Shown in pieces: positions 1-39,169 of a stretch of 39,169 nucleotides of DNA. Position 1 is the first letter of the stretch. Each line of letters opens with the position of its first letter. Made by a program: the position numbers and the translations under genes. The notes below the pieces were generated by a model that made no database searches, had not been told where the DNA came from, and worked only from the letters and a program-made list of their open reading frames with translations. The stretch covers positions 1 to 39,169 of the IMG/VR virus record IMGVR_UViG_3300027759_005402, one strand, 5' to 3'. Origin of the DNA: a virus.

Positions 1-257
1 TTCTCAATATGCCAGGACATATTATCATTCTCATTCTCAACAGTCCTTGGATTCTCAGGGTAATCTAGGTATATCTGATGTTTATGTTCATGGTGACCTA
101 TCTTTTCAGCATCTTTCGCTATATTAGGGAAGGCTGCAATTTCCGTTCCTTTAGGTAAGCTACATCTTGTCTTAAGACTGTAGGCAAGACACCTATTAAA
201 CGCATAGGCAAACATACAATTACCAATTCTACCGCTATAAAACCATAATTCTACCAT
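1..257 (-). CDS. Partial glycosyltransferase, GT11-like N-terminus
   Basis: This is the first 85 codons of a gene that runs off the left edge; no stop is seen. The protein starts MVELWFYSGRIGNCMFAYAF. The segment GRIGNCMFAYAFNRCLAYSL resembles the nucleotide-sugar-binding N-terminal motif G-x-L-G-N-Q-M-F-Q-Y-A-x-x-R-x-L-A of alpha-1,2-fucosyltransferase-like enzymes (GT11), so a sugar transferase acting in the host cytoplasm is likely; the substrate is unknown. The ATG lies 5 bases after the stop of the GT2 gene, so both are probably cotranscribed, and a TATTTATA motif 22 bases upstream could give it its own late promoter. The family call rests on this one short motif. Confidence 0.6.
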   Translation of the reverse strand, partial: MVELWFYSGRIGNCMFAYAFNRCLAYSLKTRCSLPKGTEIAAFPNIAKDAEKIGHHEHKHQIYLDYPENPRTVENENDNMSWHIE

Positions 258-262
258 AACTT

Positions 263-1021
263 TTACTTAATAGAAATTTTATAAATATCTTCTGGGGTAT
301 TTAACTCGGCAAGTCTTTTCCCCATTCTGTGACTAAGTTGATCATTATATCCTCCTTTATACATACCTTTATATTCTCCAATAAACCCTGAGAATTTACA
401 ATCTCCAAAACTATTATGCATTTGATTAAAGATGACAGCATCTAAATTAGCAGTCATTGGATAGGGAAACTTAATATTGGCCTCTAAAAATTCTTTTCTT
501 CTCCATGCAACTTGAGACATGTCAATATTGAAGTGAGGATTTAAAGGCCATGTCTTATTTAGGTGATGGTCTTCAAAGGGAGGATTTGTATCAAGAGGAG
601 TTAAAAGAGGATCGTAGGTGTGTATATGAGAGTATACGTAATTTTCATCTGTATGCTCTTCAAAATAACTGTCTAAGTTTTTAAGGTAGTCAGGGTAAAG
701 TGCATCATCATCGCAGAGCATTAAAACGTAGTCTGCATTAGATTCTTCTACGGCTATTTGTGCGTATTTTCCAAAGATAGAACCGTGTTCTTTTCCTCTA
801 CTTAATCTATTCTCTACGCTATCGTTAGTATTGTAGAATTTAATTCTATCTAAATACTCTTTTAATACTTCCTCTACAATAGGTCTTCCTGGTTCTTCTG
901 AGCTATCGTCTATGAAAGCTATCTCCCAATTACTGTAGGAGTGCTCTAATATACTTTTTAAAGCCACTCTTACTAAATTAGGTCTATTGTAATAGAATAA
1001 TAGTATTAATATTTTTTTCAT
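263..1021 (-). CDS. GT2-family glycosyltransferase
   Basis: A 252-residue protein beginning MKKILILLFYYNRPNLVRVA, typical of the GT-A fold GT2 family: an N-terminal strand followed by FYYNRP, then FIDDSSEEPG with the first nucleotide-binding Asp pair, and MLCDDDALYPDYLKNL with the DxD-type metal motif around residues 100-110. It should transfer a sugar from a nucleotide donor; the acceptor is unknown. The ATG at 1021 is preferred over an in-frame TTG at 1027. It follows the fibre gene ending at 1053 with a 31-base gap and precedes the GT11-like gene by 5 bases. Its position right behind the Thr/Pro-rich fibre genes suggests it may decorate virion proteins, or alternatively host surface sugars; that is inference. 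Confidence 0.85.
   Translation of the reverse strand: MKKILILLFYYNRPNLVRVALKSILEHSYSNWEIAFIDDSSEEPGRPIVEEVLKEYLDRIKFYNTNDSVENRLSRGKEHGSIFGKYAQIAVEESNADYVLMLCDDDALYPDYLKNLDSYFEEHTDENYVYSHIHTYDPLLTPLDTNPPFEDHHLNKTWPLNPHFNIDMSQVAWRRKEFLEANIKFPYPMTANLDAVIFNQMHNSFGDCKFSGFIGEYKGMYKGGYNDQLSHRMGKRLAELNTPEDIYKISIK
280..287 (-). promoter_or_regulatory. Late-promoter-like motif TATTTATA
   Basis: TATTTATA sits 22 bases upstream of the ATG of the partial GT11-like gene, inside the 3' end of the GT2 gene. Its surroundings (GATATTTATAAAAT) match those of the motif before the fibre gene starting at 3908. The promoter role is inferred. Confidence 0.4.
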
Positions 1022-1052
1022 AACCAATTTTTATTTAATATCCAAATAATTT

Positions 1053-3908
1053 TTATATACAAGCGCTATCGCTACAGGTTATATCTACACCACCGGTAAT
1101 ATCGAACGTTCTAGATATATTTGCTCCGCCGGCTACGTTAACACATTCTATAAATCCAGCAGTTGCTGAAATAACTACATTACCATCTGGGGATACGTTT
1201 GCTACTTGAACAATAACATTTTGAGTACCGGTATAAGGAGTAGTTCCACTAAATCCATCACCTATATTAACCGGGAATGTAACTCCGGAAATAGTTACTC
1301 CATTAACTGAAATATTACTAATTATACCGCCAAAGAATCCGTTAGTACCTGATATTGTTGTTTCAGCTGGTGTAGGAGTAGGTGTAGCTGTAGGTACTGG
1401 TGTTTCAGTAGGGGTCGGTGTAGGTGTTAACGTTGGTGTTAGTGTCGGTGTTGGTGTTGGTGTTTCTGTTGGTGTAGGGGTTAATGTTGGAGTAGGAGTT
1501 GGTGTAGAGGTTGAGCATACAACGCAAGCGGCATTTGGAGTAGCTACTGTACTTGATGGGCCTCCAGATCTTGTCAATTGTCTTGAATTCGATCCGTCAC
1601 TAATCCAGAATGTAAATAAGTCGAAAGTAGGTATCTCTGCAATAGTAAATGTAGTTGCTGTACAGAAGTTACCTGTATCACTAGCTACAGAGTATGCAGT
1701 GTATGGAGTACTTACATTACCTCCCTCGCAAGCATTTTGAGCGCTTGTATTACTAATATATAGGTTTTGAGGTCCAGGTGTAGGTGTCGGTGTTGGAGTT
1801 AACGTCGGTGTTAATGTAGGAGTAGGTGTTAAAGTAGGTGTTAACGTAGGTGTAGGTGTTAACGTTGGTGTTAATGTTGGTGTAGGTGTAGGAGTTAACG
1901 TAGGAGTTGGTGTTAACGTTGGTGTTAATGTTGGAGTCGGTGTTGGAGGAGTAGGTGTAGGAGTTAACGTAGGTGTTGGAGTAGGAGGAGTAGGAGTAGG
2001 TGTTAATGTCGGCGTTAATGTTGGAGTTGGTGTTGGTGTCGTAGTAGGACAATTAGCTACATTTGTTGCAAATCCACTATTGTCAATCTGAACTACTGTT
2101 GATCCGTCACTCTTATATCTATCTCCTCCAACATAAGCTACTAATGGAATAGTAGGTGTTGTACTATTACCTTCGTAGTATGTTGTACCGTCAGTAAATG
2201 AACTTCCATAAGACCATAAGTAAATATTCTTAGTAGCACTACAAGCTGCAGCTGCGCTTATTGAAGCGGCTCCATTAACTAAATACTTGAAAGTAGGTGC
2301 TGGGGTAGGGGTTGGCGTTAATGTTGGAGTTGGAGTTAATGTAGGTGTTAATGTCGGTGTAGGTGTAGGCGGTGTTGGTGTAGGTGTTAATGTTGGTGTT
2401 AGCGTCGGTGTTGGTGTAGGAGTATTGGTAGGACAGATAGTACTATTGAAAGTAACGCCGCTATCGTTTATCTGGAATACATTATTATTTGTGTCAGCTC
2501 TCCACTGGTCTGCTCCAGCAATTGGTACGAATGGTAGTGTATTGCTATTGTAGAATGTAATACCGTCGTAATAAGTATCGCTATAAGCATATACTACAGT
2601 GTTTCTAATTGCAGAGCAAGCAGCAGTAGATCCGTTTCTAGCTTGAGTTATTGTAAATGCGAACGGTGGTGGTACAGGAGTTGGTGTAGGAGTAGGTGTT
2701 AAAGTAGGAGTTAGGGTCGGTGTAGGCGTTAGGGTTGGTGTTGGTGTTAAAGTCGGTGTAGGTGTTAATGTTGGTGTTGGATCTACGCTACAAGCTGAAC
2801 CTGATGCTCCAATGAATATATAAGGACTATCTGAGTTTACTGTGTCTGTTTGAGCACATACAGTTCTACTGCTACCATTAACTACTGAGCTTGTAACTGC
2901 GGTACCTGGACAATTAATGTAATAGAAATCATAAGCGTTTCTATTTGCTGTACCGTCGTCAGCAGTAACTACGTAAAGGTAACAAGATGCTGTTGCCGGT
3001 GTAGGAGTAGGTGTTAATGTCGGAGTAGGTGTAGGTGTTAATGTTTCTGTCGGTGTTGGTGTTAATGTCGGAGTAGGTGTTGGTTCTATTAGATTACATA
3101 ATTGACACTCTGTTGATCTTGATGCAAGAGTAGAACCGCTATTATGGAATATTTGAACCCATTTACCTTCAAATGACAACCAGAAAGAATCTGTAGTTAG
3201 CGTGGTAAAGAAACTACTACTGTAATTTGATGAACTACAGAAAGTATCGCCATCATAAGAAGCGCTAAATGAAGTTCCTCCATTACATTCTAAGTAGCCT
3301 GACGGTTGTGTTGTAAAGAATCTAGCATTAATTAGTGGCTGTGGGGTTGGAGTAGGGGTTGGTGTTAAGGTTGCAGTTGGTGTTGGTGTTGGTGTTAATG
3401 TAGGAGTAGGAGTAAGTTCGGTCGGTGTTGGCGTTGGTGTTAATGTCGGAGTAGGTGTTGGTTCTAGAGTAGCAGTAGGTGTAGGCGTTAAAGTTGGCGT
3501 AGGTGTTGACGTTGGGCCGGGAGTGGCAGTAGGCGTAGGTGTTAATGTTGGAGTAGGAGTAGGTCCTACAGTAGCAGTAGGTGTTGGAGTTATAGTTGGA
3601 GTCGGTGTTGGGCCTGGTGTTGCAGTAGGCGTTACTGTAGGTGTTGGTGTTACCGTTATAATCGGAATAATATTACTATATCCGTCACAAGCTCCACCAA
3701 CATTGGTAATATATGCAAAGTCGCTGCCATCTCCTACTAGTGCAGCAAAGCCGTTAAGTATTTGAGTTCTACTTACAGGATTTAAGCTACCGCTTGCAGC
3801 ATTTAGTGCTGGATATTGAGTGGGAGATCCGGCTTCAGAGTAGGAGACGTTAAAAGAATCACATGCAGTTTTAACGTTTTGAGCCTGTATATATATTAAT
3901 TGAGACAT
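1053..3908 (-). CDS. Thr-Pro repeat modular fibre/adhesin protein A
   Basis: A 951-residue protein. Residues 1-83 form an N-terminal domain that is clearly paralogous to that of the next gene ([10 protein letters not shown] versus [10 protein letters not shown], both ending in a GG-x-CDG segment). The rest alternates Thr-Pro linkers ([10 protein letters not shown] type) with beads of about 60-85 residues, most with two or more Cys, and ends in a roughly 105-residue Gly/Val-rich domain ([20 protein letters not shown]). Such architecture fits an extended virion fibre or adhesin that displays binding modules on flexible rods. No signal peptide is visible. The ATG at 3908 follows two TATTTATA-like motifs. 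Two glycosyltransferase genes follow. The receptor or target cannot be read from the sequence. The fibre role is inference from architecture and position after the tail operon. Confidence 0.75.
1363..3655 (-). repeat. Interspersed 6-bp repeat tracts encoding Thr-Pro linkers
   Basis: Several long tracts of degenerate hexamers (on the plus strand GGTGTT, GGTGTA, GGAGTA, GGAGTT and variants) encode the Thr-Pro linkers of fibre A. Higher-order repeats of 18-30 bases are visible. They are broken up by unique bead-coding DNA. Such tracts can change length by slippage or recombination in whole codon pairs without shifting the frame. Confidence 0.85.
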
Positions 3909-3926
3909 TTACTATATTGTATATTT

Positions 3927-3934
3927 TATAAATA
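3927..3934 (-). promoter_or_regulatory. Late-promoter-like motif TATTTATA (proximal)
   Basis: TATTTATA lies 18 bases upstream of the ATG of fibre A at 3908, in a 69-base gap after the fibre B gene. Assignment as a late promoter is inferred from its recurrence upstream of other virion genes. Confidence 0.5.
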
Positions 3935-3966
3935 TCTTCCAGATTATGATTACACTTATGTACTCT

Positions 3967-3974
3967 AATAAATA
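3967..3974 (-). promoter_or_regulatory. Late-promoter-like motif TATTTATT (distal)
   Basis: A second copy of the motif 58 bases upstream of the fibre A start and just after the stop of fibre B, giving a tandem pair in the same gap. Confidence 0.4.
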
Positions 3975-3977
3975 TTT

Positions 3978-6833
3978 TTAAAATTGACAAGCATCAGAAC
4001 ACGTTGTACTAGTCTTGATATAATTATCAAAATCTATGAAAGTTATATCCGGTGCTCCATTTCCGCTTATTTGATAAACATATCCATCTCCTATATTGTA
4101 CCAATTTCCAACTGTTAAGTTAGTAGAAGACCTAGCGGGTTCTGCTACTGATCCTTGATCTTGACATGGATCACATAGGTAACGTTCTATAGTATACCAT
4201 TGGTAAGGATCTGCGGGTGTTGGAGTAGGAGTTGGTGTTACAGTTGGTACCGGTGTTGAAGTAGGTGTAGGCGTTAGAGTAGGAGTTGGTGTTAATGTTG
4301 GCGTTAATGTAGGAGTCGGCGTTAATGTAGGAGTTAGTGTAGGAGTTGGGGTTGGTTCCGGTGTTGAGGTAGGTGTCGGTGTTAATGTTGGTGTAGGTGT
4401 AGGAGGAGTTGGTGTAGGAGTTGGTTGAGCACATAGTGTACTACAAGTCACGACTCCAGTTCCGCTCATAGTTGTAAGTAACGCTATTTGTGCTGATGCA
4501 TCTGACATTACTCTTAAAATATAGCCTGTAGTAGGGTCTAGTCTATAGCGTTGAGTCGGTGCTATTGATAATGTAACATTATTATTGATGTATAGATCTT
4601 CAATATATAAACAACTTCCGCCTTCTTGACATTCATACCTTTCTGCTAAATAGAAGAAGCTAGGAGTAGGAGTTGGCGTTAGAGTAGGAGTTGGTGTTGG
4701 TGGAGTAGGAGTAGGAGTAGGAGTTAATGTAGCGGTTGGTGTTGGTGTTGGTACAGGGGTAGCGGTAGGAGTTAGAGTAGGAGTTGGCGTAGGTGGTGTT
4801 GGTGTTGGAGTTAAGGTAGGAGTTGGTGTTGGACAGTTTGTTAAATTTGTTGCATATCCGTTATCGTCGATTTGAACTGCTGCTGATCCGTTACTCTTCC
4901 ATCTATCTGCTCCAGCATAAACTACTAATGGAATAGTAGGTGCAGTGCTTGTACCTTCGTAGTATGTTACTAGGTCTGTAAAAGTATCTGCATAGGACCA
5001 AATGTAAACGTTTTTAGTTGTACTACAAGCTACAGTTGCGCTTACTGAAGGAGATCCGTTAACTCTGTAACTATAGCCAGGCGGTGGGGTAGGGGTTGGT
5101 GTAGGTGTAGGTGTTGCTGTTGGAGCTGGCGTAGCTGTAGGTGTTGGTGTCAAGGTTGGAGTTGGTGTAGGAGTTGAAGTTCCACATATAACGCAAGCTG
5201 CATCTGGAGTAGCTGTTGTACTTGTCGGTCCTCCTTGTCTTGTTAGTTGTCTTGAATTCGATCCATCACTAACCCAGAATGTATCTAAATCTAAAGCAGG
5301 TATCTCTGCGATAGTAAATGTGGTTGCTGTACAGAAATTACCGGTATTACTAGCTACAGAGTATGCAAAATATGGAGTACTTACATTACCTCCGTTACAA
5401 GCATTTGCACCGCTTGTATTACTAATATATAAACTTTGTGGTCCAGGTGTAGGTGTCGGTGTTGGTGTAGGTGTTGGACAATAAACAATTTCAGTCACTC
5501 TTCCATCCTCTACACTCGGTAAACCAATTAAATAAACTTGACTATTGGCAGTATCGTTTACATATTTAGTTGCAACAATAGGAGTTGTTAATCCTAGATC
5601 TTCGTAAAGGACTGTTCCGACGCCTAAAGTACCTCTATAATAAATTTGAGTTGTAATAGTTCCATTACAAGCATTTGTTAAGTTACTGCCTGTATAAGAA
5701 GTGAAAGATACTGGTGTACAGCTTCCGCAATCTGCATACTCTGTGTTAATAGAAACATTTGTACTAGCTGCTGAAGCAGTTACTGATGCTGTTGATAAGA
5801 CATTCCAACAATTTGCACCATTCATACCAGGTATTAAGTCGCTTAGATCATCCATTGTATAAACCTTGCCGACTACAGGGCTCAATCCGTTCGATTGCAT
5901 CACATAAGTAGTGACACTACCACTACACAATCTAACATTAAACTTAGGTAGTGGAGTAGGTGTAGGGGTAGGGGTAGGAGTTAATGTTAGTGTTGGAGTT
6001 AAGGTAGGGGTAGGCGTTGGTGTAAGTGTTGGCGCAATATAAGTAGTCTGTACACTTCCTGATAAAGATCCTGTGAAAGATCCTGTTAAATAAGTTCCTC
6101 TACTTAATCTACTACCACTATCAGTTGTTGTAAATACACTAGATGTATTTGAAGAGCCCGTAATACTTAAAATCATCGTTGAAGTACCGGTTAATGGCCA
6201 TGAACTTCCACTATTATAACCGCTAAAGATTACATAGTCTCCAGGTATAGCACTAAGCGATCCGCTTACAGAGCTAGAGTAGAAGTAACTACTAGAAGTA
6301 GCTGATCCTGAAGGTCTTTGTATTACAACAGACATACTAGCAGGAACATTAGCAGCTAGATTAAGTCGGTAGTATATTGGTACAGGTATTGGAGTAGCGG
6401 TAGGGGTAGGGGTAGGGGTTAAGGTAGGAGTTGGTGTTAGGGTCGGTGTTAGTGTTGGTGTAGGCGTAGGAGGGGTAGGAGTAGGTGTTAATGTTGGAGT
6501 AGGTGTTAATGTCGGTGTTGGTGTCGGTGTTAAGGTTAGAGTAGGTGTTGGCGTTGGTGTTACTGTAGGTGTCGGAGCTCCTGGAACAAGCGTTGCTATA
6601 GTCACTCCGTCACACTTTCCACCGTAATTGCTAAAATATATGTATTGTACATCGTCAGGAACTAAAGCATAAAATCCAGTAGTAATTTGAGAGCTACTTA
6701 TAGGAGATAGGCTTCCACTACTTAAGCTCATTGCTAAGTATTGGGTTGTACTTCCTACTAGTGAGTAGTATACATTAAACAGATCGGCTGTTACTCCGAC
6801 TCTCTGTGCTTTTATGTATAGTGTTCTTGACAT
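3978..6833 (-). CDS. Thr-Pro repeat modular fibre/adhesin protein B
   Basis: A 951-residue paralogue of fibre A; the equal length is coincidental because the modules are in a different order. Residues 1-88 match the N-terminal domain of A. A Ser/Thr-rich bead follows the first linker ([20 protein letters not shown]), then beads shared with A: one around residues 470-560 beginning [20 protein letters not shown] and one beginning [20 protein letters not shown], both very close to beads of A at both protein and DNA level. The C-terminal bead is Cys-rich ([14 protein letters not shown]). A TATTTATA motif lies 7 bases upstream of the ATG. Probable role: host recognition or virion decoration. The exact location in the virion is unknown. 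Confidence 0.75.
4204..6580 (-). repeat. Interspersed 6-bp repeat tracts encoding Thr-Pro linkers
   Basis: The same hexamer family as in fibre A, in several tracts between bead-coding segments of fibre B. Because both genes carry the same repeats in the same orientation, the tracts are natural sites for recombination between them. Confidence 0.85.
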
Positions 6834-6840
6834 TTATTTA

Positions 6841-6848
6841 TATAAATA
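6841..6848 (-). promoter_or_regulatory. Late-promoter-like motif TATTTATA
   Basis: TATTTATA ends 7 bases before the ATG of fibre B at 6833, in a 35-base AT-rich gap. If it is a -10-type element the transcript would start at or very near the start codon. Confidence 0.5.
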
Positions 6849-6868
6849 TTTTTACTTTGTTTTATTTT

Positions 6869-8890
6869 TTAATCTCCACCGCAATTAGCTCCATTATACA
6901 CTGTACCGTTACTTGGTGTTATCGTAGCTCCGTTACCGCTTGTATCAGTAAACCAAGGATATGAATTAGTACCTGCATTATTTAAGTAAGTTGCATTAGA
7001 ATAATAGTAGCTGTATCCTGCAGCAAAATATGCAGGTGTTCCAGGATACCCGTATACACCTACAGTACCTAAGTCATAGCCGCAAGGATAACTTCCTATT
7101 GCTGCTGTAAAGAGCAATCCGAATGTAGCACCAGTAGCAGTTGGAGTAGGAGTCGGTGTTAGGGTAGGTGTTAAGGTCGGTGTAGGAGTTATACTCGGTG
7201 TTGGAGTTGGAGTTAGGAAATTACAAGCATAGTAGTCTGAAATACTGCTGCCGTACTGGAATCTGTAGCTGTTTATCCAGTAGTATCCAAATGATCCGTT
7301 AGCGCTAAAGTTTGTAGTTAGGCTTGATTCATTATATAAAATAGTATTATTACCTAAAGTACCTGTATAAAATACCGTTTGAGTATATCCGCTAACTCCT
7401 CCTTGAGTACAAGCTTCAGTTCCTGTTTGATAACCGTAAGGATAGTCTACGTAAGAGTTCATCCAGATAGTAGCACTAGAAGTTCCAAATCCTAAAGTTG
7501 CTGTTGGTGTTGGAGTTGGTGTTGCTGTAGGAGGTGGTGTTGGAGTTAAAGTAGGTGTTGGAGTAGGTGTTAATGTAGTACAGTTAGTATAATTTGTAAT
7601 ACTTGAGCCGTATTCAAACTTGTATCCTGCAATCCAATACCAGCCAAATGATCCATCAGTGCTAAAGTTTGTAGTAAGTCCTACCTCATTATATAATGCA
7701 GTTCCGTTACCTAAAGTTCCTACGTAATATACTGTCTGTACTACTCCGGTTATTCCTCCTAATGTACATGCAATTAACCCAGTCTGGTATCCATAAGGGT
7801 AATCTACATTAGAGTCCATATAGACAGAACCGCTCTTTATTACTAATGGTGCTGTAGGAGTAGGCGTTGGTGTTAATGTCGGTGTTGGTGTCAGGGTTGG
7901 AGTTGGTGTTAGAGTTGGTGTTGGAACAGGTGTTCGAGTCGGCGTTAGAGTAGGAGTAGGTGTTAGGGTAGCTGTAGGTGTAGGTGTTGGTGTCGGTAAA
8001 ATATTATCTATGCTGATTCCTGATACTCCACAATCTACGATTTCTACTGTTAGCTTTTGAGGATCAGATACTGCGCAGTAGGTTGAATTTACGGTGTATT
8101 TAGCCTCGTAAGTACCTACTACATTAATTAAGTTATTATTTCCAGTTAATGATACGCGTCCAGATGACTCTATGTTATTGGTTGGAAAAGAATTAGCAGA
8201 AGAGGTTATTATACTTAAAGTACTTGTATTAACAGGTGCACAGTCGGCTTGAGCATCAGCAATTGGATTAAATACCTTACTGCTCTGCGTTATATCAAAC
8301 TGATAATACTTAGGGAAAGTAAAGGGACCGCCGTCCATTACACAGTAATAGTCGGGGTTAGTTATAATTGCAAATCCTTGAGGATATATTATATTACCTA
8401 CGCGTGTATTATTACTTAATCTATCTACTACGTTACCATTACCGTCGTCAGCTAAGTAATATCCGCTTCCAGTTAAAAAGAAACTCTTTCTAGATACCTT
8501 CTCACCGAAAGTATTTTTCGGAATATTAATAATCTTTATTTTAGCTAAAGACTGTGTAGGAAAATATCGAATATCAGCAGAAGAAGATAAGGTACTGTTG
8601 TTTTCAAACGTACCAGAAGCTGCTGTAGACTGTAGGGAGTTGTCTGCACTTGAAGTGCTATACATATAACTGCCGGTCAGGAAATTAGAATAGAACAAGT
8701 GTCTAATAGATAAGTATCGCAAAGTTCTTTGCGGCACAGATCCTGTTACTGTAACGGGGCCATTTAACCCACTTTGTGCATAAATACCTGAATCGCATAT
8801 AGCAGTGTTACTATAAGAGGAAGAGTACTTAAGTTTAATGGGAGTAGTGGCAACATCAGAAACTAAAAGACTATTTGATGCTCTACTCAT
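6869..8890 (-). CDS. Tail/fibre protein C with Thr-Pro linkers and a duplicated bead
   Basis: A 673-residue protein. Roughly the first 300 residues are not repetitive and look like a virion-anchoring region ([20 protein letters not shown], then [20 protein letters not shown]). It then carries two tandem copies of a bead with the shared segment [10 protein letters not shown] and a later LTTNFS-x-x-GSFG motif, separated by Thr-Pro linkers, and ends in a Gly/Tyr/Ser-rich bead. The N-terminal part is unrelated to fibres A and B, so this protein may be the base to which, or beside which, they attach. It begins 12 bases after the stop of the next upstream gene and has no late motif of its own, which suggests cotranscription with the tail genes. 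The role is inferred from position and architecture. Confidence 0.7.
7136..8000 (-). repeat. 6-bp repeat tracts encoding Thr-Pro linkers
   Basis: Three shorter hexamer tracts (about 7136-7210, 7498-7572 and 7853-7995) of the same family as in fibres A and B, separating the duplicated beads of protein C. Confidence 0.8.
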
Positions 8891-8902
8891 TTTATTATTT
8901 TA

Positions 8903-10006
8903 TTACCAATCTAACTTAACTCTAATTAATGCTTCTTTTGTAAAGTCCTTAACTAAGGCTTGTGACATTTTAGCCACTGCTAAAAGTTCACTATTATTAT
9001 TATATAATCCAACTGTTGTTACGAAAGTTTGTGGACTGTAAATCATTGTGTCGTAGAGTACAGCACCAGTAGAGCCTGAAGTAAATGTTGGATTAGTAGA
9101 GTAGTTATATTCTGCGTTATTAACTCTTACAAATATATAATCCGAAGAAACAGTTTCTTGAGAGTTTAGCTGGAATCCAGATCCTGTTAACGGTAAAGCA
9201 GAGCTAGAAGAAATAGCTTGATACATTAAAGTATTATTAGTAGAAGTATAAGAAGCAGATGCAGCAGGTGCTGAACCACTACCGTAGTTTCTTCTATCTG
9301 GGATTAAACCGATTCCTCCCTGTCCGAAACTTAAAGCAAGAGCACTTGGATTAAGTATGATAGTTGCGATATCCGGTAAGAAGAATCCGTAAGATCCGGA
9401 AACGGTTTGGCCTTGGCCAGATGCGTTTGTAAGTGTTTGATTCACAGATCTACCAAAAGATCCAGAGACTAACGAGAAGACTCTACCGCAGTCTAAGTAA
9501 TTAATTACTGTGCTATCGTTACTGTTATCTGTAATTGTAATTTGACCTGCAGATCCTGATAACGTTAAGTTAAAGGTACCAGGCATTAAAGATTGTTTAT
9601 ATCTATTTCTTTCAATATTTAATACCCAAATGTCTTGAGCTCTTGGTGTAGCACCGCCGAAATTAAATCCTTGAGATCCTGTAACTTCTGGTCCGTATAC
9701 TAAAGTTTGATACTGATTGTAGGTAGTTAGTGAAGGAGATACTCCTGGTACTAAAGAATTTAACCATGGAGATCCTGATCCGAAAATGTTTCCATAAGCA
9801 ATAGCAAACTGAACTGCTGCTCCATTTGATCCATAAACCTGTTGATATACATTTAAGTAGTATGCACCCGCGCTTATTGTAGAAGTTGGAACTGTAGAGG
9901 CTGTATAAAAGGTAGTTAGCGACGGTACATTAGAGCTCCAAGCTGGAGCTGTAACTGAATCGTTACTAATTACGAAATCCGATGGATTTAACTGTGTAAA
10001 TGACAT
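8903..10006 (-). CDS. Tail/baseplate structural protein, 367 aa
   Basis: A 367-residue Ser/Gly/Thr-rich protein without transmembrane segments. Its C-terminus, with a segment close to TTVGLYNNNSELLAVAKMSQ followed by KDFTKEALIRVKLDW, is a pattern I recognise from virion proteins of T4-like environmental phages, where it sits among baseplate and neck/tail genes. No enzyme motif is visible. It starts 4 bases after the stop of the 222-residue gene and is followed by protein C after 12 bases, so it belongs to the tail operon. Its exact place in the particle is not determinable here. Confidence 0.75.
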   Translation of the reverse strand: MSFTQLNPSDFVISNDSVTAPAWSSNVPSLTTFYTASTVPTSTISAGAYYLNVYQQVYGSNGAAVQFAIAYGNIFGSGSPWLNSLVPGVSPSLTTYNQYQTLVYGPEVTGSQGFNFGGATPRAQDIWVLNIERNRYKQSLMPGTFNLTLSGSAGQITITDNSNDSTVINYLDCGRVFSLVSGSFGRSVNQTLTNASGQGQTVSGSYGFFLPDIATIILNPSALALSFGQGGIGLIPDRRNYGSGSAPAASASYTSTNNTLMYQAISSSSALPLTGSGFQLNSQETVSSDYIFVRVNNAEYNYSTNPTFTSGSTGAVLYDTMIYSPQTFVTTVGLYNNNSELLAVAKMSQALVKDFTKEALIRVKLDW

Positions 10007-10010
10007 ATTC

Positions 10011-10679
10011 TTATGATTGTGTTACTTGTTGAATTTGAACTGGAATGAATAATCTTGCACCTGAATCACGTCCGATAACGGTTAAGGTAGTGTATAAAGT
10101 TGTATTAGTACCAAATAATGTATTTACAGTTGTAGCTGTTAGGTTAATTGTAGTACCGATTACAGTTTTTGATACGTTTGTACCTACTGTTGTGGTTCCT
10201 GTAGAGTTTAGAGCAGTTGCATTCGGTGTATTAATACCGACGCCGTTAAATGCAGACATTGTCCTAACGTCTCCTATCGTTGCAACGTATCCAGACTGTT
10301 CGAATGTTGAAGTTGCACCTAAGTAGTTCAATGTTTGAGGTGTAAGAGAAAGAGAAGAACCTTGCTTAAGTATGATAGTATTGTATCCGACAGTTACTAC
10401 TGGAAGCTTAGCTGTTCCTCTTGGTAAGGTAATCAACTTATACTTCATAATTTCGTTAGCTTCAGGGAAAGCTTGTATAATTGGCATATTTTCAATAGCC
10501 TCGCCGTAAAATGCTGATCCAGAAGGGTGATTTGGGTTGTACAATGTGTAATCTACCTCGTCATCAGACAGCGAAAACTGCGTAATTTGGAAAGATCCGT
10601 CGTTTTGCGCTAATAATTGTCTACCTTTGTCGGTAAGAATAGCATCGACAACAACCGATGTGTTATTTAAATATCCCAT
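10011..10679 (-). CDS. Tail/baseplate structural protein, 222 aa
   Basis: A 222-residue protein. The N-terminal segment ILTDKGRQLLAQNDGSFQIT followed by a DDEVDYTLYNP motif is a recurrent signature of virion proteins in T4-like environmental phages; the C-terminal half is Thr/Val/Asn-rich beta-like sequence. The protein is probably part of the baseplate or tail. The ATG at 10679 has a CTATTTATA motif 18 bases upstream, which makes it the likely head of a transcription unit that runs through 8903 and 6869. The family is recognised from memory of sequence pattern only, and no function is assigned. Confidence 0.75.
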   Translation of the reverse strand: MGYLNNTSVVVDAILTDKGRQLLAQNDGSFQITQFSLSDDEVDYTLYNPNHPSGSAFYGEAIENMPIIQAFPEANEIMKYKLITLPRGTAKLPVVTVGYNTIILKQGSSLSLTPQTLNYLGATSTFEQSGYVATIGDVRTMSAFNGVGINTPNATALNSTGTTTVGTNVSKTVIGTTINLTATTVNTLFGTNTTLYTTLTVIGRDSGARLFIPVQIQQVTQS

Positions 10680-10697
10680 GTTTTATTGTTTTTCTAT

Positions 10698-10705
10698 TAT
10701 AAATA
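10698..10705 (-). promoter_or_regulatory. Late-promoter-like motif CTATTTATA
   Basis: TATTTATA preceded by C, 18 bases upstream of the ATG at 10679 and in the 51-base gap after the 1567-residue gene. Confidence 0.5.
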
Positions 10706-10730
10706 GTTTAAAGATTAAAAGTTCTCAGTC

Positions 10731-13700
10731 TTATATATTACTAATGTTACTATTAGCTTGAGTTGATAATAACTGAGCCTGTACGTTAGCTTGCAATGTG
10801 TTTATATTATTAACTACTAGTGGGCTTACTGTATCTGGTAATAAGAACCCGTAGGAAGTTGCTCCGTTGGGCTTATTATACGTTAATATAACGTTTTGTT
10901 CGTCATTATACTTCCTTAATAGTAAAAAAGTTGTAATTAATCCTGGATTATCTATCCAGTTATTAAGTATATCTCCTACTACAGTAAAGGTGTTTACACT
11001 ATAACTATAGACGTCGAAATCTTGAGAAATACCTCCGTTATCAATTAAAACTATTTTGTCTCCGGACTGAGGTAAAAAGGTTTCGTTGACGTCTCCGTAT
11101 TTTGTATACAAGCTACTACTGTAAGTAATAGAGGCAGATACAAAGTACGGTATAAATTGATAACCTACTCCGTACTGTCCTAGATTAGAACTGAGTGTTA
11201 TAGTAGCGTAATTACTATCAGTAATATTTTCTAGATCAGCTATAAAAGCACCAGATGCTGTTGATGCATTGGCATAACCTCCAGCTCCTAATGCAATCGT
11301 TCCTATAGTTAAAGTACTATCGCTTGTAAGGCTGGCGGTATAGTTAGCGCTTGACATTCCTCCTTGAGTAAATTTAAATACTACTGGTTGATTTGCACTA
11401 ATTAATTGCTCAGGTGTCGTATAGCTAATATACTGTGTACTTGTAGATACACTACTAGCGGATATAAATTGCCCGCTTTCTATGCTCTGCACCTCTGTTG
11501 GTCTTGCGCTAGAGTTTACTGTAAAGATACCGGGAACAGGGGCACCAGATGCACTAGTTACTAGAAGTCCACTATATGGAATATCTCTAAAAACCCACTG
11601 GTAGGCATCTACAAATAACTGTGAGCTTCCGCTTCCAACGCTTCCTACTCCGTTTATTGAAAATGGACCTGTAAAGGTTCCGTAATTGTAATCCAAGTTA
11701 AAGGAGGTATCAGTCTCTACTCTAGTTGGATTTGTAATGAGGCCGGGAATTGTAGAGGCAGATACATAGCTTGATGTAAAGTTTACAGATTGTGTAACAC
11801 CTATTAAGGTAGTCCCGTTTAAGTAAGCTCCAAAATCATATGACCCGCTAGTTAAGGATGCAGAGGGATTCGTAAATTGAAAGTTAACCCCTAGACGTAC
11901 AGTAAACTGTCTATTTCCTGCTTGCGCTGAAGAATAGGTAGGAAAAGTATTTACACTACCGGTTGTAAAAGAGGCAGATGGATTAGCGGCATCGAAGATT
12001 TCATAAATGTTACCTGCTCTAGTTACTGGATTAGTTAGGGTTACTGGGTAACCTGGAGTTGCAGTACCGCTAATGTATAAATTCGGTGTACCGGTTAAAG
12101 TGCCTATAAAGCTAGTTACATTTGTATTTCCTGTATACTCAAAGTAAAGTCTTGCATCACTAGATGAGAAATAAAGCTCTGGAGTATAGTTGTATCCGCT
12201 ATTGTATATAGTCTTAGTACCGTCGGTAGTTATTTGATTACTGTACTTTTTATTATCAAACTGCTTAACAGTTGTAGAGGTTCCAGCAACAAATATATTT
12301 TGAACATCAACCCAGTTTTTATTATTCTGGTTTAATTCAAATAAACCTCCTGATACGTCAGCAAGATAACCTAGAGTAGCATTAACTTTACCTGGAAGGA
12401 AAGAGCTAGTAGCTATCTGAGTAAAGAATCCTATTCTACTACTGTAATAATTGATTACAGGGTCGTTACCGTAAGATAGATCTCCTACACTGTACGTATT
12501 GTAAGCTACTCCTTGTAAGTAAGATCCGCTATATCTAATAGCTACTGTCGAAGGTAGGAAGTAGTTGTAATCTTGTAACTGTGCATACTGTGAGTAAGGC
12601 TGCTCGCTTTGTGAAATATTTCCTATTCGAACGGTTTCGTTTATAGATTTAGTAATCAATCCGTAGTTTGTTGGAACTACTTGATTTGCATTGTAGTCTA
12701 AATCTAAAAATCTTTGAGATAATACTGCGCCTGTTATGTTGTTTAAGGTAGGGCTTAGTGAGTATGTTAAGAACATCTTACTGCTTGTAGTAGGACTTGT
12801 TGGTATCGAAGAAGTCCAAGGATAGTTATAAGATGAAACATCAACTTGTGAGAACGTATTAAAATCAGTTTGTATGGTACTACCACTAAATTCTCCTGTA
12901 TATTTTTGAATATTAGTAGAAGAACTTATGTAAATTGTTCCAGATGAATTCCCTAAGTATATCGAGTTTGATTGATATTGTATTGGAATTTTTTCTACGT
13001 AGTATGTATCCCCTAATACTGAACCTCCGTCCGATCCTGAAACACTAACCATATGTACATTAGCGGATCCGGAAAGGATAGTATAAGTAGGTTCGTGTCT
13101 TGGATACTTATTTCTCTCGAGCATGTGAGATTGAATAACGATACCTGTTGTAGCAGAAGCTCTAGCAGGTACCCAATCTCTTAGCATTTTAAATACTGAG
13201 TTATTATAGTACTTTATAACTCTAATAAAATCCCAAACGTTATATCTACTTGTATATTCTGCGGCAAAGTATCTATTAGACAATTCAACAAGAGGTATGT
13301 ATGAACTTGAGTACTGTAAATTAGGTGCACCAATAAGTTGCATAATATTAAAGTATCCAGGTTGTGTAGATGAAGTAACAAGTCCGGAAGATGTAATACT
13401 AGCGTTAATAGAGTCTGCTGGCGAGAATCCTACTTCTACGTTATTAGAAGTTTTATCTTGATTGTTTTGATAATATTGAATTGTAGTGTACGGAGATAAA
13501 AGACTACTAGAAATATTTAAAACGCTTCCGGTAATAATTTTAGTATTACTAATTTCTTGAATACCTGGTACTTGGTAAATATTGTAACCTCCGTATTCGT
13601 GTGGATCTAAAATATCACCGGGAATACCAAACGTAGTAACTAGAGCTCTAACACCTCTCTCTGTACCTCTTGTTTTAAGTAAGTAGGCAAGGTTGTGATA

Positions 13701-15434
13701 TAAGCGCTTATAGGTTTCTCCTTGAAGCTGTGCTGCAGGTAAAGTAGCAAAGCTAGAAGAAGGATTAGATCCTGTAACAAATGATATTACATATCTATTA
13801 ATTTTCTCTTCACCAAAAGGAGGTAGAGATAGAGAACCGGTTAACCAAGGTTGATTTGCTAAAGGATAGATACTACTGCTTGCTACATTACTTACAGAAT
13901 AGGCACTTGAAGTAACTGGTAGAGCAGATCCTGTTTGATTTAATCCTAATAAAGAGTAGTAAATATTATCTGTAATACTGGTATTAGTATATAATTGTAC
14001 GCCGAAACTTCTTAAAGCATCTGCTACTTGATCCATTGAAATACCTACAAATGGATTATTCTCTGCAGAATAGTGATTAGTTACGTCCTTTAGATAGATC
14101 CAAATATTATCAAAATGCTGTCCTATCATGTTTAAGAAAACAAGGTAAGGTGCATTTGCAGGATCTTCTGTTATGTATGCAGGAGTTGCATATAATAATA
14201 AGTCTTTATTATTGTCGTCATAATAGGAAGAGGACCAATACATACTCATTGTAGCCGGTCCGTTAGGATTAGTACTAATGCTTCCTAACCAGTTTATAGC
14301 TTGCGAAGAAGTTAATGAGTATAAAGGATAAGGCTGTGTACTTTTTTGCTTTGGAAATGCTGTTGAAGCAGAATTAAAATACAAATAATACTCGTATCCA
14401 TCGAAATTAGTAATAGTTGTATCTATCTGATTCTGTAAAAGTACTTTTGCTGTACTAGTATTAGTCTGAGTTAAGCCTGCTGAAGCAGATTCAATTAACT
14501 GTACCTTGTATACGAAGTTATATAGTCTTTCTGTAGCAGAAGAAAAGTGTATAAAGTTCTCAAAGTTACTATAATCAACATTAATCTGGATGCCTTTTTC
14601 TTGCATTAAAGATTGTAGCTGTTGATAAGAAGAAGTTACAGAAGTTAGGAGTAAGGATTCGTAGGAGTAATACGGTGTAGTTTGACCTACTTTATCGTTT
14701 ACTACTACTTTATAGTTAGGTCCTTTAATAGGTGTACTATCTATAACCTGTTCTGCCGTAACATTAATAGATACATTAAATTCTGCAGAATCTGCAACTT
14801 TAGTTACTACCCAGAAAGTAGATTTAACGTTAAACTCAACAGGTAAAGGTTCGTATAACTTAAAAATAATATACCCGATTCCGTCTTCTTCAACGTACAC
14901 GGCATTTACACCTATTAATTGTACGTCTGCGCCGAAGTTTAAATAGAAGGTGGGATAGTATGGATCAGCTGATAGTTCGTTATTAAACTGTGTAAATGCT
15001 CTTTGAAGTTCGGTATTGCTTACTCCTTGTCTTGCAGCTTTAATTTCAAGTCCAGAAGTAGAAATTTCTTTAATCCAAAAATGCGCTGATGGATCTGGTA
15101 GAGAAAGTAATTTTGCGTTAAGAAAATTATACTTAACATTAACTACGCCCCTGTCATAACCTAAAATTCTAGCATCTCTTTCTGGATCTAAGTAAAGCTG
15201 AGTTACTGTGCCTGTTTGTGGATCTACAACGCTATTATCTAACTGATACTGTGTTACGTAGTATTCTGCATTTAAGACCCTACCGTTCAAATCCTTTATA
15301 AAATACTCTATATAGTCCCCAAAATTACCGTAGTTTGCGGTAATAGAATTAGTGTTGATCAGAGCTACATCTTGAGGTGCATAACTTTGATACTGATCTT
15401 CGGATCCAATGTAAGATACATCTACTATTTCCAT
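10731..15434 (-). CDS. Very large baseplate/tail protein, 1567 aa (gp7-like position)
   Basis: The longest gene of the window. The N-terminal 400 residues resemble large wedge-associated proteins of T4-like environmental phages, with a segment NFENFIHFSSATERLYNFVY that is typical of them, followed by YHNLAYLLKTRGTERGVRAL and DILDPHEYGG around residues 590-630. The C-terminal half is Ser/Thr/Tyr-rich beta-like sequence. In T4, the baseplate wedge protein gp7 is also very large and is encoded near gp6, and gene order here (gp25-like, gp6-like, 448 aa, 115 aa, this gene) is compatible, but I see no diagnostic gp7 motif. The start codon overlaps the preceding stop as TAATG, so translation is probably coupled. 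Confidence 0.75.
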   Translation of the reverse strand: MEIVDVSYIGSEDQYQSYAPQDVALINTNSITANYGNFGDYIEYFIKDLNGRVLNAEYYVTQYQLDNSVVDPQTGTVTQLYLDPERDARILGYDRGVVNVKYNFLNAKLLSLPDPSAHFWIKEISTSGLEIKAARQGVSNTELQRAFTQFNNELSADPYYPTFYLNFGADVQLIGVNAVYVEEDGIGYIIFKLYEPLPVEFNVKSTFWVVTKVADSAEFNVSINVTAEQVIDSTPIKGPNYKVVVNDKVGQTTPYYSYESLLLTSVTSSYQQLQSLMQEKGIQINVDYSNFENFIHFSSATERLYNFVYKVQLIESASAGLTQTNTSTAKVLLQNQIDTTITNFDGYEYYLYFNSASTAFPKQKSTQPYPLYSLTSSQAINWLGSISTNPNGPATMSMYWSSSYYDDNNKDLLLYATPAYITEDPANAPYLVFLNMIGQHFDNIWIYLKDVTNHYSAENNPFVGISMDQVADALRSFGVQLYTNTSITDNIYYSLLGLNQTGSALPVTSSAYSVSNVASSSIYPLANQPWLTGSLSLPPFGEEKINRYVISFVTGSNPSSSFATLPAAQLQGETYKRLYHNLAYLLKTRGTERGVRALVTTFGIPGDILDPHEYGGYNIYQVPGIQEISNTKIITGSVLNISSSLLSPYTTIQYYQNNQDKTSNNVEVGFSPADSINASITSSGLVTSSTQPGYFNIMQLIGAPNLQYSSSYIPLVELSNRYFAAEYTSRYNVWDFIRVIKYYNNSVFKMLRDWVPARASATTGIVIQSHMLERNKYPRHEPTYTILSGSANVHMVSVSGSDGGSVLGDTYYVEKIPIQYQSNSIYLGNSSGTIYISSSTNIQKYTGEFSGSTIQTDFNTFSQVDVSSYNYPWTSSIPTSPTTSSKMFLTYSLSPTLNNITGAVLSQRFLDLDYNANQVVPTNYGLITKSINETVRIGNISQSEQPYSQYAQLQDYNYFLPSTVAIRYSGSYLQGVAYNTYSVGDLSYGNDPVINYYSSRIGFFTQIATSSFLPGKVNATLGYLADVSGGLFELNQNNKNWVDVQNIFVAGTSTTVKQFDNKKYSNQITTDGTKTIYNSGYNYTPELYFSSSDARLYFEYTGNTNVTSFIGTLTGTPNLYISGTATPGYPVTLTNPVTRAGNIYEIFDAANPSASFTTGSVNTFPTYSSAQAGNRQFTVRLGVNFQFTNPSASLTSGSYDFGAYLNGTTLIGVTQSVNFTSSYVSASTIPGLITNPTRVETDTSFNLDYNYGTFTGPFSINGVGSVGSGSSQLFVDAYQWVFRDIPYSGLLVTSASGAPVPGIFTVNSSARPTEVQSIESGQFISASSVSTSTQYISYTTPEQLISANQPVVFKFTQGGMSSANYTASLTSDSTLTIGTIALGAGGYANASTASGAFIADLENITDSNYATITLSSNLGQYGVGYQFIPYFVSASITYSSSLYTKYGDVNETFLPQSGDKIVLIDNGGISQDFDVYSYSVNTFTVVGDILNNWIDNPGLITTFLLLRKYNDEQNVILTYNKPNGATSYGFLLPDTVSPLVVNNINTLQANVQAQLLSTQANSNISNI

Positions 15435-15781
15435 TAAACTGTATTATTTGTATTTAAAAAATCCGTATTTGCTTGTAGCAATTGCTCTCTTAAAGAGTTT
15501 ATCTCTTCAATATAAGCTTGTTCCGTATCAGTTACTACTCCTCCGCCTAAATATTCTAGACTTCTCTTTACTAAATATTCGTGAGAATTTAATTCGCCTG
15601 TAGCTGGTATCTGAAAAAATAACTCATTATATGCATCGAAGAATAATTCAACTGAAGTATTAATGCCTGGTTGTACAGAAGCAGTAACAGGGCTATATAG
15701 TTCGCTAAAAGACGTATCTATTACATTAACGTAGGTAGCGCGTCCGTAAACTTCTTTTATTAATTTAACCTGTTCTGACAT
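15434..15781 (-). CDS. Small tail/baseplate operon protein, 115 aa
   Basis: A 115-residue protein of unknown function. It has a predicted beta-rich N-terminus, a central segment TGELNSHEYLVKRSLEYLGG and a C-terminal helix with heptad-like spacing (EQAYIEEINSLREQLLQANT) that could form a short coiled coil. It overlaps both neighbours by one base (TAATG at each junction), so it is translated together with the 448- and 1567-residue proteins and is probably a virion or assembly component. Confidence 0.75.
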   Translation of the reverse strand: MSEQVKLIKEVYGRATYVNVIDTSFSELYSPVTASVQPGINTSVELFFDAYNELFFQIPATGELNSHEYLVKRSLEYLGGGVVTDTEQAYIEEINSLREQLLQANTDFLNTNNTV

Positions 15782-17127
15782 TATGCTACAATTTTAAATA
15801 TTAAGTTCTGACCTGTATAAGTAACTTCTTCAGCAGGAAGTAACTGTAAGTCTTCAGCACTATAAAGTGATAAAGCATCATACAAGGTTTGCTCGTTGTT
15901 GTAAATTGATAGAGGTCCAAAAGTTGTAGAGTATATACTGGTCTTAATTAAAAGTCTATAGTACCTATTAATTTCTAGTCCGCTAGTATATAAAGTGAAA
16001 TAGTTACCTAGACTATCGGCACTTAATTTTGTAAAATTCTCATCAAAGTCTACTACTGTTTCTCCTGTCTTTACGTCTTGTAGAGCCCAATAAGTGTTTT
16101 GAGATAAGTAAAGGTTAGTTAAATATACTGAAGAGGTTGTAAACTGTCTTGGAGGGTATGTATATCTAGTACCTATTCTCATTTTATAGACCTCGTTCTG
16201 TGTAAACTGCCCTGGATTATTTGCAAGTACTATTGTAATTTGATCGCTTAAAGCAAAATTACCGCCTTGAGGAAAGTAATAAGAATCATCCCATTTAAAT
16301 TCAATAGTAGGAGGATAAATTGTATGAGTATCTACAGAAAAGAACTTAAGGTCTATAAATGCATTTGGATCTTCTTCTACTACTTGAGGATGCTTTACTA
16401 TAACTCCGTAGTTAGGAATTGAACCGGAAAACCACTCAGTCATTATATCAGTTATATCCGTGTCTATGTCTTTATTAGACATATAGTCAAAGCTTTGAGT
16501 TGCTTCTAAATAATCATACCAAGAGCCTCCGCTTCCTACATAATAAGGCTGTCCTGCTGTAGGAATATACTCCCAATTATAGCTAGCTGACTCCCAGCTC
16601 GGTAAATCAATATTACCCCAATAGAAAGTGTCTTCTGTCCAAGCAGGAGAGCTTCCCGATTGACAAGTATACATCCAAGATACTCCGTTTACGGACTGAG
16701 GTACTTGTGCAAATTGCCCGGTTCCCATACACCAAGATTGAGATATAGGAAATACGTCTAGAGAATAAGTAGTGTTTAAGTTTTGTGCAGAGGCTAAAAA
16801 TAATTTTAAATTTGCTCCGTAAGACCCGCTTCTTGCTTGAGAGGCATACCCTTTTAGCTTATTAATATCTTGGTCAGAAAACTGTAATACAGATCTTCTA
16901 AGGTCTGTGCTAGGAAAGTAAGCATCTGAGGTACTGTAGTTACCGTTAGCAGCTAAATCATAAGTATAATATGGATTCTCTGTTATAGGGTTTCTATACA
17001 AGAACCTAGTACCGTCTTGAGAATTCTTAACGGATACTTCTAATATAGGATCTCTACCGGTATTTTTTAACGGGTACCTTGAGTAAATTGTTGCATCTGC
17101 TGATGCGAATATGTTGTATACTGCCAT
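15781..17127 (-). CDS. Tail/baseplate protein with DNRLRE-like domain, 448 aa
   Basis: A 448-residue protein. Residues 1-260 show the layout of DNRLRE-type beta-sandwich domains: an N-terminal ADATIYSRYPLKNTGRDPIL, then RRSVLQFSDQDINKLKGY, then a Trp-rich middle, and DITDIMTEWFSGSIPNYGVI, which corresponds to the family's V-T-x-x-V-x-x-W motif. Such domains stabilise fibrous or cell-surface proteins. The remainder is beta-like. It sits between the gp6-like wedge and the 115-residue gene and is probably a baseplate or fibre-attachment protein. The fold call is by motif spacing and is tentative. Confidence 0.7.
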   Translation of the reverse strand: MAVYNIFASADATIYSRYPLKNTGRDPILEVSVKNSQDGTRFLYRNPITENPYYTYDLAANGNYSTSDAYFPSTDLRRSVLQFSDQDINKLKGYASQARSGSYGANLKLFLASAQNLNTTYSLDVFPISQSWCMGTGQFAQVPQSVNGVSWMYTCQSGSSPAWTEDTFYWGNIDLPSWESASYNWEYIPTAGQPYYVGSGGSWYDYLEATQSFDYMSNKDIDTDITDIMTEWFSGSIPNYGVIVKHPQVVEEDPNAFIDLKFFSVDTHTIYPPTIEFKWDDSYYFPQGGNFALSDQITIVLANNPGQFTQNEVYKMRIGTRYTYPPRQFTTSSVYLTNLYLSQNTYWALQDVKTGETVVDFDENFTKLSADSLGNYFTLYTSGLEINRYYRLLIKTSIYSTTFGPLSIYNNEQTLYDALSLYSAEDLQLLPAEEVTYTGQNLIFKIVA

Positions 17128-17131
17128 TTTA

Positions 17132-18994
17132 TTACATTGTTACTATACGTCCTTGAATATCTGTGTCCGGATATTTAACTTCGAAGATACTTGGATCTAA
17201 TGAAGGATAAATAACACCGTTTAAAGTTGCACCCGGAATATCGTAACTATATTGAGAATATCCTGCAGTAGTACCTGCTATATTTCTAATATTTACTTTT
17301 TGAACCGTTTGTACGCCTGCTATTTGATCTAGTAAAGTATAGATTTCGGACATTATGATTGGCTGGTTTATTTGCCAATTCTCTCTTGCAAAATATGCTT
17401 TCAATGAAACTAAACAAGCAGCAATTACCTCTCTTGAAGTATAGTTAGGTCTTATAATAATATCGAAACCTACTTGTATATTGATAATATAAGCCGGTTT
17501 TAATAGAATAGTATCTGTTAACATTCTATAATCAGATAAGTAAGTTTGTATATTCTTATTTAAAGCAATACCAGGTTGTGTAAAGGTACCGTCTGTATCG
17601 TAGCTTAACAAGTATATAGAGGTTGCAAGAGGATCTCTTTCTCCTGGTTCATTTCTTAAGTACTGAGAAAACGTTGCAGTATCTTTTGTTACATAAGCCT
17701 TAGCTACTTGTCCAAACTTTGGTGGCATACCTAATACGGTTCCTAAATAATCTTGCTGTGTTACAGCTCTCATTTGAGAAGGAAATTTAGCTAGTGTATT
17801 TAATCTAATACTATCTGGAGTATCTCCATCTCCACCCCCAACTGCTTGCACACTATTGTTAGTAGCTAAAGTAGTTTGTGTTAAAGCTTGTACGGAAGGA
17901 TTTCCTGTATTAGGAAAAGTAGTAGTTGCTACAATGATATTAGTCAGTTCATTTGTATTAACATTTGCTGCTGCGCCGCCGCCTACTAAGTAGTTTACTG
18001 TTAAGCTTGTATTTACAGGAGCTAAACCGTAAGATTGATTTACTACAAAGTTAGTAGGGTCAAATGCTGTATTTAATAAATCGATACCGTTAACTGTTCC
18101 GATACCTACGTTAAATGGATTAGGTATCGAACCGGATGCGGATTGTATACCAGCACCGAATTCTAATTCTAAAATATTGTTAGCAGTAAATCTAGAAACA
18201 AATCTTCTAGGCACTGGAAGTTTTTCTATTATATAAGGAACTTGGTTGGCTTCTTGATATAGTCCTGGATAATTTAAAGCAGTATTAGTAACAGGGTTTA
18301 GAATGTATTCTTGAGCTAAATAAGGAACTTCGTACCATCTAAAGCCTGTCGTTTGATCATACACGCTTAATATTTCAATAATATTACTATCCTGTAGCGT
18401 TCTTATTGGAAATCTCTCAGCAGCGCCGAAAGAAATACTTGTATTTTTTATTTGGCCGGACATTGCTACTGTAGATTTTTTAAGCAAGTAGGTATCTGGG
18501 TTTCCTCCTGATGTAGTATATACAGAAATCTCAGTTGGATCAATAGAAGAAGAAAGATTAAAGTTTACTTGATTAGGGCAGTAGAAATAATTTGCAGTAT
18601 TAACATTAGATCTAACTTGCATTCCTTCTTCGATAATCATTGCATATGTAAAATCAGGATCATAGTTTGAGCCAAAAGCAGGTATTTGTTGGTATACGTC
18701 TAAAGTAACCATTGCTGCAGAAGTTACTTTAGGTCTATAACCCATCATATAAGCTAGAGTATATAGATTATTAGTCTGCTTTGCATACTCTAAAAAGTTC
18801 TCTTGTACTTGGTTATCTAAATAAAAAGACAGTACATCTCCAACATAAGAAGCCATCTCGATAAACATAGTACCGGGAGATGAGGTAGAGAAGTCATTAT
18901 AAGATTGAGGATAATAAGCTTTAGCGTACTCAATTAGCGCAGCTCTAAAGGTATTAAAATCTTTATTTAAGTATGTTATATTCTTATTAGCCAT
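17132..18994 (-). CDS. Baseplate wedge protein, gp6-like (baseplate J family)
   Basis: A 620-residue protein, close to the 660 residues of T4 gp6. The N-terminus (NITYLNKDFNTFRAALIEYA) and the segment MFIEMASYVGDVLSFYLDNQ are characteristic of gp6/baseplate J-like wedge proteins, as are ENFLEYAKQTNNLYTLAYMM and the later RAVTQQDYLGTVLG region that corresponds to the J-like core. In T4, gp6 dimers connect neighbouring wedges and control baseplate opening. The gene overlaps the gp25-like gene by 8 bases, the usual gp25-gp6 neighbourhood. No unusual changes are visible. Confidence 0.92.
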   Translation of the reverse strand: MANKNITYLNKDFNTFRAALIEYAKAYYPQSYNDFSTSSPGTMFIEMASYVGDVLSFYLDNQVQENFLEYAKQTNNLYTLAYMMGYRPKVTSAAMVTLDVYQQIPAFGSNYDPDFTYAMIIEEGMQVRSNVNTANYFYCPNQVNFNLSSSIDPTEISVYTTSGGNPDTYLLKKSTVAMSGQIKNTSISFGAAERFPIRTLQDSNIIEILSVYDQTTGFRWYEVPYLAQEYILNPVTNTALNYPGLYQEANQVPYIIEKLPVPRRFVSRFTANNILELEFGAGIQSASGSIPNPFNVGIGTVNGIDLLNTAFDPTNFVVNQSYGLAPVNTSLTVNYLVGGGAAANVNTNELTNIIVATTTFPNTGNPSVQALTQTTLATNNSVQAVGGGDGDTPDSIRLNTLAKFPSQMRAVTQQDYLGTVLGMPPKFGQVAKAYVTKDTATFSQYLRNEPGERDPLATSIYLLSYDTDGTFTQPGIALNKNIQTYLSDYRMLTDTILLKPAYIINIQVGFDIIIRPNYTSREVIAACLVSLKAYFARENWQINQPIIMSEIYTLLDQIAGVQTVQKVNIRNIAGTTAGYSQYSYDIPGATLNGVIYPSLDPSIFEVKYPDTDIQGRIVTM

Positions 18995-19397
18995 TTAAAT
19001 CTAGTATTATATTATCGGTTACACCTGTGTTTTTTATAGTATACGAAAACTGAATTTGAAGTAAGTTTCTGTCTGGACTTGCGTTAAAGGTTAGCTCTGT
19101 AATTATTACATTTGGAAAATAAGCTTCTACTCCTGCTCTTATCTGTACATCTAAACTATCTATAGTATCTTGACTAATTTGATCAAATACTTTATTCCTT
19201 ATCCCTGCACCGAAATTAGGATTAAAAACTCTCTCACGCTTATCAGTTAATAAAAAATTAATGATATTATACTTTAACTGCTCCTGCGTAGTATACACTG
19301 TTTGAAAAACAGCTGGCGTGTTAAATGGCAAAGCAACTCCAACCCCTGTAGAGGATCTTAAATCAAGTACATTTATTTGCTTTAAGTTGTATGCCAT
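18987..19397 (-). CDS. Baseplate wedge protein, gp25-like (GPW/gp25 family)
   Basis: A 136-residue protein; T4 gp25 has 132. The segment QTVYTTQEQLKYNIINFLLT followed by DKRERVFNPNFGAGIRNKVF carries the family's hallmark layout: a helix leading to T-x-x-G-E/K-R, then an F-N-P-x-F-G motif. The C-terminus is a beta-alpha-beta segment ending FSYTIKNTGVTDNIILDLNG. The protein is a wedge component that contacts the sheath initiation site in contractile tails. It lies directly upstream of the gp6-like gene with an 8-base overlap. Confidence 0.93.
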   Translation of the reverse strand: MAYNLKQINVLDLRSSTGVGVALPFNTPAVFQTVYTTQEQLKYNIINFLLTDKRERVFNPNFGAGIRNKVFDQISQDTIDSLDVQIRAGVEAYFPNVIITELTFNASPDRNLLQIQFSYTIKNTGVTDNIILDLNG

Positions 19398-19402
19398 TTA
19401 TA

Positions 19403-19834
19403 CTATTCGTTTATACCCATTTTAGCCATCATGTGAGAAAAGTCCGGAACTGCATTGATTTGAATTGCTTCTAGATTAGAACTTCCTCTTGAATTTGCGA
19501 ACATATCTCCTACTGATTCTACAATAGGAACATCTCTCTCTACTCCTTGTCCGTTTAAATCTCCGAATTCATCCATAGTCATAGATTGAGCTGTCTCAGC
19601 AAGTAAGCTATTTAATGGATTGCCTGGGGATAATACAGGGGCAACCGGTCTAGGTGTAGATCTGTTCATAGTAGTAGGAACAGTTGGTTTTGTTACAGGT
19701 CTCGTTGATTCTACAATAGTTTGCTGCCCTCTATTAGCTATAATAGCTTCTTTAAGGATTCCAGCTAATTCTTCTTGGAATACAGCTTTAACCTCTTCGC
19801 GGATTAACTTTCTAAATGCGTCTAAATTTGCCAT
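19403..19834 (-). CDS. Small virion-operon protein with N-terminal helix, 143 aa
   Basis: A 143-residue protein of unknown function. Residues 1-30 are a charged helix (DAFRKLIREEVKAVFQEELA), of a type seen at the N-terminus of small proteins in T4-like environmental phages, followed by a Pro/Thr-rich linker (residues 40-70) and a C-terminal part with Met-rich ends (DFSHMMAKMGINE). It ends 5 bases before the gp25-like gene. A TATTTATA motif lies only 4 bases from the ATG, so it may head the gp25-gp6 transcription unit. Probable baseplate assembly role, by position only. Confidence 0.75.
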   Translation of the reverse strand: MANLDAFRKLIREEVKAVFQEELAGILKEAIIANRGQQTIVESTRPVTKPTVPTTMNRSTPRPVAPVLSPGNPLNSLLAETAQSMTMDEFGDLNGQGVERDVPIVESVGDMFANSRGSSNLEAIQINAVPDFSHMMAKMGINE

Positions 19835-19838
19835 ATGT

Positions 19839-19846
19839 TATAAATA
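19839..19846 (-). promoter_or_regulatory. Late-promoter-like motif TATTTATA
   Basis: TATTTATA ends 4 bases before the ATG at 19834, within the 28-base gap after the 627-residue gene. A promoter here would give a leaderless or nearly leaderless transcript. Confidence 0.45.
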
Positions 19847-19862
19847 TTTTGTTTACTTGTTT

Positions 19863-21746
19863 TTACTTCTTTTTTACTGTGTCAAGAATCTTAGCAGAAA
19901 TACCTTTTGATTTTTCTTTATTAACTTGTTCTTTGGCATTAGCACTATAAGCAGACGTTATATTTTGTGAATTTCGTTTAAATAACTCTCCTCCTGGTAA
20001 TTTACCTATAAAGGTGTTGATATTTAAATTTTGTGCTACATCTGCACTCTCGATCGCAGACTTTCCTATATTTAAATCATCTTCTGCTATATCATTGCTA
20101 TCCAAGAAGTTAATAGATTCTGCAATAGTTCCTAACGTTGCTGCATCAATTAATCCCATTCTAGAGTCTACTAAGCCAAGAGCCATTAATTTTTGCTGTA
20201 CTTCTGCTATAATAACCGAAGTATTTGTAGCAAAAGTTAAATCCGATTGAGCTACTATTTGCCCTTTTGTATCTAACGCTATACCTCTTCTTCGCTTATT
20301 TGTTATTGCTTTATCAGTTACTTCTTCATCAACTACTCTAATATCATACTCTCCAAACATCTTACTATTTACATCTACTTTAGAGTCGTATTGCGTTATA
20401 TAAGCTGTAAGCTGGGTCTGTAGGGCTATTAAATTATCTCTAGTTTCTTGAAGTTCAGCTATTACGTCTGAATTCTTGACCGCATCACAAGCCTGTAAGT
20501 TAACAAGCAGTATATTTAATCTCGAAAGTAGCTCATTTGTATTTGCTAGAATGTACCTAATAAAATTAACTACTACCTGAAGTAGGGAATTAATAGTCCT
20601 TAAAAGTACGCTGATTCCATCAGTTTCATCTTTAGCAACAGCTTTTGCTGTTTCAAACTTAGAAATAAGGCCTGCAGTTAGAGATACACCCGGTGTAGGA
20701 TTAGCTATGAAAAATGTTATAATTAGTTTAAATGCTTTATTAAATACAAGAGCTAGTTTAATTAAAAATTGCCCTAAGGCTAATACTCCCTGTACCTGTT
20801 GTGCAATTTTAATAAAAGCTCGTAGTGAATTATTAATCTCTTTTAAGGTAGGTATTATAACAGTAGGATCTAAAAACGCATTTAATTTTTGTATTTGAGC
20901 TCTAATATCGGTTCCTAGAAAATTACCTACCAGAGCTAATGCATTTTTAAAGTCTAAGTTTTGAATAGTGACACATACAGACCTTACTTTATTTATTTGA
21001 CTTATTATTTTCTGTAATTCATCGTTAGGAATATTTCTATAATCACTGTACTTGTTAATTACTCCTATAAAGTCGTCTATAAAATTTAAATTCCCGCCAA
21101 GTCCAGGTACTGTAGATAATAAAGTTGCGTCTTCTGCATTAAATATAGAGCCAGTACTTTGACCAGAAAGATCGAAAGAGTCTTTAATTGCTTGTAATAA
21201 AAAAAATGTATTATAAGCAGTAACGCTACTACCTCCTTTAGAAGGCGCTCCTGATTGGGAAACAGCTTGATCTATAGGTACAGCATTAGGACCGGTACCT
21301 ACATATGATCCGATAAAGACATTAGGATAGGCCATGTACTTATCTATCTGCGTTTGTACTTGTGCAGCTGCATCTTGTAAAGTATATAGAGCAGTTTGAG
21401 CGGCAGTCCAAGGTTTTGGAGGACGCGGTTTCTTCTCTAAATTAATCATATCAGTAAGGTACGTAAGTACATTACATAAGTCTACAGAATTTAAAGCATC
21501 AAGAGCGTTAAATAGGCCGGATTGTACAAAAGATCCTACAGCGTTTGCTGCTGGTGGAGATGGTGCTACCGGTACGGTAGTATAATTTACAGATCCGGAA
21601 GCAGTATTGTATGTAGCAGTCGCTCTAGTTGTTGGAATATTACTTCCCCAGAGTACTTTATCTATACCTACTTGAAGGGTTCCAAGAGCGTTAGCAGAAA
21701 CGGTAATTGCTTTACCTAAAGGTACTAATACTTTACTATTACTCAT
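19863..21746 (-). CDS. Baseplate hub/tail-associated protein, 627 aa
   Basis: A 627-residue protein of unknown family. The N-terminus is Ala/Val/Ser-rich, residues 90-330 are mostly helical, a hydrophobic stretch near residues 330-350 (KLALVFNKAFKLIITFFIAN) could be a membrane-active or buried helix, and residues 395-450 look like a coiled coil (LLSRLNILLVNLQ then AELQETRDNLIALQTQLTAY). The C-terminus is Lys-rich. It lies between the gp5-like pieces and gp25, where T4-like phages keep hub and tail-tube assembly genes; a hub or tape-measure-related role is possible but unproven. Its ATG overlaps the preceding stop as TAATG. Confidence 0.7.
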   Translation of the reverse strand: MSNSKVLVPLGKAITVSANALGTLQVGIDKVLWGSNIPTTRATATYNTASGSVNYTTVPVAPSPPAANAVGSFVQSGLFNALDALNSVDLCNVLTYLTDMINLEKKPRPPKPWTAAQTALYTLQDAAAQVQTQIDKYMAYPNVFIGSYVGTGPNAVPIDQAVSQSGAPSKGGSSVTAYNTFFLLQAIKDSFDLSGQSTGSIFNAEDATLLSTVPGLGGNLNFIDDFIGVINKYSDYRNIPNDELQKIISQINKVRSVCVTIQNLDFKNALALVGNFLGTDIRAQIQKLNAFLDPTVIIPTLKEINNSLRAFIKIAQQVQGVLALGQFLIKLALVFNKAFKLIITFFIANPTPGVSLTAGLISKFETAKAVAKDETDGISVLLRTINSLLQVVVNFIRYILANTNELLSRLNILLVNLQACDAVKNSDVIAELQETRDNLIALQTQLTAYITQYDSKVDVNSKMFGEYDIRVVDEEVTDKAITNKRRRGIALDTKGQIVAQSDLTFATNTSVIIAEVQQKLMALGLVDSRMGLIDAATLGTIAESINFLDSNDIAEDDLNIGKSAIESADVAQNLNINTFIGKLPGGELFKRNSQNITSAYSANAKEQVNKEKSKGISAKILDTVKKK

Positions 21747-22174
21747 TACTTACTATATGTAGTTTTAGATAAACATGTACTATTTAACCGTGCCTTCACT
21801 GACTTAGCTGTACTACTTAGTACCTTAGAAGTCTGTACGATAAGAGGTATAGCAGTATCCATCTGCCCTATTTTTAGTGTGTTAAGAGCGTTACTTAAAG
21901 TTTCAATAGCATCTAGTAAACGTCCTAATTGCTGAGCTGTAGTTTTTCCTAGCATTATAGGTTCTCCTACTATTTCTGCTTGATAGCCTAATTCAATTTT
22001 ACGAGAAGCTATAATAGTTTTTTGATTAGCGTCTACAGTAAATGTGCTAGGTGATGATATTGCTACGCCTTTTTTACCGAACAAGAAGATAAAATCATCG
22101 TAAGAGTGATGAGTAACTCTTCCGGAAGTTATTATGACTTGATTGCCAGTATATGGAAATTTAGGTGTATACAT
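21746..22174 (-). CDS. gp5 C-terminal-like baseplate spike protein, 142 aa
   Basis: A 142-residue protein. Its first 60 residues (NQVIITSGRVTHHSYDDFIF, then GKKGVAISSPSTFTVDANQK) have the repeated beta-strand layout seen in the C-terminal part of gp5-type spike/hub proteins, followed by a helical tail. The ATG at 22174 is preferred because it lies one base after the preceding stop; an in-frame ATG at 22204 would overlap the upstream gene by 29 bases. Together with the OB-fold protein just upstream it looks like a hub/spike protein split into two chains. Fold assignment is tentative. Confidence 0.65.
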   Translation of the reverse strand: MYTPKFPYTGNQVIITSGRVTHHSYDDFIFLFGKKGVAISSPSTFTVDANQKTIIASRKIELGYQAEIVGEPIMLGKTTAQQLGRLLDAIETLSNALNTLKIGQMDTAIPLIVQTSKVLSSTAKSVKARLNSTCLSKTTYSK

Positions 22175-22175
22175 T

Positions 22176-23132
22176 CTAATTATTAAATCTATTAATACGT
22201 TCATCTTGCTCTTGAGCAGATAAAGTATTAGTACTTGTTAACTGTTGTTGAATTGGAATAGCGTTTGTTCTAAGACTGATACCTTGTGCTTCTACTCCTA
22301 AGCTTGCTAAACTAAAATTTGATAAATCGTCAATTTGTATTTTCTGTCCTGCAGTTAAATAAATAGAAGAAGGATCTCTATTAATATCTTCTACAGTAGG
22401 AAACCATTTTAAATCGTTAGACTGCCTACCTTGTCCGTTTCTAATAATAGTAATAGGGTCACCAGCAGATCCAGTTGCAGACCAGTAGTTTTCAAACCCG
22501 TTTAAAGCAGTAGTAGATCCAAATCTAATTGAGTTTCCCCATCTTCCTTCTAAAGTCACGTCCCCAGTAAATTGTCTTAAAGTTCTAATATCTCCTTTTT
22601 CAGGGAAGTTAGGACCTAAAGGAAAAGTTAGGGAACTGGTTACAGATGTATTTGTAGCTTGCTTTGTGCCCATACTATCTTGATAGCTACGTAAAATTCT
22701 ATTTATGTAAGCACTATAGTCTTGCATATTAGGAAAAGCGTTATTATTAGCTGCGTTCCATATATTATAAGGCTGTAGATAGTAAAAGTCTTGTCGCTGT
22801 GCATTTTCGTTCATATCTACGCTAGGGCCAGATATTACGTATACTATTTCTCCTTCAACAGGTATCTGTTTAAACGCTGAGCTTATAGGTTTTGCAGTAA
22901 CGTTACCGGTACTCGTTAGAGTAGAGCTTTGATTTGAGTTAATCACCTGAAAGGTTATAGTACTTATATCTGTAGGATCATTATAGTAAGGATCTGGTAT
23001 ATTAGTTCCTACAAAATAAGGTCCCTGAATAACATGTGCAACGCGTGCTAATATAGGTGCATAAGATCCTCCTCCATCTCCGAATGGAGATAAAGAACTC
23101 ATAAACTGCGAGAAAGATTGATTATCTGCCAT
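22176..23132 (-). CDS. Baseplate hub OB-fold protein, gp5-like N-terminal part
   Basis: A 318-residue protein. Residues 20-110 suggest an OB-like beta barrel (YAPILARVAHVIQGPYFVGT, then a IPVEGEIVYVISGPS strand pair). The segment FTGDVTLEGRWGNSIRFGST followed by a GDPITIIRNGQ motif near residues 190-240 is shared by gp5-like hub proteins of T4-like environmental phages and Bacteroidota phages. No lysozyme domain is present, unlike T4 gp5. It probably forms part of the central spike at the tip of the tail tube. It starts 1 base upstream of the stop region of the 121-residue gene and is followed by the gp5 C-terminal-like gene. Confidence 0.8.
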   Translation of the reverse strand: MADNQSFSQFMSSLSPFGDGGGSYAPILARVAHVIQGPYFVGTNIPDPYYNDPTDISTITFQVINSNQSSTLTSTGNVTAKPISSAFKQIPVEGEIVYVISGPSVDMNENAQRQDFYYLQPYNIWNAANNNAFPNMQDYSAYINRILRSYQDSMGTKQATNTSVTSSLTFPLGPNFPEKGDIRTLRQFTGDVTLEGRWGNSIRFGSTTALNGFENYWSATGSAGDPITIIRNGQGRQSNDLKWFPTVEDINRDPSSIYLTAGQKIQIDDLSNFSLASLGVEAQGISLRTNAIPIQQQLTSTNTLSAQEQDERINRFNN

Positions 23133-23133
23133 A

Positions 23134-23499
23134 TTACTTACTTGAAGGCAATTCTTTTATTGGTAATTCTTCTACTGTAGTTTTTTGAATATCACTAAAC
23201 AGTAATTCGAGATCCTTATCACTTAAACCTCCTTGATTAGCATCAGCGTTAGTTTGTCCGCCTTTCTGTAAGATCGAAGCAAGCTTTACAAGAGCGTCAT
23301 CATTTTTAACATCTATCTCTAAGTACTCTTTAATTAAAGGAACAACTATAACAGCGTTTCCAACCTCTTCACCAACCATTTCAGTTAGTTGATTTATTAA
23401 GGTACTAATTTTAGATTGCTTATTTTTATGGTTCTTAATTACGTCTTGTACTAGATCAGAGTACTTCTTTCCGTCGTATAGTTCAAAATCGAGATTCAT
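23134..23499 (-). CDS. Small protein at head of hub operon, 121 aa
   Basis: A 121-residue acidic, mostly helical protein of unknown function (MNLDFELYDGKKYSDLVQDV at the N-terminus, then KISTLINQLTEMVGEEVGNA). A Gln/Asn/Gly-rich linker near residues 80-92 precedes a C-terminal helix. It is the first gene after a CTATTTATT motif and lies between the late sigma factor gene and the hub genes, where an assembly chaperone or a small hub component would be expected; this is position-based inference. Confidence 0.75.
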   Translation of the reverse strand: MNLDFELYDGKKYSDLVQDVIKNHKNKQSKISTLINQLTEMVGEEVGNAVIVVPLIKEYLEIDVKNDDALVKLASILQKGGQTNADANQGGLSDKDLELLFSDIQKTTVEELPIKELPSSK

Positions 23500-23511
23500 A
23501 ATACTATTTTA

Positions 23512-23519
23512 AATAAATA
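23512..23519 (-). promoter_or_regulatory. Late-promoter-like motif CTATTTATT
   Basis: TATTTATT preceded by C, 12 bases upstream of the ATG at 23499 and just after the late sigma factor gene ends. It would drive the hub and baseplate operon. Confidence 0.5.
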
Positions 23520-23520
23520 G

Positions 23521-24291
23521 CTACCTTGAATAAATGTCAATTTCAGTGCCTTCTTCAAGATATTGATTATGCATTTCTCTGTAGAGTTCTTTTAGGACCT
23601 TTATCACCTTAGTAATCACAGGAGTAGGAGCATCAGTAATCTCCTTTATATAGATAAAGAGAGCTTTCTTATTAAAAATATCTATACTCTCTCTTCTCTT
23701 GAATAGTTCTAAAATAGCATCTCCAACTCTAGCCTCTTGCGGTTTCGGAAAAAGCTCTAAAAGGTTATCATCAATTTCTTTAATGAATAAATTAATAAAA
23801 CTAACCTCTTCAAAAAGGTCCGGTTGTGTAAGTAGTAGTTCATTTGTAATAGTCTTATCTGTATCTACCTCTTCAACATCAGCCTTACCTTTTAATCTCT
23901 TGTAGTTATTATTGTTATAAACAATTAAATAACGCTTTGCAATAGTACCAAAATAAGAATAAGCTTTACCTTTATCTTGATTATACAGGTGTAGCTTCTC
24001 TAAAAGAAAAGCGATTACTTCATGCTTTAACTCATTAATATTATCTACTTCGGTGTAGTAGAATTTAAAAGTATGAATGATATTTTCAGCCAGCTTATAA
24101 AACGCGTAGTAAATCTTTTCATTGAATATTTTATTTCTGATTGCAGTAGAGGTTTCTAATCTATAATCTAGAATAGCTTGTTGAGTATCTAAGGTAAAGT
24201 AGTCTATAGACTTCTTCGGTCTCCTCTTTCTAACTTTTCCATCCTTTGTAAGTGTTACTTCCGCTTCTTCGACTTTGAAAATATCCTCCAT
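23521..24291 (-). CDS. RNA polymerase sigma factor for late transcription, gp55-like
   Basis: A 256-residue protein. The basic stretch near residues 20-27 (RKRRPKKS) is followed by a sigma-70 region 2-like helical core: FYKLAENIIHTFKF, then HEVIAFLLEKLHLYNQDKGK and AYSYFGTIAKRYLIVYNNNN. The D-x-G-K-A-x-S-Y-F motif is the one I associate with gp55-type late sigma factors of T4-like environmental phages. T4 gp55 is 185 residues; the longer protein here has an additional C-terminal helical domain. It should redirect host RNA polymerase to late promoters; the TATTTATA motifs of this window are the candidate targets. The ATG overlaps the preceding stop as TAATG. Confidence 0.8.
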   Translation of the reverse strand: MEDIFKVEEAEVTLTKDGKVRKRRPKKSIDYFTLDTQQAILDYRLETSTAIRNKIFNEKIYYAFYKLAENIIHTFKFYYTEVDNINELKHEVIAFLLEKLHLYNQDKGKAYSYFGTIAKRYLIVYNNNNYKRLKGKADVEEVDTDKTITNELLLTQPDLFEEVSFINLFIKEIDDNLLELFPKPQEARVGDAILELFKRRESIDIFNKKALFIYIKEITDAPTPVITKVIKVLKELYREMHNQYLEEGTEIDIYSR

Positions 24292-24563
24292 TATCGCTTA
24301 TTAAATTGATTTAAACCCTCTTGGACTGCTTTTAGATTTTGAAATACCGTCTGCAACTCTTTATCACTCTCCATCCAGATTTTATCATCTAGATTCTTAA
24401 GTGCTTTATCTGACTCGCCAATTAATTGCTGTAAACCTCCTATAAAGTTAGCTTGAGCAAGAACAGTAGCCTCTAACTTTCGATTTTTATTAAAGAGGTT
24501 GTAAATTATCCAACCTATTATAGTCGCTACCCAAATGAATAGCATAATTAATCCTAATACCAT
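24291..24563 (-). CDS. Small membrane protein with coiled coil, 90 aa
   Basis: A 90-residue protein with one N-terminal membrane segment (MVLGLIMLFIWVATIIGWII) followed by a charged helical tail with heptad-like Leu/Ile spacing. The predicted topology is a membrane anchor with a coiled coil. One base separates it from the HD gene upstream and its stop overlaps the sigma factor start. Such proteins are sometimes spanins or accessory lysis proteins, but no lipobox or lysis neighbour is visible, so I do not assign a role. Confidence 0.75.
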   Translation of the reverse strand: MVLGLIMLFIWVATIIGWIIYNLFNKNRKLEATVLAQANFIGGLQQLIGESDKALKNLDDKIWMESDKELQTVFQNLKAVQEGLNQFNKR

Positions 24564-24564
24564 A

Positions 24565-25335
24565 TTATAATCCTTTTAATGCATTTAGTAATCCTGGGTT
24601 TCCTTTAGCTGCGTTTGCTAATTTAGTAGACTCAGCTTTTTGTTTAAACTGCGTAGGTGTAGAAGCTTTAACTTCTTTCTTAGTAGGTAACCCTACTTTA
24701 TCAATCCACTCCTTCTCCCACTCTACTCTTGCAGCTAAAATATCTGCTTGATGTAAAATAAGAGGTAATGAACATCTCATCTTAGATTCATTTTGACTAG
24801 AGATCAAGTAAGCCTTGTTACCGTCGTCGTAAAGGCCGTCATGAGTCTTAATTGCTGTCCATTCGTTGAATGTAAGCTCTATTCCTGCCTGTTGCAATAT
24901 AAATAGCGAGCTATCTTGGATAGGAATAAAAGGTAATTCTGTATTAGGCTTATAGATAGCACCTTGGTTCTTTACGTGCCATTCTGAATCGTTAGGAAGA
25001 TAGGCTGGTTGACCGTCTCTACCTAACTTACCTAAGTCGTGGTTAATTGCTGAGAATACTAGCTCTTCCATTGAGAAGTTAATAGTAGCTCCCATCTCTG
25101 ACCATAACGTAGTTACTTTTATAGCTGCTTCTACAACTCTATTAACATGGTCTACGTATCCACCTGGAAATGCATTATGATAAGAAGCTCTAGAAGAAGC
25201 CGGAGCGAAGGCTAGATTATCTTCTTGAGATTGATACAAAGCTAATAACTTAGTTATTCTAGGCTCTGAAATGAATTTTTCAATTATAGCGTAAAACTTT
25301 TGCAAGTTCGCTTGGATTTGTTCTGCTGATAGCAT
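24565..25335 (-). CDS. HD-domain metal-dependent phosphohydrolase
   Basis: A 256-residue protein with a complete set of HD-superfamily metal ligands: His53/His63 in YHNAFPGGYVDHVNRVVEAA, His99-Asp100 in NHDLGKLG, His165-Asp166 in KTHDGLYDDGN, and His195/Asp198 in LHQADILAARVEWE. The family hydrolyses phosphate esters of nucleotides or cyclic nucleotides; the substrate here cannot be told. A phage enzyme of this type could act in nucleotide pool control or against a nucleotide second messenger. It has its own early-type promoter immediately upstream and leads into the membrane protein and late sigma factor, so that promoter may also drive the sigma factor. Confidence 0.85.
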   Translation of the reverse strand: MLSAEQIQANLQKFYAIIEKFISEPRITKLLALYQSQEDNLAFAPASSRASYHNAFPGGYVDHVNRVVEAAIKVTTLWSEMGATINFSMEELVFSAINHDLGKLGRDGQPAYLPNDSEWHVKNQGAIYKPNTELPFIPIQDSSLFILQQAGIELTFNEWTAIKTHDGLYDDGNKAYLISSQNESKMRCSLPLILHQADILAARVEWEKEWIDKVGLPTKKEVKASTPTQFKQKAESTKLANAAKGNPGLLNALKGL

Positions 25336-25352
25336 ATAAAATGGTTTTACTC

Positions 25353-25383
25353 ATAATATATGAACTAGGGATTAAAGAACCAA
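25353..25383 (-). promoter_or_regulatory. Bacteroidota-type promoter for HD gene
   Basis: TTG, 20 bases, then TATATTAT as -7 element, 17 bases upstream of the ATG at 25335. It lies just after the stop of the 58-residue gene. Confidence 0.65.
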
Positions 25384-25390
25384 CTTTATT

Positions 25391-25567
25391 TTAAGATTCT
25401 TGTTCAGCGTTAACTAGAGTTTGAATCTCTTCAAGCTTATTCTTATGTTTTTCGATTTGATTCTCTATTTGCTCTCTAGTAGGATTACTACTTAAAAGAG
25501 AACTTAAGCCAAGGACGATATTACTTAATTCGTCTAATTTTCTTGAAACCAGTGCTTTGTATCGCAT
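25391..25567 (-). CDS. Small helical protein, 58 aa
   Basis: A 58-residue protein, MRYKALVSRKLDELSNIVLG at the N-terminus, followed by SSLLSSNPTREQIENQIEKH and a charged helix ending NAEQES. Two amphipathic helices joined by a short Ser/Asn/Pro turn suggest a helical hairpin. It begins 5 bases after the stop of the glutaredoxin gene and ends just before the HD promoter, so it is cotranscribed with glutaredoxin. Function unknown; similar short helical hairpins occur in virion assembly proteins, but nothing specific supports that here. Confidence 0.7.
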   Translation of the reverse strand: MRYKALVSRKLDELSNIVLGLSSLLSSNPTREQIENQIEKHKNKLEEIQTLVNAEQES

Positions 25568-25572
25568 ATTAT

Positions 25573-25893
25573 TTAATTTAAATATTTCTTAGTTATTGCT
25601 ACCATCGAATCAGTAGACACGCATCCTATTTTAGTTGCAAAAGGAATAGAAGTTTCTTTCGCTTCATTTATAGCATCTACTCGGTAAAGGTACTTTGCTC
25701 CGCCTAATCTCTCGATTATGATCATTGGATAGGCATTAGTGTTTAGTAGAGCTTCCATTCTATCGGCAAGACTACTATGCTCTTTTAAATCAACGTCCCT
25801 AAATTCAAACGGGATATTTTGCTCTTTTAAAGATTTAGATAGCGCATCGCAATGAGTGCACCCACTTAGTCCCAAAACAATTACTTTTTCCAT
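25573..25893 (-). CDS. Glutaredoxin-like thiol oxidoreductase
   Basis: A 106-residue protein with a thioredoxin-like fold. The active site is Cys12-Thr-His-Cys15 in VIVLGLSGCTHCDALSKSLK, followed by the expected FEFRDVDL strand and the cis-Pro segment NAYPMIIIERLGG. Phage glutaredoxins usually supply electrons to ribonucleotide reductase or reduce host thiols; no reductase gene is in this window. The leader is about 68 bases, longer than in the other early-type genes, and the -7 element (TAACTTCT) is one of the most divergent. Confidence 0.88.
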   Translation of the reverse strand: MEKVIVLGLSGCTHCDALSKSLKEQNIPFEFRDVDLKEHSSLADRMEALLNTNAYPMIIIERLGGAKYLYRVDAINEAKETSIPFATKIGCVSTDSMVAITKKYLN

Positions 25894-25961
25894 ATCCTTT
25901 ATTTTTTTCTTTCTTTTAATTATACTTTTATTAAAGAGAAGAATACTTTATTAGTATTTAA

Positions 25962-25992
25962 AGAAGTTATGAACTTTTTTTCATACTTCCAA
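25962..25992 (-). promoter_or_regulatory. Bacteroidota-type promoter for glutaredoxin gene
   Basis: TTG, 20 bases, then TAACTTCT, in the 105-base gap upstream of 25893. The box is weaker than most but the spacing is exact. Confidence 0.55.
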
Positions 25993-25998
25993 CTCTCC

Positions 25999-26763
25999 TT
26001 AGATAACTCCTTTAAAAGTATCTGTAGTTAAGTATTTAACGTTATTTGCTGCAGTTGGGAATTGATCCGGTTTATATACCTGAAGGTACTTATCTACAAA
26101 AGTATCCATTGCTTGCTGTTTCTGATCTGGAGTTAAAGTAGCATACAAAGTCTTTAAATTTACTTTATCTGCTTGTCCTTTATTCCAAGCTCTTGGATCA
26201 TCAGCAAAGTGATAAAACCAATCATAAGCATTAAGTATATCTAGGTATTTACTAATACCAGTCTCAGCAGGAGCTACTTTATCTACAGAACCTACATTAC
26301 CGTAAGCCGCTTCCATTGGATTCTCTTCCTCTAATCCCATACTTACATTATCAACCATATCTCCATTCTCGTCATCTTGTTGTTGCATCTTAGCATCAGC
26401 AGCAGCTTGCGGAGCACCTAAAGCAGCAGGATCAACTTCTTCTAAGCTATCTCCACCATGCTCTAACGCATCTTTAACACCGTTAACTAAATCTAATGCC
26501 CAAGCCGTATCATAAGCCAATCCCCTTACCGTTTGTAAAGGAATACCTGCACCTTGTAATATCTCTCCAGCATACGTAAAGATAGCATCTTGAAACTTTC
26601 TAGTCTCTCCATCATGGTGATATTTAATTAATTCAGGATGTTTCTTTGCAATTTCCCCAGCTAGAGTTTCAGCATCTAATAAAGCAGACTCATTAAGCAC
26701 TGCCTTTGAGTACATACCTACTCTAGATTCAAAAAGGTATTGCTTCAAGTTAAAATTATCCAT
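25999..26763 (-). CDS. Acidic phage protein of unknown function, 254 aa
   Basis: A 254-residue protein. The N-terminus (MDNFNLKQYLFESRVGMYSK) is of a kind common to virion-associated proteins in T4-like environmental phages. Residues 20-105 are helical, residues 110-165 form an acidic, Ala/Gln/Met-rich linker (AAADAKMQQQDDENGDMVDN), and the C-terminus is a compact helical domain with Trp and Tyr residues (YLDILNAYDWFYHFADDPRA). Two bases separate it from the 81-residue gene, so both form one unit under the TATTTATT motif at 27014. A head or prohead role is conceivable; I do not recognise the family. Confidence 0.7.
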   Translation of the reverse strand: MDNFNLKQYLFESRVGMYSKAVLNESALLDAETLAGEIAKKHPELIKYHHDGETRKFQDAIFTYAGEILQGAGIPLQTVRGLAYDTAWALDLVNGVKDALEHGGDSLEEVDPAALGAPQAAADAKMQQQDDENGDMVDNVSMGLEEENPMEAAYGNVGSVDKVAPAETGISKYLDILNAYDWFYHFADDPRAWNKGQADKVNLKTLYATLTPDQKQQAMDTFVDKYLQVYKPDQFPTAANNVKYLTTDTFKGVI

Positions 26764-26764
26764 A

Positions 26765-27010
26765 CTATAGTATATAAGTTCTTAAAAATTCATCGATATC
26801 TGATTGTGCAAATCCAGACTGTCTTAATCTAGAGCACATCTTTTTAACATCTTCAAGTGTTTGAAACTCCCTTCCGATAAGAGATTGATGTATTCTTTCT
26901 ACTTCTCCCTCATTCTCAAACATTCCACTAGGATCATTAAAAGTCTTTCCTACTTGATATTGAGTATTCTCAGGATGCTTAATTTGTATTAGTTCAGATA
27001 ATTTAATCAT
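26765..27010 (-). CDS. Small phage protein, 81 aa
   Basis: An 81-residue protein of unknown function, with N-terminal MIKLSELIQIKHPENTQYQV and a helical C-terminal half (RIHQSLIGREFQTLEDVKKM, then RLRQSGFAQSDIDEFLRTYI). Its ATG is three bases from a CTATTTATT motif, so it probably heads a late unit together with the 254-residue protein. No known motif seen. Confidence 0.7.
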   Translation of the reverse strand: MIKLSELIQIKHPENTQYQVGKTFNDPSGMFENEGEVERIHQSLIGREFQTLEDVKKMCSRLRQSGFAQSDIDEFLRTYIL

Positions 27011-27013
27011 ATT

Positions 27014-27021
27014 AATAAATA
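27014..27021 (-). promoter_or_regulatory. Late-promoter-like motif CTATTTATT
   Basis: The sequence CTATTTATTAATATG joins the motif directly to the start codon at 27010, with 3 bases between the 8-mer and ATG. The same CTATTTATTA-x-TATG arrangement recurs at 29050. Confidence 0.5.
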
Positions 27022-27029
27022 GTTATAAA

Positions 27030-28295
27030 TTACTTAGTGCAGCAATCTCTAATAATACGTTTAATTATCTCTTTACTATCTATAGTAGATTCGCTTATAG
27101 AAGCTTTACTTCTCGGTGATTTATAATCAGCTCGATACAATAAAGGCTTCCATTTATTATCATTATTCTTATCGTGATCGGATAACATCCAAGTTACAAT
27201 AGTATTACCAGCAAGCTTATCTAATCCAGCAGGATCACTTACATTATTTTTATCCATAATACCCTTTAACTTAACTAAAAAAGCTTTCTCTTGCTCAGGC
27301 CTCACTCCCTTCCATGCTCTTTTAGTTATCAACTTTAACTGATCTTTATTTAAATTATTAGGCTCTGCTAAGAAAGACTCTACACCTTCTTGCGGCTTTT
27401 CTAAGCCTCTAGTGTTCTCAGGAAACAATTTTCTCTGCCAAGAATCTTCCGGAAATCTAGACGACCAGTCTTCAATTAATTTACTTACTCTACGACTCGT
27501 TAAATTTCTAAGCTGCTTTGTAGAGGTAATATTATTTGCAGTAACGATATCTTTTAATCTATCAAATACCCTATTTCCTAAATTATAATTCTTAATAGCA
27601 TCTACCGTATAATCACTTCCAGGTAACGCATTTAAAGTACTAAGCTCTGTACCAGTACTGTGTATAAAATCATCAAGCGCATTAATAATTGCAATTTCAT
27701 CTCTAACACCACCTCCCTTAGAGCCGCAAGGTGCAAGATTAAGTAAATCCCAACCTTCAGACTTATATTTTGCCATAAAATGACACTCTAACTCTACTGC
27801 CCTATCTTCATCTACTTGTCCAGATGGATTTTCTTCTGTCTTTGAAACTACCTCATACTCCGGAGTAAGTCCTGTCTCTCTAATATATCTAGAGACAGCG
27901 GTAGTTTTCTGAGCTTTAAGGCTTCTATGTGAAGCAGATCTTTTCTTCTCATCCCCCGTTAATCCAATATAAGCAAGATTCTGCTCCGGAAAAGTCCAAG
28001 CATATACTATTCTATTTTTAGGAGTTCTTGTCGGACCTTCAATCTCAAACAAGTCTACTAACCTAATTCTATTTTCGTTCATAGCTCTACGAAAGTTTAT
28101 AGCCTTATAAACACCTTCGTAAGATGTCATAATATTTGACTGTGGAAAATTTTGTTTAATCCAAGCATTGATTCGCTTAGATAGATCAGGTGTTGCAGCA
28201 CCAGTCTTAGTTACATAAGGATGTCCAAAACCACGTTTAGCAGGAACTAGCTCAAATCCTTTAATAACCCTGTATAGTATTTCTTTATCGTCCAT
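27030..28295 (-). CDS. GIY-YIG family endonuclease (free-standing)
   Basis: A 421-residue protein. Residues 96-190 are a GIY-YIG nuclease domain: VYAW in place of the GIY strand, then AYIGLTG, catalytic Arg in DEKKRSASHRSL with its following His, the metal-binding Glu in DEDRAVELECHFMAKYKSEG, and the terminal Asn in WDLLNLAPCGSKGGG. The latter pattern (E..Y..KY..EGW..LN) is typical of large stand-alone GIY-YIG proteins of phages. The N-terminal 90 residues and the C-terminal 230 residues probably bind DNA; a short repeated helical module is visible in the C-terminal half. It may be a homing endonuclease or a nuclease against competing DNA. I use the ATG at 28295, as a second ATG at 28301 overlaps the promoter-like motif. 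Confidence 0.85.
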   Translation of the reverse strand: MDDKEILYRVIKGFELVPAKRGFGHPYVTKTGAATPDLSKRINAWIKQNFPQSNIMTSYEGVYKAINFRRAMNENRIRLVDLFEIEGPTRTPKNRIVYAWTFPEQNLAYIGLTGDEKKRSASHRSLKAQKTTAVSRYIRETGLTPEYEVVSKTEENPSGQVDEDRAVELECHFMAKYKSEGWDLLNLAPCGSKGGGVRDEIAIINALDDFIHSTGTELSTLNALPGSDYTVDAIKNYNLGNRVFDRLKDIVTANNITSTKQLRNLTSRRVSKLIEDWSSRFPEDSWQRKLFPENTRGLEKPQEGVESFLAEPNNLNKDQLKLITKRAWKGVRPEQEKAFLVKLKGIMDKNNVSDPAGLDKLAGNTIVTWMLSDHDKNNDNKWKPLLYRADYKSPRSKASISESTIDSKEIIKRIIRDCCTK

Positions 28296-28300
28296 ACACA

Positions 28301-28308
28301 TATAAATA
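28301..28308 (-). promoter_or_regulatory. Late-promoter-like motif CTATTTATA
   Basis: TATTTATA preceded by C, 5 bases upstream of the ATG at 28295 and directly after the terminator hairpin of the previous gene. It doubles as part of the terminator's U-rich tail. Confidence 0.45.
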
Positions 28309-28331
28309 GAAACACCCTCATAAAGAGGGTG
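28303..28331 (-). terminator. Rho-independent terminator after 128-aa gene
   Basis: A perfect 7-bp stem CACCCTC/GAGGGTG with a 5-base loop (28313-28331), followed on the transcript by TTTCTATTTATA. It lies 22 bases after the stop of the 128-residue gene. Confidence 0.85.
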
Positions 28332-28353
28332 CTAATATATAATCTTATTTAAT

Positions 28354-28740
28354 TTAAACTCCGCCTGTTATCTTTTTGAACTCATTTAAGAAAGCTTCTA
28401 AGAAGTTTCTATACTCTCTAGGACCGAAACTCTCTATTACTTCTCTAGCAGCCGCCTTACCAAAATCAGATGCATATGAATTACCAGGGATTTCTATCTT
28501 AATACCTTTTACGTTACCTGCTTCATCAATATCCATTGCATCAGTATCGCCAGATTGGCTTTCATCGTCCATATCAGAAGAAGGATCTTCACTATAGTCA
28601 TCTTCTTTGATTCCTTTATTAACCATATCTACAGCCATATCTTCAGAAGAATCGTAAGGCGTTCCCATATAGCCTTCTGTTACAATACCTGCTATTTTTT
28701 GGAAATGCTTAACTTCCTTTATTAAAGACTTTTTTTTCAT
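28354..28740 (-). CDS. Acidic phage protein, 128 aa
   Basis: A 128-residue protein of unknown function. The N-terminus is basic (MKKKSLIKEVKHFQKIAGIV) and ends TEGYMG; such FQKIAGI-x-TEG-like leaders recur in T4-like environmental phages and could be a prohead or packaging signal. Residues 30-75 form a strongly acidic Asp/Ser-rich linker (DDYSEDPSSDMDDESQSGDT), and the C-terminus is a compact domain with a helix (REYRNFLEAFLNEFKKITGG). It has its own CTATTTATT motif upstream and its own terminator downstream, so it is a single-gene late unit. A capsid-internal role is speculative. Confidence 0.7.
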   Translation of the reverse strand: MKKKSLIKEVKHFQKIAGIVTEGYMGTPYDSSEDMAVDMVNKGIKEDDYSEDPSSDMDDESQSGDTDAMDIDEAGNVKGIKIEIPGNSYASDFGKAAAREVIESFGPREYRNFLEAFLNEFKKITGGV

Positions 28741-28758
28741 TTTTTAAAAATTTATATT

Positions 28759-28766
28759 AATAAATA
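28759..28766 (-). promoter_or_regulatory. Late-promoter-like motif CTATTTATT
   Basis: TATTTATT preceded by C, 18 bases upstream of the ATG at 28740, partly inside the gap after the 92-residue gene. Confidence 0.5.
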
Positions 28767-28767
28767 G

Positions 28768-29046
28768 CTATTTAAGACGGTTACGGACTTGACGGAGGAG
28801 GAGCATGATAATGGGTTTGATGTCGCGACCATTCCTACTATATATATTATTAATCACTTTTTTCTGTCCTCTAGCCAGGTCTAATGCTTGACTATACATA
28901 ACAGGCAGTATCGATCCGTTTTGCGATAGCTTTTCTAGTTCAATAGCGATAACGTCGATGATAGTTAACTCCTTATTAGGATTATAAGGATTAGATGCGA
29001 TCATATCCCCCGCCTCACGTACCTTTAATTTCTTCATTCTATACAT
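28768..29046 (-). CDS. Small phage protein, 92 aa
   Basis: A 92-residue basic protein of unknown function (ELTIIDVIAIELEKLSQNGS, then a C-terminal KPIIMLLLRQVRNRLK helix). Two in-frame ATGs exist: at 29046, three bases from a CTATTTATT motif, and at 29037 (MKKLKVREAGD). Either may be used; the second would leave a short leader if transcription starts near the first. The C-terminal helix is amphipathic and basic, compatible with nucleic acid binding, but nothing more can be said. Confidence 0.7.
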   Translation of the reverse strand: MYRMKKLKVREAGDMIASNPYNPNKELTIIDVIAIELEKLSQNGSILPVMYSQALDLARGQKKVINNIYSRNGRDIKPIIMLLLRQVRNRLK

Positions 29047-29049
29047 ACT

Positions 29050-29057
29050 AATAAATA
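29050..29057 (-). promoter_or_regulatory. Late-promoter-like motif CTATTTATT
   Basis: CTATTTATTAGTATG runs straight into the ATG at 29046; nearly identical to the arrangement at 27014. Confidence 0.5.
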
Positions 29058-29096
29058 GGATTAGGCATTAGATTCCCTTTCATCTCCCCAGTCTCT

Positions 29097-29357
29097 CTAA
29101 CAGGTAACATCTTTCTTCATATCCCATTCCTTATACATGAATTCCAAGGGAGATAAAGGGTTATCACTAATACTGGATTCATCTCCATAATAGGTAACTT
29201 CCTGCCAGGCCGTCCCATAGGACGGAGCTGGATAGATACCCTCTTCTACGTCCGTTAATGAGAATGCGATTGCCTGTGTGCAAACTTTGCTATCATATAT
29301 ACTTAACTCTATATAATTTTCTGCCTCGGCATGCGAGATGCGTTTTAGCGGTTCCAT
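29097..29357 (-). CDS. Small phage protein, 86 aa
   Basis: An 86-residue acidic protein of unknown function, MEPLKRISHAEAENYIELSI at its N-terminus, with Tyr/Trp-rich middle (YPAPSYGTAWQEVTYYGDES) and ending in KKDVTC. It starts 9 bases after the 36-residue microprotein gene and appears to be the last gene of the 29679-29477-29357 unit. Its composition fits a small globular early protein. No motif was recognised. Confidence 0.65.
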   Translation of the reverse strand: MEPLKRISHAEAENYIELSIYDSKVCTQAIAFSLTDVEEGIYPAPSYGTAWQEVTYYGDESSISDNPLSPLEFMYKEWDMKKDVTC

Positions 29358-29366
29358 ATAGAAAGT

Positions 29367-29477
29367 TTATTTTGAAAAGTACTCTACTGCTGTATTAGCT
29401 AATATTGACAATCCTAATGCTATTAAACAGATACCTAGGAATAAATGTATCTGCTCGTCGTTCTTCTTCTTATCCAT
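29367..29477 (-). CDS. Single-pass membrane microprotein, 36 aa
   Basis: A 36-residue protein: a charged start (MDKKKNDEQIHL), then one hydrophobic segment (FLGICLIALGLSILANTAV) and a short tail (EYFSK). It should sit in the inner membrane with the N-terminus in the cytoplasm by the positive-inside rule. Its first codons overlap the last codons of the upstream 69-residue gene in an ATGGATAA arrangement (8-base overlap), which indicates translational coupling. Candidate roles include superinfection exclusion or membrane modulation; the sequence does not decide. Confidence 0.65.
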   Translation of the reverse strand: MDKKKNDEQIHLFLGICLIALGLSILANTAVEYFSK

Positions 29478-29679
29478 GTAATAATTGTTTACCGTTATCT
29501 GAATTACCTTCTATCATTCGTACCATTGTTTGAGTATATCTTTCTACTTTGCCTTCATCGATAGTCATTCCGCCTTCAGGGGACCATCCAAAGTCCATTA
29601 ATACGTTTACTTTATTACTTAACTCCTCTTGAGAGGGTGCGGTAAGCACTTTGTAATGTTTATTCATATATATGTTCAT
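29470..29679 (-). CDS. Small phage protein, 69 aa
   Basis: A 69-residue protein of unknown function: MNIYMNKHYKVLTAPSQEEL, a helix (SNKVNVLMDFGWSPEGG), then YTQTMVRMIEG. The layout, a beta strand plus a helix plus GW-x-PEGG and a Met-rich strand, resembles small phage proteins with a DUF1737-like fold (L..K.N.L...GW.P.GG), a family known from phages and bacteria. A second ATG at 29667 is possible. No TTG-N20-TA promoter is found upstream; instead the 204-base GC-rich region with a decamer array precedes it. Confidence 0.7.
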   Translation of the reverse strand: MNIYMNKHYKVLTAPSQEELSNKVNVLMDFGWSPEGGMTIDEGKVERYTQTMVRMIEGNSDNGKQLLHG

Positions 29680-29883
29680 TTTGTTTAAAATTTTTCCCGG
29701 GCGTGGCTCGTCACTTACCCCCCTGCTATATCGCCTATACCCCGATAACAGCTGTAATTAAGGTGGTGTTAGACTGCCCTCAGGTGACCGCAAGTGCCCG
29801 CAACTGTCGTCGACTGTCCGCAAGTGGGGGTGACTTTTTTCTTGTCGACCCCTACCCTTAGACTTATTTACTAGCCCTCGGCA
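29680..29883. other. GC-rich non-coding region without ATG
   Basis: This 204-base gap has no ATG on either strand and is far more GC-rich than its surroundings. It holds a 10-bp periodic array (29766-29835), the palindrome ACAGCTGT at 29749-29756, a possible stem TATCG/CGATA at about 29728-29746, and a GGGGT..ACCCC stem closing an A-rich loop at about 29827-29853. It could be a protein-binding site, a structured RNA or a replication element. Confidence 0.6.
29766..29835. repeat. Seven degenerate 10-bp direct repeats
   Basis: Consecutive decamers: GTGTTAGACT, GCCCTCAGGT, GACCGCAAGT, GCCCGCAACT, GTCGTCGACT, GTCCGCAAGT, GGGGGTGACT. Every unit begins with G and ends with T, most with A-C/G-T, and the core of units 3, 4 and 6 is CCGCAA. 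A period of 10 equals about one helical turn, so a protein would meet the same face of DNA each time. Confidence 0.6.
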
Positions 29884-30360
29884 TTAAGCCGCAGGCTCTA
29901 CCTTATATACTCTCTTAACAAAGGACTTAGCCGATCCTTTAGCTATATTGTCTATCATCTCACCATCCTTAACAGTTAAGGCATGATAGCCTGTTACTAT
30001 TAAATAGGTACCCTCTATATGTTCTTTCATGAAGGTACTTACTCTATTCCTTCTTGCTATGTCTTTGCCATGAAGTCTATAGACCTTCTTAGGGTTAGCT
30101 AAGAACTCTTTAATAGTCTTCCCGTTGATTAACTCTTTACTCTCCGTTAGCTTCTTAACACCATGCATAATGTCTAGAGTCATTACACCCTTCCTATCCT
30201 CTCTACCGAATGCTCTCTTGGCTACTTGATGAGCTTCATCATAAGAGATATCGAATGCTGATGCTGTAGCATATACTACACAGTCATTGGTCTCTCCTTT
30301 AGCAATGATTGAGTCCTTCACTACTAATGTCTTTGCGTTTGTTACTTTGATTTGATACAT
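29884..30360 (-). CDS. Papain/C39-like cysteine-peptidase-fold protein, 158 aa
   Basis: A 158-residue protein. The N-terminal segment GETNDCVVYATASAFDISYD carries a candidate nucleophile Cys27 at the start of a helix, and GTYLIVTGYHALTVKDGEMI carries His125 and nearby Asp residues (131, 136), the order expected in papain/C39-like cysteine peptidases and transglutaminase-like enzymes. Similar NDC-VV-x-A-x-A proteins are common in phages and bacteria as uncharacterised proteins. The ATG at 30360 is chosen because it directly follows the standard early leader; a longer frame upstream would run through the promoter. The role may be cleavage or modification of a host protein early in infection; this is inference. 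Confidence 0.75.
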   Translation of the reverse strand: MYQIKVTNAKTLVVKDSIIAKGETNDCVVYATASAFDISYDEAHQVAKRAFGREDRKGVMTLDIMHGVKKLTESKELINGKTIKEFLANPKKVYRLHGKDIARRNRVSTFMKEHIEGTYLIVTGYHALTVKDGEMIDNIAKGSAKSFVKRVYKVEPAA

Positions 30361-30381
30361 AACTTTGATTTTTAATTTACA

Positions 30382-30412
30382 TAAAGGTAAAGAGAAGGCC
30401 CCGAAGGGCCAA
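30382..30412 (-). promoter_or_regulatory. Promoter with nested UUCG terminator hairpin
   Basis: TTG, 20 bases, TACCTTTA, 21 bases upstream of the ATG at 30360. The spacer contains the perfect hairpin GGCCC-TTCG-GGGCC followed by TTCTCTTT, which also fits a terminator of the gene ending at 30419. Confidence 0.85.
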
Positions 30413-30418
30413 CTCTTA

Positions 30419-30883
30419 TTAAGCTTCTTTAGGGTCGAAGGATGCAGCATAAAGGATTGGGTCGGTAGTTAACTTGTGAGTTAATTCTTTCCAGCTCCAA
30501 GCCGTAATAGTTCCATCCTCTCCTCCCTCTCTTACTCTCATGTCTACTAATTGAGCTTTACCTTCATCTTGTTTATATCCTAGAGAAGGAGCGCACCAAA
30601 TTACCACATCACCCTTTTCATCGTAGGTACAAATTTGAAAGGAGTCATAAAGCTTTCCGTTCATTGGACAATTGTTCTTAAAAGTAACATAATACTTTTC
30701 AGGGTCCAATCCTAACTTAGACATTACCTTATCGGCTTTAGTCATTAATAACTTACTCTTAATCTTAAGAGCTTTTTCTGAACAGAACCAATCCCAGAAG
30801 AAGTAGTTGTTGTCGTCTACCCACTCTTCACTATTTGCTTTAAAGGCAGCAAATTGAGCCTTGAAGTTTAATTTACTTGACAT
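30419..30883 (-). CDS. Early-cassette protein, 154 aa
   Basis: A 154-residue protein of unknown function. It is rich in aromatic residues near the N-terminus (EEWVDDNNYFFWDWFCSEKA), has a basic helix (LKIKSKLLMTKADKVMSKLG), and then a beta-like part with YYVTFKNNCPMNGKLYDSFQ and DVVIWCAPSLGY. It ends in SFDPKEA. It is followed at once by the hairpin-promoter of the cysteine-peptidase-like gene and is itself driven by a promoter inside the preceding gene. I see no family motif. Confidence 0.75.
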   Translation of the reverse strand: MSSKLNFKAQFAAFKANSEEWVDDNNYFFWDWFCSEKALKIKSKLLMTKADKVMSKLGLDPEKYYVTFKNNCPMNGKLYDSFQICTYDEKGDVVIWCAPSLGYKQDEGKAQLVDMRVREGGEDGTITAWSWKELTHKLTTDPILYAASFDPKEA

Positions 30884-30904
30884 AACTTTTATTTTTATTT
30901 ATAA

Positions 30905-31117
30905 CTAAAGATAGCTACTTAATTCCAGATGAGCAACTTTATTTTTCCCGAAGTCATAATGACTATTCATTTCACGGGCATTGAATAAGGGCTCTGGATT
31001 AGACCAGGACTGAGATACATTTAGCTCTTTCATCCATACCTGGAAGGCAGGATCGGCTATTACTTCAGATCGTTCTATTTCGATCTCTTCTAAGCGTTCA
31101 ATTGATGTTGTTATCAT
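30905..31117 (-). CDS. Early-cassette protein, 70 aa
   Basis: A 70-residue acidic protein of unknown function. A Glu-rich helix (TSIERLEEIEIERSEVIADP) is followed by AFQVWMKELNVSQSWSNPEP and a C-terminal stretch ending AHLELSSYL, whose codons also carry the promoter of the next gene. It has its own promoter at 31140-31170. Confidence 0.7.
   Translation of the reverse strand: MITTSIERLEEIEIERSEVIADPAFQVWMKELNVSQSWSNPEPLFNAREMNSHYDFGKNKVAHLELSSYL
30906..30936 (-). promoter_or_regulatory. Promoter embedded in the 3' end of the 70-aa gene
   Basis: TTG, 20 bases, TATCTTTA. Almost all of it overlaps codons for the last ten residues and the stop of the 70-residue gene, so this DNA encodes protein and promoter at once. 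Confidence 0.8.
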
Positions 31118-31139
31118 AACTATTATTTTTGATTATACC

Positions 31140-31170
31140 TAAAGATAAGGACTCCCTTTCGGACTAGCAA
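31140..31170 (-). promoter_or_regulatory. Bacteroidota-type promoter for 70-aa gene
   Basis: TTG, 20 bases, TATCTTTA, then the standard leader to the ATG at 31117. The spacer has only an imperfect inverted repeat around a GAAA. Confidence 0.8.
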
Positions 31171-31184
31171 CTATTTGTTTAATT

Positions 31185-31212
31185 AAAAAAGAGGCCAGTT
31201 TCCTGGCCCCTC
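31185..31212 (-). terminator. Rho-independent terminator after DUF932 gene
   Basis: A GGCCAG/CTGGCC stem capped by a GAAA tetraloop, extended by flanking GAG/CTC pairing, followed by a run of six T on the transcript strand. It begins 18 bases after the stop of the DUF932 gene. Confidence 0.9.
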
Positions 31213-31229
31213 TCAAATCAAAGTCAAAG

Positions 31230-32036
31230 TTAAGCGAACGTTTCAGCTAATTCCCAAACCATTTGGTTTAGCTTAATATCTTGTTGAATGTTCTTGATCG
31301 ACTTTGCACGACGTAACTTATTCTTTTTGTTAGTGATAGAATAACCTCCTTTAAGAACACTCTCTTGAATACGATTTAATACTACCCAAAGACTATCACC
31401 TTCGTCTTCTTTACGACGAGGAGCTAAGAACTCTTCTAACTCAATCTCAGTCAATTGACGGTCTTGATAAGAACGTAATGCGAAAGCTTGCTGAGCGAAA
31501 GCCTTTTGAGCTTCCTTACTCATGACGATCTGGTTGTAAGTATTTATCTTACCTACTACCTCTGGCAATTGAACCATTGCTTGATTCAAAGTCTCTTGCA
31601 ATTGATCGAAAGAGTAACCTGAGTGACGCATATTGAAGCCACCGAAGTCTTTATCTTTGATGATTAATCCATTCTCACAAACTAATCTAAAGATACCCAT
31701 TTCGAATTTAAAGCTACCAGTACCCATATGGTTGTTCATTACAACTATGTTTACATAAGCTTCGATGTTACCTTCTTGATCCTTCATGAAGACATCTGGA
31801 TGAAAGAACTTTACAACGTGATTACCATACTCGGCAGTCGTTGCTGATCTACTACGATTAGACTTCGCTTGATTCACTTGCCATCCTAATCTGTTCATAT
31901 CTTCGATGATACGAGACGTTGGAAGGAATGAATACTTAGAAGATACTCCTGGCTTAGGAGCTGATGCAAATGCTTGAGGTGCATTTTGCTTTACCTGATC
32001 TAGACTCAATGGAGTCATTGTTAACGAATTTACCAT
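31230..32036 (-). CDS. DUF932-family protein
   Basis: A 268-residue protein whose pattern matches the DUF932 family of phage and plasmid proteins (phage/plasmid-like protein, TIGR03299 type): FLPTSRIIEDMNRLGWQVNQ near the N-terminus, a central YVNIVVMNNHMGTGSFKFEM, the near-invariant FRLVCENGLIIKDKDFG, and an MRHSGYSFDQL segment. The function of the family is unknown; members are often abundant early proteins of mobile elements. The ATG at 32036 follows the standard leader; the upstream in-frame ATG would read through the promoter. It has a private promoter with nested hairpin and a strong terminator, so it is a self-contained transcription unit. Confidence 0.85.
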   Translation of the reverse strand: MVNSLTMTPLSLDQVKQNAPQAFASAPKPGVSSKYSFLPTSRIIEDMNRLGWQVNQAKSNRSRSATTAEYGNHVVKFFHPDVFMKDQEGNIEAYVNIVVMNNHMGTGSFKFEMGIFRLVCENGLIIKDKDFGGFNMRHSGYSFDQLQETLNQAMVQLPEVVGKINTYNQIVMSKEAQKAFAQQAFALRSYQDRQLTEIELEEFLAPRRKEDEGDSLWVVLNRIQESVLKGGYSITNKKNKLRRAKSIKNIQQDIKLNQMVWELAETFA

Positions 32037-32065
32037 AACTTTGATTTTTTGGTTATTTAATACAC

Positions 32066-32096
32066 TAAAGATAGCGGCCATTTTTCAGGCCGCCAA
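32066..32096 (-). promoter_or_regulatory. Promoter with nested terminator hairpin (DUF932 gene)
   Basis: TTG, 20 bases, TATCTTTA. The 20-base spacer is a complete hairpin, GCGGCC-TGAAAAAT-GGCCGC. It begins five bases after the stop of the 67-residue gene. Confidence 0.9.
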
Positions 32097-32100
32097 CTTT

Positions 32101-32304
32101 TTATTTTATTAATGCTTTTGACATACTATCTGAACCATACATTATTCCGGCATGGAATAGGTATAGGAAGTCTAGCTGACTATCTGATTCAAACTTGATC
32201 ATGTCTTGTTCTTCATTATGTTCTGATACATTGACTCTTTCCTTTCCTATTGCATCAACAATGTAAGAAACTCTGTTTTTACTAATAATTAATTCTACTT
32301 GCAT
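32101..32304 (-). CDS. Early-cassette protein, 67 aa
   Basis: A 67-residue protein of unknown function, MQVELIISKNRVSYIVDAIG at the N-terminus, then an acidic middle (SEHNEEQDMIKFESD) and a helical C-terminus (SQLDFLYLFHAGIMYGSDSM). Predicted as two or three strands plus one helix. Its transcript should end in the hairpin nested in the DUF932 promoter. Confidence 0.7.
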   Translation of the reverse strand: MQVELIISKNRVSYIVDAIGKERVNVSEHNEEQDMIKFESDSQLDFLYLFHAGIMYGSDSMSKALIK

Positions 32305-32325
32305 AACTTTGATTTTTGATTTACA

Positions 32326-32356
32326 TAAAGATAAGGAGGCCCTTTCAGGCCTCCAA
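32326..32356 (-). promoter_or_regulatory. Promoter with nested terminator hairpin (67-aa gene)
   Basis: TTG, 20 bases, TATCTTTA. The hairpin GGAGGCC-TGAAAG-GGCCTCC uses the last G of TTG and the spacer; the seven-base stem is perfect. Confidence 0.9.
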
Positions 32357-32364
32357 CTTTATTT

Positions 32365-32613
32365 TTAGATAACTGATACTTCAGCTGTCTTAGAAAAGCT
32401 TCTAAATGCTTTTTCTTCTAAGTCCCAAAATACTACTGATTTAGTAGAGATGTCATCAATCATGTTGATACATTCTTCTTTAGGGATTAAGATTTCGTTT
32501 CTAGTTCCTAAAGCATTTCTAATACTTCCGTCCATTTTCTTGAACTGGAATCTAGCTACATTTTCATCTAACAAGTTAATTAAGTTAGATACTGTTGTTT
32601 GACTGTAATACAT
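32365..32613 (-). CDS. WYL_2/Sm-like SH3 beta-barrel protein, 82 aa
   Basis: An 82-residue protein. A short N-terminal helix (TVSNLINLLDENVAR) is followed by FQFKKMDGSIRNALGTRNEI with the recurring F-x-K-x-D-G-x-x-R-x-A-x-G-T-x-N pattern, and the C-terminal VVFWDLEEKAFRSFSKTAEV strand pair, both characteristic of the phage WYL_2 (formerly DUF2693) SH3-like family. The function is unknown; the fold is suited to nucleic-acid or protein binding. Members are common in Bacteroidota phages. It has its own promoter. Confidence 0.75.
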   Translation of the reverse strand: MYYSQTTVSNLINLLDENVARFQFKKMDGSIRNALGTRNEILIPKEECINMIDDISTKSVVFWDLEEKAFRSFSKTAEVSVI

Positions 32614-32635
32614 ATTTTCTAATTTTGATGATGTC

Positions 32636-32666
32636 TTAAGGTAAGGACTTATTTTCAGGCTTCCAA
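32636..32666 (-). promoter_or_regulatory. Bacteroidota-type promoter for WYL_2-like gene
   Basis: TTG, 20 bases, TACCTTAA. The promoter overlaps the last codons of the 60-residue gene. The spacer hairpin is imperfect. Confidence 0.75.
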
Positions 32667-32837
32667 CTTTTCCTCTAATAATGTTTGAACTTCTTTTAGA
32701 GGAGAAGACATGATTAACTGTCTAAGCATTTGCTGCTTCATTCCAACCTCTTTAATAATATACTCCATAGTATCTCCATCTACGTCCATAGCTACTAAAT
32801 AGCTAATTACTGTATCTACTGTTGATAAACTTTCCAT
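32655..32837 (-). CDS. Early-cassette protein, 60 aa
   Basis: A 60-residue acidic helical protein of unknown function (MESLSTVDTVISYLVAMDVD, then EYIIKEVGMKQQMLRQLIMS, then an acidic end with LLEEKLEA). The ATG at 32837 follows the leader; the longer frame from 32882 would include the promoter. The helix-turn-helix-like spacing in the second half is suggestive but not diagnostic. Confidence 0.7.
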   Translation of the reverse strand: MESLSTVDTVISYLVAMDVDGDTMEYIIKEVGMKQQMLRQLIMSSPLKEVQTLLEEKLEA

Positions 32838-32859
32838 ATCTTTTAATTTTGATTCATCA

Positions 32860-32890
32860 TAAAGATACGAACTAATAATCAATCTACCAA
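32860..32890 (-). promoter_or_regulatory. Bacteroidota-type promoter for 60-aa gene
   Basis: TTG, 20 bases, TATCTTTA, 22 bases upstream of the ATG at 32837. Confidence 0.85.
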
Positions 32891-32899
32891 CTTTATTTT

Positions 32900-32930
32900 A
32901 CATAGAAAGACCCACTATGAATAGCAGGTC
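32900..32930 (-). terminator. Terminator after HTH gene
   Basis: An interrupted stem GACC-TG-CTAT-TC-ATAG-TG-GGTC (32909-32930) followed by TTTCTATGT, 25 bases after the stop of the HTH gene. Confidence 0.7.
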
Positions 32931-32955
32931 GATCTATCAAAATCAAAAGTATGAA

Positions 32956-33177
32956 CTATGCAATAGCTGAAAGCTTCTGCAAGTTAGTTTGACGGTCTTT
33001 CACTAATCGGTAAGCTTTGTTAACGATTGAAGTGTTGTTACGAAGACCACGTAATGTTTTAGAAACCATTGATTGAGTGTAGCCAGTCTCTTCAGCGATG
33101 CGATTAATATCACCATGACGCTTAGCTTCTGTAAATGCTACGATTTTGTACACCGGGTTCAAATTCTTGAATGCCAT
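32956..33177 (-). CDS. Small helix-turn-helix DNA-binding protein, 73 aa
   Basis: A 73-residue basic protein. GDINRIAEETGYTQSMVSKT (about residues 22-41) is a good helix-turn-helix: an I-x-x-I-A-x-E-T-G helix, the turn, and S-M-V-S-K-T-L-R-G as recognition helix. A basic C-terminal helix (AYRLVKDRQTNLQKLSAIA) follows. It probably binds DNA as a dimer to control part of the early cassette; the repeated promoters are obvious candidate targets. It has its own promoter and terminator. The regulated genes and sign of regulation are unknown. Confidence 0.8.
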   Translation of the reverse strand: MAFKNLNPVYKIVAFTEAKRHGDINRIAEETGYTQSMVSKTLRGLRNNTSIVNKAYRLVKDRQTNLQKLSAIA

Positions 33178-33209
33178 ATCTACTTGTTTTTGTTTACTAA
33201 TTTATATTA

Positions 33210-33240
33210 TGAATATACGAACTCTTTCTCAGACTACCAA
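33210..33240 (-). promoter_or_regulatory. Bacteroidota-type promoter for HTH gene
   Basis: TTG, 20 bases, TATATTCA. The TTG abuts the TAG stop of the preceding gene. The leader (about 26 bases after the box) differs from the standard cassette leader. Confidence 0.7.
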
Positions 33241-33459
33241 CTACCTTATAAAATTATTTAGATGGAAGGTTAGCGGCGTCTTTTTTAATCTATTATTCAA
33301 TACGAAGACTGCCATTCGATGATACTCTTTCCGCTCGGGATTATACTGAACATATATTTCATTATATAACTCAACGATTAGTCTCTCAAGTGCTTTAGTA
33401 GTCAATTTAATCAATCTTCGCCTTTCTGAATAATAGATTTCTCTATCATTAAGATTCAT
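33241..33459 (-). CDS. Early-cassette protein, 72 aa
   Basis: A 72-residue basic helical protein of unknown function (SERRRLIKLTTKALERLIVE, then YNPERKEYHRMAVFVLNNRL). Its start overlaps the end of the 85-residue gene by 11 bases, so the two are translationally coupled. High Arg/Lys content would suit nucleic-acid binding. Confidence 0.65.
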   Translation of the reverse strand: MNLNDREIYYSERRRLIKLTTKALERLIVELYNEIYVQYNPERKEYHRMAVFVLNNRLKKTPLTFHLNNFIR

Positions 33460-33706
33460 ATGCTGCTTTTACAAATGCTGGGAATGAAAATGGATTTGTT
33501 ACCTCGTCGTTAAAGCCCATTGATTCGCAAAATACTTCTAAGTCGTTTAGAGTATCAATATTTTGAATATCTTTTAAATGAGATTTAAACTCTAAATAAA
33601 ATTCTTGATAATCAACTCCCGACTCGTCTGTATTCATATCTCGATACATCTCAAATGTCATTTCGATTAATTGACCTTTGATAGCTAATAATTTGTTTTG
33701 TAACAT
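33449..33706 (-). CDS. Early-cassette protein, 85 aa
   Basis: An 85-residue acidic helical protein of unknown function (MLQNKLLAIKGQLIEMTFEM, then YQEFYLEFKSHLKDIQNIDT, then DEVTNPFSFPAFVKAAYES). It leads a two-gene unit with the 72-residue gene, driven by the hairpin-bearing promoter at 33728-33758. Confidence 0.7.
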   Translation of the reverse strand: MLQNKLLAIKGQLIEMTFEMYRDMNTDESGVDYQEFYLEFKSHLKDIQNIDTLNDLEVFCESMGFNDEVTNPFSFPAFVKAAYES

Positions 33707-33727
33707 AACTTTGATTTTTAATTTACA

Positions 33728-33758
33728 TAAAGTTAGGGGTTATATTTCAAACCCCCAA
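33728..33758 (-). promoter_or_regulatory. Promoter with nested terminator hairpin (85-aa gene)
   Basis: TTG, 20 bases, TAACTTTA. Hairpin GGGGTT-TGAAATAT-AACCCC. It differs from the copy at 35082-35112 by a compensated base pair (G-C here, A-T there). Confidence 0.9.
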
Positions 33759-33770
33759 CTAATTTTTTTA

Positions 33771-34049
33771 CTATCCAAAAGTTGTAAAATATCTTTCCAA
33801 AACATTTTTAATTGTCTTTTGAATTTCTCCATAATCCAAAGTAACACCTTCTAAAGTAACTTCGTTTGAATACATTTCCAATTCATAGTTCTCAATTAAA
33901 TCTCTCCCCAAGTCATTAATTTCACTTCCAATTTGATCTACAATTTCGTCAAAATGATTAGATTCAATTTGAATCTTTTCTTCTTCTTTTAACTCATTTG
34001 TTTGGTCAAACAATTGACTAGCCAATTCCAAGAATTTTTCTTTTTTCAT
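33771..34049 (-). CDS. Early-cassette protein, 92 aa
   Basis: A 92-residue acidic protein of unknown function with a helical first half (FLELASQLFDQTNELKEEEK) and a second half containing LEGVTLDYGEIQKTIKNVLE. The high Glu content is typical of the small acidic proteins of this cassette. It has its own promoter, and its transcript should end in the hairpin at 33734-33756. Confidence 0.7.
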   Translation of the reverse strand: MKKEKFLELASQLFDQTNELKEEEKIQIESNHFDEIVDQIGSEINDLGRDLIENYELEMYSNEVTLEGVTLDYGEIQKTIKNVLERYFTTFG

Positions 34050-34078
34050 AACTTTAATTTTTAATTTTTGATTATACC

Positions 34079-34109
34079 TAAAGGTAGATAATATTTTTCA
34101 TACTTCCAA
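34079..34109 (-). promoter_or_regulatory. Bacteroidota-type promoter for 92-aa gene
   Basis: TTG, 20 bases, TACCTTTA, followed by GGTATAATCAAAAATTAAA and the ATG at 34049. Confidence 0.85.
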
Positions 34110-34117
34110 CTTTATTT

Positions 34118-34306
34118 TTAATCTTCTTCCTCTTCATCCATTTCTAATTCTGGGTCTGCAACTTCTGCAATTAACTGACATAATTCAATTAATTCTTTTC
34201 TTGCCGCTATTTCCGTTCTAGACAAATCAGTTTCGTCTATGTTACGATAGCAATCTCTTAAATCACTTAAGGTGTTTTCGAATCTGCAATAAGACATGTT
34301 AGCCAT
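34118..34306 (-). CDS. MSYCRFENT-type small phage protein, 62 aa
   Basis: A 62-residue acidic protein whose start, MANMSYCRFENTLSDLRDCY, is a pattern I recognise in many uncharacterised small phage proteins (SYCRF-x-NT-x-x-DL-x-D-C). The rest is a helix ending in a run of acidic residues (PELEMDEEEED). Function unknown. The first ATG (34306) directly follows the leader; the internal one (34297) is possible. Confidence 0.75.
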   Translation of the reverse strand: MANMSYCRFENTLSDLRDCYRNIDETDLSRTEIAARKELIELCQLIAEVADPELEMDEEEED

Positions 34307-34329
34307 AATTTTTGATTTTTGATTATACC

Positions 34330-34360
34330 TAAAGGTAGGTAATATAATTCATACTTCCAA
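34330..34360 (-). promoter_or_regulatory. Bacteroidota-type promoter for 62-aa gene
   Basis: TTG, 20 bases, TACCTTTA; the TTG abuts the TAG stop of the preceding 76-residue gene. Confidence 0.85.
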
Positions 34361-34591
34361 CTATCCCTCAAAAAATAAATAACTATATTCTTCAAAGTCT
34401 AGTCCTATTTTATTCCCATACCCTATAATCCTTTTCATATCAAAATCACCAAGCCCATTTTTTAAATTCCATAGCTTTATTAAAGCTTCCTGGAAAGCTA
34501 ATCCTAAATTAGTTTCATGAGTGTCATGGTAATGAATGGTTGATTTAGCAGCTTCATATCTGTCAAATCTAATTAATGTAAATCTTGGCAT
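34361..34591 (-). CDS. Early-cassette protein, 76 aa
   Basis: A 76-residue protein of unknown function: MPRFTLIRFDRYEAAKSTIH at the N-terminus, then ETNLGLAFQEALIKLWNLKN and a C-terminus ending EEYSYLFFEG. It is probably a small alpha/beta protein. It has its own promoter, which overlaps the stop of the preceding gene. Confidence 0.7.
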   Translation of the reverse strand: MPRFTLIRFDRYEAAKSTIHYHDTHETNLGLAFQEALIKLWNLKNGLGDFDMKRIIGYGNKIGLDFEEYSYLFFEG

Positions 34592-34611
34592 AACTTTTAT
34601 TTTCGATTTTA

Positions 34612-34821
34612 CTAAAGGTAGGTAATTACTTTGTTATAAGCAACTTTATTTTCATCAAATAGAATATCATCTACCTTTATTAACTCTCCAATCCTCCATT
34701 GATTGCGGCCGGTCATATACCTCTCCTCTATATTATTTACATTATAGATTTCTGTAATATCAATATCGATTCTACCACTCTCATCTTTTATTGGAGTACA
34801 TTTGAATAATGTTTGTGACAT
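34612..34821 (-). CDS. Early-cassette protein, 69 aa
   Basis: A 69-residue protein of unknown function (MSQTLFKCTPIKDESGRIDI, then NIEERYMTGRNQWRIGELIK, then a beta-like end). Composition suggests a small beta-barrel. It lies 5 bases after the 77-residue gene and has no promoter of its own, so the two are cotranscribed. Its 3' codons contain the promoter of the next gene. Confidence 0.7.
   Translation of the reverse strand: MSQTLFKCTPIKDESGRIDIDITEIYNVNNIEERYMTGRNQWRIGELIKVDDILFDENKVAYNKVITYL
34613..34643 (-). promoter_or_regulatory. Bacteroidota-type promoter for 76-aa gene
   Basis: TTG, 20 bases, TACCTTTA. The whole promoter lies within the last codons of the 69-residue gene ending at 34612, a second case of promoter within coding DNA. 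Confidence 0.8.
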
Positions 34822-34826
34822 ATGCT

Positions 34827-35060
34827 TTAATTAAATAATTCAAAATCTTCTAACTCATATTCTAGAAAGTCTATAATCTTCTTTCTTAGTTTCTCATCTC
34901 CAATTTCATCTTCTTCCACATCCCCATTTTCATCTATCTTTCTAATTTCGTAATTAGTACAATTTATATCTTCTTTAATATAAATGTCATAACTCTTACC
35001 ATTATGTCTAACAACTGTAGTAATAGTTCTATAGAGGACTGGCTTGTCTACTATCTTCAT
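34827..35060 (-). CDS. Early-cassette protein, 77 aa
   Basis: A 77-residue acidic protein of unknown function: beta-like N-terminus (PVLYRTITTVVRHNGKSYDI), then a strongly acidic part (RKIDENGDVEEDEIGDEKLR) and an acidic helix to the end. Small, acidic early phage proteins are often inhibitors of host enzymes, but nothing specific shows that here. It heads a two-gene unit. Confidence 0.7.
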   Translation of the reverse strand: MKIVDKPVLYRTITTVVRHNGKSYDIYIKEDINCTNYEIRKIDENGDVEEDEIGDEKLRKKIIDFLEYELEDFELFN

Positions 35061-35081
35061 AACTTTGATTTTTAATTTACA

Positions 35082-35112
35082 TAAAGTTAGGAGTTATATT
35101 TCAAACTCCCAA
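35082..35112 (-). promoter_or_regulatory. Promoter with nested terminator hairpin (77-aa gene)
   Basis: TTG, 20 bases, TAACTTTA with spacer hairpin GGAGTT-TGAAATAT-AACTCC. A 39-base stretch (35077-35115) is identical to plus-strand 36882-36920, in opposite orientation. Confidence 0.9.
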
Positions 35113-35124
35113 CTATTTTATTTA

Positions 35125-35421
35125 CTATTCATAATCTGTACATTCTCCTGAGATGTTAAATACAACTCTAGGTTTGTAGTCTTTAATAGACTCCTCTAGT
35201 TCTTTAATCTCATCTTCATCCATATCATCTCTATCACTATAACCAGTCTCTTTTATTAACTGTTCCTCAATCTCATCATCTTCTAAATCTTCAACATCAA
35301 TATTCCAATCACCATTACTACAACTATCGAAACTTCTTCCTGATTCAATACCACAAGTAAATACCATTTCTTGTTCAGGGTTAAACTTTTGTAACTCCTG
35401 GATTAATTCTTTTACTAACAT
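35125..35421 (-). CDS. Acidic early-cassette protein, 98 aa
   Basis: A 98-residue, very acidic protein. The N-terminus MLVKELIQELQKFNPEQEMV resembles small phage proteins with an L-x-x-L-x-x-x-N/D-P-x-x-E/D-V motif; then a Ser/Asp-rich loop, an acidic helix (VEDLEDDEIEEQLIKETGYS, DEDEIKELEESIKDYKPRVV) and a final strand. Coding-strand C is rare here (about 7 percent of bases by eye), the first step of a decline that reaches zero two genes further upstream. Confidence 0.7.
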   Translation of the reverse strand: MLVKELIQELQKFNPEQEMVFTCGIESGRSFDSCSNGDWNIDVEDLEDDEIEEQLIKETGYSDRDDMDEDEIKELEESIKDYKPRVVFNISGECTDYE

Positions 35422-35443
35422 AACTTTTATTTTTTGATTTTAC

Positions 35444-35474
35444 TAAAGATAGATACTATTACTAAGACTTCCAA
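35444..35474 (-). promoter_or_regulatory. Bacteroidota-type promoter for 98-aa gene
   Basis: TTG, 20 bases, TATCTTTA. The TTG abuts the TAG stop of the 84-residue gene. Confidence 0.85.
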
Positions 35475-35729
35475 CTAATCCTCAAAGACAATTTCCTCTA
35501 AACTAATACTACAATAATCATCTCCCCTTTCACACATACAATCATTTATAATATTAACTTCTCCAAATCCAACTAAATACTCTAAATTACTTAATTCATA
35601 AATAACTTCATCTTCATCACTTTCTAATACATCTTTTACACCACACTTATTAAACCACTTTTTAACACCCTCTAAACTTTTAAAGAAGAGAGGTGAGTTG
35701 TTAATTACTAAACAATAATTTTTTTCCAT
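35475..35729 (-). CDS. Acidic Cys-rich early protein, 84 aa
   Basis: An 84-residue acidic protein of unknown function (MEKNYCLVINNSPLFFKSLE at the start, then NKCGVKDVLESDEDEVIYEL, then INDCMCERGDDYCSIS), with six Cys residues. The coding strand has only nine C in 255 bases, eight of them in a cluster near the start, and the protein has no Ala, His, Gln or Thr. It is the transition into the C-free block. The promoter hairpin upstream is one place where C is retained. Confidence 0.7.
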   Translation of the reverse strand: MEKNYCLVINNSPLFFKSLEGVKKWFNKCGVKDVLESDEDEVIYELSNLEYLVGFGEVNIINDCMCERGDDYCSISLEEIVFED

Positions 35730-35750
35730 GTTTTTAATTTTTGATTTGCA

Positions 35751-35781
35751 TAAAGATAAGGAAAGTATTTCTACTTTCCAA
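35751..35781 (-). promoter_or_regulatory. Promoter with nested GAAA terminator hairpin (84-aa gene)
   Basis: TTG, 20 bases, TATCTTTA. The spacer holds a perfect eight-base stem with GNRA loop: GGAAAGTA-GAAA-TACTTTCC. Its C residues mark the end of the C-free block. Confidence 0.9.
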
Positions 35782-35797
35782 ATCTTTTTTAATTATT

Positions 35798-36160
35798 TTA
35801 TACTAATTCTTTAATAATATTACTTTTAATATTACTACAACCATAATCTAAATTAATCTTATTCTTATTCTTCCAATCTAAAAACTTCTTACTTTCCATA
35901 TCAATATAATATTTACACTCTTCATCACCCAATCCCAAAAAATACTCTCCATCAATATCCTTATTCCAATCCCAATATCCTAATACTTCTTCTTTCTCTT
36001 CTTCACTTTCATATTCCCAATCCTCTAAACTTTCCTTATTCTCATTACTCTTAAATTCCAAATAATCTTCAATTACATCAAAACTCTTAATACTTACATC
36101 TTCAATTCCCCCTCTACTTCCAACATAAATTTCTAAATAATCTTTAAATACTTTTTTCAT
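35798..36160 (-). CDS. C-free early gene 2, acidic protein, 120 aa
   Basis: A 120-residue acidic protein of unknown function, MKKVFKDYLEIYVGSRGGIE at its N-terminus, with a Glu-rich middle (SLEDWEYESEEEKEEVLGYW) and a basic C-terminal part (SKKFLDWKNKNKINLDYGCS). The coding strand contains no cytosine at all, so Ala, Pro, His, Gln and Thr are absent, Ser is always AGT, Arg AGA or AGG and Leu TTA or TTG. Leader and promoter are also C-free. The charge suggests a nucleic-acid-mimic or host-enzyme inhibitor, which is speculation. Confidence 0.75.
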   Translation of the reverse strand: MKKVFKDYLEIYVGSRGGIEDVSIKSFDVIEDYLEFKSNENKESLEDWEYESEEEKEEVLGYWDWNKDIDGEYFLGLGDEECKYYIDMESKKFLDWKNKNKINLDYGCSNIKSNIIKELV

Positions 36161-36188
36161 AACTTTTATTTTTTAATTTTTAATTTAC

Positions 36189-36219
36189 TAAATATACATA
36201 CTTTTTTCCAATCTACCAA
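36189..36219 (-). promoter_or_regulatory. C-free variant promoter for 120-aa gene
   Basis: TTG, 20 bases, TATATTTA. The spacing is exact but the box and spacer contain no C, unlike most cassette promoters. Confidence 0.8.
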
Positions 36220-36220
36220 A

Positions 36221-36595
36221 TTAAATACCATATTTATTTTCTACTTCTTCTAATAAATCTAAATCAAATCTTCTATTAAAATACTCACTATCCTCCCTTA
36301 CAACCAAACAACTATTTAATTCATTACAAAAATTAATTTCAAATACTTCCTTATCTAAATCTCCTATTACAAATATATCTTCCCATTCCTTCTTATCACT
36401 CAACCACATACCCTTACCATCATTAATCATACCACTTACATAATCACACCACCCCTCTCCATCTCTATCATCCTCTATTTTACTCTCAATTAAACTCTCT
36501 AATACATCTCTACCATCTTTAAACTTCTCTACACTTATACCATTAATTTCCATCCCTCTACAATCACTCCAATAAACCAATTTAAATTTTTTCAT
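36221..36595 (-). CDS. C-free early gene 1, acidic protein, 124 aa
   Basis: A 124-residue acidic protein of unknown function, MKKFKLVYWSDCRGMEINGI at the start, then DDRDGEGWCDYVSGMINDGK and VFEINFCNELNSCLVVREDS. Like its neighbour it lacks Ala, Pro, His, Gln and Thr because its coding strand contains no cytosine. It is the first minus-strand gene of the cassette, transcribed divergently from the plus-strand unit at 36691. The frame is well formed with normal Gly, Trp, Cys and Asp content, which argues for a functional protein rather than a decayed gene. Confidence 0.75.
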   Translation of the reverse strand: MKKFKLVYWSDCRGMEINGISVEKFKDGRDVLESLIESKIEDDRDGEGWCDYVSGMINDGKGMWLSDKKEWEDIFVIGDLDKEVFEINFCNELNSCLVVREDSEYFNRRFDLDLLEEVENKYGI

Positions 36596-36617
36596 AACTT
36601 TTAATTTTTAATTTACA

Positions 36618-36648
36618 TAAAATTAATACTTTTATTCCATTCTACCAA
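36618..36648 (-). promoter_or_regulatory. C-free variant promoter for 124-aa gene
   Basis: TTG, 20 bases, TAATTTTA. The leader reads AAAAATTAAAAGTTATG where other genes have AAAAATCAAAGTTATG, i.e. T replaces C. Confidence 0.8.
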
Positions 36649-36690
36649 ATAATAATATATATAAATTTAAATTATTTTTATTAAATAAAG

Positions 36691-36721
36691 TTGGAAAGAT
36701 GGAAAGGATTCCCTATCTTTA
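36691..36721 (+). promoter_or_regulatory. Divergent plus-strand promoter (42-aa gene)
   Basis: TTG, 20 bases, TATCTTTA, followed by GGTATAATCAAAAATCAAAA and the ATG at 36744. Same design as the minus-strand set. Confidence 0.85.
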
Positions 36722-36743
36722 GGTATAATCAAAAATCAAAAAA

Positions 36744-36872
36744 ATGAAAACTTTCAAAATCCAAAAATCAAATTTATTTTCTACTATTACTCTAGAAAAT
36801 AAAACTTACATTTCTCTAAAAAATAATAAAAATTTTATAGTAGTAAATGGGATTAGTTATTACGAAATTTAA
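36744..36872 (+). CDS. Small early protein, 42 aa
   Basis: A 42-residue protein, MKTFKIQKSNLFSTITLENK followed by a second half containing TYISLKNNKNFIVVNGISYY. It is probably all-beta. It is supported by a full promoter and the standard leader immediately upstream, and by the next promoter starting 13 bases after its stop. It is one of the few plus-strand genes. Function unknown. Confidence 0.7.
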   Translation: MKTFKIQKSNLFSTITLENKTYISLKNNKNFIVVNGISYYEI

Positions 36873-36884
36873 TTAAAACTTTAG

Positions 36885-36915
36885 TTGGGAGTTTGAAATA
36901 TAACTCCTAACTTTA
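36885..36915 (+). promoter_or_regulatory. Plus-strand promoter with nested terminator hairpin
   Basis: TTG, 20 bases, TAACTTTA with hairpin GGAGTT-TGAAATAT-AACTCC. It is the plus-strand twin of the promoter at 35082-35112. No normal-sized gene follows directly. Confidence 0.85.
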
Positions 36916-36919
36916 TGTA

Positions 36920-36993
36920 ATCTCTCTAGAGATAGGCGCCCGATGAAAAGGGTGGAGAGATCGGAGGTAGCTTACACGGTAGTTTTTAAATGA
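36920..36993 (+). ncRNA. Candidate small structured RNA
   Basis: The promoter at 36885 is followed by about 75 bases without a standard leader. The segment can fold: ATCTCTC (36920-36926) pairs with GAGAGAT, and inside it CGCCC pairs with GGGTG around an eight-base loop GATGAAAA. A 16-codon reading frame (36943-36993, MKRVERSEVAYTVVFK) overlaps it and is an alternative explanation. Confidence 0.35.
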
Positions 36994-37012
36994 AATAAAT
37001 ATATAGGAAAGG

Positions 37013-37043
37013 TTGGAGGTCTGGAAGAATGTCCTTATATTAA
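37013..37043 (+). promoter_or_regulatory. Plus-strand promoter for 73-aa gene
   Basis: TTG, 20 bases, TATATTAA, 16 bases upstream of the ATG at 37060. Confidence 0.7.
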
Positions 37044-37059
37044 GGTCTAAATTAAGATA

Positions 37060-37281
37060 ATGAAAATTAAATCAACATTAGCTATTGTTGCAGAGGCAGT
37101 CTTTTCGGCTACCGATGTACAGACGGCCCGAACTCTCTTCTTGAGTCACGTATCAGGATCTGGTATTAAAGCGGAGGATAGAGCTAAGATGCTTACGGAG
37201 GTTTCTAAGATGACTAGCTTGAATCAGATTCATCGCTACACAGCAAATGCTTTATTGAAGTACGAAGGGCTAGGTCTCTAG
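37060..37281 (+). CDS. Small helical protein, 73 aa
   Basis: A 73-residue protein: MKIKSTLAIVAEAVFSATDV, then ARTLFLSHVSGSGIKAEDRA, then a helix ending ANALLKYEGLGL. The FLSHV-x-x-SGI-K-x-ED-x-x-K and LLKYEG-x-G-L/V elements resemble a family of short uncharacterised phage proteins seen in Bacteroidota phages, to my recollection. All-helical, no signal peptide. Base composition is more balanced than in the C-free genes across the divergent promoter. It is followed by an ACAAT/ATTGT stem within the direct repeat at 37285. Confidence 0.7.
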   Translation: MKIKSTLAIVAEAVFSATDVQTARTLFLSHVSGSGIKAEDRAKMLTEVSKMTSLNQIHRYTANALLKYEGLGL

Positions 37282-37284
37282 GTT

Positions 37285-37306
37285 ACAATTGCATTGTATT
37301 CTATGG
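37285..37306. repeat. Left direct repeat flanking the 107-aa gene
   Basis: A 22-base element (ACAATT..ATTGTATTCTA.GG) matching 37663-37684 at 19 of 22 positions in the same orientation. The mismatches are at positions 7, 8 and 20. Confidence 0.7.
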
Positions 37307-37318
37307 TACATATGGACA

Positions 37319-37642
37319 CTAAGATACCTGTATCTCTTGATTATATACCTCGCCAGCCTTATTAACTAGTTCGGCACGTCTCTTCTCGGCAGCCTCTTTG
37401 GACATACCCGCACCCTGTTGCTTGACAGTGAAATGCTCATCGTAGTCCTTACCGGCACCTTTAATGTCTTGGGCTAGAGCTTTAGCACCTCCTCCCACTG
37501 ACTTTGAATTAACATAGGTTCTAATTCCAGATAGGATATTATCCTCATTATAGCTGGATGATACCATGAAGTGTTTTCTACCATTTTTCGTATTCGTAAT
37601 CTCGAATACTGAATATCCTTTCGATCCTTCTTCTTTTAGCAT
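37319..37642 (-). CDS. Unknown protein, weak GIY-YIG-like layout, 107 aa
   Basis: A 107-residue protein, MLKEEGSKGYSVFEITNTKN, then GRKHFMVSSSYNEDNILSGI, a Gly-rich middle (SKSVGGGAKALAQDIKGAGK), and a helical end containing SKEAAEKRRAELVNKAGEVY. The FEITNTKNGRKHFMVSS stretch and the A-x-x-x-D-I-K-x-x-G-K-D-Y segment recall the order of elements in GIY-YIG nucleases, but Y-I-G itself is lost, so it could be a degenerate non-catalytic relative or unrelated. ATG at 37642 is chosen over a TTG at 37666. It has an early-type promoter and a TATTTATA motif, and is flanked by direct repeats. Confidence 0.65.
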   Translation of the reverse strand: MLKEEGSKGYSVFEITNTKNGRKHFMVSSSYNEDNILSGIRTYVNSKSVGGGAKALAQDIKGAGKDYDEHFTVKQQGAGMSKEAAEKRRAELVNKAGEVYNQEIQVS

Positions 37643-37662
37643 AGTGTCTTCTTTACGGGCAT

Positions 37663-37684
37663 ACAATTCAATTGTATTCTACGG
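37663..37684. repeat. Right direct repeat flanking the 107-aa gene
   Basis: Second copy of the 22-base element at 37285-37306. It also contains the near-perfect palindrome ATACAATT-C-AATTGTAT. Confidence 0.7.
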
Positions 37685-37685
37685 T

Positions 37686-37693
37686 TATAAATA
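37686..37693 (-). promoter_or_regulatory. Late-promoter-like motif CTATTTATA
   Basis: TATTTATA preceded by C, 43 bases upstream of the ATG at 37642 and between it and the early-type promoter, so this gene may be expressed in both phases. Confidence 0.4.
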
Positions 37694-37724
37694 GCTTGAG
37701 GCCAGGACCGACCAGCTGGTACTA

Positions 37725-37755
37725 TAAAGATACGAACTTTCTTTCAGGCCGACAA
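37725..37755 (-). promoter_or_regulatory. Bacteroidota-type promoter for 107-aa gene
   Basis: TTG, 20 bases, TATCTTTA, followed by a leader of about 80 bases to the ATG at 37642. Confidence 0.75.
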
Positions 37756-38028
37756 CTCCCTTCGACGGGCTAGCTAGTGGGATCGATCGACATCGAAGTC
37801 CGGTAGGATCGATTATCGATATATACTCGAATCGAAATAAAAAAGTTGTTAATGTCTAACAAATTAGCCAATCATTAGAGAATGTCTACCGTTCTCCATT
37901 GGTCTTTAGATTTTTACTACTTCAAACCCGCTTCTATTAAATCTTCTCTATACATTAACATTGTTTTTAGACGTAGCCTACAGGCTATCTACCATTTTAT
38001 ATGGTTCTATTAGCATTTGTCTAATGAT
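37756..38028. other. Intergenic region with TCGA cluster
   Basis: A 273-base gap with no credible gene; only very short frames (up to 14 codons) are present on the minus strand. From 37762 to 37835 it holds eight TCGA tetramers, including GATCGATCGA and ATCGAT palindromes, and a GCTAGCTAG. Between 37864 and 37914 an imperfect stem (CCAAT..ATTGG enclosing GAGAA..TTCTC) can form. The role is unknown. Confidence 0.55.
37839..37861 (-). terminator. Possible weak terminator of the right-hand operon
   Basis: On the minus strand TGTTA-GACAT-TAACA is followed by AC and a run of six T. The stem is short and AT-rich, so this is tentative. Confidence 0.4.
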
Positions 38029-38130
38029 CTACTTGTTTCGTTTCCTTTTCTCTATTATATCATCTATTAGGTATAGTGACATAAAGGATACCGTTATAAT
38101 GCCTATGGTAAGTACTTTGTCTACTATCAT
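38029..38130 (-). CDS. Membrane microprotein, 33 aa
   Basis: A 33-residue protein: MIVDKVLTIGIITVSFMSLY, then LIDDIIEKRKRNK. A single hydrophobic segment (about residues 6-22) is followed by an acidic then basic tail, giving a one-pass membrane protein with cytoplasmic C-terminus as the likely topology. It starts 9 bases after the stop of the 43-residue gene and carries the operon's conserved AAATAAGATATATG start, which is the main reason to accept such a short gene. Confidence 0.6.
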   Translation of the reverse strand: MIVDKVLTIGIITVSFMSLYLIDDIIEKRKRNK

Positions 38131-38139
38131 ATATCTTAT

Positions 38140-38271
38140 TTACCTTAATTCATCTATTTTAAAGCTCCATACTACTTTTGCGTTGTTGTCTGTAGTATGA
38201 ATATGTACCTTGCTTACTTTAACCATCTTATTGATTAGCCTTATAGCAGTAAGTAGTGTTAGATTATTCAT
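38140..38271 (-). CDS. Small protein, 43 aa
   Basis: A 43-residue basic protein of unknown function: MNNLTLLTAIRLINKMVKVS, then KVHIHTTDNNAKVVWSFKID and a short ELR end. It is predicted to form one helix and two strands. It begins 6 bases after the stop of the 172-residue gene and has the AAATAAAGATATATG variant of the operon's start element. A plus-strand frame over the same DNA lacks any such signal. Confidence 0.6.
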   Translation of the reverse strand: MNNLTLLTAIRLINKMVKVSKVHIHTTDNNAKVVWSFKIDELR

Positions 38272-38277
38272 ATATCT

Positions 38278-38796
38278 TTATTTACCAGATTTACTTCTTA
38301 TCCATTTATACATAAAGTTTATATCTCCTCTCTCTATCTTCATCTCTTTATCTATGTCTTCTTCTTTATATCCTTCTATGGGTCTTAGTACTGGATCTAT
38401 GGCTAGATCTTGACTGTTTGACTCTTGATCTCTAAGCTCTGGTAGTCTTTCTTTTGTCTGCGGTATTTTGTACTCGTTTAATAGCTCATTGACCCTATTA
38501 TCTTCTCTAGGTTCTAAATCCTCATCACCTAATTCCTCTAGATCTTTTGTCAATAAATCTGCTATAAATGTTCCTGCATCAATACCTTTTTGGTTATAAG
38601 TTCGGATATGGTATTCCTCTGCTCCAATATATGGGCCTTCTAATCCATCAGTATAAGCATTACATATCTGCTTTTTTTCTTTTTCAAGTGCTTCTTTAAT
38701 TATTTCATCATTATCGTGGTAGAAAGTTAAAGCATAAAACGAATCACCACTTTTAATAGCTAATTTTTCAATCAACTCTTGCATTGCTGTTTTCAT
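38278..38796 (-). CDS. Phage protein with EKEKKQICNAY motif, 172 aa
   Basis: A 172-residue acidic protein. The N-terminus MKTAMQELIEKLAIKSGDSF, the segment ALEKEKKQICNAYTDGLEGP and the following AEEYHIRTYNQ form a pattern (K-x-A-M-x-E-L-I ... E-K-x-x-I-x-x-A-Y-x-x-G ... A-E-x-Y-x-x-x-x-Y) that I recognise in short uncharacterised proteins of Bacteroidota phages and hosts, though here the protein is extended by an acidic, probably disordered C-terminal half. Function unknown. It begins 5 bases after the 97-residue gene. Confidence 0.75.
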   Translation of the reverse strand: MKTAMQELIEKLAIKSGDSFYALTFYHDNDEIIKEALEKEKKQICNAYTDGLEGPYIGAEEYHIRTYNQKGIDAGTFIADLLTKDLEELGDEDLEPREDNRVNELLNEYKIPQTKERLPELRDQESNSQDLAIDPVLRPIEGYKEEDIDKEMKIERGDINFMYKWIRSKSGK

Positions 38797-38801
38797 ATAT
38801 C

Positions 38802-39095
38802 TTATTTTAAAACTGATGTTATTATCTCAACTAGCCTATTCAATCTCCACTCACTCTTCTTTTCTTTGATCGTCATTGGCTCTTTATCTTCATTCCTACG
38901 TACGGTTACATTACCATACGAATTTAACATAGCACGCATATAGATTTCATGTAAAGATGCTGGAATGTCTTTGAACTCTCCTTGGATTGTTATAGGTAGT
39001 ACTGTATTCGTTCCTGCTATTTTAATAGAACCTTGGATAGTAGCTTTAGTACTACTCTTCATTGTTAAATGTCCACTATCTAATGATATACTCAT
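38802..39095 (-). CDS. Small protein, 97 aa
   Basis: A 97-residue protein of unknown function. The first half is Ser/Thr/Ile-rich beta-like sequence (SSTKATIQGSIKIAGTNTVL, then PITIQGEFKDIPASLHEIYM), the second half a basic helix (IKEKKSEWRLNRLVEIITSV). It begins 9 bases after the end of the partial gene at the window edge, with the start element AAATAAGTTATATG. Confidence 0.7.
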   Translation of the reverse strand: MSISLDSGHLTMKSSTKATIQGSIKIAGTNTVLPITIQGEFKDIPASLHEIYMRAMLNSYGNVTVRRNEDKEPMTIKEKKSEWRLNRLVEIITSVLK

Positions 39096-39104
39096 ATAAC
39101 TTAT

Positions 39105-39169
39105 TTAAATATATAATCCATTTTCCTCATCTTCTTTCATTATGTCTATTATGTGCTTCTTTTGCTCTT
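39105..39169 (-). CDS. Partial CDS, C-terminal 20 codons
   Basis: A frame open from the right edge ends here; the visible residues are EQKKHIIDIMKEDEENGLYI followed by TAA. The helix and the K/E-rich composition fit a small phage protein, and the 9-base spacing to the next start supports it as the preceding member of the same operon. Too little is visible for a family call. Confidence 0.5.
   Translation of the reverse strand, partial: EQKKHIIDIMKEDEENGLYI

Follow-up and report, generated by a model that had tools for sequence, protein, structure and literature searches.

A phased decamer array beside a conserved 104-bp core in uncultured T4-like phages, a possible replication origin or gene switch

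Annotations of uncultured phages hardly ever include cis-acting sites, and a 204-base gap (29680-29883) in a 39,169-nucleotide virus record from IMG/VR, which we analyzed at its full length and refer to as the window, raises the question of what a GC-rich, phased repeat does between phage genes. The first-pass annotation had pointed to seven consecutive decamers at 29766-29835, and the sequence reads exactly as it had described: in frame, the units are GTGTTAGACT GCCCTCAGGT GACCGCAAGT GCCCGCAACT GTCGTCGACT GTCCGCAAGT GGGGGTGACT, with G first and T last in 7/7 and a CCGCAA core in three of them. The GC content is 61% in the array, 51% in the gap and 35.5% in the window, and among stretches of 204 bases the GC maximum of the window falls at this gap. 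Our analyses indicate that the gap holds a genuine DNA control site, possibly one where replication starts or genes are switched, rather than a chance pattern: a conserved, single-copy and geometrically rigid site with a clear anatomy, at what appears to be the boundary between early and late genes.

The 10-bp period of the gap is far beyond chance. Self-identity within the gap was 0.52-0.56 at lags of 10, 20 and 30, compared with about 0.15-0.3 at other lags and values near 0.2 at the neighboring ones. When the dinucleotides of the gap were shuffled 5000 times, no shuffle matched the lag-10 score, whichever period between 5 and 30 was considered, in agreement with the periodicity first proposed. 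The array is also the window maximum of the combined lag-10/20 score. Clean repeats are limited to the five units at 29776-29825, which on the transcribed (-) strand approximate ACYTGMGGNC, while the outer two decamers, both in register, belong to flanking elements, the first (GTGTTAGACT) forming the border of a conserved core, whereas GGGGGTGACT, the last, is an arm of a dyad. The array is the flank of a larger element, which is ordered as a dyad with an A-rich loop, the array, an indel-free core of 103-104 bp and an AT-rich tail (Table 1), with the core conserved more widely than the array.

Table 1. Features of the element and its surroundings (positions in the window)
Feature	Position	Strand	Remarks
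Last early-type promoter cassette before the gap, TTGG-19 nt-TACCTTTA	30382..30412	-	
Upstream gene, 188 aa as ORF	29884..30450	-	phrog_3754 family
Dyad/hairpin GGGGTCGAC-AAGAAAAAA-GTCACCCC, A-rich loop	29827..29852	-	directly upstream of the array; 3′ arm in phase with the array units
Five contiguous 10-bp direct repeats	29776..29825	-	(-) strand units ACTTGCGGAC AGTCGACGAC AGTTGCGGGC ACTTGCGGTC ACCTGAGGGC; kept in relatives
Conserved core, 104 bp, ACACCAC...TAATTACAGCTGTTATCGGGGTATAGGCGATATAGC...GTGACGAGCCACGCCCGGG...ATATATAT	29666..29769	-	free of net indels across the 8 lineages
AT-rich tail of the core, AAATTTTAAACAAAATGAACATATATAT	29666..29695	-	stops between -2 and +5 nt from the start codon of the next gene in all lineages
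Downstream gene, 69 aa, DUF1737-like (weak)	29470..29679	-	replaced or absent in relatives

The first-pass annotation had staked its reading on the recurrence of period and core in related phages, and both recur. Relatives were collected from IMG/VR by searches with the neighboring proteins and with core patterns, giving eight lineages: the window (a 39-kb virus record, with the near-identical contig L002/L030), L003, L029, L033, L034, L037, L047, and L065, to which the nearly identical L062 was assigned. Other pattern matches (L035, L036, L038-L040, L063, L066, and L067) proved to be chance or coding matches. The 10-bp period was significant in seven of the eight lineages, with 0/3000 shuffles reaching it in each; in L065 the period was not significant (P 0.15, shuffles), and the core alone is kept. 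On the gene strand, the array reads ACCCGCGGGC AGTCGTCACC ACTTGAGGGC ACTTGCGGTC ACCTGACGGC in L003, ACTTGAGGTC ACTTGCCGTC ACCTGCGGTC ACTTGAGGGC in L029, ACTTGAGGTC ACCTGACCTC ACCTGCGGTC ACTTGAGGGC in L034, and CAGATGAAGA CAGTCGTAGG CAGGTGAGGG CAGATGATGG in L047, and it has five units in L033 and L037. Copy number changes by whole units, as L029 and L034 have four, exactly one 10-bp unit fewer than the five of the window, L003, L033, and L037, and in L047 the unit sequence is altered in all copies with the 10-bp period unchanged. The two innermost units are the most conserved, and the period stays in fixed register with the conserved core in seven lineages.

The core, downstream of the array, measures 103 or 104 bp from ACACCAC to ATATATAT in all eight lineages. 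Its identity to the window is 97% in L003, 91% in L029, 89% in L033, 86% in L034, 88% in L037, 69% in L047, and 70% in L065, a range (69-97%) comparable, where comparison is possible, to the 68-93% identity of the DUF932 gene at the DNA level across lineages. For the adjacent 188-aa gene, even the nearer relatives reach only about 71-75% identity, and this gene and the 69-aa gene on the other side of the element are much less conserved than the core in most relatives. Invariant blocks of the core include ACACCACNNTAATTACAGCT and GAGTGAYGA, and AAGTGACGA is present in the window and L003. Upstream of the array, a GC-rich dyad with an A-rich loop is found in 8/8 lineages, its stem sequences differing and its pairing kept, and it folds below shuffles (z about -2 to -4.6) in five of them. 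In the window group the next gene encodes a DUF1737-like protein of 65-73 aa; L037 lacks it, and in L047 and L065 its place is taken by an unrelated family of 71-100 aa. In L065 the upstream gene is also different, and the element core is still present. For the 69-aa gene of the window, the second ATG (29667) is the likelier start, because the first ATG falls within the conserved tail and L034 does not have it. The full-length element occurs once per record in the window and in the relatives' records searched, and partial copies are only 17-nt AT-rich fragments in two records; a multi-copy regulon was rejected, as no second full-length copy turned up in any of these records. The element is thus conserved as DNA, single-copy in the records searched, fixed in geometry and independent of its neighboring genes.

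A search of 50,697 named phage records turned up no homologous element. The nearest named phage is Flavobacterium phage immuto (Immutovirus, NC_055915.1; DUF932 38%, baseplate wedge protein 44%), in which the order DUF932, (element), HD protein and downstream/baseplate genes is collinear with the window. At 66.3-66.9 kb, immuto carries two unannotated clusters of ACCCGTTNNNNN repeats, with 8 and 13 counted words mostly spaced by 11-13 bp (L041 15140-15260 and 15560-15740, about 300 bp between them). Two such clusters are present in the uncultured L051, L052, L053, L054, L057, and L061, and one by word count in L058 and L059. These arrays resemble the element in being non-coding, GC-rich and built of short direct repeats in the same syntenic interval, from DUF932 to the HD/baseplate genes, but differ in their unit (ACCCGTTNNNNN, 11-13 bp), in forming two clusters, and in having no recognizable core. 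Because no core sequence is shared, we call the immuto array probably analogous to the element, and its ACCCGTTNNNNN clusters are a candidate origin or other protein-binding site.

Since the array changes by whole 10-bp units and the core is rigid, the element is most likely a DNA site bound by protein. The earlier suggestion of iterons or cooperative repressor sites finds support in the conservation as far as a phased protein-binding array is concerned, but it took for the whole what is only the flank of a larger element. We infer protein binding and the initiation of replication as its function, and an iteron-type replication-initiation site is the reading that we tentatively prefer, at somewhat under an even chance. 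A phage DNA-binding protein would bind one decamer after another along a single face of the helix, with one protomer for each turn, beside the core, which would fix the geometry of the nucleoprotein complex; this complex would then open the AT-rich tail and allow DNA replication to start, possibly helped by transcription coming from the early genes.

Direct repeats, a rigid spacer and an AT-rich stretch are the layout of iteron origins, and the element has both several direct repeats of one unit at constant spacing (7/8 lineages) and an AT-rich region, putatively unwound, at a fixed distance (103-104 bp from the start of the core to ATATATAT). It is like the iteron origins of plasmids and lambda ori in its tandem repeats in register, rigid core, adjacent AT-rich stretch, and single copy. 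It differs from them in its contiguous 10-bp units, as iteron units are usually 17-22 bp, and in that no initiator gene was identified among the neighbors scanned: no initiator family was found among these proteins, and the 73-aa HTH protein at 32956-33177 is a candidate only. Contiguous direct repeats of 10-11 bp bound by small dimeric proteins are also known from parC, the centromere arrays of the ParR/RHH type, but no ParM or ParR genes were recognized here and a partition role would be unexpected in a lytic phage. No DnaA-type box was recognized at the element, and no GC-skew switch was seen at the element in the window or at the Immutovirus array; T4-like origins do not all show such a switch (PMC3016281). 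That L065 keeps the core without a significant array is a point against an origin.

The window phage has T4-type baseplate genes, which makes the T4 origins a natural comparison. Among these, the minimal regions of oriF and oriG span about 100 bp and include an AT-rich unwinding element, and oriE is described as combining evenly spaced 12-nt repeats with an early promoter, the role of its iterons being described as ill defined (PMC3016281). The element has no sequence match to T4 origins, and its repeats are non-coding and 10 bp long whereas those of T4 are coding and 12 bp long; neither the gene context of oriE (gene 5, repEA/repEB) nor sequence homology to it was found. Next to the annotated T4 oriE, we observed repeats at a 24-nt spacing in gene 5 coding DNA (L068 2903-3070, equal to NC_000866 79402-79569), and what has been reported as oriE repeats may in part stem from a repeat in the protein.

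The strongest alternative is transcription control, a possibility of some weight that we nevertheless place well below even. Here the array would bind an activator or repressor, the core and tail would form an unusual promoter (of middle or switch type) with its leader, and the whole would replace the early cassette. An early-type cassette, TTGG-19 nt-TANCTTTA, precedes many genes at 30.4-36.7 kb, including most of the early genes upstream, mostly lies 21-29 nt before the ATG, and is similar to the flavobacterial -7 box TAnnTTTG (PMC9723704). The gap had been described as being without an ATG, which is not literally so, as an ATG lies in the AT-rich tail and start codons lie at the gap edge, but it is indeed free of an early cassette; the nearest one upstream is at 30412, and the gap does separate the early cassettes from the downstream genes, as had been claimed. 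A late-like motif, CTATTTATTA, begins only at 29058, downstream of the gap, and is absent shortly before the next start codon. Judging from promoter motifs and gene content, the element thus lies at a putative early-to-late boundary.

A promoter or leader would fit the tail at least as well as an origin, because the start codon of the next gene stays within -2 to +5 nt of it in all lineages, across three unrelated next genes, although the tight gene packing makes a nearby start codon expected anyway. The dyad also resembles the spacer hairpin of the early cassette and in L047 is a full early cassette directly before the array. Against transcription control, an indel-free core of 104 bp is long for a promoter, the element occurs once per record and not at several genes, and no recognizable -7/-33 promoter boxes are present in the gap. 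No terminator-like site was found in the gap, and read-through from 30412 is therefore possible and could serve the next genes. The single copy and the long core are the reasons why we favor an origin over a switch, and the two could be one element, because T4 oriF and oriG depend on transcription.

A phased direct-repeat array with a core is of a known kind, and what is new is the combination of decamers with an indel-free core of 104 bp. At its boldest, and we consider this rather doubtful, the element would represent an undescribed class of phage origin, or a combined origin and switch, in uncultured T4-like phages of Bacteroidetes, in which decamer iterons are tied to a core of 104 bp and an AT-rich tail where early genes give way to late ones. 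The sister Immutovirus, with an unrelated 12-bp array in two clusters at the same place, would then indicate that unit and period were replaced and the site was kept. As immuto is cultured and carries a possibly analogous array, origin and promoter tests are feasible in an existing laboratory phage.

A packaging site of the pac type, bound by a small terminase ring whose HTH domains would each contact one helical turn, is unlikely. It would account for a single-copy, GC-rich element with direct repeats in helix phase. TTGCGG words, which we took to be an SPP1-like pac signature, were abandoned as such, since the word is absent from the revisited SPP1 genome paper and work on SF6 gives the repeats little role. 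The pac site of SPP1 has sets of direct repeats beside the cut region and the start of a gene (PMC4737164, PMC6316719). In the element, too, direct repeats lie close to a conserved region and the start of a gene, but it is not near recognized terminase genes: none was recognized near it in the window, and the large terminase of Immutovirus is about 50 kb from its array. In addition, the DNA-binding domain of the SF6 small terminase is little specific for repeats (PMC4737164).

An element acting as RNA, either a structured 5′ leader or a small RNA, is improbable. The region is probably transcribed by read-through, L047 has a promoter directly before the array, and the upstream dyad keeps its pairing with different stem sequences in all lineages. 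However, the fold of the whole gap was no better than that of shuffles on either strand (z -0.9 and -0.3), Rfam gave no match for the gap even at an E of 5, and the eight-lineage alignment showed no core pairs with a change on both sides; covariation in the core is almost nil. A contiguous 10-nt repeat with whole-unit indels also has no obvious rationale at the RNA level. It is because RNA folding is unremarkable that a protein-binding DNA site emerges as most likely.

A chance or passive repeat without function, arising by slippage or as captured GC-rich DNA, is very improbable: the copy number varies, the array is not significant in L065 and the GC content looks foreign, but seven lineages keep period, register, and core, with the two innermost units most conserved, and a simple chance pattern is ruled out by the shuffles and the conservation. 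Host-derived DNA was likewise rejected, as neither of two core patterns was matched exactly in 84,980 bacterial and archaeal genomes.

Some observations were made outside the element. The early cassettes at 30.4-36.9 kb are fixed at 31 nt (for example 32356, 32096, 33758, 35112, and 35781 on the (-) strand and 36885 on the (+) strand), and in many of them the 19 nt of the spacer form an inverted repeat around a TGAAA-type loop, with stems that vary by copy (GGAGGCCTGAAAGGGCCTCC, GGGGTTTGAAATATAACCCC); such a cassette reads as a promoter whose two boxes are separated by a hairpin, perhaps a fused terminator-promoter. The host of this uncultured phage is probably a Flavobacterium-like bacterium. 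At 1053-8890, the window encodes two proteins of 951 aa and one of 673 aa with dense coding repeats of 6, 12, and 18 nt (TRF rows), which are probably repetitive fiber-type proteins. In immuto-like phages, a conserved, non-coding, GC-rich stretch, GGGGGCGC...TCACGCGCAAATTCTCCCAACCC, precedes a gene (L059 11390-11490, L049 12150-12240, and L055 11220-11340) and is possibly a structured leader.
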